A stretch of 64,000 nucleotides of DNA from Geotoga petraea. Lineage in GTDB: Bacteria > Thermotogota > Thermotogae > Petrotogales > Petrotogaceae. Positions 1 to 64,000 of the stretch are shown piece after piece; position 1 is the stretch's first letter; each line of letters starts with the position of its first letter. Under the pieces are notes generated by a model. It was not told the origin of the DNA. It saw nothing but the letters and a program-made list of their open reading frames with translations, and searched no databases. The position numbers and the translations under genes were made by a program. The stretch covers positions 372,913-436,912 of the forward strand of contig NZ_FMYV01000001.1 of NCBI RefSeq assembly GCF_900102615.1, read 5' to 3'.

Positions 1-856
1 TAGTCAAAAATTTGCTAACAGCAAGTAGCCCTGAATCTTTTTTCTTTTCAAGATCAATCTGTGTTATATCTCCGGTTACAACGACTCGAGAATTGAATCC
101 AATTCTGGTTAAAAACATTTTCATTTGTTGATAAGTGCTGTTCTGGGCTTCGTCTAAAATAATAAAAGAATTATTCAAAGTTCTACCTCTCATATATGCC
201 AAAGGTACAATTTCAATTATCCCTTTTTCTTTGTAAAAATTAACCTTTTCAATTCCTAAAAAGTCTATTAAAGAATCATATAAGGGCTTTAGATAAGGAT
301 CGACTTTTTCATACAGTGTTCCTGGTAAAAAACCTAATTTTTCACCAGCTTCAACAGCAGGTCTTGTTAAAATTAACCTTTGAACTTTTCCTTTTTTTAA
401 ATAATCAACAGCCATTGCTACCGCAAGGTATGTTTTTCCAGTACCAGCAGGACCAATAGAAAAAACTATTTCATTATTTTTGAGATCTTCTATATATTGT
501 GCTTGACCTTCTGTTTTTGCAGATATCTTAACGCCATTAATAGTAGTGTTTACCACTTCTTTCATCGATTTTGGGTTATTGATATCTTCACCCGTATTCC
601 TGGATATAATGTATAGAAATTGATTCCATTCCAGTAGGTGTCCATCTTCTAAAATATCTATCAGTTCGTTAAAAATTTTTTTAACGGTTTTGTTATTTTT
701 TTCTGATTCAGAATTTATTGTTATTTTATTGTTTTTTAAATAAATATCCACGTTGAATTTTTTTGAAAGGTATTTAACTCTTTTATTGTAAGCCCCGAAA
801 ATTTCAACAGGTTCTAAATCTTTAGGCATGTTTATAAAAGTTTTCAGTAGAATCAT
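1..856 (-). CDS. phoH: PhoH-family ATPase (3' end outside window)
   Basis: Translating the minus strand from 856 gives about 285 residues that run off the left edge. Walker A GPAGTGKT lies near residues 135-142 and Walker B IILDEAQN near 228, followed by VVTGDITQID, the usual PhoH core. The family is a cytoplasmic P-loop ATPase linked to RNA metabolism; its exact role is unsettled. About 30-40 C-terminal residues should be missing. The start is uncertain: the ATG at 856 directly abuts AAGGAG with no spacer, while a CTG at 847 sits 9 nt from it and gives the N-terminus MKTFINMPKDLEP. An ATG also lies ten codons in. The gene is divergent from rbgA. Confidence 0.9.
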   Translation of the reverse strand, partial: MILLKTFINMPKDLEPVEIFGAYNKRVKYLSKKFNVDIYLKNNKITINSESEKNNKTVKKIFNELIDILEDGHLLEWNQFLYIISRNTGEDINNPKSMKEVVNTTINGVKISAKTEGQAQYIEDLKNNEIVFSIGPAGTGKTYLAVAMAVDYLKKGKVQRLILTRPAVEAGEKLGFLPGTLYEKVDPYLKPLYDSLIDFLGIEKVNFYKEKGIIEIVPLAYMRGRTLNNSFIILDEAQNSTYQQMKMFLTRIGFNSRVVVTGDITQIDLEKKKDSGLLAVSKFLT

Positions 857-958
857 CTCCTTATTTATGATAAAATCTATATGTTGTGATATTTATATAC
901 ATCAATATATATATTTTAACATATTTTATCTTATATAAGATAACTTGGAGGCAAAAAC

Positions 959-1786
959 ATGTGGTATCCGGGCCATATAAAAAAAGCAAAGGAAAGTATA
1001 AAGAAAAATTTGAAAATTGTGGATGCAGTCTTAGAACTTTTAGATGCAAGAGCCCCTTACGCTTCGAGAGCATACGAATACGAAAGTTTGTTTAGAAACA
1101 AACAGAAAATTTTGATAATGAATAAATATGATATTTGTGATCAGGAAAAAACAGAAAAATGGATTGATTTATATAAAGAAAAAGGATACGTAGTTTTGAA
1201 AACAAATTTAAAATCTGAAAATATAAAGAAATTTCTTGAAAATAAAGTAGCAAAGCATATTCCTCTTAACTACAAAGAAAAAAGAGCAATTATCGTTGGA
1301 GTACCTAATGTTGGAAAATCAACTTTTATAAATCGTTTCAAAGGTAAAAAATCAACTACAATTGGTAATACTCCAGGAGTTACAAAAGGTGTTCAATGGA
1401 TTACAGTTAATAAAGAAATTAAAATATTGGACACCCCAGGAATTTTGTTTCCTGAATTATATAATAAAAGTATTAAAAACAAATTGATGGCAATAGGGTC
1501 TATAAAAGGTGATGATGTAACAAAAGATGATGCTGTTTTTTATATTTTTGATTATTTGAAGGTTAATTATCCACACTACCTTGACAATATTGTAGAAAAA
1601 GGATCTTCAAAAGAAAATGCATATGAATTTATACTTGAGTTTGCAAAAAAGAGAAACTTCATTAAAAAAGGTGGAATAGGTGATTATTATAGAGGGAGAA
1701 ACACTTTTTTGAAAGATTTTAATGATGGAATATTTGGAAGGGTAACTCTTGAATCTCCAGAAGACTATGAACAAATTAAAATATAG
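959..1786 (+). CDS. rbgA: Ribosome biogenesis GTPase RbgA/YlqF
   Basis: This is a circularly permuted GTPase that assists late 50S subunit assembly. The order of motifs shows the permutation: G4 NKYD (residues 55-58) precedes G1 GVPNVGKS (114-121) and G3 DTPG (158-161). The N-terminal MWYPGHIKKA is the typical YlqF opening. At 275 residues it matches the family. The ATG at 959 follows TTGGAGG at good spacing. It is the first gene of a run (rbgA, PLD-like, nadE, unknown) with overlaps or short gaps, so probably an operon; the neighbours do not suggest a shared pathway. Confidence 0.95.
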   Translation: MWYPGHIKKAKESIKKNLKIVDAVLELLDARAPYASRAYEYESLFRNKQKILIMNKYDICDQEKTEKWIDLYKEKGYVVLKTNLKSENIKKFLENKVAKHIPLNYKEKRAIIVGVPNVGKSTFINRFKGKKSTTIGNTPGVTKGVQWITVNKEIKILDTPGILFPELYNKSIKNKLMAIGSIKGDDVTKDDAVFYIFDYLKVNYPHYLDNIVEKGSSKENAYEFILEFAKKRNFIKKGGIGDYYRGRNTFLKDFNDGIFGRVTLESPEDYEQIKI

Positions 1787-2651
1787 TTTTTTATTAATTA
1801 ATTTAATTTCAATCATTTCTTTTTCGTATGAAGTTTTTTCAAATGGGGAATATTTTAAAATTTTTTTGGAAAATAAAATAAAACTTTCAAAAGAGATAAA
1901 AATTGTTACATACAGTATGGACGACACTCTAACAAATATTTTAGTAGACAAAAATCATCATATAATTTTAGACCCTAGTGCAAATAGGTCAAAAAAAGAT
2001 TTGAATATTCAAAACGTCACGGCACCTAATACTGGAATACAGCATGAAAAATTTTATATTTTTGATAATAAGGAAGTTTTATTTGGGACAGGCAATATGA
2101 CTTTTAGTGGTATTTTAGGTGACAAAAACATATACATCTTTACTGAAGATAAAGCTATTACAAATATATTTTTAAAAGAATTTGACAATCTGGCGACTCA
2201 GAAGTATAAAAAATCTTTGAGTAAAAAAATAAAAGATAGCGAGTTAGGTAGTTTTGAATTTCATTCAACACCAAATGAATCAATCTACAAGGTAATACAA
2301 AAAGAAATTAAAAATGCTAAAGTAAATATAGATGTTTTTGCTTTTTCTTTAACAGATCCTTTTTTGGTTTACGAGCTTGAAAAGGCTTCTTCAAGAGGAA
2401 TAGAAGTAAATCTTTACTTCGATGATTGGAATGAATATTATTCTGATGCAGTTAAAAACTTAAAAGGCATAAATAAATATAGTTATAGTGATTTGCACGC
2501 GAAAGTTTTAATTATAGATAATAAGAGAATTATATTGGGAAGTTATAATTACACTTATAAAGCCCGAAATACAAATTATGAATTATTTACTATAATTGAA
2601 AATAAAACCATATCGGATATCATAAAAAGATTTTTAATCGAGGAGGATTAA
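1767..2651 (+). CDS. Secreted phospholipase D-fold protein (two HKD motifs)
   Basis: A hydrophobic N-terminus (MNKLKYSFLLINLISIISFS) looks like a signal peptide, so the product is probably exported. Two HxKxxxxD motifs are visible: HEKFYIFD near residue 95 and HAKVLIID near residue 250, each followed by the G-S/T-x-N stretch typical of the PLD superfamily. Both halves of the active site are thus present. The family includes phospholipases and Nuc-type endonucleases; the small size, about 295 residues, fits the Nuc-like group better. The start could be this ATG or an in-frame TTG at 1749. Either overlaps the end of rbgA, so translation is probably coupled. Substrate unknown. Confidence 0.8.
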   Translation: MNKLKYSFLLINLISIISFSYEVFSNGEYFKIFLENKIKLSKEIKIVTYSMDDTLTNILVDKNHHIILDPSANRSKKDLNIQNVTAPNTGIQHEKFYIFDNKEVLFGTGNMTFSGILGDKNIYIFTEDKAITNIFLKEFDNLATQKYKKSLSKKIKDSELGSFEFHSTPNESIYKVIQKEIKNAKVNIDVFAFSLTDPFLVYELEKASSRGIEVNLYFDDWNEYYSDAVKNLKGINKYSYSDLHAKVLIIDNKRIILGSYNYTYKARNTNYELFTIIENKTISDIIKRFLIEED

Positions 2652-2655
2652 AAAA

Positions 2656-4383
2656 TTGAAAATGAGAATATCATTAGCACAGATGAATGCAAGAGTTGGA
2701 GACTATGATTTTAATTATAATAAAATAATTGATTTTATTGAAAAAGCAGTTGAAAATAAATCAGATATTATTCTATTCCCAGAGTTAACTTTAAACGGGT
2801 ATCCGCCTGAAGATTTAATACTAAAAACGCAATTTTTAAGAGAATCTAGAGAATATACAGAGAAAATAATTGAGTATTCAAAAAGAAAAAATATTATAAT
2901 AATTTTTGGAGCTATAGACTGGGATATAGAATCTTATAACAGTGCCTTTGTTGTTTATAAAGGCAGAAAAATTTTAGATTATAGAAAAATGTTTTTACCA
3001 AACTATTCTGTTTTTGATGAAAAAAGGTATTTTACAAATGGCAATGAAGTTGAAATTTTTCAAATAGATGATGTAAAATTGGGAGTTAATATTTGTGAAG
3101 ATATATGGGTTCCTAATGGTCCTGCTTTAGCCCTTGCACAAAATGGTGTCAACATTATTCTCAATCTTTCAGCTTCTCCTTATCATAAGAATAAAAACAT
3201 CAGCAAATTGGAAATGTTAAAAACCAGGGCTTCAGAATTATCAAGTTGGCTCATATACACAAATCTTGTTGGTGGTCAAGATGAAGTTGTTTTTGATGGA
3301 GGAAGTGTTGTCATAAATCCTTATGGGGAAGTGAAGTTAAAAGCGCCCCTTTTTGAAGAAGGATTGTACACTTTGGATATAGATCCCTATGAAACAACAA
3401 GGGCAAATTTGAGAGAAGGAAAAAGAAAACATTATAGCTATAATAATTACAATACAAATAAAATACATAAAATAGATTTTGAAAAAAATATAAAAAAAGA
3501 TAAATTGAAAAAGTTAGATTTTAATTGGGGAGTTGAGATAGAACAAACTTACAATGCAATAAAACACGGATTAATTGATTATATGGGGAAAAATAATTTT
3601 AGTAAAGTTTGTTTTGGTTTAAGTGGAGGTATAGATTCTGCTCTTGTAGCAGCTATAGCCTCAGAGGCCATAGGCAAAGAAAATGTCTTGGGAATTTTGA
3701 TGCCTTCTATGTACTCATCTAAAGGAAGTGTGGATGACTCAATTAAGCTGGCAAAAAATTATGGTTTCAAAACTGTTGAAGTTCCTATAAAAGAGATTTT
3801 TGATTCTTTTAAAAAAGATTTAAACAAAAAAATGGATCAAGTTGCAGGTTTGACGGAAGAAAATATCCAGGCAAGGATAAGGGGAACTATAGTAATGGCA
3901 TATTCTAATAATTACGGTTACCTTGCTTTAGCAACAAGTAACAAGAGTGAATCTGCAGTTGGCTATTCTACCCTATATGGAGATATGGTTGGAGGTTTTT
4001 CCCCAATAAAGGACTTATATAAAACAGAGGTTTACAAAATGGCTAACTTTATAAATGAAAAAGAAGGATATGATATAATCCCGAATGAAATTATAATGAA
4101 AGTGCCTTCTGCAGAATTGAAACCTGATCAAAAAGATCAAGACAGTTTACCTGAATACGAATTACTGGATAAGATCCTTTTTAGTTATATAGACAGAGAA
4201 ATGTCGTTCAATGAATTGACTGATGAGTTTAATGAGGAAATAGTTAGAGATATAATTAAAAAAGTTGATATAAATGAGTTTAAAAGAAGACAGTCAGCTC
4301 CGGGAATTAAATTAACCGAAAGATCTTTTGGCAAAGATAGAAGAATGCCTATAACAAATGGCTTTAAAATATGGGAAAAATGA
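2656..4383 (+). CDS. nadE: Glutamine-dependent NAD+ synthetase
   Basis: Catalyses the last step of NAD synthesis, amidating nicotinic acid adenine dinucleotide with ammonia channelled from glutamine. The N-terminal nitrilase-fold glutaminase carries the catalytic triad E43 (FPELTLNGYP), K111 and C147 (NICEDIW). The C-terminal synthetase has the pyrophosphate loop SGGIDS at residues 323-328. Length 575 is usual for the two-domain form. The start is TTG at 2656, eight bases after GAGGAGG; an ATG two codons later is less well placed. The gene follows the PLD-like gene by 4 nt. Confidence 0.96.
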   Translation: MKMRISLAQMNARVGDYDFNYNKIIDFIEKAVENKSDIILFPELTLNGYPPEDLILKTQFLRESREYTEKIIEYSKRKNIIIIFGAIDWDIESYNSAFVVYKGRKILDYRKMFLPNYSVFDEKRYFTNGNEVEIFQIDDVKLGVNICEDIWVPNGPALALAQNGVNIILNLSASPYHKNKNISKLEMLKTRASELSSWLIYTNLVGGQDEVVFDGGSVVINPYGEVKLKAPLFEEGLYTLDIDPYETTRANLREGKRKHYSYNNYNTNKIHKIDFEKNIKKDKLKKLDFNWGVEIEQTYNAIKHGLIDYMGKNNFSKVCFGLSGGIDSALVAAIASEAIGKENVLGILMPSMYSSKGSVDDSIKLAKNYGFKTVEVPIKEIFDSFKKDLNKKMDQVAGLTEENIQARIRGTIVMAYSNNYGYLALATSNKSESAVGYSTLYGDMVGGFSPIKDLYKTEVYKMANFINEKEGYDIIPNEIIMKVPSAELKPDQKDQDSLPEYELLDKILFSYIDREMSFNELTDEFNEEIVRDIIKKVDINEFKRRQSAPGIKLTERSFGKDRRMPITNGFKIWEK

Positions 4384-4393
4384 GGGATTTAAG

Positions 4394-5110
4394 ATGAATA
4401 AATTAAACAAAAAAGAAAAATTATTTACTTTTCAAAATTTTGCAATAATATTATTATTAATGGCTATTATTTATTTAATTGCATTTTACTTTTGGAACAT
4501 GTATGAAGAAACGTTGAGAAATCAATACTATCATCCTTATATCAAAATAAATGATAGTAACTATATAAGGTTGAAGAGCTCTAAATATTTTGATAAAAAT
4601 ACTTCAATCTCTATTAATAAAACTGATATAGAATATGAATATATTTTCAACTCGGATTATGGTACTTCTAAGATAAAAACCTTTGATCCAAGATTCTATT
4701 TTTATGAAAATAATAGTTTTTCAGCTTTGGGGTACCCATCTTATGATTTTAGGGGGATGGAATTCACAATACTATTTAAAAATGGTGAGAAAATTAAATA
4801 TGTAGTAGTTCCTAATGAAAAGATATTGGATGAGATAGAAGAAATTACAAACAACTTTGTTAATGAATTACCAGTTGAATTAAGCTATCTCTTGAATAAT
4901 AACAAATATGTTTCTTTAGACCAAGATATAATAAGCATTAAAAAAGGTGAGATCTCATTTGATATTTACAAAAATAAAATAGTAAATATTTCCCAATCTG
5001 ATAACTATTTTTATCTACATACTTTATTTGTAAAAGATCTTGAAAAAATATATATAATACCAAAAAATGAAGAACATAATTTAATTGAATTAATTAATAT
5101 TATAAAATAG
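4394..5110 (+). CDS. Membrane-anchored protein of unknown function
   Basis: I do not recognise this family. The roughly 238-residue product has a lysine-rich N-terminus, one strong membrane segment (about residues 15-35) and a soluble remainder rich in Asn, Tyr, Ile and Lys, presumably outside the cytoplasm. The ATG at 4394 lies 6 nt after GAGGGA, which overlaps the nadE stop codon. It is the last gene of the rbgA-nadE run, followed by a strong terminator at 5175. No catalytic motif is evident. Confidence 0.7.
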   Translation: MNKLNKKEKLFTFQNFAIILLLMAIIYLIAFYFWNMYEETLRNQYYHPYIKINDSNYIRLKSSKYFDKNTSISINKTDIEYEYIFNSDYGTSKIKTFDPRFYFYENNSFSALGYPSYDFRGMEFTILFKNGEKIKYVVVPNEKILDEIEEITNNFVNELPVELSYLLNNNKYVSLDQDIISIKKGEISFDIYKNKIVNISQSDNYFYLHTLFVKDLEKIYIIPKNEEHNLIELINIIK

Positions 5111-5174
5111 TTGCATATAATAAACTGGATAATTTCAAATAATCATAAAAATTAATAGAAATTATATAAAAATG

Positions 5175-5229
5175 GATGCCAATCTCTTTTAATTTTCAGA
5201 ACTAAAAGAGATTGGCATCTATTTTTTTT
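5175..5229 (+). terminator. Strong intrinsic terminator after the nadE run
   Basis: A perfect 17-bp stem pairs 5175-5191 (GATGCCAATCTCTTTTA) with 5203-5219 across an 11-nt loop, followed by a T-rich tract. It ends the rbgA-to-unknown transcription unit. Confidence 0.9.
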
Positions 5230-5441
5230 AAAGTTATCTTCATTGTGAAATTTAATGTATTTTTGAAAAGCATGCTCTAATTTTAAAATAAATAATGAAT
5301 AACCTTAAATAATTGCAAGAATTTTTGATAAACCTGTAAAAATACATTTTATTATCCTTGAATAAAAAGCTTTAAAAATGTAGAATGTTAATGTCCAATG
5401 ATGAAATAAATTTCAAGAAAAATATTTCAAGGAGGTAATTT
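5230..5441. other. Intergenic remainder upstream of the aminotransferase
   Basis: The gene-free stretch 5111-5441 holds the terminator at 5175 and the promoter at 5358. In the rest I see only AT-rich sequence with no ORF, tRNA or clear repeat. No riboswitch-like fold was recognised in the leader after the promoter. Confidence 0.5.
5358..5386 (+). promoter_or_regulatory. Sigma-70-type promoter for the aminotransferase
   Basis: TTGAAT at 5358-5363 and TAGAAT at 5381-5386 are separated by exactly 17 nt, about 55 nt upstream of the aminotransferase ATG. Matches to consensus are 4/6 and 5/6. Predicted by eye only. Confidence 0.55.
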
Positions 5442-6593
5442 ATGAATTTATCTGAAAAAATAAAATCAGTTGAGCAATCAATAACTCTTGCTTTAAATGC
5501 AAAAGCTATTGAATTGGAGAAAAAAGGTGAAGATATCATAAAGCTTACAGCTGGAGAGCCTGATTTCAATACTCCTAAGCCTATAGTGGAGGCTGCTTAT
5601 GAAGCTTTAAAAGCGGGAAAAACTAAATATACAGCTTCAAGTGGAATTATAGAATTAAGGGATAAAATTGCAAAATACATATCAAAAAGAACTAACAATA
5701 ATTACAATTCAGACAATGTTGTTGTAACTAACGGAGGGAAACAAGCACTTTTCAATGTTTTGATGGCTATAACGAACCCAGGCGACGAGATTTTGGTTTT
5801 AGATCCTTCTTGGGTTAGCTATGAAGCTCAAATTATAATGACTGGTGGAACCCCAGTTCACATTCCTTTAGATTTTGAAAATGGATTTCAACCAGATAAA
5901 AAAAAGATAAAGAGATATATAACTCCAAAAACTAAAGCTATATTAATAAATTCACCAAATAACCCAACAGGCATGGTTTATAGTAAAGACGCATTACAAG
6001 ATATTGCAGATATTGCCAAAGAACATGAAATATTTGTTATTAGTGATGAAGTTTATGAATTGTTGGTGTATGAAGGTACACATTACTCAATTTCATCTTT
6101 TGAAGGTATGAAAGAAAGAACAATTATAATAAATGCTTTTTCAAAGACATGGGCCATGACGGGGTGGAGAATTGGGTACGTTGTCGGACCAAATGAAATA
6201 ATTTCTCAAGTTGGTAAAATTCAATCTCATTCAACCTCTAATGTAAATACTCCAACACAATATGCTGCTTTAAAAGCTTTTGATGTAGATGTTTATCCAA
6301 TGTTCCAAGAGTTCAAAAAAAGGAGAGATTATGTTGCTAAAAGATTGGAAAAGATGAATTTAAAATTCATTCTACCAAATGGAGCATTTTACTTTTTTAT
6401 TTCTGTTGATGAATTTGGTTATAGTGATAAAGAATTTTCAGAAAAATTATTATCAGAAGTTGGACTAGCTGTGGTACCAGGTTCAGGTTTCTATAAAAAA
6501 GGCTTTATTAGAATTTCTTTTGCAACATCTCAAGAGAATTTAGAAAATGCTTTAGATAGACTAGAAAAATTTGTAATGAATTTTAGAGGGTGA
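5442..6593 (+). CDS. aspC: Class I PLP aminotransferase (aspartate aminotransferase type)
   Basis: Cytosolic PLP enzyme moving the amino group between aspartate (or a related amino acid) and 2-oxoglutarate. The PLP lysine is K235 in NAFSKTWAMTGWR, with the phosphate-binding R243. SPNNPTG near 171-177, SDEVYE near 201-206 and the C-terminal substrate arginine in IRISFAT are all present. At 383 residues it fits the short AspC (subgroup I-gamma) type. AAGGAGG precedes the ATG. Five bases separate it from the GlmL-like gene, so the two are probably cotranscribed. Exact substrate is not decided by sequence. Confidence 0.92.
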   Translation: MNLSEKIKSVEQSITLALNAKAIELEKKGEDIIKLTAGEPDFNTPKPIVEAAYEALKAGKTKYTASSGIIELRDKIAKYISKRTNNNYNSDNVVVTNGGKQALFNVLMAITNPGDEILVLDPSWVSYEAQIIMTGGTPVHIPLDFENGFQPDKKKIKRYITPKTKAILINSPNNPTGMVYSKDALQDIADIAKEHEIFVISDEVYELLVYEGTHYSISSFEGMKERTIIINAFSKTWAMTGWRIGYVVGPNEIISQVGKIQSHSTSNVNTPTQYAALKAFDVDVYPMFQEFKKRRDYVAKRLEKMNLKFILPNGAFYFFISVDEFGYSDKEFSEKLLSEVGLAVVPGSGFYKKGFIRISFATSQENLENALDRLEKFVMNFRG

Positions 6594-6598
6594 TCTAA

Positions 6599-7954
6599 TT
6601 GAAAGTTAATTTACTAGTTGCCGAAATTGGAAGTACAACCACTGTTGTTACTGCATTTGATAAAATAAATACCAAAGAACCAAAAGTTATTGGACAAGCA
6701 GAACATTATACAACAGTGAAAGAAGGAGACGTAACTATCGGGATTTTTAAAGCAATAAAGCGACTTGAAGAAAAATTAAAAGAGAAAATTAATTGGGAGA
6801 AGTTTATTGCCTCTTCATCAGCTGCTGGTGGGCTAAAGATAACAGTGCATGGATTGGTTTATGATATGACAGTAAGGGCTGCCAGAGAAGCAGCATTAGG
6901 CGCTGGAGGGGTTTTAAAATACGTTACTTCTGGTAAAATGAGAAAGAGGCATTTGGAAGATGTAAAAAAAATAAATCCAAAGATGATACTTCTTGCTGGT
7001 GGCGTAGATTATGGAGAGGAAGATACCATTTTACATAATGCAGAGATGATTTCAAATTTGGAGATAGATGTTCCAATAGTATACGCTGGTAACATAAATG
7101 TAGCAGAAGAAGCTAAAGAAATTTTGGAAAGTAAAGGTAAAAAAGTTATAATCACTGAAAATGTTTATCCAAAAGTTGATCAATTAAATGTGCAACCAGC
7201 AAGAAAAATTATTCAAGAACTTTTTTCTAAAAATATAATTCATGCTCCAGGAATGGAAAAAATACATGATATTGTAGACGAAGAAATCATTCCAACTCCT
7301 GGATCAGTTATGCTGACGACAGAACTTTTGTCAGAAGAATTTGAAGATGTTCTTGTAGTGGATATTGGTGGTGCAACTACTGATGTTGATTCAGTTACTG
7401 AAGGAAGCCCAGAAATACAAAAAATAATGTTATTTCCTGAACCTGTAAGTAAACGAACTGTAGAAGGAGATATGGGACTCTTTGTAAATGCAGATAATGT
7501 TTATTCAATGCTTGACAAAAAGGAATTAGAAAAAAATTTTTATGATCATGAAGAACTTATAAATAAAATATCGCCTTATCCAGAGTCAGAAAGAATGGAA
7601 AAATTCACTGCTTTCATGGCAAGAAAATGTTTTTCTGAATCCATAGTAAGGCATTCTGGATCAATAAAATATTTATTTGGCCCTAATGGTAGACAAAAAG
7701 TTGCCCAGGGAAAAGATTTAACTGCAATAAAATACATAATAGGTACAGGAGGAATTTTAACAAGATCTAGACATAGAAAATACATTATGGAGTCAATTAA
7801 AGAGTTAGAAAGACCTAATAAACTTATGCCTGGGAAAAAAGTTAAATTAGGTTATGATAAAGATTATATTTTTGCCGCTTTGGGTGTTTTATCGACAATT
7901 GATAAAGAGTCGGCAAAAAATATTTTACTTCAGGATATAGAATGGATAGAATAA
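6599..7954 (+). CDS. GlmL/MutL-family ASKHA ATPase
   Basis: The product belongs to the GlmL/MutL family, actin-like ATPases encoded beside B12-dependent mutases (glutamate mutase, ornithine aminomutase) and thought to reactivate them. N-terminal AEIGSTTTVVTAFD is the phosphate-1 loop, VVDIGGATTDVDSV (about 254-267) the second phosphate loop, and a glycine-rich GTGGILTRSR follows near 381. Length 451 is normal. The start is TTG at 6599 after GAGGG. No mutase subunit or B12 gene lies within this window, so the partner is unknown. A bidirectional terminator follows immediately. Confidence 0.8.
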   Translation: MKVNLLVAEIGSTTTVVTAFDKINTKEPKVIGQAEHYTTVKEGDVTIGIFKAIKRLEEKLKEKINWEKFIASSSAAGGLKITVHGLVYDMTVRAAREAALGAGGVLKYVTSGKMRKRHLEDVKKINPKMILLAGGVDYGEEDTILHNAEMISNLEIDVPIVYAGNINVAEEAKEILESKGKKVIITENVYPKVDQLNVQPARKIIQELFSKNIIHAPGMEKIHDIVDEEIIPTPGSVMLTTELLSEEFEDVLVVDIGGATTDVDSVTEGSPEIQKIMLFPEPVSKRTVEGDMGLFVNADNVYSMLDKKELEKNFYDHEELINKISPYPESERMEKFTAFMARKCFSESIVRHSGSIKYLFGPNGRQKVAQGKDLTAIKYIIGTGGILTRSRHRKYIMESIKELERPNKLMPGKKVKLGYDKDYIFAALGVLSTIDKESAKNILLQDIEWIE

Positions 7955-7986
7955 AAAAATAAGAGGATTTATCCTCTTATTTTTTT
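7953..7986. terminator. Bidirectional terminator between convergent genes
   Basis: Arms 7953-7967 and 7972-7986 form a 15-bp stem (core AAGAGGA/TCCTCTT, loop TTTA) with A-tract on one side and T-tract on the other. It can serve both the GlmL-like gene (+) and nfo (-), whose stop codons lie at its edges. Confidence 0.85.
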
Positions 7987-8824
7987 ATAACCAACTTTTG
8001 AGTAATTTAATTTCTTCTTTATGTTCTTCATCATCACAAGGGGTTTCTAAGATAAATGGTATATTTTTAAGTTTTGAATGATTGATGATATTTGAAATTC
8101 CATCTTTACCTATATAACCTTTACCTATTTTTTCATGCCTATCTTTTCCCATGTTTAAAGGAGATTTTGAATCATTTAAATGTATAAATCTCAAGTTTTC
8201 TATTCCAAAACTGTTACTCATCAATTCTAAAAGTTTTTCAACATCGTTATCATTTCTTATATCGTAATTACCATCAAATCCATGGCACGTATCGTAAACA
8301 ACTTTTAATTTTTCAGAGTTTTTAAAATTTTCGAATAATTTTCCAATATGCTCTATTTTAAACCCATAATTGTTGCCCTTTTTAGAAGAATTTTCAAGGC
8401 ATATGTTTAACTTCAAATCTAATGAATCATATACTCTTTCTAAGCCTTCTGTAATTCTGTTTACTGCATATTCCTCTCCTTTACCTAAATGTGAACCACA
8501 ATGTATATTATAATGGGTTATTCCCAAGGACTGAACAGCTTTAATTTCTTCTGCCATACTATTAATAGAATTCTTCCATGTATCATCTTTTGGGGAAGCT
8601 AAATTTATAAGATAGTTAGAATGCACAAGTACTTTATCAAAAGATAAATTGTGTTTTTTCATATTTTTTTTAAATTTTTCTGCAGATTCTTGAGTTATGG
8701 AAGGGTTTCCCCAAGTTCTTGGTGATTTGACAAAAATTTGAAAAGTGTTAGCCCCTATATCTATCGTTTTTTTAGGGACATTTTCAATACCATTAGATAT
8801 TTTCATATGAGCACCAAAATAAAT
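7985..8824 (-). CDS. nfo: Endonuclease IV (AP endonuclease), probable AUU start
   Basis: Zinc-dependent AP endonuclease of base-excision repair. Metal-site residues are all there: H in HCGSHLG, E in LENSSKKG, D and H in YDTCHGFD, H/D/H in HLNDSK and DRHEKIGKG, and E in LETP. The first ATG (8806) would remove the conserved N-terminal GAH motif, a metal-ligand strand. Reading upstream in frame gives IYFGAHMKISNG, the standard opening, with no ATG, GTG or TTG before the TAA at 8840-8842. AAAAGGAG (8834-8841) sits 9 nt from the ATT at 8824, so AUU is the likely start. CTG (8833) or ATT (8830) are less well spaced. Confidence 0.9.
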   Translation of the reverse strand: MYFGAHMKISNGIENVPKKTIDIGANTFQIFVKSPRTWGNPSITQESAEKFKKNMKKHNLSFDKVLVHSNYLINLASPKDDTWKNSINSMAEEIKAVQSLGITHYNIHCGSHLGKGEEYAVNRITEGLERVYDSLDLKLNICLENSSKKGNNYGFKIEHIGKLFENFKNSEKLKVVYDTCHGFDGNYDIRNDNDVEKLLELMSNSFGIENLRFIHLNDSKSPLNMGKDRHEKIGKGYIGKDGISNIINHSKLKNIPFILETPCDDEEHKEEIKLLKSWL

Positions 8825-8845
8825 TGTAATCAGCTCCTTTTATAA

Positions 8846-8874
8846 AATAAAAACTCCAGCGTATACTGGAGTTT

Positions 8875-8875
<1 letters not shown>
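8846..8875 (-). terminator. Terminator of the tRNA operon
   Basis: Stem 8851-8859 with 8866-8874 (AAACTCCAG/CTGGAGTTT, 6-nt loop) begins at the CCA end of tRNA-Phe and is followed on the minus strand by a T-rich tract. nfo's ribosome site starts only about 5 nt further on, so leaky termination here probably feeds nfo. Confidence 0.75.
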
Positions 8876-8950
<75 letters not shown>

Positions 8951-8962
8951 AAAAAAATAAAA

Positions 8963-9037
8963 TGGTGGGCGCTGCAGGATTTGAACCTACGACCCTCTGC
9001 TTGTAAGGCAGATGCTCTCCCGCTGAGCTAAGCGCCC
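8963..9037 (-). tRNA. tRNA-Val (TAC)
   Basis: Acceptor GGGCGCT/AGCGCCC, D-arm AGCTCAGCGGGAGAGC, anticodon loop CTTACAA (anticodon UAC), T-loop GTTCAAATC, discriminator A and encoded CCA. 75 nt. It lies 12 nt before tRNA-Phe in the same direction. Confidence 0.97.
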
Positions 9038-9046
9038 ACTTTTTAG

Positions 9047-9122
9047 TGGCGCCCCCAACCAGATTCGAACTGGTGTCTTTGGCGTGAAAGGCCAATGTCC
9101 TGGGCCTCTAGACGATGGGGGC
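9047..9122 (-). tRNA. tRNA-Glu (TTC)
   Basis: Acceptor GCCCCCA/TGGGGGC, the glutamate-typical start ATCGTCTAGAGG, anticodon loop CTTTCAC (anticodon UUC), T-loop GTTCGAATC, discriminator G and encoded CCA. First tRNA of the operon, 22 nt after the promoter -10 box. Confidence 0.97.
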
Positions 9123-9143
9123 ATACAATGATAACCGAAGTAA

Positions 9144-9172
9144 ATAATATCATAGATTTACTAAGGTGTCAA
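9144..9172 (-). promoter_or_regulatory. Promoter of the tRNA-Glu-Val-Phe(-nfo) operon
   Basis: On the minus strand a perfect TTGACA (9172-9167) and TATTAT (9149-9144) are separated by 17 nt, immediately upstream of tRNA-Glu. It is the best consensus promoter seen in the window, as expected for stable RNA. Confidence 0.9.
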
Positions 9173-9206
9173 GCGGTTAATAATAAATTAATTAAAAAAA
9201 TATATT

Positions 9207-10085
9207 TTAGTAAATAATCTCTCTTGCGTTCCTTAAATCTTCATTCATTGCTTTTATTAAATCTGTTTCATTTTTAAATTTAACTTCTTCCCGCATATAG
9301 TTTATAATTTCTATTTTTACATATTTATTGTATATATTATAATCAAAGTCTATAAAAAACACTTCGACTTTTGGAACTTTTTTATTTTCAAAATATGTTG
9401 GTCTAACCCCAACATTCATTAACCCCCAGTATTCTTTTTCTATATTTTCAATCTTGCCTTTTACTAAATAGACTCCATATTTTGGAAATATAATGTCTTC
9501 TTTGAATCTTATATCTATATTTGCTGTTGGGAACCCCAGTTTTTGTCCTATATGTCTATCTTCATAAACAGGTCCTTCCAAAGTCCAGGTTTTTTCTAAC
9601 ATTTTGTTTGCCAGTTTGATGTTACCTTTTTTAATGGCATTTCTGATCATTGTTGAGCTGATCCTGTTGCCTTTCTCTTTCAAATCATGTAAGATTTGAA
9701 CTTTCATGTCATATCTATGAGCATGTTTTAAAAGAAAACGTGTGTCACCTATTGCGCCCCTACCAAATTTAAAGTCTTCACCACAAACAATGTATTTCAC
9801 ACCACGTTCTTTTAAAATTTCAAGATACTTATAATGCGTGATGTTCCAAACATTTTGCATATCTATAATTTCCACTTCCATCCCAAGATCTTTTATAAAT
9901 TTTGCCCTTTCCCAAGATGGATATAGTAATCCAGGAAATCCATTTACATATTGACTCATTGGATATCTTAACATTATTGCAAGAGGTTTTAAATCATTAC
10001 TTTTAGCATTTTCTATGTTTTTATTTAAAATATATTTATGACCTTTGTGAACGCCATCAAAAGTCCCTACTGCTACAGAATACAA
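9207..10085 (-). CDS. ribF: Bifunctional riboflavin kinase / FAD synthetase
   Basis: Makes FMN and FAD from riboflavin. The N-terminal nucleotidyltransferase domain has VGTFDGVHKGH and the RISSTMIRNAIK motif (related to ISSTxxR); the C-terminal kinase has LGFPTANID and the downstream GVY...MNVGVRPT region. Length about 292 is normal. TTG at 10085 lies 8 nt after AGAGG and gives MYSVAVGTFDG; a GTG at 10094 is possible but its ribosome site is poor. It is the last gene of the kinase-HDOD-rbfA-truB-ribF operon and overlaps or abuts truB. Confidence 0.95.
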   Translation of the reverse strand: MYSVAVGTFDGVHKGHKYILNKNIENAKSNDLKPLAIMLRYPMSQYVNGFPGLLYPSWERAKFIKDLGMEVEIIDMQNVWNITHYKYLEILKERGVKYIVCGEDFKFGRGAIGDTRFLLKHAHRYDMKVQILHDLKEKGNRISSTMIRNAIKKGNIKLANKMLEKTWTLEGPVYEDRHIGQKLGFPTANIDIRFKEDIIFPKYGVYLVKGKIENIEKEYWGLMNVGVRPTYFENKKVPKVEVFFIDFDYNIYNKYVKIEIINYMREEVKFKNETDLIKAMNEDLRNAREIIY

Positions 10086-10090
10086 TTTTT

Positions 10091-11014
10091 TCACCTCTGA
10101 TTAAAAATCTTGTATAATTTGGCCACCCTTTCAAAACTTTCAGGTTCATTTTTTAAAAGAGTGTTTAAAAATTTTGAAGTTTTTTCTGTTTTAGCGAAAC
10201 CAATGAACCTATTATTTTCATCAAAAAGTTTGACAATTTGGTGTTTTTGGAAAGAAAATTTAAAATCTTCTACATTGTTTACATAAACATGTATACCGTT
10301 TTCAATTTTATAACCATGCTTTAAATTTATTTCTGGAAAATCTAAATAATCAACGGGATTTAAGAGATTATCATACCTAATATTTTCATAGTTTATAGAA
10401 TCATCTAATTTGAATTTTTCAATAGAGGTTCTTGTGAGTTTTTTTGTAACTGCACCACATCCTAATTTATATCCTATATCCATTATTAAGCTTCTTATAT
10501 ATGTGCCTGAAGAAACTTCTGCATCAAATTCAAACACCTTATTATCTATTGTTATGTTATTTATATTTTTTATTTGAATTCTCTTAGGGGGTAAATTAAT
10601 TATTTCCCCTTTTCTTGCATATTCATATAATCTTTTGCCTTTGTACCTTCTTGCAGAATAAGCTGGAGGAACTTGGTCATAAGATCCTTTAAAACTTTCT
10701 ATTGTATCTTTCAGTTTTTCTAAATGTTCTGGTCTAACTTCGTTCTTTTCTTTCAAAACACCAGTTATATCAAAAGTATCAGTTATGATCCCTAATTCTG
10801 CAACTACATGGTATGTTTTAAAAGAGTTTTGAAAAAATTCAATAAATTTTGTCCCTTTATTAACGGCTAAAACCATAACCCCTTCAGCAAATGGGTCTAA
10901 TGTACCTGTATGTCCAACTTTCCTAGTTCCCAGTTCTTTTCTAACTATATCAACTAAATCATGAGATGTAATGTTTTTAGGTTTGTTAATATTTAAAAAA
11001 CCCGATTTATTCAT
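10091..11014 (-). CDS. truB: tRNA pseudouridine-55 synthase
   Basis: Isomerises U55 of the tRNA T-loop. The catalytic aspartate lies in GHTGTLDPFAEGVM; PPAYSARRYKGKRLYEYAR and GTYIRSL are also TruB signatures, and a PUA-like C-terminal region follows. The ATG at 11014 (MNKSGFLNINKPKNIT) puts the N-terminus where the family has it and uses AGGA upstream; the longer frame from 11050 adds an unconserved lead inside rbfA. The start overlaps the rbfA stop by 8 nt, so the two are translationally coupled. Confidence 0.95.
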   Translation of the reverse strand: MNKSGFLNINKPKNITSHDLVDIVRKELGTRKVGHTGTLDPFAEGVMVLAVNKGTKFIEFFQNSFKTYHVVAELGIITDTFDITGVLKEKNEVRPEHLEKLKDTIESFKGSYDQVPPAYSARRYKGKRLYEYARKGEIINLPPKRIQIKNINNITIDNKVFEFDAEVSSGTYIRSLIMDIGYKLGCGAVTKKLTRTSIEKFKLDDSINYENIRYDNLLNPVDYLDFPEINLKHGYKIENGIHVYVNNVEDFKFSFQKHQIVKLFDENNRFIGFAKTEKTSKFLNTLLKNEPESFERVAKLYKIFNQR

Positions 11015-11387
11015 CTGATTTATCATCCTGTTCGTCTTTGTTTTCATCACTATATTCTATTGAATCCAAAAGTTTGTGGACTTTAACACTGGCTTGAAGC
11101 CCTTGATCTATATGGAATCTAACTTCTGGAACCTTAAACATTCTAATATTTTCCGCTATTATTTTTCTGAAAAATCCTTGGGCTTTGTTCAATTTTTTAA
11201 CTATTTTTTCCATATCTCCATCTAAAGCAGAAACATAAACATCTACATAAGATTTATCTTTAGCTAACTTAACATAATTTGTGTTTACCATATGCCCTTT
11301 TAATTCAGGATCTCTCAAAGTATAATAGGATTTATTAAACAGTTTCATTATTTCAGATTCTATCATTTTTTTTCTAAATTCAGACAT
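11007..11387 (-). CDS. rbfA: Ribosome-binding factor A
   Basis: Small KH-fold protein that matures the 30S subunit and 16S rRNA 5' end. Visible family features are FRKKMIESEIMKLF near the N-terminus, the YVDVYVSALDGD strand region and VPEVRFHID toward the C-terminus, followed by an acidic tail. The ATG at 11387 has the better spacing from GGAGG (9 nt); an ATG two codons earlier is the alternative. It overlaps the HDOD gene upstream and truB downstream. rbfA-truB-ribF is a widespread cluster. Confidence 0.93.
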   Translation of the reverse strand: MSEFRKKMIESEIMKLFNKSYYTLRDPELKGHMVNTNYVKLAKDKSYVDVYVSALDGDMEKIVKKLNKAQGFFRKIIAENIRMFKVPEVRFHIDQGLQASVKVHKLLDSIEYSDENKDEQDDKSDE

Positions 11388-12273
11388 TTTCATCTACCTC
11401 CATATCTTCTATAATTCCATCAATATTCATAAACTCTTCAGAGTTTTCTATCTTATTTTTCAGTGCTTCCACATAATTAAAATATTTTTTTGGTGTTAAT
11501 CCTAAGTTATTCCATGCATTAATATTTGGGATTTCAATTCCAAAATTACCAGAATACCCATAATAAAGCGTATTTGTTGTAATGTTTGATATATGAATTA
11601 TTTGTACTATCATCTTTGTATTTTCATCAGATAGGTTATCTATTGAATCATGAAATCCTGCTGAATTAATTATTTGATCTGACAATCCCCATTGTTTGAA
11701 TAGCAATTTCCCTATAGCTTCATGAGAGTATGAATCTAAAATATCTTCTGCTTCTTTAAAACTAATTTTTTTATGATTTGCAATTTTTATAGTCATTTCA
11801 AAAATTTCTGGCATAATATTTGACATGGATATTTTCCCTAAATCGTGCAATAATCCCCCTAAAAAGGCTTCTTCTCTTTCTGGATAATTAATTGTTTTTG
11901 CAAGAAGCTCGGCACCGATAGCTGTTGACATTAAATGAATCCAAAACTTTTTGGTATTGAAAAAATCGTATTCCTTTCTAAAAAAATTTTTTACCGTGAA
12001 AATACTCATTGCCAAATTTCTAACAGTTTTAAAACCTAATATATTTATAGCCTGAGATAATTTTGTTATTTTTCTTGGTAATGCATAATAAGCGGAATTA
12101 GATAATTTCAATATTTTTGCGCTAAGTGAAGGAGATTCTAAAACAGCAGCATTTAAATCCTTGACGCTAGAATTAGGGTCAGAGGCTATATTTATAATTC
12201 TTTGTACTATAAAATCTGGCGTAGGTAATTCTTCAATTTTTTTTGATATAACAGAAATTGAAACTTTACTCAT
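11380..12273 (-). CDS. HDOD-domain signalling protein
   Basis: The roughly 297-residue protein is one HDOD domain (a metal-free relative of HD phosphohydrolases used in signalling). ELPTPDFIVQRIINIASDP near the start, the LSAKILKLSNSAYYALPRKI segment, AINILGFKTVRNLA and GLLHDLGKISM are typical. The HD pair is present in LLHDLGK, but enzymatic activity is not assumed. The ATG at 12273 overlaps the stop of the histidine kinase and follows GAGG by 8 nt; a GTG at 12282 is less likely. Tight coupling to the kinase suggests a functional link. Confidence 0.85.
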   Translation of the reverse strand: MSKVSISVISKKIEELPTPDFIVQRIINIASDPNSSVKDLNAAVLESPSLSAKILKLSNSAYYALPRKITKLSQAINILGFKTVRNLAMSIFTVKNFFRKEYDFFNTKKFWIHLMSTAIGAELLAKTINYPEREEAFLGGLLHDLGKISMSNIMPEIFEMTIKIANHKKISFKEAEDILDSYSHEAIGKLLFKQWGLSDQIINSAGFHDSIDNLSDENTKMIVQIIHISNITTNTLYYGYSGNFGIEIPNINAWNNLGLTPKKYFNYVEALKNKIENSEEFMNIDGIIEDMEVDENV

Positions 12274-13735
12274 TTTCAACACCTCTTGGAACAGTTATTA
12301 TAAACTTAGAACCTTCTCCCAATTGGGTTTCCAGTTGAATTGTTCCTCCATGGAGTTCTACCATATCTTTGACAATGGATAGGCCTACACCAGTTCCTTG
12401 AATTTCATAGGTTAAAGAAGTGTCAGAACGATAAAATTTATCGAACACTTTCTCTTTGTCTTCTTCTTTTATACCTATACTGTTATCTTCTATCTCTATA
12501 ATCAGTTCTTGGTTTACAGTTCTTGTTTGAATTTTTACGAATTTTTCCTCTTTTCTCTTATCAGAATATTTTATTGCATTTTGTATTAAATTGAATATAA
12601 CCTGTCTCATTCTTGTTCTGTCTAAAAAAACTTCCAAAGATTTTTCATTATCAAAGATTATATTCACTTCATTTTTCTTAGCGAAGTCTTCTAAAGTATT
12701 GCATATTTCATTAATTAATTCATTTATATCAAAATTAGTTTTTTCTAAGTTAAGAGTTTTTAATTCTAACTTCGAAAAATCAAGGAGATCGTTTAGAAGT
12801 CTATTTAGATGATTTGTTTCGCTTTGAATTGTGTTAAAAAATTCCATAAGCGTTTCATCATCCAACAACTCATATGAATCTATTATTGTATCAGAATAAG
12901 CTTTAATAGCAGAAAGAGGAGTTCTTAGTTCGTGAGACATCATAGATAAGAATTCCATTTTCATTTTGTCTAATTTTTTTAATTTTTCTAACTCTTTAGT
13001 TCCACTAATATCTCTTATAACAATTAAAACATTTTTTTCATTTTCGAATTCCAAAAAATTAGAATCAATTGAATAAAATTTATCGTTTACTTCAATTTCT
13101 TCTGATTGATTGCGTTCATTATCTAAAGTAGATATTATAATATCATTTAACTTTTCTTGAATATCAGTACCTAAATGATCGTATTTTTCATTTTTGAAGT
13201 TGATTTCTTTGTTCTCAGAAAAAACAACCATAGAATCATTTGTAGAATTGAGAATGCTATTCAAAAAGTTTTTATTTTTTTCGATTATTAAGTTTTTGTT
13301 CAATATTTTGTCGTATAAAGTTAAGTTTTCAAATAAGTTTCCAAACATAAAAGATAAAAATCTAAAAAGCATCATAGCTTCATTTGAAAAATCTTCTTCT
13401 TTTGTAATAGCAGTGTAAATAAAGTGGGTTGTATTTAAGCTAACTATTGGAATAAAAATGTAAGATAATTCTTCTTCAGGGAAAACTGATACATCCAAGT
13501 TATTGTTTACCCAAATAACCATATCTTCAATATCAGGATTGTAAGATGTATTGAAGATTTCTTTGACTTTATTTTCTTCTACTTTAAAGAAAAAATCTTT
13601 ATCAGTTTCTATCATAGTGCCTGTAATTTTCGATAAAGTTTTATAAGCAGAATCAAGATCATTTACTTTTGAAATTTCCATAATTATATTTGACAAATTC
13701 GTATAGAACGATGTATCCTTTAATTTTTCAACCAT
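12266..13735 (-). CDS. Soluble sensor histidine kinase (GAF/PAS-like, HisKA, HATPase)
   Basis: 489 residues without an obvious membrane segment. A roughly 230-residue N-terminal sensor region (GAF-like then PAS-like, by pattern only) leads through a short coiled coil to HisKA with H268 in MMSHELRTPLSAIKAY. The ATPase domain has N386 (FNLIQNAIKYS) and the GTGVGLSIVKDMV lid box (447 onward). The G1 box reads EDNSIGI: the usual glycine of DxGxG is Ser419. Thermotoga HK853 sits, as I recall, in a similar rbfA-truB context, so this may be its ortholog with a changed sensor. No response regulator is adjacent. Confidence 0.9.
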   Translation of the reverse strand: MVEKLKDTSFYTNLSNIIMEISKVNDLDSAYKTLSKITGTMIETDKDFFFKVEENKVKEIFNTSYNPDIEDMVIWVNNNLDVSVFPEEELSYIFIPIVSLNTTHFIYTAITKEEDFSNEAMMLFRFLSFMFGNLFENLTLYDKILNKNLIIEKNKNFLNSILNSTNDSMVVFSENKEINFKNEKYDHLGTDIQEKLNDIIISTLDNERNQSEEIEVNDKFYSIDSNFLEFENEKNVLIVIRDISGTKELEKLKKLDKMKMEFLSMMSHELRTPLSAIKAYSDTIIDSYELLDDETLMEFFNTIQSETNHLNRLLNDLLDFSKLELKTLNLEKTNFDINELINEICNTLEDFAKKNEVNIIFDNEKSLEVFLDRTRMRQVIFNLIQNAIKYSDKRKEEKFVKIQTRTVNQELIIEIEDNSIGIKEEDKEKVFDKFYRSDTSLTYEIQGTGVGLSIVKDMVELHGGTIQLETQLGEGSKFIITVPRGVENE

Positions 13736-13849
13736 ATTAAACCCCTTTTTTACATTAATTCATTTAATTATACCTTATAGAATGTTTTATACAAAATAAT
13801 TTAATTAATCATATATTAAAATTTGTTGAAATATAAAGATACTTTATGA

Positions 13850-13858
13850 TGATATAAT
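13850..13858 (+). promoter_or_regulatory. Possible extended -10 promoter for mgtE
   Basis: TGATATAAT at 13850-13858 is a consensus -10 with the extended TGn element, about 37 nt upstream of the mgtE ATG. No good -35 at 16-18 nt was found. This lies in the 159-bp divergent spacer between the kinase and mgtE. Confidence 0.4.
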
Positions 13859-13894
13859 TTATTAAAAGTATAGAAAAATCAAGGAGGTTCCAAA

Positions 13895-15244
13895 ATGAAA
13901 GTTGATATGAAAATCGACATAAAAAAACTCATCGATAACAACCAGCTAAAAATATTAAAAGATCTTTTAAAAGATCAAGAACCTGCCTATATAGTTGAGA
14001 TGATAGAAGAGATTGAAGCTGAAGACAAAGTAATTATTTTCAGATTATTGAATAAGGATACAGCGGCTTTAGTTTTTTCAGAATTGGAAAGAGACGATCA
14101 GCTGAGATTAATATCTTTATTCAAGGAAGAAAAAATCAAGGAAATTATAAATGATCTTGATCCTGACGATAGAACGGATTTATTTGAAGAATTGCCGGCT
14201 AATGTAGTCAAAAAATTGCTTGAATATCTCTCTCCAGAAGAAAGGGAAAAAGCACAAATATTACTTAATTATCCAGAAGATTCAGCTGGAAGGATAATGA
14301 CACCTGACCTTTTCGACTTAAAAGAGAACCTCAACTGCTCTCAGGCATTGAAAAAGATTAAGTCGAAAGGGAAACAAGCTGAAACAATATATACACTTTT
14401 TGTGATAGATGAAAACAGAAAACTTACAGGTGTCGTCGATTTGGATGAGATTATTTTTTCTGAAGAAGATCAAAAGATAAAGGAAATTATGAATAAAGAA
14501 CCTTTGTATGTAAGTGTTTATGATACCGAAGAAGAAGCTGCAATAATAATGAGAGATTATGATTTATTGGCTTTGCCAGTGGTTGATTCAGAAAAAAGAT
14601 TGGTGGGAATAATAACTGTTGATGATATTATTGATATTATTGAAGAAACTGCAACTGAAGATATTCAAAAAATGGCAGCAGTAAATGCTACTGATACATC
14701 TTATTTGCATACTTCAATATGGAGTTTAGTAAAAAGTAGGGTTGTTTGGTTGATCCTCTTATTATTACTTGAAAGTGTAGCTGTATTTATTATCGATGGG
14801 TTTTCTGCAATTCTTCAGAAGGTTACAATTCTTGCGGCTTTTATACCTACAATAAATGCAATGGGGGGAAATACTGGAAGCCAGATGTCTGCAGTTATCA
14901 TTAGATCAATGGCATTAGGAGAATTGGACAAAGATGATTTTAAAAAAGTTTTGAGAAAAGAGATAGTTGTTGGGACAATACTTGGATTAATTTTATCTGT
15001 TGTTATGGGAGTAAGAGCGTTTGTAAATACTCAAGATATATCAATAATATTAGCCCTTTCTTCTTCTATGATAATCGTAGTTCTCGTCTCAAACTTTTTA
15101 GGATCTATTCTACCTTTTTTTGCAAAAAGATTCAAATTAGATCCTGCGTTAATATCTGGCCCTCTTATATCAACTATTATGGATGTAATTAGTATGGCGG
15201 TATATTTTTCTGTTTCTCTTTATTTTCTAAAAGATATGCTCTAA
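13895..15244 (+). CDS. mgtE: Magnesium transporter MgtE
   Basis: Mg2+ channel/transporter of the inner membrane. The N-terminal superhelical MgtE_N domain (about 1-135) contains FEELPANVVKKLLEYLSPEER; two CBS domains (about 140-265) follow, then five membrane helices. The pore-lining signature NAMGGNTGSQMSAVIIRS is present. At 449 residues it is full length. AAGGAGG precedes the ATG. The leader is too short for the M-box riboswitch found before some mgtE genes; regulation is probably by Mg2+ binding to the CBS/N domains. It is monocistronic, ending in a terminator. Confidence 0.96.
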   Translation: MKVDMKIDIKKLIDNNQLKILKDLLKDQEPAYIVEMIEEIEAEDKVIIFRLLNKDTAALVFSELERDDQLRLISLFKEEKIKEIINDLDPDDRTDLFEELPANVVKKLLEYLSPEEREKAQILLNYPEDSAGRIMTPDLFDLKENLNCSQALKKIKSKGKQAETIYTLFVIDENRKLTGVVDLDEIIFSEEDQKIKEIMNKEPLYVSVYDTEEEAAIIMRDYDLLALPVVDSEKRLVGIITVDDIIDIIEETATEDIQKMAAVNATDTSYLHTSIWSLVKSRVVWLILLLLLESVAVFIIDGFSAILQKVTILAAFIPTINAMGGNTGSQMSAVIIRSMALGELDKDDFKKVLRKEIVVGTILGLILSVVMGVRAFVNTQDISIILALSSSMIIVVLVSNFLGSILPFFAKRFKLDPALISGPLISTIMDVISMAVYFSVSLYFLKDML

Positions 15245-15255
15245 TGTATAGAATT

Positions 15256-15297
15256 AAAACATGAAAGAATTTTAAACACTTCTTTCATGTTTTATTT
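15256..15297 (+). terminator. Terminator after mgtE
   Basis: A 14-bp stem (15256-15269 with 15280-15293, core CATGAAAGAA/TTCTTTCATG, 10-nt loop) is followed by a T-rich tract. Confidence 0.85.
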
Positions 15298-15475
15298 ATA
15301 TAACTAAAGAATATTAAACAATTATTAACCTAAAACTCAAAAATTGATTTTTGTAAAGTTAATATGTGAAAAATTTCATATAATATTTACCCAAATAAAA
15401 ATATAAACTTAATTTTTTATCTATAAAATAGAAAGTGAAAAAAATAACCAGTGATTAATCTTGGAGATGATTTAA

Positions 15476-15754
15476 ATGGTTGAAATTTATATTTGTATGG
15501 GTAGTGCATGTTATTTAAAAGGCTCAAAAGATATTGTAGATATTTTAAGTCGTTTGGTAAAAAAATATGATTTGAAAGAAAAGGTAAAATTAAAAGGATC
15601 TTTCTGTTTAGGTCCCTGCAATCAAGGTGTAGTTGTTAAGGTTGGAGATAAATTTTTCAAAAAAATGAATGTAGAAAATACAATTTCAATTTTCAAGGAA
15701 AAAATTTATCCATATATACTAGAGATAATAGAAAAGAGTGATGAAAATGAGTAA
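15476..15754 (+). CDS. Thioredoxin-like [2Fe-2S] ferredoxin
   Basis: 92-residue protein with four cysteines in the NuoE/thioredoxin-like ferredoxin pattern: C7 and C12 (ICMGSACYLKG) and a CxxxC pair (FCLGPCNQG) about 35 residues later. Such proteins carry one [2Fe-2S] cluster and pass electrons to hydrogenases or NADH dehydrogenase modules. It opens a five-gene operon ending in a hydrogenase-like protein, so it probably shuttles electrons for that sensor. ATG at 15476 follows TTGGAGATG. A weak TATAAT lies at 15379 but without a convincing -35. Confidence 0.85.
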   Translation: MVEIYICMGSACYLKGSKDIVDILSRLVKKYDLKEKVKLKGSFCLGPCNQGVVVKVGDKFFKKMNVENTISIFKEKIYPYILEIIEKSDENE

Positions 15755-16250
15755 TTTATCTAAAAACGTATGGGAATTAATTATGGATTATGATCCAAAT
15801 GGAATAATGGCAGTAGATGAAGATTTTACTATTAAACTGGTTAATCCTTCATTTGCAAAAATGTTTTATTTACAGGGAAAAGATATCATCGGAAGATCAG
15901 TTTTTGAATTTTTCAATGATTTTGAAGATTACAGACTTATTATGGAAGAAGATGAAAAAATATTAAAGAAGATTCATACTTATGAAAATTATGGTTTAAC
16001 TGTTTCTGAAGTGACTTTTAGAATTAAGTCTGAAAAACTTATAGTGAAAATATTTCATGACATTACTGATCAAGTAGAGAAAGAAAAAGAGTTAAAATAT
16101 TTAAAGATACATATAATTGAAGAAGTGCAGAAAATAGTTGATAAACAGATGAAAACAGGTCAAGAAATAGCTTCCATATTGGGAGAAACCACCGCTGAAA
16201 CCAAAGCAACATTAGTTAAATTATTAGACATACTAAAAAAAGAAAAATAA
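15747..16250 (+). CDS. PAS-domain protein of the sensory hydrogenase operon
   Basis: About 167 residues. The first 110 resemble a PAS fold (PNGIMAVDEDFTIKLVNPSF, DIIGRSVFEFF, then HDITDQVEKEKEL ending the domain). The remainder is helical and ends with KTGQEIASILGETTAETKATL. No kinase or output enzyme is fused. In some Thermotoga-type sensory hydrogenases I recall a PAS domain fused to the hydrogenase; here it is separate. The ATG at 15747 overlaps the ferredoxin stop; upstream in-frame GTG 15738 and ATG 15741 are alternatives. Confidence 0.8.
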   Translation: MSNLSKNVWELIMDYDPNGIMAVDEDFTIKLVNPSFAKMFYLQGKDIIGRSVFEFFNDFEDYRLIMEEDEKILKKIHTYENYGLTVSEVTFRIKSEKLIVKIFHDITDQVEKEKELKYLKIHIIEEVQKIVDKQMKTGQEIASILGETTAETKATLVKLLDILKKEK

Positions 16251-16263
16251 AGGAAGGTTAAAG

Positions 16264-17427
16264 ATGATTTCTTCAGTTATATATAAAAAAAGCATAAATA
16301 AATTTGGTGAAGAAGTTTGTGGAGATAATTTTCAATTAAGTAAAACAGATAATTCAAAAATAGCAGTTCTTTCTGATGGGTTGGGTAGTGGAATAAAAGC
16401 AAGTATTTTATCAATATTAACTACTGAAATAATATCAACAATGTTTAAGAAAGGTGTCGAGGTAGAAGAGATATATCAAACTATTGCAAAGACTCTACCT
16501 GTTTGTAAAATTAGAGGTATTGCTTATTCAACTTTTTCAATTGTTCAAGTTTTTAAAGATGGAAAAATAAAAATAGTGAATTATGATAATCCCACTCCTA
16601 TAATAATTCGAGGTGGTGAATTGTACTGGCCTAAATACATAAAAAAAGTGATAAATGGAAAAGATGTTTATATAAGCAATTTTTATCTTGAACCGGATGA
16701 TTTTATTTTTGTATTTTCAGATGGAATAGTTCATGCTGGTTTGGGGAATATGATGGATTTTGGATGGGGTGTAGAAAATATAGCATCATATATAAAAAGA
16801 TTGTATAGAAGAACTAGAGATATAAAATATATGGTTGATAATTTAGTCGAACTAACAAAAAGTTATTATGGTTCACAACCTGGAGATGATTCAAGCGTTG
16901 TTGGATTTAAAATAACAGAGAAACCTACAGCAATGATATTCACAGGTCCACCTTTAGATCCAAAACAGGATAAATATTTTGTCGAAGAATTCATGAAATC
17001 AGAAGGTAAAAAAATAGTTTGTGGAGGGACTACAAGTAATATAGTTGCCAGAATAATTGGAGAAGAGATTGAAATTAATTTTAATTTGGATTCAAAAAGT
17101 GATATTCCCCCATATGGAACTATGAAAGGTGTTGATCTTGTTACTGAAGGAGTCTTAACCCTTAAAGGTTTAAACAATCTTCTTAGCCAGTGTAAAAACA
17201 ACATGTTTGAAATTGATATTGAAGAGAAAAATATTGACGCAGCTGAAAAAATGTTTATAACAATAAGAGACTGTGATGAGATTACTTTACAGGTGGGTAG
17301 AAAAGTAAATGTGTTTTACCATAATCCAGCTTTACCTTTTGATATGTCTATTAGGTCAAATTTAATAAGAGATATAAAAAGTAATCTATTAAGGTTGGGA
17401 AAAGAAGTAAATGTTGAATATTGTTGA
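16264..17427 (+). CDS. SpoIIE-type PP2C protein phosphatase
   Basis: 387 residues. The N-terminal ~215 form a SpoIIE/PP2C-type serine phosphatase: the metal-binding aspartates appear in EEVCGDNFQLS and VLSDGLGSGIKA, then FVFSDGIVHAG and QPGDDSSVVGFKI. The C-terminal ~170 residues (CGGTTSNIVARIIGEE and onward) are a separate module I cannot name, which is also expected of the phosphatase next to sensory hydrogenases. It overlaps the downstream ferredoxin's ribosome site. Inferred role: converting the hydrogenase's redox/H2 signal into dephosphorylation of an unknown partner. Confidence 0.85.
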   Translation: MISSVIYKKSINKFGEEVCGDNFQLSKTDNSKIAVLSDGLGSGIKASILSILTTEIISTMFKKGVEVEEIYQTIAKTLPVCKIRGIAYSTFSIVQVFKDGKIKIVNYDNPTPIIIRGGELYWPKYIKKVINGKDVYISNFYLEPDDFIFVFSDGIVHAGLGNMMDFGWGVENIASYIKRLYRRTRDIKYMVDNLVELTKSYYGSQPGDDSSVVGFKITEKPTAMIFTGPPLDPKQDKYFVEEFMKSEGKKIVCGGTTSNIVARIIGEEIEINFNLDSKSDIPPYGTMKGVDLVTEGVLTLKGLNNLLSQCKNNMFEIDIEEKNIDAAEKMFITIRDCDEITLQVGRKVNVFYHNPALPFDMSIRSNLIRDIKSNLLRLGKEVNVEYC

Positions 17428-17438
17428 GGAGGATGAAA

Positions 17439-17681
17439 ATGAAAATAGAGATATGTGTTGGCACAACATGCCATTTGATGGGCTCTTCTACCCTCATTGA
17501 ATCATTGGAAGAATTAAATGAAAAATACTGTGAAAAAATTGATATAAAATATAGAACATGTTTTGAACTATGTCATGGCCAAATGAAACCGCCAATTGTT
17601 AAAATAGATAATAAATTTTATGAAGATATAAATCCAGAAAGAATTAAAACTATTGTGAAAAACAAATTGGGGAATGGTTGA
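17439..17681 (+). CDS. Second thioredoxin-like [2Fe-2S] protein
   Basis: 80 residues with the same four-cysteine layout as the operon's first gene: ICVGTTCHLMG and CFELCHGQ. It is a divergent paralog of that protein. GAGGAGG overlaps the phosphatase stop codon, and the ATG at 17439 has 6-nt spacing (the ATG at 17433 is too close). It sits directly before the hydrogenase-like gene, so it is probably its immediate electron partner. Confidence 0.83.
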   Translation: MKIEICVGTTCHLMGSSTLIESLEELNEKYCEKIDIKYRTCFELCHGQMKPPIVKIDNKFYEDINPERIKTIVKNKLGNG

Positions 17682-19110
17682 GATGAGGAATTTTGTTTTT
17701 AACGAAATAATGAAATTAAAAAGACAAACTCTGATGGAGATGACTAAACTTTTTGAAGAAGATAAATTGAAAGAAAGTTTGTTTTTGTTACCAAAAAAAT
17801 TATTACCAGGGCCAGAAGGAACTTATAGAGATTCTGTTTACCATGAAAGAGAGGTATTGAAACAAAGAATCAAGTTGTTTTTAGGTTTAGACTATGAAAA
17901 ATCACGTAATTTAGAACTTTTTCAAATTTCAGAGCATATAGATGAAATACTTTCTGGTAAATCAGAACTTATTGATAAGTCTAAAAAATTACATATTATT
18001 AAAGAAGGCTGTGACTCATGTCCTTCTGGTAGATATTATGTAACTGATTTATGCCGAAACTGTGTAGCTCATTCTTGTATGAATAGTTGTCCTAAAGATG
18101 CAATTCAATTTGAAGAAGGTAGGGCTAAAATAGATTCGGATAAATGTATTAGTTGTGGATTATGCCAGCAATCTTGTAATTATTATGCAATAATGAAATT
18201 AGAAAGACCATGTGAAGTGTCTTGTAAAATAGATGCTATAGAAAAAGATGAAATAGGCGCTGCGACTATAAACTATGAGAAATGTGTCACTTGTGGTTCT
18301 TGTTATATTTCCTGTCCTTTTGGCGCAGTGGAAACCACATCTTCTTTAATTAAGGTATTGTACAATTTGAAAAAAAATAGTATGAAAAAAGTGGCTCTGT
18401 TGGCACCATCTATAGTTTCTCAATTTGGACCTAAAGTTAGTATAGGAAAAATAAAATCAGCTTTAAAAAAGATAGGTTTTGAAGAGGTTTATGAAGTTGC
18501 TATAGGTGCTGATATGGTTGCAAAAGAAGAAGCCGATTACATTCAAAATTCTGATGATTTAGTAACTACATCATGTTGTCCTGCTTTTGTTGAATATGTT
18601 AGAAAATATCAATCTGAATATGAGAAAAACATATCTCCTTCTTTATCTCCAATGTCACATTTAGCAAATTATTTAAGAAAAACAGAAGAACAAGAGCTAG
18701 ATATAACTTTTATAGGACCTTGTATAGCAAAAGAAAAAGAAAACTTTTTGTTCAAGCAAGTAGATAATATTTTGACTTTTGAAGAAATTGGTATATTGTT
18801 CATAACCAAAAATATAGAGCCTTCTAACTGTGAAGAAGAGGATTTAGAAGGGAGTTATGACGGTTGGAATTTCGCTTCCAGTGGTGGAGTATCAAATGCA
18901 GTAAAAAATTATATAAATGCCGATATAAAAGATATAAAGCTAAATGGATTAAATCAAGCGAAGAAAATATTTGATGAAGTTAAAGAAAATAATTATAAAC
19001 TGTTGGAAGGGATGGCCTGTGAAGGCGGTTGTATCTGTGGACCAGGAATTATGACTAATCCTAGAATAGCTAAAAGGAAACTTAATAATCTAAAAGAAAA
19101 AATAAAATGA
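17674..19110 (+). CDS. Sensory-type [FeFe]-hydrogenase (HydS-like)
   Basis: 478 residues. After a helical N-terminus, a cysteine-rich region (113-214) holds several [4Fe-4S] sites: CRNC...CMNSCP, CISCGLCQQSC, CEVSC and CVTCGSCYISCP. The H-cluster domain carries all three motifs: TTSCCPAF (C301, C302), IGPCIAKEKE (C350) and EGMACEGGCICG (C449, C453). All H-cluster ligands and the proton-relay cysteine C301 are present. The GPC form of motif 2, rather than MPC of catalytic enzymes, and the PAS/PP2C context point to the sensory groups. The hydE/F/G maturases are not in the window. Start is the ATG at 17674 or 17683. Confidence 0.9.
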   Translation: MVEMRNFVFNEIMKLKRQTLMEMTKLFEEDKLKESLFLLPKKLLPGPEGTYRDSVYHEREVLKQRIKLFLGLDYEKSRNLELFQISEHIDEILSGKSELIDKSKKLHIIKEGCDSCPSGRYYVTDLCRNCVAHSCMNSCPKDAIQFEEGRAKIDSDKCISCGLCQQSCNYYAIMKLERPCEVSCKIDAIEKDEIGAATINYEKCVTCGSCYISCPFGAVETTSSLIKVLYNLKKNSMKKVALLAPSIVSQFGPKVSIGKIKSALKKIGFEEVYEVAIGADMVAKEEADYIQNSDDLVTTSCCPAFVEYVRKYQSEYEKNISPSLSPMSHLANYLRKTEEQELDITFIGPCIAKEKENFLFKQVDNILTFEEIGILFITKNIEPSNCEEEDLEGSYDGWNFASSGGVSNAVKNYINADIKDIKLNGLNQAKKIFDEVKENNYKLLEGMACEGGCICGPGIMTNPRIAKRKLNNLKEKIK

Positions 19111-19132
19111 GAGCTTATGCTCTCATTTTATA
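19101..19132. terminator. Bidirectional terminator, hydrogenase operon / flagellar minus-strand operon
   Basis: Arms 19102-19114 and 19119-19131 (core AAAATGAGAGC/GCTCTCATTTT, loop TTAT) lie between two convergent genes. Confidence 0.85.
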
Positions 19133-19587
19133 AATATTTCCATTTTTTCATTTGTGGACAAAACTACATTTCCTTTTTTCTTCATCACCAACAAATCACC
19201 AGGAGTTAAATCAGTAGATTCGTCATTGACTTTTATATTGATTCCTCCAGCTTGTACGAAAATTTTTTCAACTTCTTTTTCTATGGTTCCATCAGTTTTT
19301 ACAAGGTCCCATTCTTTTACTTTTAACTTTCTTAGATGTTCTTCTTCGGGAAATTTTATTAAAAAGAAATTATCAAATTCTATTTCTTTAGTTTGATCTT
19401 TAAAAAATAAATCACTTGGATTCTCCAAAGCATGATCTAAACCACCTAAAGTTTCACTTAAAAGTTCATAATATTTTGCAATTGTTTCTTCGTCATATTT
19501 TCTGTTTAAGTAATTATCTAATTCATCAAAATCAGCATCTGGGTGCTGTTCTAAGAATATTTCTACATCTTTTATAACATTTTCCAC
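19123..19587 (-). CDS. Uncharacterised protein in the flgB-flgC-fliE operon
   Basis: 154 residues, acidic, no signal peptide or membrane segment. The N-terminal ~50 residues are helical (FLEQHPDADFDELDNYLNR). The last ~45 (QAGGINIKVNDESTDLTPGDLLVMKKKG) resemble the end of a small beta-barrel such as a cupin, but the metal-binding histidines are absent. The start is GTG at 19587, 7 nt after AGGAGG. It lies 18 nt after fliE in the same direction and so is probably cotranscribed with basal-body genes. Function unknown. Confidence 0.65.
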   Translation of the reverse strand: MENVIKDVEIFLEQHPDADFDELDNYLNRKYDEETIAKYYELLSETLGGLDHALENPSDLFFKDQTKEIEFDNFFLIKFPEEEHLRKLKVKEWDLVKTDGTIEKEVEKIFVQAGGINIKVNDESTDLTPGDLLVMKKKGNVVLSTNEKMEIFIK

Positions 19588-19605
19588 AAAAATACCTCCT
19601 AAGGA

Positions 19606-19908
19606 TTAAATCTGCATTCTCATTATTTCTTTATAAGATTCAATAATTTTGTTTGTTACCTGTGATGTTAACTGTAAAGACAAAGAAGCTTTTTCTGCAG
19701 CAATAATAACTTGATGTACATCATTTATTTTACCAGTTGAGTAATCTACAGCGGCTTTATCTGCAGTTTTTTGAAGGTTATTAACATCATTAATTGCATC
19801 TTTCAACATGTTGGAAAAATCAACATTTGATGATTCATTAGCTTTTTGTGCAGGGTTTACTTTATTAATTCCAGAAATGTTCTGAATTCCGTTGATTTTA
19901 TCTATCAA
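19606..19908 (-). CDS. fliE: Flagellar hook-basal body protein FliE
   Basis: 100 residues. FliE joins the MS ring to the proximal rod. The C-terminal SLSLQLTSQVTNKIIESYKEIMRMQI matches the conserved FliE end, and SNVDFSNMLKDAINDVNNLQ is typical of the middle. TTG at 19908 follows GGAGGTG. Third gene of flgB-flgC-fliE, as in many bacteria. Confidence 0.93.
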   Translation of the reverse strand: MIDKINGIQNISGINKVNPAQKANESSNVDFSNMLKDAINDVNNLQKTADKAAVDYSTGKINDVHQVIIAAEKASLSLQLTSQVTNKIIESYKEIMRMQI

Positions 19909-19923
19909 TATGTTTCACCTCCG

Positions 19924-20346
19924 TTATTTACCAATATTTAAAGCAGAGTTATACATAGATTTTGCAGAATTAATAACTGCAGCATTAAGATCATAAGCTC
20001 TTTGAGCAGTCATCATATCAACCATCTCTTTCAATACATTTACGTTTGGCATTCTCACATATCCTTCTTCATTTGAATCAGGATGATCAGGATTGTAAAC
20101 TAATTTAAATGGTGTAGTATCTTCTTCAATTGAACTTACTTTTACTCCGCCAAAATCATTTTTTCTTTTTCCTTTTTCTCCGTTCAAAACTTCTTCAAAG
20201 GTAACGATTTTTCTTCTATAAGGTTCACCATTTTCGGTTCTGGTAGTATCTGAATTTGCTAAATTTTGAGAAATAACATTTAATCTGAATCTTTCAGCTG
20301 ACATCCCCGAAGCAGATATATTAATACTCTTAAATATTCCATCCAT
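19924..20346 (-). CDS. flgC: Flagellar proximal rod protein FlgC
   Basis: 140 residues. The N-terminal ISASGMSAERFRLNVISQNLAN and C-terminal EMVDMMTAQRAYDLNAAVIN are the conserved coiled-coil ends of rod proteins. The start ATG shares its A with the flgB stop (TAATG), so the genes are translationally coupled; AAGGAG lies inside the end of flgB. Confidence 0.95.
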   Translation of the reverse strand: MDGIFKSINISASGMSAERFRLNVISQNLANSDTTRTENGEPYRRKIVTFEEVLNGEKGKRKNDFGGVKVSSIEEDTTPFKLVYNPDHPDSNEEGYVRMPNVNVLKEMVDMMTAQRAYDLNAAVINSAKSMYNSALNIGK

Positions 20347-20744
20347 TATTTGATGCTCCTTATGGCTGTATTATACCTATTAATTGCATAGGTCATCATT
20401 CTTGTTAAGCCATTATATTTTAAAGTATTTTGAACCATATCAGCTACCTCAGCGTCTATATCTACGTTATTACCATCATTTCTAATTGAAGTTTCGTCTT
20501 GGGTTACTTCTTTAGCTTGAACTTTTTCTAAACTTAAGGTATTATTTAAATGTTGTTCTTTGTTTGTTTTTAACTTAAGTTGGTCTTTATTATCTACAGC
20601 TTTAGAGAGTTCTTCTTCAAAAGATATTGTTTTTCTTTTATAATTTGGGGTATTATAATTTGCTATATTTTGAGCTATGGTTTGTTGTTTTTTTAAAGAA
20701 GCGTCTAAAGCTTTAGGTAATACATCGAAATTTATATCAAACAT
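20346..20744 (-). CDS. flgB: Flagellar proximal rod protein FlgB
   Basis: 132 residues. KQQTIAQNIANYNTPNYKRK is the rod-protein N-terminal motif, and VQNTLKYNGLTRMMTYAINRYNTAI the C-terminal helix. First gene of the flgB-flgC-fliE-unknown operon; the start ATG follows GGAGGG. It is separated from the main flagellar operon by more than 30 kb and diverges from csaB across a 65-bp AT-rich spacer. Confidence 0.93.
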   Translation of the reverse strand: MFDINFDVLPKALDASLKKQQTIAQNIANYNTPNYKRKTISFEEELSKAVDNKDQLKLKTNKEQHLNNTLSLEKVQAKEVTQDETSIRNDGNNVDIDAEVADMVQNTLKYNGLTRMMTYAINRYNTAIRSIK

Positions 20745-20809
20745 ATATTATCCCTCCTGATATTATTATTCTTTTTATTTTTTTAAAAATCCTAAATTGG
20801 GGGAATTTT

Positions 20810-21841
20810 ATGAAAAAAATATTTTTAATTGGTTATTATGGTTACAAAAATTATGGTGATGATTTATTATTTAAAGCTCTAATAAAAATTTTAGAAGATA
20901 TAGGATTTGAAGGTAAAATAGTTATTCCTGCTGATGAGTTACCCGAATACCAAGTGAATAACAATTTTTTTATTGAAAAAATCAGTAAATATGATATATT
21001 AAACATTAATAACAATATAAAAAAATCAGACGTAGTCATTTATGGCGGAGGAAATTTGTTCCAAACAGAGACTTCGTTAAAAAGTTTCTACTACTATTAT
21101 TATATCGCAAAACAAGCCATAAAAAACAACAAAAAAGTTCTTTTTTTATCACAAGGTTTTGGCCCATTAAAACACAAAGTAGTCAAGCCAAAATTGAAAA
21201 AAATACTGAAATATGATAGGTTAACAGGTGTTTATAGAGACATTACTTCGCATAAATATTCAAAAAAATTCAATGAAAATTCTTATCTTGGTGTTGATAT
21301 AGGTCCTTATTATTTTAAAGATTCCAATATAATAAAGAAAAATAAAATATCATTATGTTTAAAAAATGAATATTATGATATAGAAAATCTAATTAACTTT
21401 TTGTCAATTTTTGAGGATTATGAAGTATCCACATTGGTTATTAATTCTAATCAAGATGCCATAATGAATTACTATTTAGTAGAGGAGATTAGGGCAAAAA
21501 CAAAATTAAATGCTGTGTTCCCTTTTAAAGACTTTGACAAAATAATAGAAGAAATCAAGACTTCTAAAATAGTAATTTCCGATAGATTGCACTCTTCCAT
21601 AACAGCCGCTTATTTCAACAGCATATTTTTTACATATAATAATTCAAAAAATAAAAGGGTTTTAAAAACTATAGATAAAAGTTATAATTTTTTCTATAAG
21701 AACCTTATGGATTTACCTTTTTTATACTCGGATAAAGAAACAAAAAATTACGACTTCAAAGGATATGGGGAAGTTTACAAAGAAAAATTAGCGCAAACTG
21801 TTGATATTACAAAAGAAGTTATTCAAAACGCCTTAAAGTAA
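20810..21841 (+). CDS. csaB: Polysaccharide pyruvyl transferase (CsaB-like)
   Basis: 343 residues. IGYYGYKNYGDDLLFKAL, the VVIYGGGNLFQ box, FLSQGFGPLK and SDRLHSSITAAYF are the pattern of the pyruvyl transferase family. CsaB adds pyruvate to a cell-wall polysaccharide, which anchors proteins bearing SLH domains. That fits the presence of an SLH-containing Omp-alpha-like protein at 47925. GGGGG precedes the ATG. Its 3' end overlaps the convergent propeller-like gene by about 23 nt. Confidence 0.85.
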   Translation: MKKIFLIGYYGYKNYGDDLLFKALIKILEDIGFEGKIVIPADELPEYQVNNNFFIEKISKYDILNINNNIKKSDVVIYGGGNLFQTETSLKSFYYYYYIAKQAIKNNKKVLFLSQGFGPLKHKVVKPKLKKILKYDRLTGVYRDITSHKYSKKFNENSYLGVDIGPYYFKDSNIIKKNKISLCLKNEYYDIENLINFLSIFEDYEVSTLVINSNQDAIMNYYLVEEIRAKTKLNAVFPFKDFDKIIEEIKTSKIVISDRLHSSITAAYFNSIFFTYNNSKNKRVLKTIDKSYNFFYKNLMDLPFLYSDKETKNYDFKGYGEVYKEKLAQTVDITKEVIQNALK

Positions 21842-22850
21842 CTAAATTTTGATCAGCTGTAGTTAAAATTAATATAATGTTGTTGTCTGGTGCTTCAATA
21901 TCTATTGGATAAGATCCAACTTCGATTTCTTGGTATATTTTTTTGTTTTTGATAATATACAATTTATTATCTATATGTGAAATTGCGTATATATATTCTT
22001 GATTGGGAGAAATAGCAAAATCTCTTATTGGTACATCCAAAATTTTTTCTTTTTCATTTTTTTCAATATCATAAAAATACAATCCAGAATTTAGTGAATT
22101 AATCAATAGTTTGTCTTTATAAACTTCTATATTAGTTGTATACTCATTTATATGAACTAAAAATTCTTGTTTAGTTAAAAGATTTTTGTAAATATTACCC
22201 TCGTAATAATTTAATATATATTCAACACCATCTTTATTTATGATATCTATAGGATGTTTAATATTTGCATAATTTAATATATAAGTATTATTTTCAGGTT
22301 TTAGAAATAAAATATTTGATTTAAAATTACCATTTTCAACATTTTCTATCATAGGAATATAAATTTTATTATCGTTTTTAATAATTAACGGACTAGTAAC
22401 AGAGTGATTTATAAAATTTATAATATTTAAATCAGTATCTAATATATAAATTCTATTAGGATTTGTTGAGGTTATATATATTTTATTTTCAAATATTTCA
22501 ATATTTGTTGGTTTTGACTCCAATTTAATTTTTTTTATTATATTATTATTTTTAAGTTTAAAAATTGTTTTGGTATAATTATCAATAATATAAAAGTAAT
22601 GGCCATCATACGCTCCACCTAAAGGTATTACGGCATCTTCAAAAGTAAATTTTTCTTGTGAATAAAAATCTATGATGTCCACTTTTCCGTCATAATCAGG
22701 AATAATAACATAATTTTGGTTTGTGTAAATGAAATTAGTTCGAGTTCCTACAGAATGAGTACCAGTAATAATAAAAGTGTCCTTAGAAAAAATTATGACA
22801 GAAAAAATTGTTAATACTAATGTAAATAAAACTTTTTTAAAATTTATAAT
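21819..22850 (-). CDS. Secreted propeller-like protein, probable AUU (or AUA) start
   Basis: Repeated ~40-residue units with strand-rich YIID / IYI / KIYIT motifs suggest a WD/YVTN-type beta propeller. The first conventional start (GTG at 22682) leaves out 56 in-frame codons. These encode a clear signal peptide (INFKKVLFTLVLTIFSVIIFSK) and more propeller sequence. No ATG, GTG or TTG occurs between the TAA at 22863-22865 and that signal peptide. GGGAGG lies 4 nt from ATT (22850) and 7 nt from ATA (22847). So a non-canonical start is likely, giving about 343 residues. Function unknown; exported. Convergent with csaB. Confidence 0.75.
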   Translation of the reverse strand: MINFKKVLFTLVLTIFSVIIFSKDTFIITGTHSVGTRTNFIYTNQNYVIIPDYDGKVDIIDFYSQEKFTFEDAVIPLGGAYDGHYFYIIDNYTKTIFKLKNNNIIKKIKLESKPTNIEIFENKIYITSTNPNRIYILDTDLNIINFINHSVTSPLIIKNDNKIYIPMIENVENGNFKSNILFLKPENNTYILNYANIKHPIDIINKDGVEYILNYYEGNIYKNLLTKQEFLVHINEYTTNIEVYKDKLLINSLNSGLYFYDIEKNEKEKILDVPIRDFAISPNQEYIYAISHIDNKLYIIKNKKIYQEIEVGSYPIDIEAPDNNIILILTTADQNLVTLRRFE

Positions 22851-22878
22851 AACTCCTCCCTTTTAGAAAATCATCATT

Positions 22879-22906
22879 ATTTTATCACAAGACCCTTAAA
22901 AAACAA
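22879..22906 (-). promoter_or_regulatory. Possible promoter of the propeller-like gene
   Basis: On the minus strand TTGTTT (22906-22901) and extended TGA-TAAAAT (-10 at 22884-22879) are spaced 16 nt, about 30 nt before the predicted start. Confidence 0.4.
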
Positions 22907-22926
22907 ATAATCAACTAAAACTACTT

Positions 22927-22955
22927 TTGTAAATAGACAAATTTTGTAGTATAAT
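22927..22955 (+). promoter_or_regulatory. Promoter of the udk-transporter run
   Basis: TTGTAA (22927-22932) and a perfect TATAAT (22950-22955) with a 17-nt spacer, 33 nt upstream of the udk start codon. Confidence 0.6.
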
Positions 22956-22988
22956 GTTTCAGAGAAAGTATGAAAGAGGTGAATTTTA

Positions 22989-23615
22989 TTGGTCCTCGTT
23001 GCTATAGTTGGTGGTAGTGGTTCTGGAAAAACTAGTGTCACAAGAAATATAGTTGAACATTTTGAAAATAGGGCTTCAATGCTTAATATGGATGATTATT
23101 ATAAAGATTTACCCCCCCAGGTAAATCCTTATGATTTTAACTTTGACGATCCAAAAGCTTTTGACTTTAAATTACTTAGAGAACATTTAGAACTTTTAAA
23201 AAAGGGTAAAACTATTGAAATGCCTGTTTATAATATGGTTACCTTCCGAAGAGAAGAAGGCGTAACAAGGACATTTCCACCGAATGACCTAGTTTTAGTT
23301 GAAGGAATATATACCCTTCACGATGATAAAATATCTGAAATGTTTGATTTCTCTGTATACATTGATGCTCCTTCAGATGAAAGGCTAATAAGAAGAATAG
23401 AGAGAGATACAATTGAAAGAGGTAGAACAGTAGAGAGCATTTTATCACAATATAGGAAATTTGTAGCACCATCTTTTAAATCTTTTATTGAACCTCAAAA
23501 GTTCAAATGTGATATAGTATTACCAGAAGGGGTTAATAACATAAAGGGAATGAACATAATAAAAAATGCAATTGAAAGAATGCTTGAAACAAAAATATGG
23601 GAGGGAAACCAATGA
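22989..23615 (+). CDS. udk: Uridine kinase
   Basis: Phosphorylates uridine/cytidine in pyrimidine salvage. P-loop GGSGSGKTS (residues 8-16), MLNMDDYYKDLP, the YDFNFDDPKAFDF segment, LVEGIYTL and RRIERDTIERGR are the family pattern; 208 residues is normal. TTG at 22989 follows AAAGAGG by 9 nt. It overlaps the next gene by 4 nt (ATGA). Being upstream of a BMP-type transporter suggests nucleoside salvage, though cotranscription with the transporter is only inferred. Confidence 0.93.
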   Translation: MVLVAIVGGSGSGKTSVTRNIVEHFENRASMLNMDDYYKDLPPQVNPYDFNFDDPKAFDFKLLREHLELLKKGKTIEMPVYNMVTFRREEGVTRTFPPNDLVLVEGIYTLHDDKISEMFDFSVYIDAPSDERLIRRIERDTIERGRTVESILSQYRKFVAPSFKSFIEPQKFKCDIVLPEGVNNIKGMNIIKNAIERMLETKIWEGNQ

Positions 23616-25537
23616 AGAAAAACATAATAATTATCTTAACAATATTATTGGCAAGTTTCGCTTTTACTTTAAATGTAGATCAAGTTGAATCTTATTACAC
23701 AACTTTTATTGAAGAATATAATAATAACAACCGCGAAGGGGAACTCTCAGAATTTTTTGTTCAAATAGACAATTTAGGGTTATATAGGTTTTACAGAAAT
23801 ATGATGGTAGGAACTGCTGAATATACAGATAGACCTTCAGATGTTCAAAGATATTTGACTGAGATTTATAATCAATTGGAATACGAAAATGCAGAAGAAC
23901 AAATAGCCTATGCAGGTTTTATGGCGTATGTTCAATCAAAAATTTCAAGTGATAGTTTGTCAAGGGAAATGATAAGATCTTTACCTGCGTATTATACTTC
24001 TATACAAGAATATCAATCTAATGTTGAAAATGAAGTTTTGACTTATATAGGCAATGTGATAGGTTATTCTTTGGGGGTGCTTGAAGAATCACCATATAAA
24101 AATATTGAAAGGTTTGATTTTAACGGAGAAATAGAAAACAGAGATTTTTATGTTTATCAAGGAGGAAGTAACAGCGAATACAATCAAATCATAGAAGAAA
24201 ATAAAGAAGAAATTCTTACTCAAATAGAGGAAATTGCAAATTCTAATTTAACTGGGTTTGAACTTGAATTAGCGATTGACGATATTTCTTATCAATATAT
24301 TGATTCTATATCTTCATTAGTTCAAGAACAAATTGCTCAGTCATTAGCCATGTTTATAGAAAAGGCTGAAACAACATTTAATCCTAACTTTATAAGACTT
24401 TTAGTTTATTTGGCTTTAATTATTTTATTTGCCTTATTTTTGAAAAATCTATTAAAGTACTTACTTATAGCTATTTATATTTTTGAATTAATTTTTCTTA
24501 TATTTATATATAATCCAATACAGGATCCTGTAACTTCTTTCATATATGGTGCTTTTGTTATTGTAGCAATTTCGATATTTTTCTTAACTTCAGTGTTAAA
24601 TGCTTTTGGTAGAGACGTACATATCTTTGAAAGATTCAAAAATATAGCTATATTTGTTTCTGTAATAGTTATAATAACTATACCTGCATACTCAATTATT
24701 GATTTGAAAATGGATAACAATACTCAATTTAATGATTCTATTTTTGAAGATCAACTTTTAAAAGATACTGTAACTTATTCTCACACCTCGATTCAAAGGA
24801 CTATTGGGACTTTGAAATCAAATTTAGGCCTAGAATTTTCCTCTATGAGAAGTCTTTACGGCACTGAAATAAATAATTTCTTAAAAAATTCTATAAATGC
24901 GAACGTTTATGATCATGTATACGCTGATTCAACTGAATCTATTGATATTGCTATTAATTCTGATGGCTTAAAATTTAGCAATACGGAAAGTTATATAAAC
25001 AATGCTCAAAATTTATCAAAATCAATAGACGATATAATGTCATCTGCTGAAGTAAGAAAATCGAGAATTTTAGGTGCGCTTGATGAGTTAGAAAGTAATA
25101 TAGAGAGCATATTGTTGTATTCCGACGATGAATTTAAGAACATCGTAATTAACACTTTAACTTCTCAATTTAATTCGAGTGACCTTTTAGAAGATATAGA
25201 AATTCAATCTTACTTTGACATACAACCTTTAAAAACAATTGATCTAAGAGTTTATAACACGGTACATGGCACTATTTATTTGATTGTCTTCATGTTCTCT
25301 TTATTATTGTTTTTAATATTCGAAGATAAACTATTTAAAATCATTACAACTGTAGGAATGCTTATAGCCTCAATAATGGCTTTTATTACTCCATCAAACA
25401 TGACAGTTTTATCTCAAGTTAACTATCCACCTTTGGTTACAAATGATTATTCTGTTAATATTATAATAGGTATATTAATGTTATTTATTACTTTTATTAT
25501 TCAAATAAAAAAAGAAAAAAAGATTTCAGTGGATTAA
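23612..25537 (+). CDS. Large multi-span membrane protein of unknown function
   Basis: About 641 residues. A signal peptide (KKNIIIILTILLASFAFTL) is followed by a ~235-residue extracytoplasmic, acidic region. Then come four membrane helices (about 260-370), a second soluble region of ~190 residues rich in Asn/Ser, and three C-terminal helices. I recognise no family. It is translationally coupled to udk (ATGA) and followed 50 nt later by the BMP gene, so it may be an accessory to the transporter or simply cotranscribed. Confidence 0.7.
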   Translation: MKKNIIIILTILLASFAFTLNVDQVESYYTTFIEEYNNNNREGELSEFFVQIDNLGLYRFYRNMMVGTAEYTDRPSDVQRYLTEIYNQLEYENAEEQIAYAGFMAYVQSKISSDSLSREMIRSLPAYYTSIQEYQSNVENEVLTYIGNVIGYSLGVLEESPYKNIERFDFNGEIENRDFYVYQGGSNSEYNQIIEENKEEILTQIEEIANSNLTGFELELAIDDISYQYIDSISSLVQEQIAQSLAMFIEKAETTFNPNFIRLLVYLALIILFALFLKNLLKYLLIAIYIFELIFLIFIYNPIQDPVTSFIYGAFVIVAISIFFLTSVLNAFGRDVHIFERFKNIAIFVSVIVIITIPAYSIIDLKMDNNTQFNDSIFEDQLLKDTVTYSHTSIQRTIGTLKSNLGLEFSSMRSLYGTEINNFLKNSINANVYDHVYADSTESIDIAINSDGLKFSNTESYINNAQNLSKSIDDIMSSAEVRKSRILGALDELESNIESILLYSDDEFKNIVINTLTSQFNSSDLLEDIEIQSYFDIQPLKTIDLRVYNTVHGTIYLIVFMFSLLLFLIFEDKLFKIITTVGMLIASIMAFITPSNMTVLSQVNYPPLVTNDYSVNIIIGILMLFITFIIQIKKEKKISVD

Positions 25538-25587
25538 AAGGAATTTATTCCGTATCATAATTCTCAATTAAGGGGAGGTAGTAAATT

Positions 25588-26685
25588 ATGAAAAAGCTAA
25601 CTGTATTGGCTTTGGTATTAACACTTATTGTTAGTTCTTTTGCTTTAAAAGCAATCATGGTTACAGACACTGGAGGTCTTGGAGACAAATCATTCAATGA
25701 TGGTACATGGGAAGGATTGCTTCAAGCAGAGGAAGAACTTAATGCAGAAGTAGATTACATCATTTCAAAAGAACAAACAGACTATGTTGGAAACTTAACT
25801 AACGCTGCTCAAGATGCAGACGTAGTTGTTGCTGTTGGATTTTTGATGGCAGATGCATTATTCAATGTAGCTCCACAATTTCCCGATACAAGATTCATAG
25901 GAATTGACATTTCTCCATCTGAAGGTCAAACAGTTCCAAGTAATTTAGCACTTTATATATTTAAAGAAGAACAAACTTCTTTCTTAGCAGGATATTTAGC
26001 TGCTTCTATGACACAAACAGGGACATTAGGTTACGTTGGTGGAATTAGAATTCCTCCTGTTTTAAGATTGGAAATAGGATTCAGATCAGGTGTAAAAGCT
26101 TATAATCAATTGCATAACACAAATATCAATGTATTAACTGGTTATGTTGGCGGATTTGGAGAGCCTGCAAAAGGTAAACAAATGGCAATGTCTCAATATC
26201 AACAAGGTGCAGACATAATTTTCCACGCAGCTGGAGCATCAGGAAACGGTGTTATTGACGCTTCAAGGGAAATTGGTTCAGATTACTATGGAATTTCACC
26301 AAATGCAGATTTGAAAACAGTTATAGATGCATATTATGCCAAAGGAACAGGCTATTTCTCAATAGGTGTTGACTCTGACCAAGATTACTTAGCTCCTGGT
26401 TATGTTTTAACATCAGCAATGAAGAGAGTAGACCAAGCTGCATTCTTAGGTATAAGATCAGCAAGATCAGCAAGAGCATTTCAGTCAGGATTAAACGTTT
26501 TAGGCTTTAATCAAGATGGTGTTGGCTTATCACCTATGAAATATACAAAAGGCATGGTTCCTTCAAGTGTATTCGCTGAAATTGCTTATTTAAGAACATT
26601 AGTTGAAAGCGGAGAAATCGTAATAGCAGATACAGATGAAACATTTGGAAGTTTTGACGTTTCTAATGTTGAATTTCCTTTTTGA
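25588..26685 (+). CDS. BMP/PnrA-family nucleoside-binding protein
   Basis: 365 residues with a cleavable signal peptide (MKKLTVLALVLTLIVSSFA). No lipobox cysteine is present, so unlike most BMP proteins it is not a lipoprotein. MVTDTGGLGDKSFNDGTWEGL is the family hallmark; IGIDISPSE, AAGASGNGVIDA and IGVDSDQDY line the ligand pocket. These are substrate-binding proteins for purine nucleosides or related compounds. It heads the transporter set (binding protein, ATPase, two permeases), separated from the ATPase by a structured 98-nt gap. Confidence 0.93.
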   Translation: MKKLTVLALVLTLIVSSFALKAIMVTDTGGLGDKSFNDGTWEGLLQAEEELNAEVDYIISKEQTDYVGNLTNAAQDADVVVAVGFLMADALFNVAPQFPDTRFIGIDISPSEGQTVPSNLALYIFKEEQTSFLAGYLAASMTQTGTLGYVGGIRIPPVLRLEIGFRSGVKAYNQLHNTNINVLTGYVGGFGEPAKGKQMAMSQYQQGADIIFHAAGASGNGVIDASREIGSDYYGISPNADLKTVIDAYYAKGTGYFSIGVDSDQDYLAPGYVLTSAMKRVDQAAFLGIRSARSARAFQSGLNVLGFNQDGVGLSPMKYTKGMVPSSVFAEIAYLRTLVESGEIVIADTDETFGSFDVSNVEFPF

Positions 26686-26702
26686 TAGATAATTAAAATA
26701 TA

Positions 26703-26729
26703 GGGATAGGTAACCCCTATCCCTTTTTT
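26703..26729 (+). terminator. Intra-operon terminator / attenuator hairpin
   Basis: GGGATAGG (26703-26710) pairs with CCTATCCC (26716-26723) over a 5-nt loop, directly followed by six T. It lies 17 nt after the BMP stop codon and would stop most transcripts before the ATPase gene, matching the usual excess of binding protein over membrane components. Confidence 0.8.
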
Positions 26730-26762
26730 AAAACATTATTCAATGTTTTAAAAAAGGGATGG
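26717..26762 (+). promoter_or_regulatory. Long stem mutually exclusive with the attenuator hairpin
   Basis: 26717-26737 pairs with 26742-26762 (loop ATTC) in a 21-bp stem with a single G-U. It reuses the 3' arm and T-tract of the preceding hairpin, so only one can form. The far end of the stem is about 8 nt from the ATPase gene's ribosome site. It could antiterminate, or act as an RNase barrier protecting the BMP mRNA. Confidence 0.6.
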
Positions 26763-26783
26763 AAATATACAGGAGGTGTAACA

Positions 26784-28367
26784 ATGTCATCAAATCCTGA
26801 TTTAAATAAAAAGGATTATGCAGTTTTTATGGAGAAAATAACGAAAGAGTTTCCAAGGGTATTGGCGAATGACAAAGTTGATTTAAAAGTAAAAAAAGGT
26901 GAAATTCATGCTCTTATTGGAGAAAATGGTGCAGGAAAATCCACTTTAATGAATCAACTATATGGATTATATAAACCTACTTCTGGAGAAATTTATATAT
27001 CAGGTGAAAAAGTAGATATTGAAGGTCCAAAAGACGCAATAAAAAAAGGTATTGGCATGGTTCACCAACATTTTATGTTGGTAGATAATTTAACAGTTAC
27101 AGAAAACGTTATTTTGGGTTCAGAGGAAACAAAACGTGGTATACTTGACATCAAAAAAGCAAGAAAAGAAGTTAAAGAGCTTTCAGAAAAATATGGATTG
27201 AAAGTTGATGTTGATGCTAATATTGAAGACATACCTGTAGGAATGCAACAAAGGGTAGAAATTATCAAAACTCTTTATAGAGGTGCAGATATTCTTATTC
27301 TGGATGAACCAACTGCTGTTCTAACCCCTCAAGAAATTGATGAAATATTTGAAATAATGGATAAATTAAGAAAAGATGGTAAAACTATTATTTTTATTTC
27401 TCATAAATTACATGAAGTCATGCAAATATCAGATAATATTACTGTTATGAGATTGGGTAAAGTTACTGGTAATGTAAGCGTAAAGGAAACTAATGAAAAA
27501 CAACTTGCAAATATGATGGTCGGTAGAGAAGTTGTTTTAAGAGTAGATAAAAAACCAAAAGAACCTGGAGATGTTTTTGTCAAAGTAGATAATTTAAAAG
27601 TCAGAGACAATAGAAAATTAGAAGCTGTTAGAGGCATTAGTTTTGAAATCAAAAAAGGTGAAATATTAGGTGTTGCTGGCGTTGCAGGTAATGGACAAAC
27701 AGAATTAGTTGAAGCATTGACAGGTCTTAGGGAAATTGAGAGTGGTAAATATTTTTATAATGGTAAAGATGTTTCTAATTACAATGTAAGAGAACTTAGA
27801 GAACTACATATAACTCATATACCTGAGGATAGATTTAGATATGCCATGGTTCAAGAGTATCCTAATTACTATAATATGATAATGGGCAGACATTTTAAAG
27901 AACCCTTTGCTTATAGAGGCTTTTTAAACCATGATGAAATTTATAAGTATAGTGAAAAACTGATTAAAAATTTTGACGTTAGACCTGCGGATATAACTCA
28001 AAATACTGGTACCTTATCTGGGGGAAATCAGCAAAAAGTTGTTATAGCCCGAGAAGTATCTGCTGAACCTGAATTTATTGCTATAGCTCAACCAACAAGA
28101 GGTTTAGATGTTGGAGCTATAGAATATGTACACAATGAAATTTTAAATTTAAGAGATAATAATGTCGCAGTTCTTTTAGTTTCAATGGAATTAGAAGAAG
28201 TATTATCTTTAAGTGATAGAATAATAGTTATGTATGAAGGACAAATAATGGGTGAAGTTAAACCAGATGAAGTTACAGTTGAAGAAATGGGTCTTATGAT
28301 GGCTGGTAAAAAGTTGAAAGATATAAAAATGTCTACAGAATTAGAGTCCCACGGAGGCGATAAATAA
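26784..28367 (+). CDS. Nucleoside ABC transporter ATPase (two fused NBDs)
   Basis: 527 residues. NBD1 has GENGAGKS, signature region PVGMQQRVEI and ILDEPTAVLTPQE. NBD2 has the divergent Walker A GVAGNGQTE, signature LSGGNQQKVVIARE and AQPTRGLDVG in place of the usual Walker B. This degenerate second half is normal for the sugar/nucleoside class (RbsA, YufO, NupA). Preceded by AGGAGGTG. Powers uptake through the two following permeases. Confidence 0.95.
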   Translation: MSSNPDLNKKDYAVFMEKITKEFPRVLANDKVDLKVKKGEIHALIGENGAGKSTLMNQLYGLYKPTSGEIYISGEKVDIEGPKDAIKKGIGMVHQHFMLVDNLTVTENVILGSEETKRGILDIKKARKEVKELSEKYGLKVDVDANIEDIPVGMQQRVEIIKTLYRGADILILDEPTAVLTPQEIDEIFEIMDKLRKDGKTIIFISHKLHEVMQISDNITVMRLGKVTGNVSVKETNEKQLANMMVGREVVLRVDKKPKEPGDVFVKVDNLKVRDNRKLEAVRGISFEIKKGEILGVAGVAGNGQTELVEALTGLREIESGKYFYNGKDVSNYNVRELRELHITHIPEDRFRYAMVQEYPNYYNMIMGRHFKEPFAYRGFLNHDEIYKYSEKLIKNFDVRPADITQNTGTLSGGNQQKVVIAREVSAEPEFIAIAQPTRGLDVGAIEYVHNEILNLRDNNVAVLLVSMELEEVLSLSDRIIVMYEGQIMGEVKPDEVTVEEMGLMMAGKKLKDIKMSTELESHGGDK

Positions 28368-29446
28368 TGGCTACACACACAAGAAGGATTAAATGGATGC
28401 CTTTTTTAGTTCCGCTATTGGCAGTTTTATTTTCTTTATTGATCTCTGCTATTATAATATTGTTGATTGGAGAAAATCCATTAACTGCCTATTTTGAGAT
28501 GTTTAAAGGTGCTGTCGGATCAAGGCTATCTTGGGCAGATAATATAACAAAAATGACCAGTTTGCTTTTAACAGGTTTAGCTGTTGGATTTGGTTTTAGA
28601 GCTGGAGTTTTTAATATTGGTGCTGAAGGCCAAATGACAGTCGGTGGAATCATGGCAGTTTTTGTGGGTATTAACATGGGTAATGTACCTTCAGTAATCG
28701 CCATACCTTTAACAATGACAGCCGGTATTATAGGGGGAGCAGTTTGGGCTTCCATTGCTGGATTCTTAAAAGCAAAAACGGGTGCACATGAAGTTATTTC
28801 AACTATTATGCTTAACTGGGTAGCTTATCATTTAAGCAATTATTTGGTAGCAGGTCCTCTGGCAGTTGGCCAAGGAGTTCCAAAATCACCTGAAATTGCG
28901 GAAAGTGCTCAATTACCTCCATTGATAACAGTTCAAGCATCTACGGTTCCTTCAGGAATTATAGTTGCTATTGTAGCAGCGGTTGTTGTTTACATAATTT
29001 TGCAAAGAACTACAATGGGTTATGAGTTGAAAGCTGTTGGTTATAATCCTTATGCAGCTGAATATGGTGGAATATCTATTAGTAAAAATATAGTTTTAAC
29101 AATGGCAATATCTGGTGGATTAGCTGGTTTAGCCGGTTCCGTTGAAGTTATGGGAGTTTATCATAGAATATTTGGAGCTTTTACTGGAGACAGAGGTTTT
29201 GACGGTATAACTATAGCTTTGATTGGTCAAAATAATCCTATTGGTATTATTTTTTCAGCTTTCTTGATTTCGTCATTAAGGGCTGGATCCAATTCAATGC
29301 AAAGTGTAGGTATACCTGATGATATTGTTACCATTATTCAGGGTATCATCATTCTCTTTGTTGCTGCAGATAGAATAATAAAAACGTTGATCACAAGAAC
29401 ACAAAAAAATAAGAAACCTTCACTTGAGGGTGGTGAGGATAAATGA
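28367..29446 (+). CDS. Nucleoside ABC transporter permease 1
   Basis: 359 residues, BPD_transp_2 family (YufP/NupB type). About ten hydrophobic segments; GFRAGVFNIGAEGQM and GAHEVISTIMLNW are the family motifs, and GYNPYAAEYGGIS the coupling region. Its ATG overlaps the ATPase stop (TAATG), with GGAGG inside the end of that gene. A basic tail ends the protein. Confidence 0.94.
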   Translation: MATHTRRIKWMPFLVPLLAVLFSLLISAIIILLIGENPLTAYFEMFKGAVGSRLSWADNITKMTSLLLTGLAVGFGFRAGVFNIGAEGQMTVGGIMAVFVGINMGNVPSVIAIPLTMTAGIIGGAVWASIAGFLKAKTGAHEVISTIMLNWVAYHLSNYLVAGPLAVGQGVPKSPEIAESAQLPPLITVQASTVPSGIIVAIVAAVVVYIILQRTTMGYELKAVGYNPYAAEYGGISISKNIVLTMAISGGLAGLAGSVEVMGVYHRIFGAFTGDRGFDGITIALIGQNNPIGIIFSAFLISSLRAGSNSMQSVGIPDDIVTIIQGIIILFVAADRIIKTLITRTQKNKKPSLEGGEDK

Positions 29447-30393
29447 GTTGGTTAGAAGCAATTTTTACTTCTTTAACATCACCTCTTTTTTATAAACTGA
29501 CTATATTGTCAGCATTACCTTTAGTATTTGCTGCAATAGGAGGAGTTTTTACAGAAAAAACAGGTGTTGTAAATATTGCGCTTGAAGGTATAATGAAAAT
29601 GGGTGCTTTTACATCCGTTGCTTTTACTTATATAACTGGAAATATTTGGATTGGTTTATTAGCTGGTATTATATCCGGTATTATATTGGCAGGTTTACAT
29701 GCTTATGTTTCTATTGAATGGTCTGCGAATCAAATAGTTTCTGCAACGGCTATAATCATTCTTGCTCAAGGTATTGTTGGTTTTTTAATGGTACCTGTTT
29801 TTGGTCAAGAGGGTCAGAGTGATTTTGTGTCAAAAATTCCAAATATAAAAATAGATTTTATAAGAGATATTCCTTTTATAGGTGAAATATTTGGAAATAT
29901 ATCTTTGTTTTTTTACTTAGCTGTATTTGTTATTGTTGCTTCTTGGATACTAATTTACAAAACACCTCTTGGATTAAGAATGAGGGCTGTTGGGGAAAAT
30001 CCAAAAGCAGCAGATACTTTAGGGGTTAATGTTAAAGGAGTTAGATACTTTGGTGTTATAATGTCAGGTGTTTTGGCTTCTTTAGGTGGTATATATTTAG
30101 CCCTTGGTGACTTAGGTCAGTTCCAAGAAGAAATGCCAGCAGGTAAAGGTTTCATTGCTTTAGCCGCTATGATTTTAGGTAATTGGAATCCAATTGGCGC
30201 AATGTGGGCGGCATTATTATTTGGTGCAGCAGAAGCCATGAATATACAATTACAAACCTTACTGGAATTGCCTTCAGAGGCAAAGGCATTATTGAATTTA
30301 TTACCATTTATTTTAACACTCGTTGTAGTTGGAGGGTTCGTTGGAAGAACGAGATCACCAGCCGCAAGTGGAGAGCCATACGAAAAAGAATAA
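29443..30393 (+). CDS. Nucleoside ABC transporter permease 2
   Basis: 316 residues, same family as permease 1 (YufQ/NupC type). GVVNIALEGIMKMGAF and VGENPKAADTLGVNVK are characteristic; about eight to nine membrane helices. It starts within the end of permease 1 (ATGA overlap). Last gene of the transporter set, followed by a terminator. Confidence 0.94.
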   Translation: MSWLEAIFTSLTSPLFYKLTILSALPLVFAAIGGVFTEKTGVVNIALEGIMKMGAFTSVAFTYITGNIWIGLLAGIISGIILAGLHAYVSIEWSANQIVSATAIIILAQGIVGFLMVPVFGQEGQSDFVSKIPNIKIDFIRDIPFIGEIFGNISLFFYLAVFVIVASWILIYKTPLGLRMRAVGENPKAADTLGVNVKGVRYFGVIMSGVLASLGGIYLALGDLGQFQEEMPAGKGFIALAAMILGNWNPIGAMWAALLFGAAEAMNIQLQTLLELPSEAKALLNLLPFILTLVVVGGFVGRTRSPAASGEPYEKE

Positions 30394-30405
30394 AATTAAT
30401 TATTT

Positions 30406-30431
30406 GCCCGCTTTTAAAAAAGCGGGCTTTT
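30406..30431 (+). terminator. Terminator after the nucleoside transporter
   Basis: GCCCGCTT/AAGCGGGC (30406-30413 with 30420-30427), extendable by two A-T pairs, then TTTT. Confidence 0.85.
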
Positions 30432-30481
30432 AAATTTATATTTATTTTAAGATTAAACTGATATTATAAAATGGAGGTTTT

Positions 30482-31150
30482 ATGAATTCTTTTGATCAGG
30501 ACTATTTAAACAAATACGGAAAGATTATTGGAATAGACGAAGCTGGTAGAGGGCCTCTTGCTGGACCTGTTTTTACCGCTGCAGTTTATGTGGATTCTAA
30601 AGAAGAATTAAAACTATTATCCAATATAGGAGCCGATTCGAAAAAATTATCAGAAAAGGAGAGAATTAAAAGGTTTAATTTTCTTATAAAAAATTTTAAG
30701 TATGATATTAATTATTCTGATGAGTCAGTAATTGATGAGATAAATATTTTACGAGCAACTAATTTATCTATGATAAAAAATTTAAAAAAATTAGATTTAA
30801 AAGATGTTTTTTTAATGGTAGATGGTAAAAATTTTTATTTTGATGATCGATTTGAATGTGTAATTAAAGGAGATGAAAAGTCTTCCCTCATAGGGGCGGC
30901 TTCAATACTAGCAAAAGTATCAAGAGATAATTATATGATAACATTAGATGAAAGGTTTCCAGAGTTTGAATTTAAAAGACATAAAGGATACCCTACAAAA
31001 AAACACATAGAAAATGTATTGAAATATGGTATAATAAAAGATTATAGAATCACTTTTAATCCAATAAAGAAGTTTTTGATTGAAAATAAAGTTAAGTATA
31101 ATAAAAATGATTTTTCTAAATATAGATTGATTAAATTGGGAATATTATAG
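30482..31150 (+). CDS. rnhB: Ribonuclease HII
   Basis: Cuts RNA in RNA-DNA hybrids and removes single ribonucleotides from DNA. The active-site IGIDEAGRGPLAGPV supplies the first D and E, FLMVDGKN the third acidic residue, and SSLIGAASILAKVSRD the conserved helix. 222 residues. ATG after ATGGAGG. The reading frame continues directly past its TAG stop into a mazG-like remnant. Confidence 0.95.
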   Translation: MNSFDQDYLNKYGKIIGIDEAGRGPLAGPVFTAAVYVDSKEELKLLSNIGADSKKLSEKERIKRFNFLIKNFKYDINYSDESVIDEINILRATNLSMIKNLKKLDLKDVFLMVDGKNFYFDDRFECVIKGDEKSSLIGAASILAKVSRDNYMITLDERFPEFEFKRHKGYPTKKHIENVLKYGIIKDYRITFNPIKKFLIENKVKYNKNDFSKYRLIKLGIL

Positions 31151-31315
31151 AGTCATAGTTTACTTACAGGAAATTTTTTTGAATTGTCTGAAATAATGCA
31201 AATACTTAGAAGTGAAAATGGTTTTTCCTGGCTTAAAAAACAAACTACGAATTCTAAGAATATATTTATAAAAATTTTATTGAAATTGAAAAAAGAATAT
31301 AAGAAAGAATTATAA
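31151..31315 (+). pseudogene. Remnant of mazG (nucleotide pyrophosphohydrolase)
   Basis: The frame following the rnhB stop reads FFELSEIMQILRSENGFSWL, then KKQTTNSKN, to a TAA at 31313. This aligns with the MazG N-terminus, which typically reads EL-x-EIM-x-x-LR-x-ENGCPWD-x-x-QTH-x-SL. The hallmark CPWD/QTH residues are replaced (C to F, P to S, D to L, H to T) and nothing of the EExxE metal-binding helix survives in order. At most 39 codons remain after the ATG at 31196. I read it as a decayed gene, not a working one. I recall mazG lying next to rnhB in Thermotoga maritima, which supports the position. Confidence 0.6.
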
Positions 31316-31369
31316 AATTTTGAAAAAATAATCATAAAAAATATAATAATATAAAAAGGAGGAAAAAAA

Positions 31370-32380
31370 GTGAGAAAATTTACTATTACATTTTTAGTAT
31401 TGATTTTATCTTTGACAACATTATCTTTAAATATGAGTTATGAAGAACTCTCGGATGATCTATCTATGATTGTAAATGAAGAAGAGATTTCTTCTGAATT
31501 TTTCAAAGCCCAAACAGATATGATAAATATTTTATCAACAGTTAAGCAAACAAATGAATTATTTTTTCAAACTCTAACTAATACAGCCACAGGTCTTGAA
31601 CTTTTGAATTCTTATAACAAAAGGGTTGCTATTAATTTTTCTGGAAAAGTTTTATTTATTCAATTTGTAGAAAGCAAAGGTATATCATTAGGTAGAGAAA
31701 ATCTAAAGGAAAATATAACAAATCAATTTGATGAAATTATAAATAACAGCGGTATATCAGCGGATGACGTTAGTACTTATTTGAATTCAAAAGGTTTCAA
31801 CACTAAAGAAGCTTATTTGGATTTACAATATTATAATGCTCTTTATGAAAGAGCTATTCAACTTTATTATCAATCTAAATCTTTAGAATATGATATTAGT
31901 GATGAAGAAATTAAAAATGAATATAATAAGAACCAAGATTCTTATGTAAAGCCACCACAGTCTGAAATATCAATAATAAGGTTTGAAGATTCTGAAGAAG
32001 CTAGCTTGACTTATAAAAAAATAACTGATGGTTATTATAATTTTGAAGATGTGTATGAAGAAAAGAAAAAAGAAGAAAATGCTGATAACATAACTATTGA
32101 TTTAAATGTAGAGGGAAATCAATATGTTAACATTGTTAAAAACAATGCTCCTGGATACATTTCCAAACCACAAAACGTTGGTGAAAATGAATGGATATTG
32201 ATAAAAATACTTTCAAAGTCACCAGAAAGAAAATTGTCTATAGATGAAGCAAAAAATCAAATAATATTTAACTTAAGAGATAGAAAAGCTAAAGATTATT
32301 TTGATACAATATTACCGAAGGAGTTTGAAAAATTCAAAGAAGAATCTAAAGTTGTACTAAATAAAAAGCTATTTTATTAG
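31370..32380 (+). CDS. SurA/PrsA-like exported chaperone
   Basis: 336 residues with a signal peptide (TITFLVLILSLTTLSL). The VNEEEISSEFFKAQTD opening, the DISDEEIKNEYNKNQDSY segment and the C-terminal helix SIDEAKNQIIFNLRD match the SurA_N-type chaperone fold. The central part is in the position of a parvulin PPIase domain but the match is weak, so isomerase activity is doubtful. Start is GTG at 31370 after AAGGAGG. The next gene follows in 14 nt. Confidence 0.75.
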   Translation: MRKFTITFLVLILSLTTLSLNMSYEELSDDLSMIVNEEEISSEFFKAQTDMINILSTVKQTNELFFQTLTNTATGLELLNSYNKRVAINFSGKVLFIQFVESKGISLGRENLKENITNQFDEIINNSGISADDVSTYLNSKGFNTKEAYLDLQYYNALYERAIQLYYQSKSLEYDISDEEIKNEYNKNQDSYVKPPQSEISIIRFEDSEEASLTYKKITDGYYNFEDVYEEKKKEENADNITIDLNVEGNQYVNIVKNNAPGYISKPQNVGENEWILIKILSKSPERKLSIDEAKNQIIFNLRDRKAKDYFDTILPKEFEKFKEESKVVLNKKLFY

Positions 32381-32394
32381 AGGAGGTTTTTTGA

Positions 32395-32700
32395 ATGCCA
32401 AAGGTAACAGAAGAACAAGTTATGAATGCCTTAACTAATGTATATGATATGGAAATCGGTTTTGATGTTGTATCTTTAGGTTTAATCTATAATATTGATA
32501 TAGATGAGAAAGACAATGTTCACGTTGATATGACTTTAACTACTCCTATGTGTCCTTTAGCAGGAATGATAGTTGAAGATGCCAAAAGCAAAATTGGTGA
32601 AGTTGAAGGGACGAATGAAGTAGACGTTGAATTAACTTTTGATCCCCCTTGGGATCCCTCAAAAGCAAGTGAAGAAGTCAGAAGGTTATTAGGGATATAA
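32395..32700 (+). CDS. DUF59/MIP18-family protein (SufT-like)
   Basis: 101 residues. VTEEQVMNALTNVYDMEIG, VVSLGLIYNIDID and the MTLTTPMCPLAG segment with its conserved cysteine are the DUF59 pattern. Family members take part in Fe-S cluster assembly or transfer (SufT, PaaD, MIP18). No suf genes are nearby. Preceded by GAGGAGG; its stop overlaps the prmC start (TAATG). Confidence 0.88.
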   Translation: MPKVTEEQVMNALTNVYDMEIGFDVVSLGLIYNIDIDEKDNVHVDMTLTTPMCPLAGMIVEDAKSKIGEVEGTNEVDVELTFDPPWDPSKASEEVRRLLGI

Positions 32701-33497
32701 TGAATTCTATAGATTATATTAATAAAATTAGAAGGGACTTAAACATCTCTTCTAATTTTATTTTAAAAACATTATCAATATATTTTGATAGGGATATTAT
32801 AGACATAAAAATAAAAAATTTCGATATAAGCAAAAAAGATTTATATAATCTAAATAAAATATTTTTAGAAGATTACCCAATAGAATATATAAAAAATACT
32901 GCTTTATTTTTAGGTAAAGAATATTATGTTGATGAAAATGTCTTGATTCCCAGGGTTGAAACAGAAGACCTTGTGATTTTAGCAGAAAAAATTATAAATG
33001 AAAATAATTTTGGTACTCTTTTGGATTTAGCAACAGGGAGTGGGGTTATTGCAATTTCACTTAAAATAAAGAATCCAAATTTAATTGTTTATGCCTCTGA
33101 TATTTCCGAAAAAGCTTTAGGTGTTGCACAAAAAAACGCTTTAAAGCATAATGTTGAAATAGATTTTTTAAAATCTGATATTTTTGAAGATATGCAAGAC
33201 AAGATGGAAATTTTTGATTTTATAGTTTCTAACCCTCCTTATGTTGAAGAGATGAGTCCTTATATAAACTCAAGTATAAAGCATGAACCAAAAAAAGCGT
33301 TATTCTCTGGAAAGGATGGTCAAGATTTTTTTAGAAAATTGATTCAATATAGAAGTATATTGAAAAACAAAACTCTGTTGTTTGAAACAACAGAGTTTAA
33401 TTATAGAAAAACTAAAAATATTTTATCTAATTTGGGTAAAACGGAAATATTTAAAGATTCATTTGGAAAATATAGATTTATATTAGTTAATACTTAA
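32700..33497 (+). CDS. prmC: Release factor glutamine methyltransferase
   Basis: SAM-dependent enzyme methylating the GGQ glutamine of RF1/RF2. LLDLATGSGVIAIS is the SAM-binding motif, and FIVSNPPYVE the catalytic NPPY. IPRVETEDLV is typical of the family. 265 residues. The ATG is coupled to the DUF59 stop. A 14-bp inverted repeat lies inside its coding sequence (33370-33398). Confidence 0.94.
   Translation: MNSIDYINKIRRDLNISSNFILKTLSIYFDRDIIDIKIKNFDISKKDLYNLNKIFLEDYPIEYIKNTALFLGKEYYVDENVLIPRVETEDLVILAEKIINENNFGTLLDLATGSGVIAISLKIKNPNLIVYASDISEKALGVAQKNALKHNVEIDFLKSDIFEDMQDKMEIFDFIVSNPPYVEEMSPYINSSIKHEPKKALFSGKDGQDFFRKLIQYRSILKNKTLLFETTEFNYRKTKNILSNLGKTEIFKDSFGKYRFILVNT
33370..33398. repeat. 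Perfect inverted repeat inside prmC
   Basis: AAACTCTGTTGTTT (33370-33383) and its exact complement (33385-33398) are separated by one base. In RNA it forms about 10-12 pairs with a short loop. It falls in codons for LLFETTEF near the prmC 3' end. No T-tract follows on the plus strand. Confidence 0.85.
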
Positions 33498-33507
33498 ATA
33501 AAATTAT

Positions 33508-33533
33508 TAAAGTTAATTTTTATAATAACTTTA
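33508..33533 (-). terminator. Possible weak terminator between convergent genes
   Basis: TAAAGTTA (33508-33515) pairs with TAACTTTA (33526-33533); on the minus strand an AT-rich tract follows. Only AT pairs apart from one G-C, so the call is weak. Confidence 0.3.
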
Positions 33534-33580
33534 TACTGTAAAAAAGGATTCAGAAAAACAAACTATTGAATAAATAAAGT

Positions 33581-34207
33581 TTAGCTTCTATCCAAATTTT
33601 CGACCAAGATAACTTCGCCCATACCTATTTTGAGTTTTTTAGCAATTTGATCTGGACTGTTCCCTTCTTTTAACAATCTTCGGATTTTTTCTGATTTTGT
33701 TTCTTCGTTGTTGACCTGTATTTTTTGTTTAGTTTCTTCTTTTATTTTTCCACTATTCTCTATTGTTCCTATTGAATTACTTTCATATGTATCAATACTA
33801 TTATTAGTTTTTTCTTTTTTAATTAAATTTTCTTCATTTATTTGTTTGTCAATTAGTTGTTCATTTAATATATTCTTTTTTTTGTTTTGATTATAATTTG
33901 TGTTAGCCTTTTGGATGTTGTTAATCTTTTCTTCCAGAATGTTCAACTGAGAATAAGCATTTTCAATAGAACTTTCTAAATCTTGTAAAACATCGTCAGC
34001 AATTTTGATTTTATTGTCTAAAAGTCTCATTTTATCTGTGGTGACTTTTCTAAATTTACTTAAAATATTGTTTGCATCTTCATCAATATTTAAAAGTTTT
34101 TCATCTTGAATTTCATTAGTCCTTTTTGCTATTTTTATCATATAAATTAAATTTATTAAACCTATAAATAAAGCTATAATTGATACGATTATAAAAGGTA
34201 ATTGCAT
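33581..34207 (-). CDS. Membrane-anchored coiled-coil protein with C-terminal HTH-like end
   Basis: 208 residues. One N-terminal membrane helix (PFIIVSIIALFIGLINLIYM) is followed by a coiled coil (about 35-105), a low-complexity Lys/Asn/Glu linker and a C-terminal segment KIRRLLKEGNSPDQIAKKL that looks like a small helix-turn-helix. This arrangement resembles DUF6115-type proteins; function unknown. AAGGAG precedes the ATG. It follows the next gene's stop by 11 nt on the same strand. Confidence 0.7.
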   Translation of the reverse strand: MQLPFIIVSIIALFIGLINLIYMIKIAKRTNEIQDEKLLNIDEDANNILSKFRKVTTDKMRLLDNKIKIADDVLQDLESSIENAYSQLNILEEKINNIQKANTNYNQNKKKNILNEQLIDKQINEENLIKKEKTNNSIDTYESNSIGTIENSGKIKEETKQKIQVNNEETKSEKIRRLLKEGNSPDQIAKKLKIGMGEVILVENLDRS

Positions 34208-34218
34208 AATAAAACTCC

Positions 34219-34821
34219 TTAATATGTAATATCAAAAACAATTGTTGGAAAATCTATCTGACCTTCTTGTTCGTAAATTACAAAATTTTCTCCTCTTTGA
34301 GTTGGTTGAGGGATTATAGATTGTATTTGCCAATTTCTTGGATATTCAATAACAATACTATCCTGAACATTAAGAGGTTGCCCAGGAAGAGAAAATTCCA
34401 ATGTATTACTATTTAATCTATCTGTAAAACCCATAACTGTTACAGTTTCTTCTATTGTTAAATTTGGTTTTGAAGTTGACATTGTTGATTCATATGAAAT
34501 TACTTCAAAGGGTCTTTCAATATTTTTCATAATTTGGGCAAAGTTATCCACATATGCTTCTTTTTTTTCTTCATCAGGGGTGTTGAAATTTTCTATTAAT
34601 TGATTAAAAGAATTATCATCTTCAGCTTTCATTGTTATATTTGTGTTTATAGCTACAGATTGATCCTCATTAATAATAAAAATAGAATTTGAGTTTAATA
34701 TGTCATATTTAGCTCTCATTGAATTGGCCATAAAAAATTGGAATATTGTCAAACCGCCTAAAAATATTAATGTAATTAAAATAAAATTTGAATTTCTCTT
34801 TGGTGTTCTGTTTTCTGGCAT
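34219..34821 (-). CDS. Single-pass membrane protein of unknown function
   Basis: 200 residues. A short basic N-terminus, one membrane helix (NFILITLIFLGGLTIFQFF), then a strand-rich extracytoplasmic domain with no motif I recognise. ATG after AAGGAGG. First of a two-gene minus-strand unit with the coiled-coil protein, divergent from scpA. Confidence 0.65.
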   Translation of the reverse strand: MPENRTPKRNSNFILITLIFLGGLTIFQFFMANSMRAKYDILNSNSIFIINEDQSVAINTNITMKAEDDNSFNQLIENFNTPDEEKKEAYVDNFAQIMKNIERPFEVISYESTMSTSKPNLTIEETVTVMGFTDRLNSNTLEFSLPGQPLNVQDSIVIEYPRNWQIQSIIPQPTQRGENFVIYEQEGQIDFPTIVFDITY

Positions 34822-34938
34822 TTGTATCCTCCTTGAATTATAATAATGTTATTTCATTATATTATATCATATAATATAAAAAATGTGATAGAATATTCAT
34901 TGATAGCAGTTTACAATATTTCACTTGGGGGGGTACTT

Positions 34939-35604
34939 ATGGTAGAAGATGAGAATTCTATGATAATAACGATAGACTTGTTTTCTGGGCCGTTTGAGAA
35001 ACTTGTCGAATTGATTAAAGAAAAAGAAATCCCCATAAGAAAAATACCTCTCAAAACCATATGTAAAATATTTGATAAATATATGCATGATAATTTAGAG
35101 AGATTAAATAACGTTTCTGAATATATGCATTTATCAGGATATTTGACTTATTTAAAATCAAAGGATTTACTTCCAAATTCAGAAAATAACAAAAATTTCA
35201 AAAAAGAAAAAAATATGTTTTATTCTCTTGTAGAAGATTTTGAACTTATAAAAGAAACTAAAAAAATAATTAAAAATGATTTTGGTAAACCTTCTAAAAG
35301 ATATGTGAGGATAAAAAATCATGCCTCTTTTAATCAAGAGAAAGTTCAAGATCAATTGGATATTTTTTTAAAAGATTTTATAAACGAGCACAAAAAATTA
35401 GAAATAATCAAAGAACTTTATACTGTAGAAGAAGCCATGGATAGGATAAAAGAAGAACAAGAATTTGATTTATTAAAATTGTATTCATTTTCACAAAAAA
35501 ATAAATTGAAATTTATAGTACTGTTTTTAGCAGCTTTAAACCTCGTTAGAAATGATGTTTTCATATATGAAAATGGATATTTCATAAGAAATATGGAGGA
35601 ATAA
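34939..35604 (+). CDS. scpA: Segregation and condensation protein A (kleisin)
   Basis: About 221 residues. ScpA bridges SMC heads in chromosome condensation. The N-terminal TIDLFSGPFEKLVELIKEKEIPI is the family signature (D-x-F-x-GP-x-x-x-L-x-x-LI), and the C-terminal winged helix ends in LFLAALNLVRNDVFIYENG. The ATG at 34939 is preceded by GGGGGGG and gives the expected N-terminus; the frame is open further upstream but that part is unlike ScpA. scpB follows by 2 nt. Confidence 0.93.
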   Translation: MVEDENSMIITIDLFSGPFEKLVELIKEKEIPIRKIPLKTICKIFDKYMHDNLERLNNVSEYMHLSGYLTYLKSKDLLPNSENNKNFKKEKNMFYSLVEDFELIKETKKIIKNDFGKPSKRYVRIKNHASFNQEKVQDQLDIFLKDFINEHKKLEIIKELYTVEEAMDRIKEEQEFDLLKLYSFSQKNKLKFIVLFLAALNLVRNDVFIYENGYFIRNMEE

Positions 35605-35606
35605 TT

Positions 35607-36152
35607 ATGGATATGAAATTTCAGATGATTGAAGCCTTAATCTTATCAAAGAGCAATGGTATAAGTTTTGATGAAATAATAAAAAGGACTAATTTTGAAG
35701 AAGAAGAGGCAAAAAAAATAATTAACGAAATTCAATTACATTATATTAACGAAGAACATGGGATAGAACTTGGTAGGTTTCAAAATAGGTATAGATTTGA
35801 AATAAAGCCTGAGATAAAAAAATTGATAACACAAAAACCAAAAAAGATGGAATTAACAGATACTCAATTTGAAGTGTTAACAATTTTGTTTTTAAATGGT
35901 GCTTCAAGAGGGATAGAGATAGAAAAATCACGCGGTAAGAATTCATATTCTCAAATTAAAAAATTACGAGAGTACGGGTTAGTAAAAAAAGTAAAGAAAA
36001 AAAACACTCAGAATAGCTATCTGTATGATTTATCAGATAGATTTTATGAATGGATACCTGAAACAACTTTAAGGAAATTGGAGGAAATTAAAAATGCTAA
36101 CACTACAGAAAGCGATACAAACCCTGGGGCTGAGCAGAAGGAAATCAGCTGA
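35607..36152 (+). CDS. scpB: Segregation and condensation protein B
   Basis: 181 residues. Two winged-helix domains; MIEALILSKSNGISFDEI, GIELGRFQNRYRFEIKPE and ELTDTQFEVLTILFLNGASRGIEIEKSRG are the ScpB pattern. Partner of ScpA and SMC. GGAGG precedes the ATG. The last 59 nt overlap the start of rluB in another frame; the encoded tail (Asn/Thr/Glu-rich) looks unconserved. Confidence 0.92.
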   Translation: MDMKFQMIEALILSKSNGISFDEIIKRTNFEEEEAKKIINEIQLHYINEEHGIELGRFQNRYRFEIKPEIKKLITQKPKKMELTDTQFEVLTILFLNGASRGIEIEKSRGKNSYSQIKKLREYGLVKKVKKKNTQNSYLYDLSDRFYEWIPETTLRKLEEIKNANTTESDTNPGAEQKEIS

Positions 36153-36834
36153 CTATATAAAAAAAAGAGGAATAAAAGTAAATGGAAAATTAATAAAAGA
36201 ACCATGGTACGAGATTGAATATGGCGACGAGATAGAGTTTGAAGGTAAAAAACATAAATTTGAAAAAATCAAGGAAAAAAAAGAAGATAAAGTTTACTAT
36301 TTGCTCAACAAACCTAAAGGAGTATTATGCTCAATGGAAGATCAATTTGGTAGAAAAACTATAAAAGATCTTATAAAAGGTAAAATAAAAGAAGAAAATA
36401 TCTTTCATGTAGGAAGACTTGACTATAATACTTCTGGGATCATTCTTTTGACAAATGATGGTGAACTGGGGAACTATCTTTTACATCCAAAATATAAGGT
36501 AGAAAAAATATATGATGTTTTAGTTATGGGACATCCAAAAAAAGAAGAATTAAACAAGTTAGAAAGAGGCATGGAGATAGAAGGTGGTTTCAAAACAAAA
36601 CCAGCTAAGATTGAAAAAGTCAAAAAGAAGGGAAATAATCATCAAATTATTATCAAAATATCCGAAGGAAGGAAAAGACAAGTAAGGCTTATGTTTAAAT
36701 CAATAGGGTATACTGTTTTAAATTTAAAAAGATTGGCTTTTGGACCCTGGGAAATAAATAGAGTACCTAAGGAAGGAGACATATTGAAATTAGATAATGA
36801 AGAAATAAAAAAATTATTTAAAAAATTAAAATAA
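36094..36834 (+). CDS. rluB: 23S rRNA pseudouridine synthase RluB/RsuA family
   Basis: 246 residues. N-terminal S4 RNA-binding domain (TLGLSRRKSADYIKKRGIKV), then the RsuA-type catalytic domain with HVGRLDYNTSGIILLTNDG; the aspartate of RLD is catalytic. GRKRQVRLMFKSIGY is the motif III region. GGAGG at correct spacing supports this start although it lies 59 nt inside scpB. scpA-scpB-rluB is a common arrangement. Which uridine it modifies cannot be told from sequence. Confidence 0.93.
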   Translation: MLTLQKAIQTLGLSRRKSADYIKKRGIKVNGKLIKEPWYEIEYGDEIEFEGKKHKFEKIKEKKEDKVYYLLNKPKGVLCSMEDQFGRKTIKDLIKGKIKEENIFHVGRLDYNTSGIILLTNDGELGNYLLHPKYKVEKIYDVLVMGHPKKEELNKLERGMEIEGGFKTKPAKIEKVKKKGNNHQIIIKISEGRKRQVRLMFKSIGYTVLNLKRLAFGPWEINRVPKEGDILKLDNEEIKKLFKKLK

Positions 36835-36839
36835 AAAAA

Positions 36840-36904
36840 GGGGCGAATTATTCGCCCCGGGTGGATGGGCCGAAAATATTTTAATATTTTCGGGGGGATG
36901 GATG
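36840..36904 (+). repeat. G-rich tandem-hairpin element after rluB
   Basis: Hairpin 1: GGGGCGAA/TTCGCCCC (36840-36858). Then GGGTGGATGGG (36859-36869). Hairpin 2: CCGAAAATATT/AATATTTTCGG (36870-36893). Then GGGGGGATGGATG. The word GGATGG occurs after each hairpin. Hairpin 1 may terminate rluB but no T-tract follows it, and four G-runs are unusual in this AT-rich sequence. Confidence 0.65.
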
Positions 36905-36993
36905 CTATTATTATATCTCACATTTATTAAATAATCAACAATTTTTAATTAATAAAAAGTTTAAAAAAGAACTTAATTTTAAGGAGACTAATC

Positions 36994-37752
36994 ATGTTTG
37001 AAAAAGTTGAGAAAATAGTTGAAAATGCAGGGGAAATTCTAATAAATAACTTAAAAGGAAATTATAATACTTATTCCAAAAAGGACAAACACGATATAGT
37101 AACAGAGATTGACATGAAAATACAAGATTATTTAAAAAATGAATTGATGAAATTAACTCCAAATGCGGGTTTTTTAGCAGAAGAGAGAGGAAATACTGAT
37201 AAACCAAAAGAAAATAACTATTGGGTAATAGATCCAATAGATGGCACAGTAAACTTTTCAAGAGGCTTTCCAGAAAACTGCATATCTGTTTCTTATGTTG
37301 AAAACGATGAGCCTGTTTTTGGACTTATTGACTCTCCACAAATGTCTATTAAATTTTTAAGTATAAAAGGCAAAGGTTTATTTATAAATGGAGAAAAACA
37401 AACACCAAGATGGTCAAAAACTTTATGTGATTCCATGATAACTATAGGAGCCAACAAAAAAGAAATGGCAAATTTCATAAATATTCTATCTGATAAAGTA
37501 ATGAGAATAAGACTTATAGGATCAGCAGCAATTATGGGTGCTTATGTAGCTTCGGGTTATGCGGATGCCTTTATTTTTTCAAAATCTAACTCTTGGGATA
37601 TTGCAGCTGCCTATAGTATGATTAAAGAAGTTGGAGGAGAAGTATATAATTTTGATGGAGAAGACGCTGATATCTTTTCAAAACGAATTATTTTTTCTTC
37701 CAAATATATAAAAGATGACTTAATTAAATTAATTAAAAAATTAGAGGAGTGA
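36994..37752 (+). CDS. suhB: Inositol monophosphatase family protein
   Basis: 252 residues. The Mg2+-dependent sugar/inositol phosphatase motifs are visible: FLAEERGN, VIDPIDGTVNFSRGFP and SNSWDIAAAYSMIKEVGG. Substrate could be inositol-1-phosphate, fructose-1,6-bisphosphate or a related sugar phosphate. AAGGAG precedes the ATG. The sugar nucleotidyltransferase starts 4 nt after its stop, and two further genes follow closely, so suhB heads a sugar-related operon. Confidence 0.9.
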   Translation: MFEKVEKIVENAGEILINNLKGNYNTYSKKDKHDIVTEIDMKIQDYLKNELMKLTPNAGFLAEERGNTDKPKENNYWVIDPIDGTVNFSRGFPENCISVSYVENDEPVFGLIDSPQMSIKFLSIKGKGLFINGEKQTPRWSKTLCDSMITIGANKKEMANFINILSDKVMRIRLIGSAAIMGAYVASGYADAFIFSKSNSWDIAAAYSMIKEVGGEVYNFDGEDADIFSKRIIFSSKYIKDDLIKLIKKLEE

Positions 37753-37756
37753 TGAG

Positions 37757-38830
37757 ATGAAAGCTATCGTATTATGTGCTGGAAAGGGGACAAGATTAAG
37801 ACCATTGACTTTCACCAATGCAAAACCTTTGATACCAATTGCCAACAAACCTACAATAATGTATTCATTGGAAAAAATAAAGAGAGCAGGAATTACAGAA
37901 ATTGGAATAATAGTAAATCCAGATAATAAAAAGGATTTTGAAAAAGTTTTGGGTGATGGAGATGACATAGGAATGCAAATAACTTACATTGTCCAAGAAA
38001 ATCCAAAAGGATTGGCGCATGCAGTTTCAATATCTCAAGACTTTATTGGTGATGATGATTTTTTAATGTATCTTGGTGATAATTTGGTTAACAATGATTT
38101 AGAAGAGTTTATTCATGAATTTAAAAATAACAAACACGACTCTTTTGTTCTATTAACTCCAGTAGAAGACCCAACAAGATTTGGTATAGCTGTTATGAAG
38201 GATTCAAGGATAATCAAAGTGGTTGAAAAGCCAAAAGATCCACCCTCTAACTTAGCTATTATTGGAGTTTATATATTTAACTCAAATATTTTTGAGGCGA
38301 TAAAAAATATTAAACCATCCTGGAGAGGAGAACTCGAAATCACAGATGCTATACAATGGTTGATTGCCAACAATAAAAATGTAGGTGCACACATTATTTA
38401 CGGTTGGTGGAAAGATACAGGGAAACCAGAAGACTTAATAGAAGCTAATAGAACAGTTCTTGAAAAGATAAAGTCAAAATCCATCGAAGGTAATGTTTAT
38501 GAGAACTCAACTGTTACTGGTAACGCAATTATTGGGAAAGGATCTAAAATTATGGATTCAATCATCAGAGGGCCTGCAATTATTGGAGAAAATACCACAA
38601 TTTCCAATGCATATATAGGCCCTTACACATCAATTGGAAAAGAAGTAAACATAGAAGATTCAGAAATAGAAAATTCAATAATACTCGATGGAGCTTCAAT
38701 AACTTCAATACATCCGAGAATTGATTATTCTATAATAGGTGCTAACGCAAACATTATGTCTATGAAGAAAAAACCAAAATCCATGAGACTTGTAATTGGG
38801 GACTATGGAAAAATAGAAATACCAAAGTGA
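37757..38830 (+). CDS. Sugar-1-phosphate nucleotidyltransferase with beta-helix domain
   Basis: 357 residues. The N-terminal domain has the pyrophosphorylase signature LCAGKGTRLRPLTFTNAKPL and MYLGDNLV; residues from about 250 form hexapeptide-repeat turns (VTGNAIIGKGSKI, GPAIIGENTTI, YIGPYTSIGKEV) of a left-handed beta helix. The architecture is that of the long glucose-1-phosphate thymidylyltransferases. NTP preference is not determined. It is probably cotranscribed with suhB and the GH13 gene. Confidence 0.9.
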   Translation: MKAIVLCAGKGTRLRPLTFTNAKPLIPIANKPTIMYSLEKIKRAGITEIGIIVNPDNKKDFEKVLGDGDDIGMQITYIVQENPKGLAHAVSISQDFIGDDDFLMYLGDNLVNNDLEEFIHEFKNNKHDSFVLLTPVEDPTRFGIAVMKDSRIIKVVEKPKDPPSNLAIIGVYIFNSNIFEAIKNIKPSWRGELEITDAIQWLIANNKNVGAHIIYGWWKDTGKPEDLIEANRTVLEKIKSKSIEGNVYENSTVTGNAIIGKGSKIMDSIIRGPAIIGENTTISNAYIGPYTSIGKEVNIEDSEIENSIILDGASITSIHPRIDYSIIGANANIMSMKKKPKSMRLVIGDYGKIEIPK

Positions 38831-38840
38831 GGTGTTTTTA

Positions 38841-40436
38841 ATGAAAAGAATTGAAGAATTATGGAAAAAAGTATATGGCGATAACGAATCTAAAAAAATG
38901 GATGATCTTATGAAATTGTTAGATGAGAAGAAAAAGAAAAACAAATATTTTCAAAAAGATAAAAAATGGCTTGAAAAAGGAATTATATATTCTTTATATG
39001 TAGATCACTTTTCAAGAGATTTAAAAGGTTTGAAAGAAAAGATCCCTTATTTAAAAGATTTAGGAGTTAAAACAATTTGGCTGCTGCCAATTTTAGAATC
39101 GCCAATGCAGGATCAAGGTTTTGATATTTCAGATTATTATAAGGTCAGATCAGATTTAGGAACAAATGAAGAATTTTATGAATTAATAGATCTTATACAT
39201 GAAAACGGAATGAAAATAATTTTTGACATTGCTGTAAATCATACTTCTGTAGAACATGAATATTTTAAGAAGTCAAGGTCATCAAAAGTTAATCCTTACA
39301 GGGATTGGTATATATGGAATAAAGATAACAAAAAGTATAATTCTACCAGAATTCTTTTCAAAGGGATGATGGATAGCAACTGGGAATACGATGAAAAAAC
39401 TGGAGAATATTATTTTCACAGGTTTTATGAAATACAACCTGATTTGAACTATAAGAATCCAGATGTTTTGATAGAGATGATCAACATTCTTTCATTCTGG
39501 AAACTAAGAGGAATTGATGGGTTTAGAATGGATGCGGCTCCTTTTTTATGGAAAGAAGAAGGAACTAACTCTGAGAATCTTGAAAAAACTCATCTCATAT
39601 TAAAGATATTTAGAGAAGCTTTAGACTATATAAGCGAGGGAACAACACTAATAGCAGAAGCCAATCAACCTCCCAAAGATGTAGTTGAGTATTTTGGCCA
39701 AGGTGATGAATGCCATGCAGCGTATCATTTCCCATTAATGCCAAAAGTCTATTTGGCAATTGCAGAAAATAAACCAGAATACATAATTCAAACACTATCA
39801 GAAAAAAACACGCCTAAAATCCCAGATAATTGTCAATGGCTTGTATTTTTGAGGTGCCATGATGAACTAACTCTTGAATTTGTAACCGAAGAAGAGAGAA
39901 AGAAGATGTTGAATTACTTTCTACACGATAAAAGATGGTCTTTTAGAGAAGGAGAAGGAATATCTGGAAGATTAATGAATCTTTTCAAAGGCGATATAAG
40001 AAAAATTTTATTAGCTTATTCTTCAATGTTTTCAATAAGAGGTACTTTTATAAACTATTATGGTGATGAAATAGGTATGGAAAATAACGACGATTATTAT
40101 AAAATAATGAAAGAGATAACAGGGTATTCCGATTCGAGGTATTTCAACCGAGGACCGTTTGATTGGGAATTATTGGAAGAAATAAAATCTGGTAAAGAAA
40201 CAGACAAGTTAAATCTTCATAAAAAAATTAAAGAAATGATCAAAACTAAGAATGAAAATGAAGAGCTATTCAATCAAGAAGCCCAATTGTTAATTGATGA
40301 TGGAATTTTAGTTTCAAAGCGATATAAAAATGGGAAGAAATTATTAATTTACAACAATTTTAATGATAAAGAAAAAATTATTGAAGATATTCATTTAGAA
40401 CCATACAGCTATGAATGGATCTTAAAGGAGGAATAA
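38841..40436 (+). CDS. GH13 enzyme related to trehalose synthase
   Basis: About 531 residues. A (beta/alpha)8 GH13 enzyme: FDIAVNHTS (region I), GFRMDAAPFLW with nucleophile Asp (II), LIAEANQPP with acid Glu (III) and FLRCHDELTLEF with the conserved HD (IV). KEEGTNSENLEKTH, GDECHAAYHFPLMP and CQWLVFLR are specific to the trehalose-synthase (maltose glucosyltransferase, TreS) branch. No maltokinase domain is attached, and hydrolase activity is not excluded. ATG at 38841 follows GAGG by 8 nt; an in-frame GTG at 38832 is less likely. Confidence 0.88.
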   Translation: MKRIEELWKKVYGDNESKKMDDLMKLLDEKKKKNKYFQKDKKWLEKGIIYSLYVDHFSRDLKGLKEKIPYLKDLGVKTIWLLPILESPMQDQGFDISDYYKVRSDLGTNEEFYELIDLIHENGMKIIFDIAVNHTSVEHEYFKKSRSSKVNPYRDWYIWNKDNKKYNSTRILFKGMMDSNWEYDEKTGEYYFHRFYEIQPDLNYKNPDVLIEMINILSFWKLRGIDGFRMDAAPFLWKEEGTNSENLEKTHLILKIFREALDYISEGTTLIAEANQPPKDVVEYFGQGDECHAAYHFPLMPKVYLAIAENKPEYIIQTLSEKNTPKIPDNCQWLVFLRCHDELTLEFVTEEERKKMLNYFLHDKRWSFREGEGISGRLMNLFKGDIRKILLAYSSMFSIRGTFINYYGDEIGMENNDDYYKIMKEITGYSDSRYFNRGPFDWELLEEIKSGKETDKLNLHKKIKEMIKTKNENEELFNQEAQLLIDDGILVSKRYKNGKKLLIYNNFNDKEKIIEDIHLEPYSYEWILKEE

Positions 40437-40438
40437 AA

Positions 40439-40762
40439 ATGCCATATATAAATTTAAAAGGATTTGAAGAGGATAAAGCAATATCAGAAAAAATAGTATC
40501 AAAAATTAGTGAAATAACTGAAAAGCCTAAAAAATACATTATGTTTTCAAACGAAGAAAATAAAATTTCTTTTAACAATAAAAGTGGTTATCTATTAGAG
40601 TATAGACAAATTGGAGAACTTGAATATGATAAAAAACTTAAAATTGTTAAAGAAATAACAAAAATATTACAGGAAAAAAATATTCATCCCGAAGATATTT
40701 ACTTTATATTTGATTTTTATCCCAGAGAAAATTGGGGTTGGAACAATAAATTATTTGGTTAA
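40439..40762 (+). CDS. MIF/tautomerase-family protein
   Basis: 107 residues. Proline directly after the initiator Met (MPYINLKGF) is the catalytic base of the tautomerase superfamily, and PRENWGWNNKLFG at the C-terminus matches the MIF-type ending. Substrate unknown. AAGGAGG overlaps the GH13 stop region and places the start at 40439; the longer upstream frame would bury the essential proline. Confidence 0.82.
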   Translation: MPYINLKGFEEDKAISEKIVSKISEITEKPKKYIMFSNEENKISFNNKSGYLLEYRQIGELEYDKKLKIVKEITKILQEKNIHPEDIYFIFDFYPRENWGWNNKLFG

Positions 40763-40800
40763 AAAAAACATTTCATGCTTAAAGCATGAAATGTTTTTTT
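40762..40800. terminator. Bidirectional terminator, tautomerase / MATE
   Basis: A long stem around ACATTTCATGC...GCATGAAATGT (40768-40794) with A-tract left and T-tract right separates two convergent units. Confidence 0.9.
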
Positions 40801-42160
40801 ATTTAACTCTCTTTAATTTCCATTTACCCTGTCTATAAAAAATTATTCCTATAAAAGTTTCAGTTAAATCTCCGAAAACATAAGATAGCCAAACCCAAAT
40901 AATAGGTAATTCAAAAATTGATATGGCTATGAACAATATAGGTATTTGGACCCCCCATCTGGATACAATGCTGGACACAAAAATCGGAAAATTATATCCA
41001 GATCCAGAGAAAGCGGTTGTCATACCAAAATAATAGCCCAAGAAAACGAGCCCGAATGAACCATATATGAGGAACTCAGTTCCATGTTTTATTACTTCAG
41101 GATCTTGGGTGAAAAGCGACATTATGTTATTTCCAAAGAAAACTACTACAACTGTAAAAATTATCATAAAAGAAGAGGAAACCAATGAAGCAATCTTTGT
41201 TGTTTTTTCAGACCTCTCGACCATGTTTGCACCTAAAGATTGACCAACAACTGTACTTCCACCCATAGAAAAACCAATCAAAGGAATAAAAGCAAAACCA
41301 AAAATCCTTCCTGCAATGCCGTTGGCAGCAATTGCAGAATTACCGTATAAAGCTACGAAACCAAGAACAAGTGTATTAGATATATTTCTTAAAAAAACTT
41401 CTATGCCATTTGGTAGCCCAATAGTCATGAGTTCTTTATCCATATGATAATTTAGTCTAAACAATCCTTTTAACGAAGGTTTAATACCTTTTCTACCAGA
41501 AAATAAAATATAAAAGCCCATAAAAAAAGCAATACTTTGAGATATAATTGTTGCAACAGCAGCTCCAAAAATACCTAAATTAAAACCAGGGATATTTAAC
41601 AAAGGTACTGTCTCAAACATCATAATTGGATCCAAAACTATGTTAAATATACTGGCAAATATCATAATATACATGGGGGTATAAGAATCTCCTATGCATC
41701 TTAACGCCGTGTTCACGGAATAAGATGAAAACATTATCGGAAGAAAAAACATTCTTATATAACCATATTCTAACCCATTGTTTACTAAATCAGCTTCACC
41801 AAATAGACTCATTATAGGCTCTAAAAAAATGGAAAGTATAATAGCTGCCAAAGCTGCCATAATAAATTTAAAAGTAATTGTTTGTTCTATGGCAACTTTT
41901 GTTTCGTCTATGTCTTTCCTTCCAAAAGCTTGAGAAATTAAGGAAATAGAGCTCACACCGATTATTTCGTTTAGTGCTTCTATAACCCAGAAAATAGTTG
42001 TGAAAACAGTTACCCCGGCGATGGCATCAGAAGAGATCTTTCCGATCCAAAAAATATCAACTAAATCGTAAACCATTTGTGCAGAAAAACCAATCATAGT
42101 CGGTACAGACATCACCAGTAAATTTTTGAATATACTACCTTTTGTTAGATCTCTTGTCAT
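40799..42160 (-). CDS. MATE-family multidrug exporter (1)
   Basis: 453 residues, about twelve membrane helices. MSVPTMIGFSAQMVYDLVDIFWIGKI at the start, ISLISQAFGRKD, and the second-half repeat GFSMGGSTVVGQSLGANM are typical of MATE Na+/H+-drug antiporters. ATG after AGAGGTG. Last gene of a minus-strand run that also includes a lipoprotein, another MATE protein, a GH13 enzyme and a membrane protein. Confidence 0.92.
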   Translation of the reverse strand: MTRDLTKGSIFKNLLVMSVPTMIGFSAQMVYDLVDIFWIGKISSDAIAGVTVFTTIFWVIEALNEIIGVSSISLISQAFGRKDIDETKVAIEQTITFKFIMAALAAIILSIFLEPIMSLFGEADLVNNGLEYGYIRMFFLPIMFSSYSVNTALRCIGDSYTPMYIMIFASIFNIVLDPIMMFETVPLLNIPGFNLGIFGAAVATIISQSIAFFMGFYILFSGRKGIKPSLKGLFRLNYHMDKELMTIGLPNGIEVFLRNISNTLVLGFVALYGNSAIAANGIAGRIFGFAFIPLIGFSMGGSTVVGQSLGANMVERSEKTTKIASLVSSSFMIIFTVVVVFFGNNIMSLFTQDPEVIKHGTEFLIYGSFGLVFLGYYFGMTTAFSGSGYNFPIFVSSIVSRWGVQIPILFIAISIFELPIIWVWLSYVFGDLTETFIGIIFYRQGKWKLKRVK

Positions 42161-42177
42161 TATCCACCTCTAAATAA

Positions 42178-42603
42178 TTACCAATTTTCTATTTCATGGT
42201 AAACAACATCTCTATCATAATTGAATTTGTATGATCTTGGGGATACTTCATCACCGAAAAAATCTTTTTCAATGTTGTCATAACTTCCTGCATTAAATTT
42301 GTATTCTATAGTTTTCCCTTTTGGCATATCAAAAGTTATTTCCCATTCTCCAAAGTTATTTTTCTTTAATCTATATTCTGCATCGCCCGGAATCCAATTG
42401 TTGAAATCTCCCATTAAATAAATGTATTTTCCTGGAATTTCAGGAAAATCAGATACAATAAAAGTTACTGAGTATTTAGTCTCAGAAATTTGGGTGTCTT
42501 TTTCAGGAACTTCAATAGAATTGTTTTGGTTGTTAGTTGCGGAACAAGAAGCAAACAATAAAAGAACAAAAATCAAAATGATACTAAAAATATTTTTTTT
42601 CAC
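42178..42603 (-). CDS. Lipoprotein with CBM48/AMPK-type glycogen-binding-like domain
   Basis: About 141 residues. Lipobox FASC follows a hydrophobic signal (IFSIILIFVLLLF), giving a lipidated mature protein. The rest is one immunoglobulin-like E-set domain: YLMGDFNNWIPGDAEYRLKK and GEWEITFDMPKGKTIEYKF are the pattern of CBM48/AMPK-beta starch-binding modules. The GTG at 42603 lies 8 nt after GGAGG; the GTG at 42612 overlaps that site. It sits between two MATE genes and one gene away from an amylase, so a surface glucan-binding role is plausible. Confidence 0.82.
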   Translation of the reverse strand: MKKNIFSIILIFVLLLFASCSATNNQNNSIEVPEKDTQISETKYSVTFIVSDFPEIPGKYIYLMGDFNNWIPGDAEYRLKKNNFGEWEITFDMPKGKTIEYKFNAGSYDNIEKDFFGDEVSPRSYKFNYDRDVVYHEIENW

Positions 42604-42648
42604 AAAACCCACCTCCTAAAACAATTAAAGCAGAATTTAAAAATATTA

Positions 42649-43974
42649 TCAAGTTAAATCTCTAATCCATTTTTCTTTTTTATAACGTATGAAGAACAAC
42701 ACGCCTTTTATAGACTCAGAAATTATCATAGCTGATATTATTCCATAGAGTCCGAAAGAAAGATATAATCCTAATAAATAAGTTAGAGGTAATTGAATGC
42801 CCCAAAAACCAATTATTGTTATCAGCAAATTAGCCCATGTGTCGCCTCCAGTTCTCAGGATAAAAGGTAAAATAATGTTAAATGTTTGAGCGTAAATTAA
42901 AATAATAATAAAATTTAAACTAGATAATCCAAGTTTTAGAGTTTTTTCATCAATGTTGAACAAAGAAAAAATTTGATTTTTGAATATAATAACTACAAAA
43001 ATAAATAGTGTTGTTAAACTTACGGATAAAATTATAGAATTTACAGACTTAGCTCTTGCTTCATTAAATTCTTTTTTCCCTAATTCTGTTCCTAAGATAC
43101 CTACCGAAGCAGCAGCAATAGCATTTATTGGAGTTAAAACTAACTGTTGAAAGACTTTCATTATTTCAAAGACTGCCACTTCTGAAACTCCAATTAAAAA
43201 AACTAAACTTGTGTGTACAACCATAGCAAATTGCCAAACTGCTCCATCTATAGACATAGGAAGAGAAATTTTCATAAGTTTTTTAAATTTAGGAAAATCA
43301 AAAGTAAATGAAAATGGAATTGATTTTTTATTGAAATAAATTATAATAAAAAACATAATAAAAATAAATTCCGAAATTCTTGCGATAAGCGTTGCATATG
43401 CAACACCTTGAACTCCTAAATCTGCAACAAATATAAAGTACCAGTCTCCTAAAGCGTTTATTCCAAGTGAAATAAAGGTGGCCATCATTGGAAATATATT
43501 TCTTTTTATTGAAATAAAAAAAGAAGACATATTGGACGATAACAAACTAAATAAAAATGTTGGAATAATTATTGTAAAGTATAAATTCGATATATCCAAA
43601 GTCTCATTTTTTATATTCATCATACTCAAAAAATCTTTAGAATACATGTTAAAGATTAAAATCAGTACCACTCCAATTAGTATTGAAAATAGAATAACAG
43701 TTGAAAACAACATAGAAAATTCTTTTTTCTTATTTGAACCCAAGTATTGTGAAGAAAGAACTGTTAGTCCTGCAGAAAAAGAGAAAAAAATTGTTAAAAA
43801 TAATCCAAAAAGTTGGTTAGCAGCACCCACGCCAGCTATAGAATTTTCCCCCAATTGACCAACGAAAACCTTATCTGCGATTCCCAAAAACATTCTAAAA
43901 GAATTTTGCATTACCAGAGGAAAAGCTACAATTATCAATTCTTTCATCCTTACAAAAGATAAATAGTTATTCAT
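42649..43974 (-). CDS. MATE-family multidrug exporter (2)
   Basis: 441 residues, about twelve helices. FPLVMQNSFRMFLGIADKVFVGQLG, AGLTVLSSQYLGSNKKKEF and the second-half AAASVGILGTELGKKEF are MATE features. It is only distantly similar to the MATE protein at 40799. The ATG follows AAGGTGATT, which overlaps the stop of the upstream GH13 gene. Confidence 0.92.
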   Translation of the reverse strand: MNNYLSFVRMKELIIVAFPLVMQNSFRMFLGIADKVFVGQLGENSIAGVGAANQLFGLFLTIFFSFSAGLTVLSSQYLGSNKKKEFSMLFSTVILFSILIGVVLILIFNMYSKDFLSMMNIKNETLDISNLYFTIIIPTFLFSLLSSNMSSFFISIKRNIFPMMATFISLGINALGDWYFIFVADLGVQGVAYATLIARISEFIFIMFFIIIYFNKKSIPFSFTFDFPKFKKLMKISLPMSIDGAVWQFAMVVHTSLVFLIGVSEVAVFEIMKVFQQLVLTPINAIAAASVGILGTELGKKEFNEARAKSVNSIILSVSLTTLFIFVVIIFKNQIFSLFNIDEKTLKLGLSSLNFIIILIYAQTFNIILPFILRTGGDTWANLLITIIGFWGIQLPLTYLLGLYLSFGLYGIISAMIISESIKGVLFFIRYKKEKWIRDLT

Positions 43975-43978
43975 GTAA

Positions 43979-45298
43979 TCACCTTATAGAAAAATAGATT
44001 CCTGGAGTTATAGTATCATTAATTTTATAAATTTTTTCATCAATCAAATTTTTAAACTTCTTAAAATTATTATTTATCGTTTTCTTTACAATGTAAATAT
44101 CCAAATATTCTCTTTTATAATTTTTTCTCATTATTAAATAATCATTAGAAGAATCAATATATTTAAAATTACCTTGAGACATTATTCCATAATCCTTTCT
44201 AAGATTCAATAATTTTTTTGTAAAGCCGTATATTTCTTTTTCTTTACAGCTCCAGTTTTCTGGGAAAATCATTGGTACTCTACCACTTTCGTTAAAGTTT
44301 TGATAATTTTTATCTCCTCTAAGACATATTTCATTGCCATACTCAAGCATAGTATTGCCATTCATTATAAAAACTAAACCCATCGCTATTTTAAAATAAT
44401 CTAAATTATCTGTATAATCAATAAACCGGGGTAGATCATGATTTTCAATAAAATAAGTCATTTTTGCCTCATCAAAATTTAACTTTTCAGATTGTTCTAT
44501 AGCTAAAAATAGATTTTCTAAATTTATATTTTTATTTATGATGTTGGTAATTTTACTATAAAAAGAAAAATCAAAAAGACTTGTAAAAACGTTTTCATCT
44601 TTATAAAATAAAAAATCTTTTATTAAATTGTAATTTTCTTCATCGTTCCCTTGGTCATTCCAAATTTCGCCTAAAAGGATTACATTTTTCTTTATATCTT
44701 TCATTCTTTTTGAAAAATCAAACCAAAAATCTTTAGGTAGCCCAATTGCATGGTCTAGTCTATAACCATCAATATCAAAGTTTTTTAACCAATATTCGCC
44801 AACTCTAATCAAAAACTCCTTAGTATCTGGATCTTCAACATTCCAAAACAAAAAAAGATTTTGCCATCTTATCTCTTGAGGAGATTGAGGACTTTCAGTT
44901 TTCGGTTTTAAATCAAAAGGTATATTTTCAAAGTTATAATTTTTTGATGCGTGATTTAAAACTAAATCTAATATTATCTTTATATCACGTTTATGAAATT
45001 CCGATATAACTTTATTTAATAAATTTTTAGATTTTTCGGGATCTTTATAAGCAATATTTTCTGATATTTTGAAGTAATCTTTTGTGTCGTAACCGTGGGT
45101 AGTTTCGGAATCAAAAATTGGTCCCAAATATACTAAATCAATACCTAAATCAGCAATATAATCAATTTTTTCTAAAACACCTTGCAAATCTCCTTCAATA
45201 TTATGTTTTTCATGGTGTAAATAATCGTTTTCGTTGTAATCATTTCCTCTATAACCATTATAGAAAAATTTTAGTAAAATATGATACCCATTGAACAT
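43979..45298 (-). CDS. GH13 alpha-amylase-family enzyme, cytoplasmic
   Basis: 439 residues, no signal peptide. LDLVLNHAS (region I), GYRLDHAIG with nucleophile Asp (II), LLGEIWND with acid Glu (III) and FIENHDLPR (IV) are complete. LVYLGPIFDSETTHGYDTKDYF is the usual GH13 lead. The C-terminal domain is short. It probably acts on malto-oligosaccharides inside the cell. GGAG lies 9 nt before the ATG; MATE 2 starts 4 nt after the stop, suggesting cotranscription. Confidence 0.92.
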   Translation of the reverse strand: MFNGYHILLKFFYNGYRGNDYNENDYLHHEKHNIEGDLQGVLEKIDYIADLGIDLVYLGPIFDSETTHGYDTKDYFKISENIAYKDPEKSKNLLNKVISEFHKRDIKIILDLVLNHASKNYNFENIPFDLKPKTESPQSPQEIRWQNLFLFWNVEDPDTKEFLIRVGEYWLKNFDIDGYRLDHAIGLPKDFWFDFSKRMKDIKKNVILLGEIWNDQGNDEENYNLIKDFLFYKDENVFTSLFDFSFYSKITNIINKNINLENLFLAIEQSEKLNFDEAKMTYFIENHDLPRFIDYTDNLDYFKIAMGLVFIMNGNTMLEYGNEICLRGDKNYQNFNESGRVPMIFPENWSCKEKEIYGFTKKLLNLRKDYGIMSQGNFKYIDSSNDYLIMRKNYKREYLDIYIVKKTINNNFKKFKNLIDEKIYKINDTITPGIYFSIR

Positions 45299-45301
45299 AA
45301 A

Positions 45302-45787
45302 CTATATCTCCTTTTTTAATTTATTTAGATATTTGTATCTAATTAAAACTTCAACTTTTTTAAAACTATATTTTAACGAGATAAACATGAAAATACCTAT
45401 AATATACCAAATATTTTTTAAAAAAAGTTCCACATTTGAACCATCAATTATGATAACAGAATAAAGAATATAATTTCCCAATAATACAGGTATGACTAAT
45501 AAATATGAGTAGAATTTTTTTTCAATCATATTTGAAACAGTGCTGGGAATAAGAATTAAAATAAAAAGAATCCAACCAAAAGGATCGTTAAAAAGTACAA
45601 TTAAAAGTGAAGAAATTATTATACTCATAATAGTGTACCTTTTTTCTGTAAGCATATTCACAACCATAATTGGAATTGTAGAAAAAATGGTAAAAACAAC
45701 TCCTAAAAACGGTATAAACATTTGTGAACTAAATAATATAACTGTCATTACAGTTAAAAGAGCTGTAATAGAAATTTGTTTTGTCAT
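45302..45787 (-). CDS. Small multi-span membrane protein
   Basis: 161 residues with five or so hydrophobic segments and a basic C-terminus. The general look (short helices, AXXXA-like N-terminus) recalls ECF transporter substrate-binding subunits, but I cannot assign it. ATG after AAGGGG. First gene of the minus-strand run toward the amylase and exporters, divergent from marR by 59 bp. Confidence 0.65.
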   Translation of the reverse strand: MTKQISITALLTVMTVILFSSQMFIPFLGVVFTIFSTIPIMVVNMLTEKRYTIMSIIISSLLIVLFNDPFGWILFILILIPSTVSNMIEKKFYSYLLVIPVLLGNYILYSVIIIDGSNVELFLKNIWYIIGIFMFISLKYSFKKVEVLIRYKYLNKLKKEI

Positions 45788-45815
45788 TTGATACCCCTTC
45801 TTTTTATGGTAAAAT
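45788..45815 (+). promoter_or_regulatory. Possible promoter of the marR-envelope run
   Basis: TTGATA (45788-45793) and TAAAAT (45810-45815), preceded by TGG as an extended element, are 16 nt apart in the divergent spacer. MarR could bind here and control both directions, but I see no clean operator palindrome. Confidence 0.45.
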
Positions 45816-45846
45816 AATAAGGTAACTATAAAAGGAGGAAATTAAA

Positions 45847-46287
45847 TTGAAAAAAACATCAGTTGAACTGGAAAAAACACTAAGAGATATTTGTTTTAAA
45901 ATCAAAATAGAAGGTCGTAAGGTTTTGAAAAGATTTGACATTTCTTCAGCTCAATTCGATCTCCTTCAACTATTATACTTTAAAGGAGAAAAAAAGTTAA
46001 GTGATATAAGTAAGAAATTGGGAGTTACGAAGAGTACAACAACTGGTTTGATTAAAAGACTTTTAATTCAAGAATTGATAGAGAAAAAGCAATCCGATGA
46101 AGATAAGAGAGTTTATAACGTAAAAATATCAAAAAAAGGAAGTGAAATAATAGAAGAGGTTATAGATAGACGTGTGGATTTAATAAGAAAAATTACAAAC
46201 AAAATGGGAAAAGACGATTCTTTTATAGAAAAACTAATCGAACTAGATAAAACACTCAATGAGGTGGTAGAAGGCGATGAAGTATAA
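45847..46287 (+). CDS. MarR-family transcriptional regulator
   Basis: 146 residues. The winged helix is clear: KGEKKLSDISKKLGVTKSTTTGLIKRL (recognition helix) and KKQSDEDKRVYNVKISKKG (wing, with the DxR motif as DKR). Start is TTG at 45847, 7 nt after AAGGAGG. It overlaps the PEGA gene downstream by 11 nt and diverges from the amylase/MATE run, so either side may be its target. Ligand unknown. Confidence 0.92.
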   Translation: MKKTSVELEKTLRDICFKIKIEGRKVLKRFDISSAQFDLLQLLYFKGEKKLSDISKKLGVTKSTTTGLIKRLLIQELIEKKQSDEDKRVYNVKISKKGSEIIEEVIDRRVDLIRKITNKMGKDDSFIEKLIELDKTLNEVVEGDEV

Positions 46288-47908
46288 AAGGTTAAGTTTG
46301 TTATTTTGTTTGATTTTGTTTTTTAGTGCCAATTTTGCAGCAACTGTAAATGTTAATGCATTGAATGGTTCTTCAGTTTTTGTTAATGGAAGTATGCATG
46401 AAGTTATAAAGAATAATGGAGTTGAATTGCAGTTAAATGATGGCACTTACACCATAAAAGTTTCAAAACAAGGGTACTCAGATTATACAGAAACAATAGA
46501 AATATCTGATGGACAGAATTATATTTTAAACGTAGAACAAAATCCTTTAAGTAGGATCGTATTTAACAATGAATTTGAAATATCAGTAAGTTATAAATAT
46601 CAAAATGAGGTTATAACAAAAGAATTAGATAAACACTCATATTTGGATTTACCGTCTTCAGTTAATGAAATTGAAGTTGATTCTTCTGGATATCAAAAAG
46701 AATCTATAAAATTAAATTTATTACCTTTTGATGAAAAGGTAATAGATCTTGTTATGCTTAAAGAAAATTATTTTATTTTGGAATCTATTCCCTCAAATGC
46801 TAAAGTATATGTTGAAGATAAATTAATAGGAGAAACCCCTTTAGAGTTGAACTCGGAATATTCTGACCTCATAACATTAAAAAAAGAAGGGTTTATTTCA
46901 AAAAAAATAGAATATAACGGAGAAAAAACTTTAAAAGTAGAGCTAATAGACGGGGTTAATCTTACAATAGAGAGTGTTCCAAGTGGTGCTGCAATATATA
47001 ATGGGGATAAATTTTTAGGTATAACTCCTTTAAATACAACAGTAGAAGAAGGTAATTATAAGTTAAAAATTGTATATACAGGTTATGAAACAAAAAATTT
47101 AAATATTAAAGTGAGCGAAGAAACTTATAACAACTATAGAGTTGTTTTACAAAGTGAATTAACTAAAATTGAACTCTTAAACGCTGAAAATGTCGAATTA
47201 AATATAGATGGAAACTTTTTGGGTAAAGGAATAGATTTTATATATTTGGACAATAAAGAACATTTAATGAGAGTAAAAAATTCCGAAAAAGTTTATACGT
47301 TTATTTTATCAAAAAACATAGGAGAATATATAGATTTTAAAAAGAACACATTTATCAACGTTATTAGCAAAGAGGGAAAAACATTTAGTATAAATTCAAA
47401 AACATACTATACTCCCACTACGATAAAATTAACTTTGTTAGCTGATACACAATATTATACTTTGAATACTGTGAATAGGTCTTACAATTTAAAACTTAAT
47501 TCTGGAAATGGTTATGATATTTTCTTAGACAATTCATCGGCAATATTTTATGGTTCTAATGTAGAAGATTCAAATGTTTATATAGATGGTAAATTAATAC
47601 TTGATGAAAAAATTATTCCTTTAGGCAAAAAAATAGTCGAAGTAAAAACTAATTTTGAAGAAAAAACTTCAAGTGAAACTATAGTTTTAGAAGAAAATAA
47701 AGTTACAATAAAAAATTTCAATTTAGAAAAGACTTATCCTGTAAGAATAGATGCTTCTAATTTATTTGTTATAAATAATAAAACATATAACCAGAGCCCA
47801 TACTACTTATATCTAAAATCTGGTGCCAATGTTATAGAATATAAAGGTATAAAAGCAGTTATATTTATTTATGGACCTGAATATATTAATTTAGATTCAT
47901 TATTTTAA
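46277..47908 (+). CDS. Exported PEGA-domain protein
   Basis: 543 residues with a signal peptide (SLLFCLILFFSANFA). At least two clear PEGA repeats: ESIPSNAKVYVEDKLIGETP and ESVPSGAAIYNGDKFLGITP, plus diverged copies near the N-terminus (GSSVFVNGS) and C-terminus (DSNVYIDGKLI). PEGA modules are found in surface and S-layer-associated proteins. It is translationally coupled to marR and 16 nt ahead of the Omp-alpha-like gene, which suggests a toga/periplasm role. Confidence 0.85.
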   Translation: MKYKRLSLLFCLILFFSANFAATVNVNALNGSSVFVNGSMHEVIKNNGVELQLNDGTYTIKVSKQGYSDYTETIEISDGQNYILNVEQNPLSRIVFNNEFEISVSYKYQNEVITKELDKHSYLDLPSSVNEIEVDSSGYQKESIKLNLLPFDEKVIDLVMLKENYFILESIPSNAKVYVEDKLIGETPLELNSEYSDLITLKKEGFISKKIEYNGEKTLKVELIDGVNLTIESVPSGAAIYNGDKFLGITPLNTTVEEGNYKLKIVYTGYETKNLNIKVSEETYNNYRVVLQSELTKIELLNAENVELNIDGNFLGKGIDFIYLDNKEHLMRVKNSEKVYTFILSKNIGEYIDFKKNTFINVISKEGKTFSINSKTYYTPTTIKLTLLADTQYYTLNTVNRSYNLKLNSGNGYDIFLDNSSAIFYGSNVEDSNVYIDGKLILDEKIIPLGKKIVEVKTNFEEKTSSETIVLEENKVTIKNFNLEKTYPVRIDASNLFVINNKTYNQSPYYLYLKSGANVIEYKGIKAVIFIYGPEYINLDSLF

Positions 47909-47924
47909 TCCGGGGGGTGTATTT

Positions 47925-49958
47925 ATGAAAAAAATTTTAGTTCTTTTGATTATCACAATAAATATTTTAACATTTGCTGAAACTAACATAGTAGATTTGA
48001 AACCGTCTTCTCCAGCTTACCCGCATGTGATAAGAATGGTTGAAAATAATATTATGGATTTGGATAATCAAAATAGGTTTAATGGTAGTAACAATGTTCC
48101 AAGATATGATTTAGCTATATTTGGTTCAAAATTTTTAGACCATTTAGAAAATAAGTATGGTGAGAAAATTTTTGAATTTGAAAACAGGCTTGCAATTTTT
48201 GAAAATCAAAACCTAACTTCAAGAGTAGAAAATTTAGAAAATACTTTTTTTAACTATGATGAAATAGTTAGTAAATTAAACAGTAATTATACTGATCTAA
48301 ATAAAAAAGTCAATGATTTAGTTAAGTTAGTAACCCCTGGGAATGAATTAAATAAAGATAATGTAGTATTTCAAAATATTGTGGAAAATGCACAAAAAGC
48401 GGCAGAAGAGGCTGCCATAGATCAACTAGAAAATTTAAGAAAACAAACTCTTTCTACGGTAATTGAATTTGAAAATAAACTCCAAAGTTTTCAAGAACAA
48501 GTCAACACCCTCAATTCAAAGTATGATAAAAGCATAGAATACTTAAATACTATAATTGTTTCAAGAGAAGAAGAAAGCAGAGAAGATCTTAGAAAATATG
48601 TTGACTCTAAATTCAACAATGAAATGGATGCCTTAAAAACGTCTTTAAGAAACATAGCAAATTCAGAGATTGGATATTTAGAAGAAAATATTGAAGATGA
48701 ATTTAACAATATTAACCAGAGAATATCAAATATAGAAAATAATCAAAATCTATTTAATAGCGATAGGATGAATTCTTTAGAGTCACAAATTAGTGATATT
48801 GAAGATAAGATAAGTTATTTGGAAGAATATACAGTTCCATCTTCTCCATCTGAAAATGAAGAGGAACTAGAATTAAACGCAAAATATCATTATTTAGAAA
48901 ATCAAATCGAAAGATTAAAAAACACCTTTGATTTGTTAGATGATCAAGTATCTTTTAATAAATCATATATTGATTCCTTTTCAAACAGAGAAGAAATCAT
49001 GAATTCTAAAATGGAGAGTTTAAACGAAAAATACAATAATTTAGAATCAGAAATCATATTTGTTGGTAAAAAAGTTGATAACGTCTTATATCAAATGTCA
49101 AATATGAAAAATCCAGAGTTGAATGATGAAGAATTAATAAATATTTCCGAGAGGATCTCTTCATTGGAAAGATTTATAAGCAATTTTTCTGATGAAATAA
49201 ATCAGTTAAGTGTTTATTCAAAAGGCTTTGAAAATATAAATAATAGAATTGATAATATCGACAATGCTCTTGATAAAAATCAGGCTATAATGGATAATAT
49301 TGAAAATACATTCGAAACATTCAAAGCGCAAATGAATTCAATTTCATCAATAGCAAATTTAGATGAAGAATCGCTTGCGAAAATTGGTAATCTTGGAAAT
49401 ATGGCTGTTAGAATAAGCGATAATCAGGGTAAAATAGATAGTTTGAATAATACAGTTTTTCAAAATCAAAACAAATTGGAAATTTTAAATGCACAGGTTA
49501 ATGAAATAAATAGTTCTTTAGAAAACTTTAACATCAATTCAACAGAAATAAGTGAATTAAAGGCAGATATTGAAAGTTTGTTTGATGAATACTACTCAAT
49601 TAAAAATGAAATTCAAGATAATATTAGCAGCCAAGAATTTAAAAATGAAATCAAGAATGAAATTAGATCTGAAGTTTCAAGTGAATTAATAGCAAGAGAT
49701 AGAAGGATTAATAACTTAGAAACTCAGTTAAATCAATTAAAACAGACCGGAGAAACTAATAGCAACAATTCAAACATAAGCTATGCTGATAATAGTTTAT
49801 CAATAAAAAATGCTGAAAAAATAGAGGAATTAAATCAGCAAATCGAAGCCATTAATAAACCTGAACAGTTTAATTTATGGTCTAATATTACTACGGGTTT
49901 AGTTGGTGTCGGAGTAGGAGCGTTCATAACATGGTTTATTTTATCTTCAGGAATATAA
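47925..49958 (+). CDS. Omp-alpha-like toga spacer protein (SLH, coiled coil, TM anchor)
   Basis: 677 residues. Signal peptide, then an SLH-type module (SPAYPHVIRMVENNIMDLDN ... VPRYDLAIFGSKFL, about 25-75). About 550 residues of heptad-rich coiled coil follow, with Glu/Asn/Ile/Leu predominating, and a C-terminal membrane helix (GVGVGAFITWFILSSG). This is the design of Thermotoga Omp-alpha, a rod that spans from the inner cell body to the toga; I recall that protein as shorter, so the spacer here would be longer. SLH modules bind pyruvylated wall polymer, consistent with csaB at 20810. GGGGGG precedes the ATG. Confidence 0.85.
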   Translation: MKKILVLLIITINILTFAETNIVDLKPSSPAYPHVIRMVENNIMDLDNQNRFNGSNNVPRYDLAIFGSKFLDHLENKYGEKIFEFENRLAIFENQNLTSRVENLENTFFNYDEIVSKLNSNYTDLNKKVNDLVKLVTPGNELNKDNVVFQNIVENAQKAAEEAAIDQLENLRKQTLSTVIEFENKLQSFQEQVNTLNSKYDKSIEYLNTIIVSREEESREDLRKYVDSKFNNEMDALKTSLRNIANSEIGYLEENIEDEFNNINQRISNIENNQNLFNSDRMNSLESQISDIEDKISYLEEYTVPSSPSENEEELELNAKYHYLENQIERLKNTFDLLDDQVSFNKSYIDSFSNREEIMNSKMESLNEKYNNLESEIIFVGKKVDNVLYQMSNMKNPELNDEELINISERISSLERFISNFSDEINQLSVYSKGFENINNRIDNIDNALDKNQAIMDNIENTFETFKAQMNSISSIANLDEESLAKIGNLGNMAVRISDNQGKIDSLNNTVFQNQNKLEILNAQVNEINSSLENFNINSTEISELKADIESLFDEYYSIKNEIQDNISSQEFKNEIKNEIRSEVSSELIARDRRINNLETQLNQLKQTGETNSNNSNISYADNSLSIKNAEKIEELNQQIEAINKPEQFNLWSNITTGLVGVGVGAFITWFILSSGI

Positions 49959-49977
49959 AAAGTGAGTTGAATTTCTT

Positions 49978-50775
49978 ATGAGAAAAGCTTTAGTTTTGGG
50001 AAGTGGTGGAATTAGAGGAATGGCACACATTGCATTTATAGAAGTGCTCAGAGAAAAGAAAAAAGATAATTTTGATATAATTACCGGTTGCTCAATAGGG
50101 AGTTTAATAGGGGGGGTTTATGCTTTAGACCCCTCTGCTAATTTATATAAAATAGCTGAAGAAGTAATAGAAAAAAACTTAGAAAAATTAGAAAAAATAA
50201 CAAAATCAATGAACTCAAAGTCAGTTAACTACAGATTTCAAAGTTTTGCTGGTTTGCTTTCAAATTCTGGAGTTAATCCAAATGAAATAATTTATGAAAT
50301 ATCTAAAGAACTTTTTGGAAGTAAGAAGTTCAGTGATTGTGAAATACCATTTGGTGTGATTAGTTATGATATAGATTCTTCGAAAACAGTAGAAATTAAC
50401 GAAGGTTTTCTTACTGATGCCGTCCTTGCTTCTGCAAATGTGCCTGGAGCTTTTGATCCAGTCAGACTTGGAGGTATGCAATTGGTTGACGGAGGAGTAT
50501 TATCTTCTCTTCCGATTAATTTAGCAAAAAAAATGGGGGCAGATTATATTGTAACTAATGACATTTCTCCTACTGTAAAAGACGATAATTTTGAAAATGG
50601 AATGGAATACATGAATTATGTTGATTTATTCAAAATATATAAAATAAATGAAATAGAAAAAAAAGATGCCAACGAAAATTATAAATTTGAAACAAAAGTG
50701 AGTTGGGATAATTTTGATGAATATAAAAAAATTTATGAAAAAGCCAAAGATCATTATGGAAGTGTTGTAAAATGA
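49978..50775 (+). CDS. Patatin-like phospholipase
   Basis: 265 residues. LGSGGIRGMAHIAFIEVL is the oxyanion-hole glycine region, GCSIGSLIGG holds the nucleophile Ser of GxSxG, and QLVDGGVLSSLPI provides the catalytic Asp. The Ser-Asp dyad is complete. No signal peptide, so a cytoplasmic acyl hydrolase such as the RssA/YlbK type. Start ATG at 49978. It overlaps the degenerate paralog downstream by 4 nt (ATGA). Confidence 0.9.
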   Translation: MRKALVLGSGGIRGMAHIAFIEVLREKKKDNFDIITGCSIGSLIGGVYALDPSANLYKIAEEVIEKNLEKLEKITKSMNSKSVNYRFQSFAGLLSNSGVNPNEIIYEISKELFGSKKFSDCEIPFGVISYDIDSSKTVEINEGFLTDAVLASANVPGAFDPVRLGGMQLVDGGVLSSLPINLAKKMGADYIVTNDISPTVKDDNFENGMEYMNYVDLFKIYKINEIEKKDANENYKFETKVSWDNFDEYKKIYEKAKDHYGSVVK

Positions 50776-51548
50776 AAATACATATGGGAGGAACTTTAGA
50801 AGGTTTATATTGGAATTCTGGAGTTTTAGACAATTTAATAAGCAATAATATCGATTTAGAAATATACACCACGGGTGCATCATCATTGATAGGAGTTTTT
50901 TACTCAATTTATAAAAAGAATTTTTTTGCTAAACTAAAGGCATTTATAAATGATAAAAACAATCCTCTTCAAAATCTTATGAATTATCCTGATATGTATA
51001 AAAGCCGATATTTACAAGCTACCACTTTGTTCAGAATTGGTAGAAGTAGAGAAGCGTTATACAAACATGAAGAATTAAAAGATTATTTAGAAGAAAATTT
51101 TAACGGGTCAACAATAAGCGAAATTGATGATAATATTCATTTCGAGCTTTTTAACATAAGTAGCGAAAAAACAGAATTTGTTGACAAAAGCATAAAAATA
51201 GTTGATATGTTAATAGCCCAATTCTCTTATCCACCGTTTTACAAATACTATGAAATCAATGAACAAAAATACATACCAACATCATACTTATCCTTTATCC
51301 CTTGGAATGAACTGGAAAATTCTTTTGTAATAAATTTTGATTATAAAATAGAATTTCCAAGGCCAAAAAATGGATTAGAAATATTGCTAAATGCTTCTTA
51401 TAATAGAACCAAAAAACTCTTTAAACTATTAACAAAAGACAACAAAGTACTTTTGCCTGATAATATTTCTAATGACCCTTTTATGATTAACTGTTTCTTC
51501 AAAGGTCAAAAAGACTCAGAAAAAATATTGAGGGATAAATATGAATAA
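50772..51548 (+). CDS. Degenerate patatin-fold protein
   Basis: 258 residues. The start MKIHMGGTLEGLYWNSGVLDNL aligns with the glycine box and first helix of patatins, and YTTGASSLIGVFYSIY with the nucleophile elbow: the Ser remains but GxSxG has become GASSL. I find no DG(G/A) for the catalytic Asp; the corresponding place reads IPTSYLSFIPW. It is probably an inactive or altered partner of the preceding active patatin, with which it is translationally coupled. The match is weak overall. Confidence 0.65.
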   Translation: MKIHMGGTLEGLYWNSGVLDNLISNNIDLEIYTTGASSLIGVFYSIYKKNFFAKLKAFINDKNNPLQNLMNYPDMYKSRYLQATTLFRIGRSREALYKHEELKDYLEENFNGSTISEIDDNIHFELFNISSEKTEFVDKSIKIVDMLIAQFSYPPFYKYYEINEQKYIPTSYLSFIPWNELENSFVINFDYKIEFPRPKNGLEILLNASYNRTKKLFKLLTKDNKVLLPDNISNDPFMINCFFKGQKDSEKILRDKYE

Positions 51549-52155
51549 ATATTTTATTATTACAATTGTGATACTATTTTCTTTAATTTCATATAGCGAA
51601 TTAATAAACGTAAAAGCGGGAGATTTTATCGGTGGAGATGACTATAATGTTCTCAAAAATAATGTAGTCATAAAAAAAGGAGAGTTAATAATTGAAACAC
51701 AGATGGCTACGATTACATTAGTAAATGATGAATGGAGAAAATTGGTAAGTTCAGAGATGAGTATATATTCTGATACTTATGAGGCGTCATCAAATAAAAC
51801 CGAATTTGACTTACAAACTGAAAAAGGGACATTAGTGGGCTCAGTTATAGCTAACATATTTTTAAACGATTCAGAACTAAAAATTAGAGCTGATTCCTTA
51901 GATATTGATAACAAAGAAAAAAACTATTCAGGTAGTTCTGAAGATATCACACGTATTTTTAAAGATGATTATGTGATCAAAGCTAAAAAGTTTGAATACA
52001 AAGAGTCGGAAAATATTTTATATTTAATTGGCGAAGTTTCCATTATCAATGAAAAGAAGAAAATAGAATTAATATCTGACAATGCCACATTTAATACTGA
52101 AACCGATGAAATGAAAGCTGAAAAAGTTGATCTAACGCTTGAAATTGAAGATTAA
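51541..52155 (+). CDS. OstA/LptA-like exported protein
   Basis: 204 residues with a signal peptide (YFIITIVILFSLISYS). Repeating short strands such as LIIETQMATITLVN, KIRADSLDIDNKEK, VIKAKKFEYKESENILYLIG and IELISDNATFNTETDEMKA have the OstA/LptA look: alternating strands with an xAxxaxY...l.l.G rhythm. LptA carries LPS in Gram-negatives; Thermotogota are not known for LPS, so the cargo is open. It overlaps the degenerate patatin by 8 nt and precedes serS. Confidence 0.7.
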   Translation: MNKYFIITIVILFSLISYSELINVKAGDFIGGDDYNVLKNNVVIKKGELIIETQMATITLVNDEWRKLVSSEMSIYSDTYEASSNKTEFDLQTEKGTLVGSVIANIFLNDSELKIRADSLDIDNKEKNYSGSSEDITRIFKDDYVIKAKKFEYKESENILYLIGEVSIINEKKKIELISDNATFNTETDEMKAEKVDLTLEIED

Positions 52156-52173
52156 GCATGAGGAGGATAATAA

Positions 52174-53448
52174 ATGTTAGATATAAAATTTGTTAGAAAT
52201 AATATAGAAAAAGTAAAAAAAGCACTTGAAAACAGAAACAACGACACAAAAATATTAGATGAATTAATAAAATTAGATGAAGAAAAAAGAAATATTATGC
52301 AAAAAGTGCAAGAACTAAGAGCGGAAAGAAACAGTATATCAAAAAATATAGCAAAACTAAAATCTGATGGGAAACACGAAGAAGCAGATGAAATTATAAA
52401 AAGAGGGAAAGTCATAGCTGATGAAATAAAAGAGCTTGACAACCAACTTAAAAAAATAGAAGCTGACTATGAAATGAAACTGTTATATATACCAAATATA
52501 CCAGCACAAGAAGTTCCTTTTGGAAAAGACGAAACAGAAAATCAAGAAATTAAAAAATGGGGAGAACCAAGAAACTTTAATTTTAAACCAAAACCTCATT
52601 GGGATATCGGAACAGATTTAGACGTGCTTGATTTTGACAGAGGAGCAAAATTATCTGGATCAAGATTCACAGTCATAAAAAATGACCTTGCAAAATTAGC
52701 AAGATCTATAAAAAACTTCATGTTAGACTTACACACAGAGGAAAACGGTTATATAGAAATCAATCCACCCCATCTTGTAACAAGAGAAACTATAACTGCT
52801 ACGGGTCAGTTACCTAAATTTGAAGAAGATCTTTATAATACCCAACCAGATGATATGTTTTTAATACCAACAGCAGAAGTAGTGCTGGTTGGATTGCATA
52901 AGGACGAAGTTTTAGAAAGAAATGACTTACCTTTAAAATATGTTGCTTATACACCGTGTTATAGAAGAGAAGCAGGTAGTTACGGTAGGGATGTAAGAGG
53001 TATAATAAGACAGCATCAATTTGACAAAGTCGAATTAGTATGGCATGTTAGACCTGAAGAATCTGAAAAAGCTTTAGAAGATCTGACTAAGGATGCAGAA
53101 AAAGTCTTACAATTATTGGGGTTACCCTATAGAATTGTTAGTTTATGCACAGGGGATCTTGGCTTTGCTGCAAAGAAAACTTATGATTTAGAAGTATGGT
53201 TACCTTCTTATAATGATTATAAAGAAATATCCTCTTGCTCAAATACAGGCGATTTTCAAGCAAGAAGAGCAAATATAAGATTTAGAGACGAAAAAAACAA
53301 AATGCAATTTGTTCACACCCTTAATGGATCAGGCTTAGCCGTTGGTAGGACACTTGTTGCCATTATGGAAAATTACCAAATGGAAGATGGAAGAATAAGG
53401 GTTCCAGAAAAGTTAATTCCATATATGGGTAAGGAGATAATAGGTTAA
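52174..53448 (+). CDS. serS: Seryl-tRNA synthetase
   Basis: 424 residues. The N-terminal long coiled-coil arm (about 25-105) binds the tRNA-Ser variable arm. Class II motifs: VAYTPCYRREAGSYGRDVRGI (motif 2) and NGSGLAVGRTLVAIMENYQ (motif 3), with TAEVVLVGLH binding serine. AGGAGG precedes the ATG. It ends one base into the rsmE start (TAATG). Confidence 0.96.
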   Translation: MLDIKFVRNNIEKVKKALENRNNDTKILDELIKLDEEKRNIMQKVQELRAERNSISKNIAKLKSDGKHEEADEIIKRGKVIADEIKELDNQLKKIEADYEMKLLYIPNIPAQEVPFGKDETENQEIKKWGEPRNFNFKPKPHWDIGTDLDVLDFDRGAKLSGSRFTVIKNDLAKLARSIKNFMLDLHTEENGYIEINPPHLVTRETITATGQLPKFEEDLYNTQPDDMFLIPTAEVVLVGLHKDEVLERNDLPLKYVAYTPCYRREAGSYGRDVRGIIRQHQFDKVELVWHVRPEESEKALEDLTKDAEKVLQLLGLPYRIVSLCTGDLGFAAKKTYDLEVWLPSYNDYKEISSCSNTGDFQARRANIRFRDEKNKMQFVHTLNGSGLAVGRTLVAIMENYQMEDGRIRVPEKLIPYMGKEIIG

Positions 53449-54131
53449 TGCCAAATTTCTTCTTTGGAGATAAGAAAGATGATAAGATCATATTAGAAAA
53501 AGAAGAGACAACACATTTAAAAGTGATCAAAAAAAACATTGGTGATTATGTTGAAGCAATTACTGGGGATGGATACTTTTATAGAACAAAAGTTATAGAA
53601 ATAAATAAAAAAAATTCAATTCTATCAATAGTTGAAAAAAACAAAAGCAAAAAAGAGTATTTTCCAAAAATACATTTGATCTTAGGTATGAGTAAATGGG
53701 ACAGAATGAGATTAATAATAGAAAAAGCAGTTGAACTAAGAGTACAAAGTGTCTCAGTTTTTAAAGGTCAAAAATCTAATCAAAACTATAAAAGTGTTGA
53801 AAAATTTGAGAAAATTATAATTGAGACTTTGAAACAAACTGGATTTCCTAAAATTCCTAATTTTAATTTTGTAGACCTATATGATACAAAAAAAAAGAAC
53901 ACTTTAGTTTTAGATTTTGAACAAAATATCGACTTTAAAACTGCTATTGAATCTATAAAAGATCAAGTTAATATACTAATAGGACCAGATTTAGGATTTT
54001 CTAAAAACGAAAAAGAATTTTTTAAAGAGAACAAATTTGATATAGTATCTCCTGGTGATACCATTATGAGATTTGAAACGGCGGCAATATATACATTAAG
54101 CACAATAAACTTTATAAAAAATAGGTTATAA
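53448..54131 (+). CDS. rsmE: 16S rRNA m3U1498 methyltransferase RsmE
   Basis: 227 residues, SPOUT-fold methyltransferase. HLILGMSKWDRMRLIIEKAVELRVQ is a family signature; the knot region reads ILIGPDLGFSKNEKEFF and then IVSPGDTIMRFETAAIY. The usual GPEGG is GPDLG here, a variation in the SAM-binding loop, but the following LRxETA motif is kept in modified form. The start is coupled to serS. A terminator follows. Confidence 0.9.
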   Translation: MPNFFFGDKKDDKIILEKEETTHLKVIKKNIGDYVEAITGDGYFYRTKVIEINKKNSILSIVEKNKSKKEYFPKIHLILGMSKWDRMRLIIEKAVELRVQSVSVFKGQKSNQNYKSVEKFEKIIIETLKQTGFPKIPNFNFVDLYDTKKKNTLVLDFEQNIDFKTAIESIKDQVNILIGPDLGFSKNEKEFFKENKFDIVSPGDTIMRFETAAIYTLSTINFIKNRL

Positions 54132-54135
54132 CTAA

Positions 54136-54165
54136 TCGGAGCAGTTAAGCTCCGAATTTTTTTTA
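54136..54165 (+). terminator. Terminator after rsmE
   Basis: TCGGAGC/GCTCCGA (54136-54142 with 54149-54155, 6-nt loop) then an AATTTTTTTT tract. It separates the envelope/serS run from the flagellar operon. Confidence 0.88.
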
Positions 54166-54169
54166 AACT

Positions 54170-54198
54170 TTAATATAATTTTCTAAATAAGTTATAAT
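54170..54198 (+). promoter_or_regulatory. Possible promoter of the main flagellar operon
   Basis: TATAAT (54193-54198) with TTAATA (54170-54175) 17 nt upstream, about 80 nt before motE. No sigma-28-type box (TAAA...GCCGATAA) was seen. Confidence 0.4.
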
Positions 54199-54276
54199 AT
54201 TAATAGTTGGTAGATCTTTTTAGAATTAGGATAAAACAAAATTTTTATAGAATTATTAATCATGAGGAGGAAGAAT

Positions 54277-54942
54277 ATGGCTGAAAAAAAAGAAAAAAAG
54301 AAGAAATCTTCTCTAAAAACAATATTCACTTTTTTTATAGTGGGATTGGTTATAGGTGTTGTACTATTAAGTGTGGGGTATATTGTTTTTGAATTTAACA
54401 GAATTTCCTATTATAACTTAGATTTAAGAAATGATTGGAGAAGTTATTTAGCGTATTTGACAAAAGATATACCTTATCTAAATGATTTTATTGATTACGA
54501 ATATTTAGAAATAGGGAATCCTCTTGAAAATCAAAAATCTTTGTTAGAAGCAAGGTTGGAGTCATTGGACAACATGAAAGATCAAATAGAAAAGAACAAA
54601 GCTGAATTAGATGATATTCAATCTCAAATTGTTCAAAGTTCAGAAAAACTAATAGCTAAACAACAAGAGTTAGAACAACTGGAAAAAGAATACCAAGAAA
54701 AAATAACAGAGTATAATGATTATCAAAATAGGATAGAAAAATTAGCTTCTTGGCTCAATTCTTCAACTCCACAACAAATAGCAAATGCTTTAATAAGAGA
54801 CGAAGTTAGTGTCGAACTCATTGTTGATTCTTTTTATGTAATGGAGTCAAAGACTGTTGCACAAATATTACAAGCTTTGGCTAATTTAAATCCTGAAAAG
54901 GCAGCAAAAATTATTGCTACTCTTGGCAATAGGGGAGGATAA
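54277..54942 (+). CDS. motE: MotE-like flagellar motor chaperone
   Basis: About 221 residues. A lysine-rich start, one membrane helix (TIFTFFIVGLVIGVVLLSVGYIVF), a ~70-residue coiled coil, and a C-terminal MgtE_N-like segment (KTVAQILQALANLNPEKAAKIIATLG). This layout is that of MotE, which helps MotC/MotB incorporation in other bacteria. ATG at 54277 follows AGGAGG. It opens the operon that contains motA and motB, supporting the assignment. Confidence 0.8.
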   Translation: MAEKKEKKKKSSLKTIFTFFIVGLVIGVVLLSVGYIVFEFNRISYYNLDLRNDWRSYLAYLTKDIPYLNDFIDYEYLEIGNPLENQKSLLEARLESLDNMKDQIEKNKAELDDIQSQIVQSSEKLIAKQQELEQLEKEYQEKITEYNDYQNRIEKLASWLNSSTPQQIANALIRDEVSVELIVDSFYVMESKTVAQILQALANLNPEKAAKIIATLGNRGG

Positions 54943-54943
54943 G

Positions 54944-56689
54944 ATGAAGGCAAGTTCAATTATTGAGAACGTTATTAACATAAAAAGTAATATATCAAAA
55001 GTTAACAAAAATTCTGATAATAATTTTGAAAGTTATATAAACTCTGGACCAAATAATCAAAATAGAGTCAATGATAAAGTAGATTCAGAGGTAAAAACAG
55101 AAAATCTTTCTGAAAATAAAACTCTTTTCAAAAAGATTGAGAATATTAAACCAAACAAAGCAGAAGAAAAGAAGGGTGAAGAGATTTTATCAGAAAAACT
55201 ACCAAAAAAGATTGAACAGATAATAAACTTTATTGGTTCACATAAAGTTAAGGATGTATCTCCAGAAAAAGTAGTTGAACTAAAAGAACTTTTACAAAGT
55301 TTGTTATCAAAAATAAAAGAATTAAAATCAGAAAACAAAACTGATACAAAAGAAGAGGTAATAAATATTTTAAAAGAAATAAATTCAAAACTAAGAGAAT
55401 TGTTTCCTGAGAAAGATATAAAGATAAACCTTGTAAATTTCAAAGATAATTTTGTAATTGATATAGATTCAAAAGACAAAAGTATTTTAATACAGGTAGA
55501 TGATGAAAAATTAAAAGTTTTTAAATACAAAAATATTGAAAAACCTGAAAATAAAAATCAATTATACAAAGATAAAATTCCAGAAATATTGAATATTAAT
55601 GAAGAAAAAACTAAAGATTCAAAAGAAAATATTATTGAAACTGGCAACAACTCTAAAGAAAAGCAAATATTACTATCCTTAATCCATGAAGAAAAAATAA
55701 AATCAAATAATTCATCAGATAAAACATTAACAACTAACGATGAAACTAAAGTATCCAAAGAAACTATAAACAATAAAACCTTATTAAGTATAAAAGACCT
55801 TATTGATAGATTTTTAAAGCAGCAGCATACAGCCAAAACAAATAAAAAAAACAACGATTCAAAAATAAAATTATCTCAAATGCTGATTAATAAAAACAAC
55901 TTTTTGAAAATATCTAAAAACATATCTTACTTTGATTTAACCAGTAGATTAAAAACAAACACGAAAAATAAAATCGATAAAAATGTTACAAAAGATGGAA
56001 TGGAAAAGGCCACGAATAAAAACACAATATTATCAAATGATTTAAATTACAATCCAATAGAAAAAGTTGAAAATAAAGAAGCAAGAAAAGATTATGCCAA
56101 AAAAAAAGGTAATGAAAAGATTGAAAAAACAAATTCCATAGAAAATCCAAATAAAAACGTTAAAAATAATACAACTCAAGAAAACAGAACTTCTAAAAAA
56201 CAAAATATTGAAATTAGCACGGTTTCTAATAATAAAACAAATAACCCGAACAGTAGCTTAACAATAAACAAAACTACATTTAATCAGCCCATTAATTTAA
56301 GAGAATTCAACGCTCAAATCACAGACATAATAAATCAAAAATCTACTGAAAATACTTTTAGAGAAATTGTAACTATAAAAATCAATCCACCAAATTTAGG
56401 AAATGTAGATGTAGAAATAATGAAAAATGGTAAAGCTATCAGTATAAGTGTAATAACTGAAAATGAAAGTGCTAAAAACTTTATTAGTAGAACAATACAG
56501 TCATTAATAGGCTCATTGAGAGATCAAGGTTTCAACCCAGTAAATGTAAAAGTTGAAACGCCTCCAGAACCAGATTTAATGGATACAGAAAAACAAGATG
56601 ATCAAAAAAACAAACAAGAACAACAAAAAGAAGAGAAAGATGAAGATAAAGAATTCGAAAATATTTTAAGAGGTGAAGAAAATGTTTAA
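54944..56689 (+). CDS. fliK: Flagellar hook-length control protein FliK
   Basis: 581 residues. The first ~430 are low-complexity Lys/Asn/Glu/Ser sequence, as expected for the ruler part. The C-terminal domain from about 455 has VTIKINPPNLGNVDVEIMK, then SVITENESAKNFI and LRDQGFNPVNVKV, the Flg_hook switch domain. A Gln/Lys/Glu tail follows. ATG at 54944 comes after GGGGAGG. The long ruler segment agrees with the large hook protein. Confidence 0.88.
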   Translation: MKASSIIENVINIKSNISKVNKNSDNNFESYINSGPNNQNRVNDKVDSEVKTENLSENKTLFKKIENIKPNKAEEKKGEEILSEKLPKKIEQIINFIGSHKVKDVSPEKVVELKELLQSLLSKIKELKSENKTDTKEEVINILKEINSKLRELFPEKDIKINLVNFKDNFVIDIDSKDKSILIQVDDEKLKVFKYKNIEKPENKNQLYKDKIPEILNINEEKTKDSKENIIETGNNSKEKQILLSLIHEEKIKSNNSSDKTLTTNDETKVSKETINNKTLLSIKDLIDRFLKQQHTAKTNKKNNDSKIKLSQMLINKNNFLKISKNISYFDLTSRLKTNTKNKIDKNVTKDGMEKATNKNTILSNDLNYNPIEKVENKEARKDYAKKKGNEKIEKTNSIENPNKNVKNNTTQENRTSKKQNIEISTVSNNKTNNPNSSLTINKTTFNQPINLREFNAQITDIINQKSTENTFREIVTIKINPPNLGNVDVEIMKNGKAISISVITENESAKNFISRTIQSLIGSLRDQGFNPVNVKVETPPEPDLMDTEKQDDQKNKQEQQKEEKDEDKEFENILRGEENV

Positions 56690-57386
56690 TGGAATAACAC
56701 CTTCTCACATTTATGAATCTACATTCAATGCTCAAAATGATAGAGAGATTAAAAAAGAATTAGATAAAGATGCTTTTCTACAGTTGTTAGTTACAGAACT
56801 AAAATATCAAGATCCAACTTCTCCAATGGATAACAAGGAGTTTATTTCTCAGATGTCTCAGTTATCCTCAACAGAACAAATAATGAATATGAGTAAATCT
56901 TTTCAGAATATGATAGATTCTCAAATGTCTTTACAAAAATTAAATGCTGCAGGACTTGTTGGTAAAAATGTAGTGGTTAAAAATAATTCAATTAATTTAC
57001 AAAATGGAGTATCCGAAGGAATTATTTATAGTTTAGAAGAACAAGCTTCAATAAGCTTAGAAATTTACGACGCGAACGATAAAATAGTTTATTCAGAACA
57101 ATTAGGAGGCAAAGAAGCTGGAGTCCATTCTTTTGCTTGGAATGGAAGAAACAATAATGGTGTTGCCCAACAGGATGGAGAATACATTTATAAACTTTAT
57201 AAAAATGTTGATGGCGAGAGAGTAGAAATAGGTGGTTTGGATGGAGGAACGGTTGATTCAGTTCAATTTTTGAATAACGAATTCTTTGTCCTTGTGAACG
57301 GCGAAAGATATCCTATTTCAGCTGTACAAGAAATATCAGAAGCAATTGATACAGGTAATCAAAATAATAATAATGAAAATATTTAG
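56682..57386 (+). CDS. flgD: Flagellar hook capping protein FlgD
   Basis: 234 residues. DAFLQLLVTELKYQDPTSPMDNKEFI is the FlgD N-terminal signature. SISLEIYDANDKIVYSEQLG and HSFAWNGRNNNGVAQQDGEY form the FLG-Ig domain. The cap is needed for hook polymerisation and is removed later. The ATG at 56682 overlaps the fliK stop by 8 nt; a GTG at 56673 is an alternative overlapping the ribosome site. Confidence 0.94.
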   Translation: MFNGITPSHIYESTFNAQNDREIKKELDKDAFLQLLVTELKYQDPTSPMDNKEFISQMSQLSSTEQIMNMSKSFQNMIDSQMSLQKLNAAGLVGKNVVVKNNSINLQNGVSEGIIYSLEEQASISLEIYDANDKIVYSEQLGGKEAGVHSFAWNGRNNNGVAQQDGEYIYKLYKNVDGERVEIGGLDGGTVDSVQFLNNEFFVLVNGERYPISAVQEISEAIDTGNQNNNNENI

Positions 57387-57398
57387 GGGGTATTTTAA

Positions 57399-59555
57399 AT
57401 GTTAAGAGCAATGTACTCCGGTATTACTGGATTAAGAAACTTTCAAACTCAAATGGATATAGTAGGAAATAATATAGCAAATGTTAATACTGTAGGCTTC
57501 AAATCATCAAGAGTCACTTTTCAAACAACTCTTTTACAAACTATAAAGTCAGGTAAAAGACCAGATGGCCAATTAGGTGGAACAAACCCTATGGCAATAG
57601 GTTTAGGATCACAAGTTGCTTCGATTGATAAAATAATGGGGCAGGGTTCTTTTCAGAACACTGGGAAAAAAACTGACCTTGCAATACAAGGTGATGGATT
57701 TTTTGTGTTATCAGATGGGGAAGGGCAGTTTTACACAAGAGCAGGGAACTTTACACTTGATACATCTGGTAATTTAGTGGATCCAAGCTCTGGTATGAAA
57801 CTCCAAGGATGGAGTTCAAAATTAACTTCTGATGGTCAAAGATATGTTAATACTAACGATCCTATAGGAGACATTCAAGTTTCAACAGGACAAGTTATGC
57901 CTGCAAAACAAACTTCTTTTATAAAAATGGCCCATAACATAAATGCCGATGTAGGCATTCAAGAAACTACTTTGGTAACAAAAACAGGAATAGGAACAAA
58001 TCTTCCTGTGAATTTTTCTTTTAGCAGAAACATGAATGGTGATTATAGAGATAAAATAGTTTATAATTTTACAGCAAATTTAGAAGATTTATCAGGTAGA
58101 TATTCTTTTATGCAAGAACAAAATACAGGTGGAATATCACAATCAAATTCTTTAAATGGAATGGTTGAATTAGACGAATCTGGAAATGTACTAAATTGGA
58201 TAACTTATGATGATTCTGGAGCAGCAGCCACAAATGACAAACTATCTATTTATGATATAAAAGGTAATTTAACAGATCCAACAACTGGTTCTGAACCATC
58301 CTTAAGTACAAACACAGGAGCAGGAACTCCAGCTTCTTTTTCAGGAAGTCTAAAAATCACCAAGGCAGATGGAACTGAGGCTTTTTATCAACCCGATGAT
58401 ATACAAATTGATTGGAATGGAACAACAATGGAGCTAATATTAGATATTGATGGTACTACAGATGTTGGTAATGATGAAACCTTCACTATAACACCAGCTT
58501 CGGGTAGTATTGCGGATATCAACAGTGCTTTGTCTGCTGGGATATCTTCTGTTTCAGGTGACTATTCACTCTCTGGGTTAAGTATAGCTGGATCTAGTGG
58601 TGCAGACACTCTAGATAACTTTACTTATGATGCAACAACACCTTTAGTTTCAACTAAAGAAATAATACAACCACCAAGTGGTGGATCAATAAGATTTACA
58701 GATTTACAAAATCCTTCTAATTTTGCTATAGCAGAATACGAAAGCCCAACTGTTTCAACATCGTCATTAGTTTACGATTCGTTGGGTAAAGCTTACAATG
58801 TATATACAAAGTTCACCAAATTAGACAACAATACTTGGCATTGGAAAGCTGAATTAGATGATGGGACACCATTAAAATTTTTAGCACAAGATGGAACAAG
58901 AGACGACACAAGACAAGCAGAAGGAGTAATAGCATTTGACGGAAACGGTGGAATTGCTGCAACTGATTGGAGACTAAGAAGTGACGGAACAATAGATACA
59001 AGTTCAACAGACAATGATAATGGTGCAGCTGGTTTTTGGTTTGATCCTGCAGAGACAGGAGCTGCTTTAAACCCAAGTTCTGATCCAGCTTCAGTAGCTG
59101 GGGCGGGTCCTGTACAGATAGAAATAGATTTCAACGATATAACACAATTCTCATCTAACCACTCTATTACTGTAACAGAACAAGATGGAAATGCAGAAGG
59201 AACTCTTGAATCTTTTGCAATAAACGAAGTTGGAGAAATTGTAGGAACTTTTACAAATGGTACTTCAGATACTCTGGGTAAAGTTGGAATGGCAACTTTT
59301 AACAACCCACAAGGACTTATGGAAACAGGAAATTCTATGTATGTTCAAAGCTCAAACAGTGGACTCGCTCAGATTGGAGTTGCAGGTGTAGGAGGAAGAG
59401 GAACGCTTATTCCAGGAGCGCTTGAAATGTCTAATGTGGACCTTGCAGAAGAATTTACTAATATGATAATAGCACAAAGAAGTTTCCAAGCTACTTCAAG
59501 AATTATAACAACGTCTGATCAAATTCTTCAAGAACTTGTAAATATAAAAAGATAA
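57399..59555 (+). CDS. flgE: Flagellar hook protein FlgE
   Basis: 718 residues, longer than the ~400 of enteric FlgE because of a large variable central part (about 190-560) rich in Thr/Ser/Asp/Gly. The N-terminal MYSGITGLRNFQTQMDIVGN and NIANVNTVGFKSSRVTF are the rod/hook signature; the C-terminal EEFTNMIIAQRSFQATSRII is the conserved pairing helix. Follows flgD by 12 nt with GGGGG before the ATG. Base composition of the central part is slightly richer in GC, as often in hook-surface regions. Confidence 0.96.
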   Translation: MLRAMYSGITGLRNFQTQMDIVGNNIANVNTVGFKSSRVTFQTTLLQTIKSGKRPDGQLGGTNPMAIGLGSQVASIDKIMGQGSFQNTGKKTDLAIQGDGFFVLSDGEGQFYTRAGNFTLDTSGNLVDPSSGMKLQGWSSKLTSDGQRYVNTNDPIGDIQVSTGQVMPAKQTSFIKMAHNINADVGIQETTLVTKTGIGTNLPVNFSFSRNMNGDYRDKIVYNFTANLEDLSGRYSFMQEQNTGGISQSNSLNGMVELDESGNVLNWITYDDSGAAATNDKLSIYDIKGNLTDPTTGSEPSLSTNTGAGTPASFSGSLKITKADGTEAFYQPDDIQIDWNGTTMELILDIDGTTDVGNDETFTITPASGSIADINSALSAGISSVSGDYSLSGLSIAGSSGADTLDNFTYDATTPLVSTKEIIQPPSGGSIRFTDLQNPSNFAIAEYESPTVSTSSLVYDSLGKAYNVYTKFTKLDNNTWHWKAELDDGTPLKFLAQDGTRDDTRQAEGVIAFDGNGGIAATDWRLRSDGTIDTSSTDNDNGAAGFWFDPAETGAALNPSSDPASVAGAGPVQIEIDFNDITQFSSNHSITVTEQDGNAEGTLESFAINEVGEIVGTFTNGTSDTLGKVGMATFNNPQGLMETGNSMYVQSSNSGLAQIGVAGVGGRGTLIPGALEMSNVDLAEEFTNMIIAQRSFQATSRIITTSDQILQELVNIKR

Positions 59556-59572
59556 TGATTTGAGGCGATAAA

Positions 59573-59776
59573 ATGATAACCGTAAACAAACTAAATGGAA
59601 ATGAATTTGTTATAAACTGTGAGCAGATAGAAAAAATTGAAAATCACCCAGATACTACAATAACTATGATGAATGGCCATGTGTATATTGTTAAACAATC
59701 TATTGAAGATATACAAAGATTAGTGATAGAATATAAAAGAAGCTTTTTTAATGTACCAGCTAAAAGAGGTGAGTAA
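59573..59776 (+). CDS. flbD: FlbD-family flagellar protein
   Basis: 67 residues. VNKLNGNEFVINCEQIEKIENHPDTTITMMNG is the standard FlbD (SwrD) sequence, found between flgE and motA in many bacteria. SwrD increases stator power in Bacillus. GAGG precedes the ATG; motA follows in 3 nt. Confidence 0.93.
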   Translation: MITVNKLNGNEFVINCEQIEKIENHPDTTITMMNGHVYIVKQSIEDIQRLVIEYKRSFFNVPAKRGE

Positions 59777-59779
59777 TAA

Positions 59780-60553
59780 GTGGATATTTCAAGTATAATC
59801 GGATTAGTTTTAGCAATAGCTGCTATTGCGCTTGGAGTAGGTTCTAATTTGGGAGACATAATTGATGTTACTTCTATATTTATAACTGTAGTGGGTTCTA
59901 TAGGAGCAACATTTATAGCCCATGATAGTAGTAGATCTTTTAAAATGTTCAACACTATTATAAGTGCCATAAGATTGCCTAAAGTTGATAATATTGGCAC
60001 ACTGAGAACCTTGTATTCATTTGCTGAAAAAGCAAGAAGAGATGGCATGATAGCTCTTGAAGAGGATATTCAAACAGTAGAAGATGAATATATGCAAGAT
60101 GGTTTGAGAGCCGCAGTTGATGGGACAGATCCAGAAGAAATCAGAAAAATACTGGAAATAAAAATGGAGATGTCTGAAGAAGATCAAGAAAGAAATGTAG
60201 CAGTTCTCGACACATGGGGAGCAATAGCACCAGCTTTTGGTATGATCGGAACATTGATAGGGTTAGTTTTACTTTTAAAAACTTTAAACGATCCAACTAC
60301 CATAGGGCCTAAAATGTCAATAGCACTTATTACAACATTATACGGTGCTTTAATAGCTAATATTTTAGCTATTCCTCCAGCAGAAAAACTAAAGCGAAGA
60401 ATAGCAAATGATTTGAATCAAAAAAGGATGACTTTAGAAGGAATATTATCTATTGTTCAAGGTGAAAATCCAAGATTAATGGAAGAAAAACTAAAAGCGT
60501 TTTTGACAGATTCAGAAAGAGAACAGTACGAAAAAGAAAAAGGTCAAGCCTAA
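59780..60553 (+). CDS. motA: Flagellar motor stator protein MotA
   Basis: 257 residues, four membrane helices. The cytoplasmic loop (about 65-155) contains EKARRDGMIALEEDI, and GAIAPAFGMIGTLIGLVLLL begins helix 3; PKMSIALITTLYGALIANILAIPPAEKL is helix 4 with the conserved prolines. Start is GTG at 59780 after GAGGTGAG. With MotB it forms the proton- or sodium-driven stator; ion type is not clear from sequence. Confidence 0.95.
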   Translation: MDISSIIGLVLAIAAIALGVGSNLGDIIDVTSIFITVVGSIGATFIAHDSSRSFKMFNTIISAIRLPKVDNIGTLRTLYSFAEKARRDGMIALEEDIQTVEDEYMQDGLRAAVDGTDPEEIRKILEIKMEMSEEDQERNVAVLDTWGAIAPAFGMIGTLIGLVLLLKTLNDPTTIGPKMSIALITTLYGALIANILAIPPAEKLKRRIANDLNQKRMTLEGILSIVQGENPRLMEEKLKAFLTDSEREQYEKEKGQA

Positions 60554-60568
60554 AGAGAGGTGCCTTTT

Positions 60569-61444
60569 ATGGCTAAAAAGAAAAAACCTGAAAAAGATAA
60601 ATCTGGGGATTGGATGACCACTTTTTCTGACCTGAACTCATTATTGATGACTTTTTTTGTTGCACTTTTTTCCATGGCTACAATTTCTCCAGGAAAATTT
60701 CAACAAGCAGCAATGAGCTTTAATAATGCCTTTAACGGTGCTCCACCAGGCGTTCTGGTTGGTGGTAAATCTATGTCAGAAGAGCCATTGATTACATCTA
60801 ACCCTGGGATTAAAAGAGACTTATTAAAGATAGTCGAAGACAAAAATTTCAAAGGTAAAATTACAATTGAAGAAACTGATAGAGGAACTATAGTTTCATT
60901 AAGTGACATGGCATTTTTTAGGGTAGGCAGTGCTGAATTAACAAGGGAAGCAAAAGAATTACTCTATCAAATTGGAATAATTATTGTGGAACATACTACA
61001 AACCCAATTGAAATTTATGGTTATACTGATGATCTTCAAATGACAGAAAACAATATATATCCATCTAATTGGCATTTGGGGGCAGCAAGAGCTGCAAGTG
61101 TAGCTAATTTTTTCACACAAGAGCTTAAAGAAAGAAGGACATTAGAAAGAATTGGCGAAGTTCGTAATGGGACTTTTGATATAAATTATTTTTACGATGA
61201 AGATAGATTTTATCCTATTTCTTTGGGAGAAAGAGAAATTCTAAATGAAATTGAGATTTTACAAAATGAAGTCGATTCAAGAAGAGCTATTAAATCTCAA
61301 GAATTTCAACAGGGAGAAATAACTGCCGAAGAGTTCGCACAGTCAAAAGAAGAAATAAATAATTATTATGAAAGAGAATTACAAAATATAAGAGAATCTT
61401 ACAGAAAAATTGACTTATTAATTCTTAGACAAAGAATTAGATAG
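60569..61444 (+). CDS. motB: Flagellar motor stator protein MotB with a C-terminal insertion
   Basis: 291 residues. DWMTTFSDLNSLLMTFFVAL carries the ion-binding Asp (FSD) of the single membrane helix. The OmpA-like peptidoglycan-binding domain starts at TIVSLSDMAFFRVGSAEL and includes IEIYGYTDDLQ. Where the domain normally ends shortly with NRRVDIVI, there is a ~65-residue charged, helical stretch (LNEIEILQNEVDSRR to NYYERELQNIRESYR) before the final KIDLLILRQ strand. ATG at 60569 after GAGG; the upstream GTG at 60560 lies within the ribosome site. Confidence 0.93.
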   Translation: MAKKKKPEKDKSGDWMTTFSDLNSLLMTFFVALFSMATISPGKFQQAAMSFNNAFNGAPPGVLVGGKSMSEEPLITSNPGIKRDLLKIVEDKNFKGKITIEETDRGTIVSLSDMAFFRVGSAELTREAKELLYQIGIIIVEHTTNPIEIYGYTDDLQMTENNIYPSNWHLGAARAASVANFFTQELKERRTLERIGEVRNGTFDINYFYDEDRFYPISLGEREILNEIEILQNEVDSRRAIKSQEFQQGEITAEEFAQSKEEINNYYERELQNIRESYRKIDLLILRQRIR

Positions 61445-61459
61445 ACAGGGGGAATTAAC

Positions 61460-61993
61460 ATGGCTGATGAAAATGTAAATTTACCAGATGAAGAGGAGAA
61501 AAAAGGCCCAAGTTTACTTATGATATTGATAATAACTATCGTTGTGACTTTAATAGTTGCAGCTGGGACCTCTTTTTTAATTATTAATTTTTTGGGATCT
61601 AATACAGGTTCTACAGGCTCGACAGAAAATCCTGGTCAATCACTAAATTCTCCTATTATAGCAACTGTTGAAATAGTAAGAGAAGGTGCAAGATACCCTA
61701 TAATGTTAAAGGGTGGGAACGACATAGCTGTAATTGATGCTTTAACTTTAAAAGCAGGAAGTGATGAAGCAAGAAATGCAATAGGAAGCAATAGAATAGA
61801 GGTATTAGAAGCAATAAGAATGATTTTTTTAAATAAGACAAGAGCTGAAGTTTCAACATTACAGGGAATAGAACTTTTAAAAAAACAGATAAGAGATTCG
61901 ATAAATGAAATATTAGGGTTTACTGGGGAAAGAGAAAACCAAGGTGTTTTAAAAGTTAATATTGTGATATTAACTATTAGCTCTACAGAATGA
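61460..61993 (+). CDS. fliL: Flagellar basal body-associated protein FliL
   Basis: 177 residues. Acidic N-terminus, one membrane helix (LLMILIITIVVTLIVAAGTSFLII), Gly/Ser/Thr linker, then a stomatin-like periplasmic domain ending in LKKQIRDSINEILGF, the FliL pattern. It supports stator function. GGGGG before the ATG; fliM starts 9 nt after the stop. Confidence 0.9.
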   Translation: MADENVNLPDEEEKKGPSLLMILIITIVVTLIVAAGTSFLIINFLGSNTGSTGSTENPGQSLNSPIIATVEIVREGARYPIMLKGGNDIAVIDALTLKAGSDEARNAIGSNRIEVLEAIRMIFLNKTRAEVSTLQGIELLKKQIRDSINEILGFTGERENQGVLKVNIVILTISSTE

Positions 61994-62002
61994 GGTGAGA
62001 TT

Positions 62003-63103
62003 ATGGCTTCAAATGAAACTTTATCCCAAGAAGAAATAGATAATTTATTAAATTCTTTTGGTGGAGAATCCGAAGATGGAGAAGGTCCAGAGAAGATAGA
62101 AACTCCAAAAAGTGATGAAAAAAATATAAGAGAATATAATTTTAGAAGACCTGTTAAATTTTCAAGAGAACAACAAAGGACCTTGCAGCTTATACATGAA
62201 AATTTTGCAAGGGAAATTTCTACATACCTATCTGGAAGAACAAGAACATTTGTTGAAGTAAAGTATGCTAGTATAGACCAAATAACTTTTTCTGAATTTC
62301 AACAATCGTTAACAACCCCTACTTATATGTCTATATTTTCAACTGATTTGCTTTCTGGAAGTGCAATTTTACAAATGGGGTTGGATATAGGATATGTAAT
62401 TATTGATAAATTGTTGGGAGGGCCTGGAATATCCATAGAAGATATGAGATCACCCACGGATATAGAAATGTCTATTTTGAGAAAAGAATCTTCAGTGATG
62501 TTAAGATCATTATCAAAAGCATGGTCAAATATCAGTGAATTTGATATACAATTGGATAGTGTAGAAACAAATCCTCAATTTGTTCAGATTGCTCCTCCAA
62601 ATGAAATGACTGTTCTGATAACAATGTCAATTACAGTTAGAGATGTTCAAGGCTTCATAAATATTTGTTTCCCTTCGTCGACATTGGAACCAGTTAGTGA
62701 TAAATTAAATACAAGGATGTGGACACAATCATATAAATATTCGGAAAAATCCCGAGAGAATTTAAAAAAATTGATAATGTTATCAGAGATGTCTTTATCT
62801 GCAGTTTTAGGAAAAACAACATTATCTTTAAATGATTTAATGAAAATACAAATAGGTGATGTATTAAGACTTAATTCTTTCTACGAAGACTCGATTGATT
62901 TAGAAATACAGGGAATACCTGTTTATAAATCAAAAATAGGTAAGCATAAGGGATATTACGCAGTAAAAATAGAGGAAGAAAACAAAGAATTACTTGAAAA
63001 GATACTTTTGGAGCAAAGCCTTCAAAATATCAACAAAGACAAGGCTGGAAATAATGAAGACGAAGTTGAAAAGAAAGATGGGGGTGAAAAAGATGTTGAG
63101 TGA
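62003..63103 (+). CDS. fliM: Flagellar motor switch protein FliM
   Basis: 366 residues. N-terminal LSQEEIDNLLNSFGG is the CheY-P binding peptide. YNFRRPVKFSREQQRTLQLIHENFAR and the middle CheC-like domain (about 45-235, LLGGPGI at 139-145) follow, then the SpoA/FliN-like C-terminal domain (LSLNDLMKIQIGDVLRL). A charged Lys/Glu/Asp tail ends it. GAGGTGAG precedes the ATG. Overlaps fliY by 11 nt. Confidence 0.96.
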   Translation: MASNETLSQEEIDNLLNSFGGESEDGEGPEKIETPKSDEKNIREYNFRRPVKFSREQQRTLQLIHENFAREISTYLSGRTRTFVEVKYASIDQITFSEFQQSLTTPTYMSIFSTDLLSGSAILQMGLDIGYVIIDKLLGGPGISIEDMRSPTDIEMSILRKESSVMLRSLSKAWSNISEFDIQLDSVETNPQFVQIAPPNEMTVLITMSITVRDVQGFINICFPSSTLEPVSDKLNTRMWTQSYKYSEKSRENLKKLIMLSEMSLSAVLGKTTLSLNDLMKIQIGDVLRLNSFYEDSIDLEIQGIPVYKSKIGKHKGYYAVKIEEENKELLEKILLEQSLQNINKDKAGNNEDEVEKKDGGEKDVE

Positions 63104-64000
63104 TGATTTTCTAAGTCAAGAAGAATTAGATTCTTTATTAAATGGTTTAAATGAAGAATCAGAAAATAAAGATAACCTTGATTTAGAAAAAATTATAGAT
63201 ATGATGTCAGAGGTTGGTAACATTGCAATGGGGTCAGGTGCAACTACACTATCTACTCTATTGAGAAAAAAAGTTAAAATAGAGTCACCTCAGGCAAGTA
63301 TAGTAAAGTTTAAAGATATCCGAACTAATTTTGAAGGACAACAATTGGTAATAACAATAGACTATAAAAAAGGTCTAAAAGGTATAAATTCATTTGTTTT
63401 ACCGGGAAATATGGCAAATATAATATCTAACCTAATGATGGGTGGAGAAGGCAAAGTAGAAGAAAATTCTGAATTAGATGAGATTTCTAAAAGTGCTGTT
63501 GGGGAAGCAATGAATCAAATGATGGGATCAGCTTCAACAGCAATGTCAGATTTTTTGAGAACATCAGTTGATATATCGCCACCAAATATACATGTTTTGG
63601 ATTTTTCAGATGAGTCTACCTCATTTCCTCCAATGGAAACTTCTGAAGATGAGGATATTATTTCCATCAAATTTAATATGGAAATTAACGGTTTAGCAAA
63701 AACAATTTTCTGGCAATTTATTCCTTTATCTTTTGCAAAAACGGTAGAAGAATTAATGAAAAAAGCGATGTCAGAAGGCGATAATAGAACTAATAAAAAT
63801 CAACAACAAGTTCAAAATCAATCACCTCAACCACAACAATCTCAGCAAAGGCAGACTCAACAACAACCACAACAAATTGCCGACGATTATTCACAAAACT
63901 CAAATATCATTAATCAAGGAAGTGAGGTAAACGTGAATCCCGTTAATTTTGGAGAAATTTCAGATAGTAGTCAGCCTCAGCAAAATACACAAAATATAGA
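63093..64000 (+). CDS. fliY: Flagellar motor switch phosphatase FliY (3' end outside window)
   Basis: 302 codons to the window edge. LSQEELDSLLNGLNEE repeats the CheY-P binding peptide of FliM. The CheC-like domain has both phosphatase motifs: SEVGNIAMGSGATTL (E..N) and AVGEAMNQMMGSAS (E..N), so it should dephosphorylate CheY-P. A Gln/Pro/Asn-rich linker (about 233-275) follows. The FliN-like C-terminal domain must lie beyond 64000. The ATG at 63093 overlaps fliM and follows GGGGGTG. Confidence 0.93.
   Translation, partial: MLSDDFLSQEELDSLLNGLNEESENKDNLDLEKIIDMMSEVGNIAMGSGATTLSTLLRKKVKIESPQASIVKFKDIRTNFEGQQLVITIDYKKGLKGINSFVLPGNMANIISNLMMGGEGKVEENSELDEISKSAVGEAMNQMMGSASTAMSDFLRTSVDISPPNIHVLDFSDESTSFPPMETSEDEDIISIKFNMEINGLAKTIFWQFIPLSFAKTVEELMKKAMSEGDNRTNKNQQQVQNQSPQPQQSQQRQTQQQPQQIADDYSQNSNIINQGSEVNVNPVNFGEISDSSQPQQNTQNI

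What the first reader, a model, noticed from the sequence alone, without database searches (positions are those of the whole stretch)
15476..19110. Split sensory [FeFe]-hydrogenase operon with PAS, PP2C and two [2Fe-2S] proteins
Seen: gene order is [2Fe-2S] Trx-like, PAS, SpoIIE/PP2C, second [2Fe-2S] Trx-like, hydrogenase with all H-cluster cysteines. Starts overlap or nearly so throughout. Known: HydS-type proteins are proposed H2/redox sensors, and PAS and PP2C domains recur around them. What differs here is that PAS is a stand-alone protein and two paralogous [2Fe-2S] shuttles flank the signalling genes. The proton-relay Cys (C301 of TSCCP) is retained, which I recall being lost in some sensory types. 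Inference: H2 or redox state is read by the hydrogenase, relayed through PAS, and output by protein dephosphorylation.
Basis: partly seen in the sequence, partly recalled or inferred. Interest (0 to 1): 0.66.

Follow-up and report, generated by a model that had tools for sequence, protein, structure and literature searches.

The report
Hydrogenase operon with sensor domain missing
This is a hydrogen-making enzyme encoded with a three-gene signalling cassette (iron-sulfur protein, PAS protein, protein phosphatase) that in other bacteria includes a dedicated hydrogen-sensing hydrogenase; here that sensor is absent, and the same sensor-less cassette turns up beside unrelated enzymes, including the nickel hydrogenase of cyanobacteria.

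Summary
The five genes are real and in the stated order, but the hydrogenase is not the sensor. It passes the curated group B model (TIGR04105, 496 bits, cut-off 450) and groups with HydA2/HfsD-type catalytic enzymes, away from sensory HydS. The operon matches hfsABCD / hydS-hydA2 of Thermoanaerobacterium and Ruminococcus albus with one difference: the sensory hydrogenase is absent, here and from the whole 99.75%-complete genome; only its PAS-plus-helix module remains, as a separate protein. This is not local decay: phosphatases beside a stand-alone PAS form one clade of 54 rows across about a dozen phyla. The trio [2Fe-2S] protein-PAS-phosphatase lies beside group B [FeFe] hydrogenase, [FeFe] HydABC and, in 17 filamentous cyanobacteria, [NiFe] hox genes; a separate PAS-alone lineage lies beside CO dehydrogenase. 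Of 25 such genomes checked, 18 have no [FeFe] H-domain at all. Best reading: a redox-signalling cassette that needs no H-cluster; the [2Fe-2S] protein reads electron-carrier state and signals through PAS and its conserved helix to the phosphatase. Parts and distribution are shown; signal, direction and target are inferred. I found no description of the sensor-less cassette in the open-licence papers held.

The parts
15476..15754 (+). Fd1: small thioredoxin-like [2Fe-2S] protein of the signalling module; HfsA-like position in the operon
   Evidence: PF01257 2.6e-9, CX4C...CX3C; nearest solved sequence is the C-terminal [2Fe-2S] segment of T. maritima HydA; directly upstream of PAS or HydS in most loci
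15741..16250 (+). Stand-alone PAS protein with a 60-residue C-terminal helix; corresponds to the C-terminal module of HydS without H-domain and without the C-terminal [4Fe-4S] segment
   Evidence: PAS Pfam and NCBIfam hits; alignment with HydS ends; 47-row family alignment A3; model pLDDT 84; tail conservation
16264..17427 (+). SpoIIE-type PP2C/PPM phosphatase (residues about 1-220) with a conserved C-terminal domain of unknown kind (about 221-387); HfsC-like
   Evidence: PF07228; RsbX and SpoIIE nearest in PDB by sequence; model pLDDT 91.5; fold search; no Pfam or PDB match for the C-terminal domain
17439..17681 (+). Fd2: second small [2Fe-2S] protein, partner of the hydrogenase
   Evidence: PF01257 4e-8; directly upstream of the group B hydrogenase in both gene orders
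17683..19110 (+). Group B monomeric [FeFe]-hydrogenase, HydA2/HfsD type, catalytic-type active site
   Evidence: TIGR04105 496 bits over cut-off 450; R. albus HydA2 577 bits; H-domain tree

Best explanation
The operon joins two modules. Module C (Fd2 plus group B [FeFe]-hydrogenase) most likely makes H2 from reduced ferredoxin. Module S (Fd1, stand-alone PAS, PP2C) is the HfsA-HfsB-HfsC / HydS-phosphatase pathway with the sensory hydrogenase domain absent. Most likely mechanism: the [2Fe-2S] cluster of Fd1 reports the redox state of the ferredoxin/hydrogenase electron pool; Fd1 acts on the PAS protein; the PAS protein's conserved C-terminal helix docks on and switches the PP2C, which has no N-terminal linker of its own; the phosphatase dephosphorylates a regulator, perhaps a STAS protein, and so adjusts hydrogenase and fermentation gene expression. 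It would work like RsbP (PAS-helix-phosphatase) with the parts on two chains. Shown: identity of the parts, the two-module structure, absence of HydS from this genome, conservation of the module without any H-cluster sensor. Inferred: Fd1 as sensor, the Fd1-PAS and PAS-PP2C contacts, the sign of the effect, the target.
For: Hydrogenase is group B. No HydS among the genome's three H-domains. PAS core is diverged from HydS (0.24 identity) but the tail helix is shared (0.64) and is the most conserved part of the family. Fd1-PAS-PP2C travel together and Fd2-HydB travel together, in swapped orders. Phosphatases beside a stand-alone PAS are one clade, support 98. Trio beside [FeFe] group B, HydABC, [NiFe] Hox and CODH; 18 of 25 such genomes have no [FeFe] H-domain. 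G095 has a HydS with H-domain and tail but no PAS, next to a stand-alone PAS with the same tail. PPM-linker-PAS control is described for RsbU/RsbP (PMC12143880). Homologous operons have regulatory phenotypes: hfsA/hfsB deletions change adhE expression and fermentation (PMC5707799); the R. albus cluster is 111-fold lower in co-culture at low H2 (PMC6776011).
Against: No interaction or function was tested. Nine of 53 PAS-alone loci with sequence upstream have no recognised Fd1 beside PAS (corrected), so Fd1 cannot be the input everywhere unless it lies elsewhere. 20 of 53 loci have no hydrogenase within the stretch read. The phosphatase target is unknown. In T. saccharolyticum the hfsA deletion also lowered downstream expression, so its phenotype is not clean (PMC5707799).
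Confidence: 0.5

Rival explanations
1. The catalytic group B hydrogenase itself is the H2 sensor: its electrons from H2 reduce Fd1 or act on PAS directly, so the enzyme replaces HydS (closest to the first reader).
For: Same operon, tight linkage; HydS is missing so something may take its place; the homologous cluster in R. albus responds to H2 (PMC6776011).
Against: The same Fd1-PAS-PP2C clade occurs beside [NiFe] Hox and HydABC, and as a lone trio, so the input cannot depend on a group B enzyme in general; the active site is catalytic-type; Fd2, not Fd1, is the constant neighbour of the enzyme.
Confidence: 0.2
2. The PAS protein senses a small ligand or nucleotide itself; Fd1 is only a structural or electron-transfer partner of the hydrogenase.
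For: PAS domains often bind ligands; Fd1 is not recognised in some loci; short LOV proteins are the nearest folds.
Against: Fd1 stays with PAS rather than with the hydrogenase when gene order changes; no Cys or His is universal in the PAS family, which argues against a heme or Fe-S cofactor but not against other ligands.
Confidence: 0.2
3. Decayed hfs operon: the PAS protein is a non-functional leftover of HydS.
For: HydS is absent; the PAS protein resembles the end of HydS.
Against: The PAS-alone form is one widespread clade with its own conserved N-terminal motif LWELLWDYDPNG and a strongly conserved tail.
Confidence: 0.04

Closest known systems
hfsABCD operon of Thermoanaerobacterium (and C. 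thermocellum hfs)
   Same: SpoIIE-type phosphatase (HfsC) and HydA2-like ferredoxin-linked hydrogenase (HfsD, group B in PMC8924675); small protein HfsA resembling part of large [FeFe] subunits, as Fd1 does
   Different: HfsB, the PAS-bearing sensory [FeFe]-hydrogenase, is absent; a PAS-only protein stands in its place; an extra [2Fe-2S] protein precedes the hydrogenase
hydS-hydA2 cluster of Ruminococcus albus 7
   Same: Two [2Fe-2S] proteins, SpoIIE phosphatase and group B HydA2 in one cluster
   Different: R. albus has full HydS (558 aa) and adjoining adhE; the window has neither
HydS / group C sensory [FeFe]-hydrogenases (TmHydS and relatives)
   Same: PAS core and the conserved tail helix before a SpoIIE phosphatase
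   Different: No sensory H-domain and no C-terminal [4Fe-4S] segment in the PAS protein; the hydrogenase in the operon is group B, not HydS
RsbP / RsbU of Bacillus subtilis
   Same: PAS (RsbP) plus helical linker controlling a PPM phosphatase; PPM relatives RsbX and SpoIIE are the nearest solved sequences
   Different: PAS-helix and PPM are separate proteins, with a [2Fe-2S] protein and hydrogenase in the operon; substrate unknown; unknown C-terminal domain on the phosphatase
Cyanobacterial hoxEFUYH(W) clusters
   Same: In 17 filamentous strains the same trio follows the hox genes; in three loci read in full it lies between hoxH and a hoxW-like gene
   Different: [NiFe] enzyme; hox papers found here do not mention the trio, and Lyngbya majuscula, as described, lacks it

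Membership tests
Group B monomeric [FeFe]-hydrogenase | Passes curated model TIGR04105 | tested here: met
   496 bits, cut-off 450
Group B monomeric [FeFe]-hydrogenase | H-domain groups with HydA2/HfsD-type enzymes, apart from group A and HydS | tested here: met
   Clade support 97; HydS 100, group A 99
Group B monomeric [FeFe]-hydrogenase | Produces H2 from ferredoxin | not testable with these tools
   Known for other members (PMC12578642)
HydS / group C sensory [FeFe]-hydrogenase | H-domain fused through a C-terminal [4Fe-4S] segment to PAS | tested here: not met
   Hydrogenase ends after the H-domain; PAS protein has no H-domain or FeS segment
HydS / group C sensory [FeFe]-hydrogenase | H-domain in the HydS clade | tested here: not met
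   Falls in the group B clade
HydS / group C sensory [FeFe]-hydrogenase | Proton-relay Cys usually replaced (Cys in 17% of sensory sequences, PMC10055695) | tested here: not met
   TSCCP retained
hfsABCD-type operon | Phosphatase (HfsC) plus group B hydrogenase (HfsD) | tested here: met
hfsABCD-type operon | PAS-bearing sensory hydrogenase HfsB | tested here: not met
   Absent from operon and genome
RsbP-like PAS-linker-PPM system | PAS domain, helix, PPM phosphatase | tested here: met
   On two chains rather than one
RsbP-like PAS-linker-PPM system | Helix controls the phosphatase | not testable with these tools
   Only tail conservation is shown
RsbP-like PAS-linker-PPM system | Dephosphorylates a STAS protein | not testable with these tools
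   Four STAS proteins with DS(A/S)G in the genome, none linked to the operon

The most novel reading that the evidence does not exclude
Fd1-PAS-PP2C is an ancient, portable redox-sensing cassette that needs no H-cluster and serves catalytically unrelated enzymes (group B and HydABC [FeFe] hydrogenases, [NiFe] Hox, CO dehydrogenase); the [2Fe-2S] protein is the sensor, and sensory hydrogenase HydS is one specialised version with an H-domain added rather than its origin.
Probability: 0.4. Interest if true: 0.8.

Novelty: new variant of a known kind. Interest (0 to 1): 0.62.

Why it matters
HydS is proposed to sense H2 with its H-cluster, but direct evidence is thin. A natural system that keeps the PAS helix, the phosphatase and the [2Fe-2S] partner but lacks the H-cluster separates H2 sensing from redox sensing and gives a smaller version to test. 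It also points to an apparently unexamined regulator beside the bidirectional hydrogenase genes of filamentous cyanobacteria such as Planktothrix and Arthrospira, which are of interest for H2 production.

Tried and rejected
Hydrogenase as a sensory type: rejected by family model and tree. HydS elsewhere in the genome: not found. Decay of a local operon: rejected by the clade of PAS-alone phosphatases. Ser/Thr kinase partner: no Hanks kinase in the genome. PAS cofactor from conserved Cys or His: none universal. Identity of the PP2C C-terminal domain: no Pfam or PDB sequence match; the top fold-search matches span only about the length of the PPM domain. A C-terminal Cys of PP2C (39 of 54 PAS-alone rows, 3 of 37 HydS-type) could be a redox residue, but it is not universal and may reflect descent. 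Promoter and terminator scans gave no more than shuffles. The phosphatase tree was not rooted, so gain or loss of the H-domain is open.
Full report
OBSERVATION. The five genes are present, intact and tightly packed on the + strand. Family searches confirm two thioredoxin-like [2Fe-2S] proteins (here Fd1 and Fd2), a PAS protein, a SpoIIE-type phosphatase and an [FeFe]-hydrogenase.

THE HYDROGENASE IS GROUP B. It passes the curated TIGR04105 model (496 bits, cut-off 450) and fails the group A model (132 bits, cut-off 406). R. albus HydA2 and homologues from Fusobacteriales, Dependentiae, Halanaerobacter and Sedimentisphaerales also pass; the three HydS-type proteins tested score 157-224 and fail. 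In a tree of 79 H-domains the classes separate: HydS support 100, group A 99, group B with the window 97. By pattern search TSCCP was found in all 29 group A rows assessed and 16 of 19 group B rows; none of the HydS rows gave TSCCP, though two gave TTCCP and 26 were not matched by the pattern. The residue before PC in P2 is Gly in group B as in HydS, Met in group A; the residue before AC in P3 is Met in 15 of 19 group B and 26 of 29 group A rows, and mostly Leu or Ser in HydS. Group B enzymes are reported as active H2 producers that reoxidise ferredoxin in gut bacteria (PMC12578642), and TsHfsD is called group B and possibly the main H2-producing enzyme of its host (PMC8924675).

THE OPERON IS hfs / hydS-hydA2 WITHOUT THE SENSOR. 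In R. albus 7 the order is adhE, a phosphotransferase, two (2Fe-2S) proteins, HydS, SpoIIE phosphatase, HydA2 (identities of the last and of HydS). In Thermoanaerobacterium it is hfsABCD: HfsB is the PAS-bearing hydrogenase, HfsC a phosphatase homologue, HfsD the HydA2-like enzyme (PMC11837493). I equate HfsA with Fd1 by operon position and by that paper's remark that part of it matches large [FeFe] subunits; Fd1 here matches such a segment. That step is inference. The genome (99.75% complete) has only two other H-domains, both full-length HydA proteins beside NuoE/NuoF-type subunits; one passes the group A6 model. So there is no HydS. G045, G039, G019 and G021 have the same arrangement, and their other listed H-domains are group A-size frames of 571-602 aa.

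THE PAS PROTEIN MATCHES THE C-TERMINAL MODULE OF HydS. It has a PAS core and a helix of about 60 residues (model pLDDT 84). The helix (consensus VVDKQMKVAQEIAGLLGETTAETK) is the best conserved part, 0.84 against 0.53 for the core, and it is what is shared with HydS: 0.64 identity against 0.24 in the core. In genome G095 a HydS-like protein keeps the H-domain, the FeS segment and this helix but has no recognisable PAS, and a stand-alone PAS with its own helix lies beside it. That is one genome, but it suggests helix pairing or shared docking on the phosphatase.

TWO MODULES. The order is either Fd1-PAS-PP2C-Fd2-HydB or Fd2-HydB-Fd1-PAS-PP2C: Fd1 goes with PAS or HydS, Fd2 with the catalytic enzyme. 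In T. saccharolyticum deletions of hfsA or hfsB give one phenotype and deletions of hfsC or hfsD another (PMC5707799), although the hfsA deletion also lowered downstream expression.

HOW WIDESPREAD. A search with the stand-alone PAS family returned 80 loci, some with HydS. Phosphatases beside a stand-alone PAS form one clade of 54 rows (support 98, including G095), apart from those beside HydS; three changes of state suffice, against about 30 in shuffles. Of 53 PAS-alone loci, 17 lie with HoxEFU, 6 with a group B enzyme, 6 with [FeFe] HydA, 2 with NuoE/NuoF only, 2 with CO dehydrogenase and 20 with none of these within the stretch read; two of the 53 re-find the Thermotogota genomes G101 and G084. 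In the cyanobacteria Laspinema, Planktothrix and Arthrospira the trio sits between hoxH and a hoxW-like gene (Pfam for the Laspinema NiFe subunits and the Arthrospira hcp product; the hoxW-like protein had no Pfam hit, so its name rests on appearance and position). The CODH-linked trio falls in a different part of the phosphatase tree, so the stand-alone form arose or survived at least twice. Of 25 genomes checked, 18 have no [FeFe] H-domain and 21 have a [NiFe]-family match. The cassette therefore does not need an H-cluster sensor.

MECHANISM. Shown: parts, linkage, absence of HydS, conservation. Inferred: Fd1 as redox sensor, because it is the redox protein common to most contexts; PAS and its helix as relay; PP2C as output. 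Coiled-coil control of PPM phosphatases is described for RsbU and predicted for RsbP (PMC12143880), and the nearest solved sequences to this PPM are RsbX and SpoIIE, which suggests but does not show a STAS substrate. Four STAS proteins with a DS(A/S)G site and no Hanks kinase are in the genome. The 111-fold lower expression of the R. albus cluster in co-culture, attributed there to H2 level (PMC6776011), supports an H2- or redox-linked output for the homologue. That the C-terminal cluster of TamHydS (group D) is not reduced by H2 (PMC13104023) does not decide between these readings.

LIMITS. 14 of 53 loci were flagged as lacking an adjacent Fd1; one search shows an Fd1 just outside the distance rule or inside an over-extended ORF in two (L067, L107), and three are cut by contig ends, leaving nine. 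Completeness of the non-Thermotogota genomes was not given. The [NiFe] tally may include complex I relatives among its weakest hits. The literature check covers open-licence papers only; Calusinska 2010 and Poudel 2016 were not available, so novelty is provisional.

VERDICT. Observation confirmed; 'sensory hydrogenase' not supported; 'signalling operon with stand-alone PAS' supported and found to be part of a wider, apparently undescribed pattern. New variant of a known kind.

Noticed in passing
L055, L056, L058, L059, L061, L062, L065, L067, L068, L070, L071, L073, L077, L079, L082, L086, L089: Fd1-PAS-PP2C trio follows hox [NiFe]-hydrogenase genes in 17 filamentous cyanobacteria; in L056, L062 and L079 it lies between hoxH and a hoxW-like gene, and hcp sits between hoxF and hoxU in L062 and L079.
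   Followed up: partly
L115:4113-9636, L116:1544-4241: A PAS-alone trio lies downstream of CO dehydrogenase-type genes (Prismane/CODH protein and a 4Fe-4S dicluster protein in L115; NTPase and 4Fe-4S protein in L116).
   Followed up: partly
L039:4288-6224 (genome G095): A HydS-like protein with H-domain, FeS segment and tail helix but no recognisable PAS sits next to a stand-alone PAS with the same kind of tail: a naturally split HydS.
   Followed up: partly
L042:5767-7331 (genome G090): HydS is split into a 301-aa H-domain ORF and a 230-aa FeS-PAS-like ORF that overlap in different frames.
   Followed up: partly
window 16924-17427 (+): C-terminal domain of the phosphatase (motifs GPP, CGGTT, DLVTEG) is as conserved as the PPM domain but has no Pfam or PDB sequence match; a terminal Cys is frequent in PAS-alone systems and rare in HydS-type ones.
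   Followed up: partly
window 19123-19587 (-): Convergent 154-aa protein with no Pfam or NCBIfam match; a homologue-like ORF sits in the same place in L034.
   Followed up: no
window 12266-13735 (-): Sensor histidine kinase (HisKA, HATPase) on the other strand, separated from the operon by mgtE; no evidence of a link.
   Followed up: no
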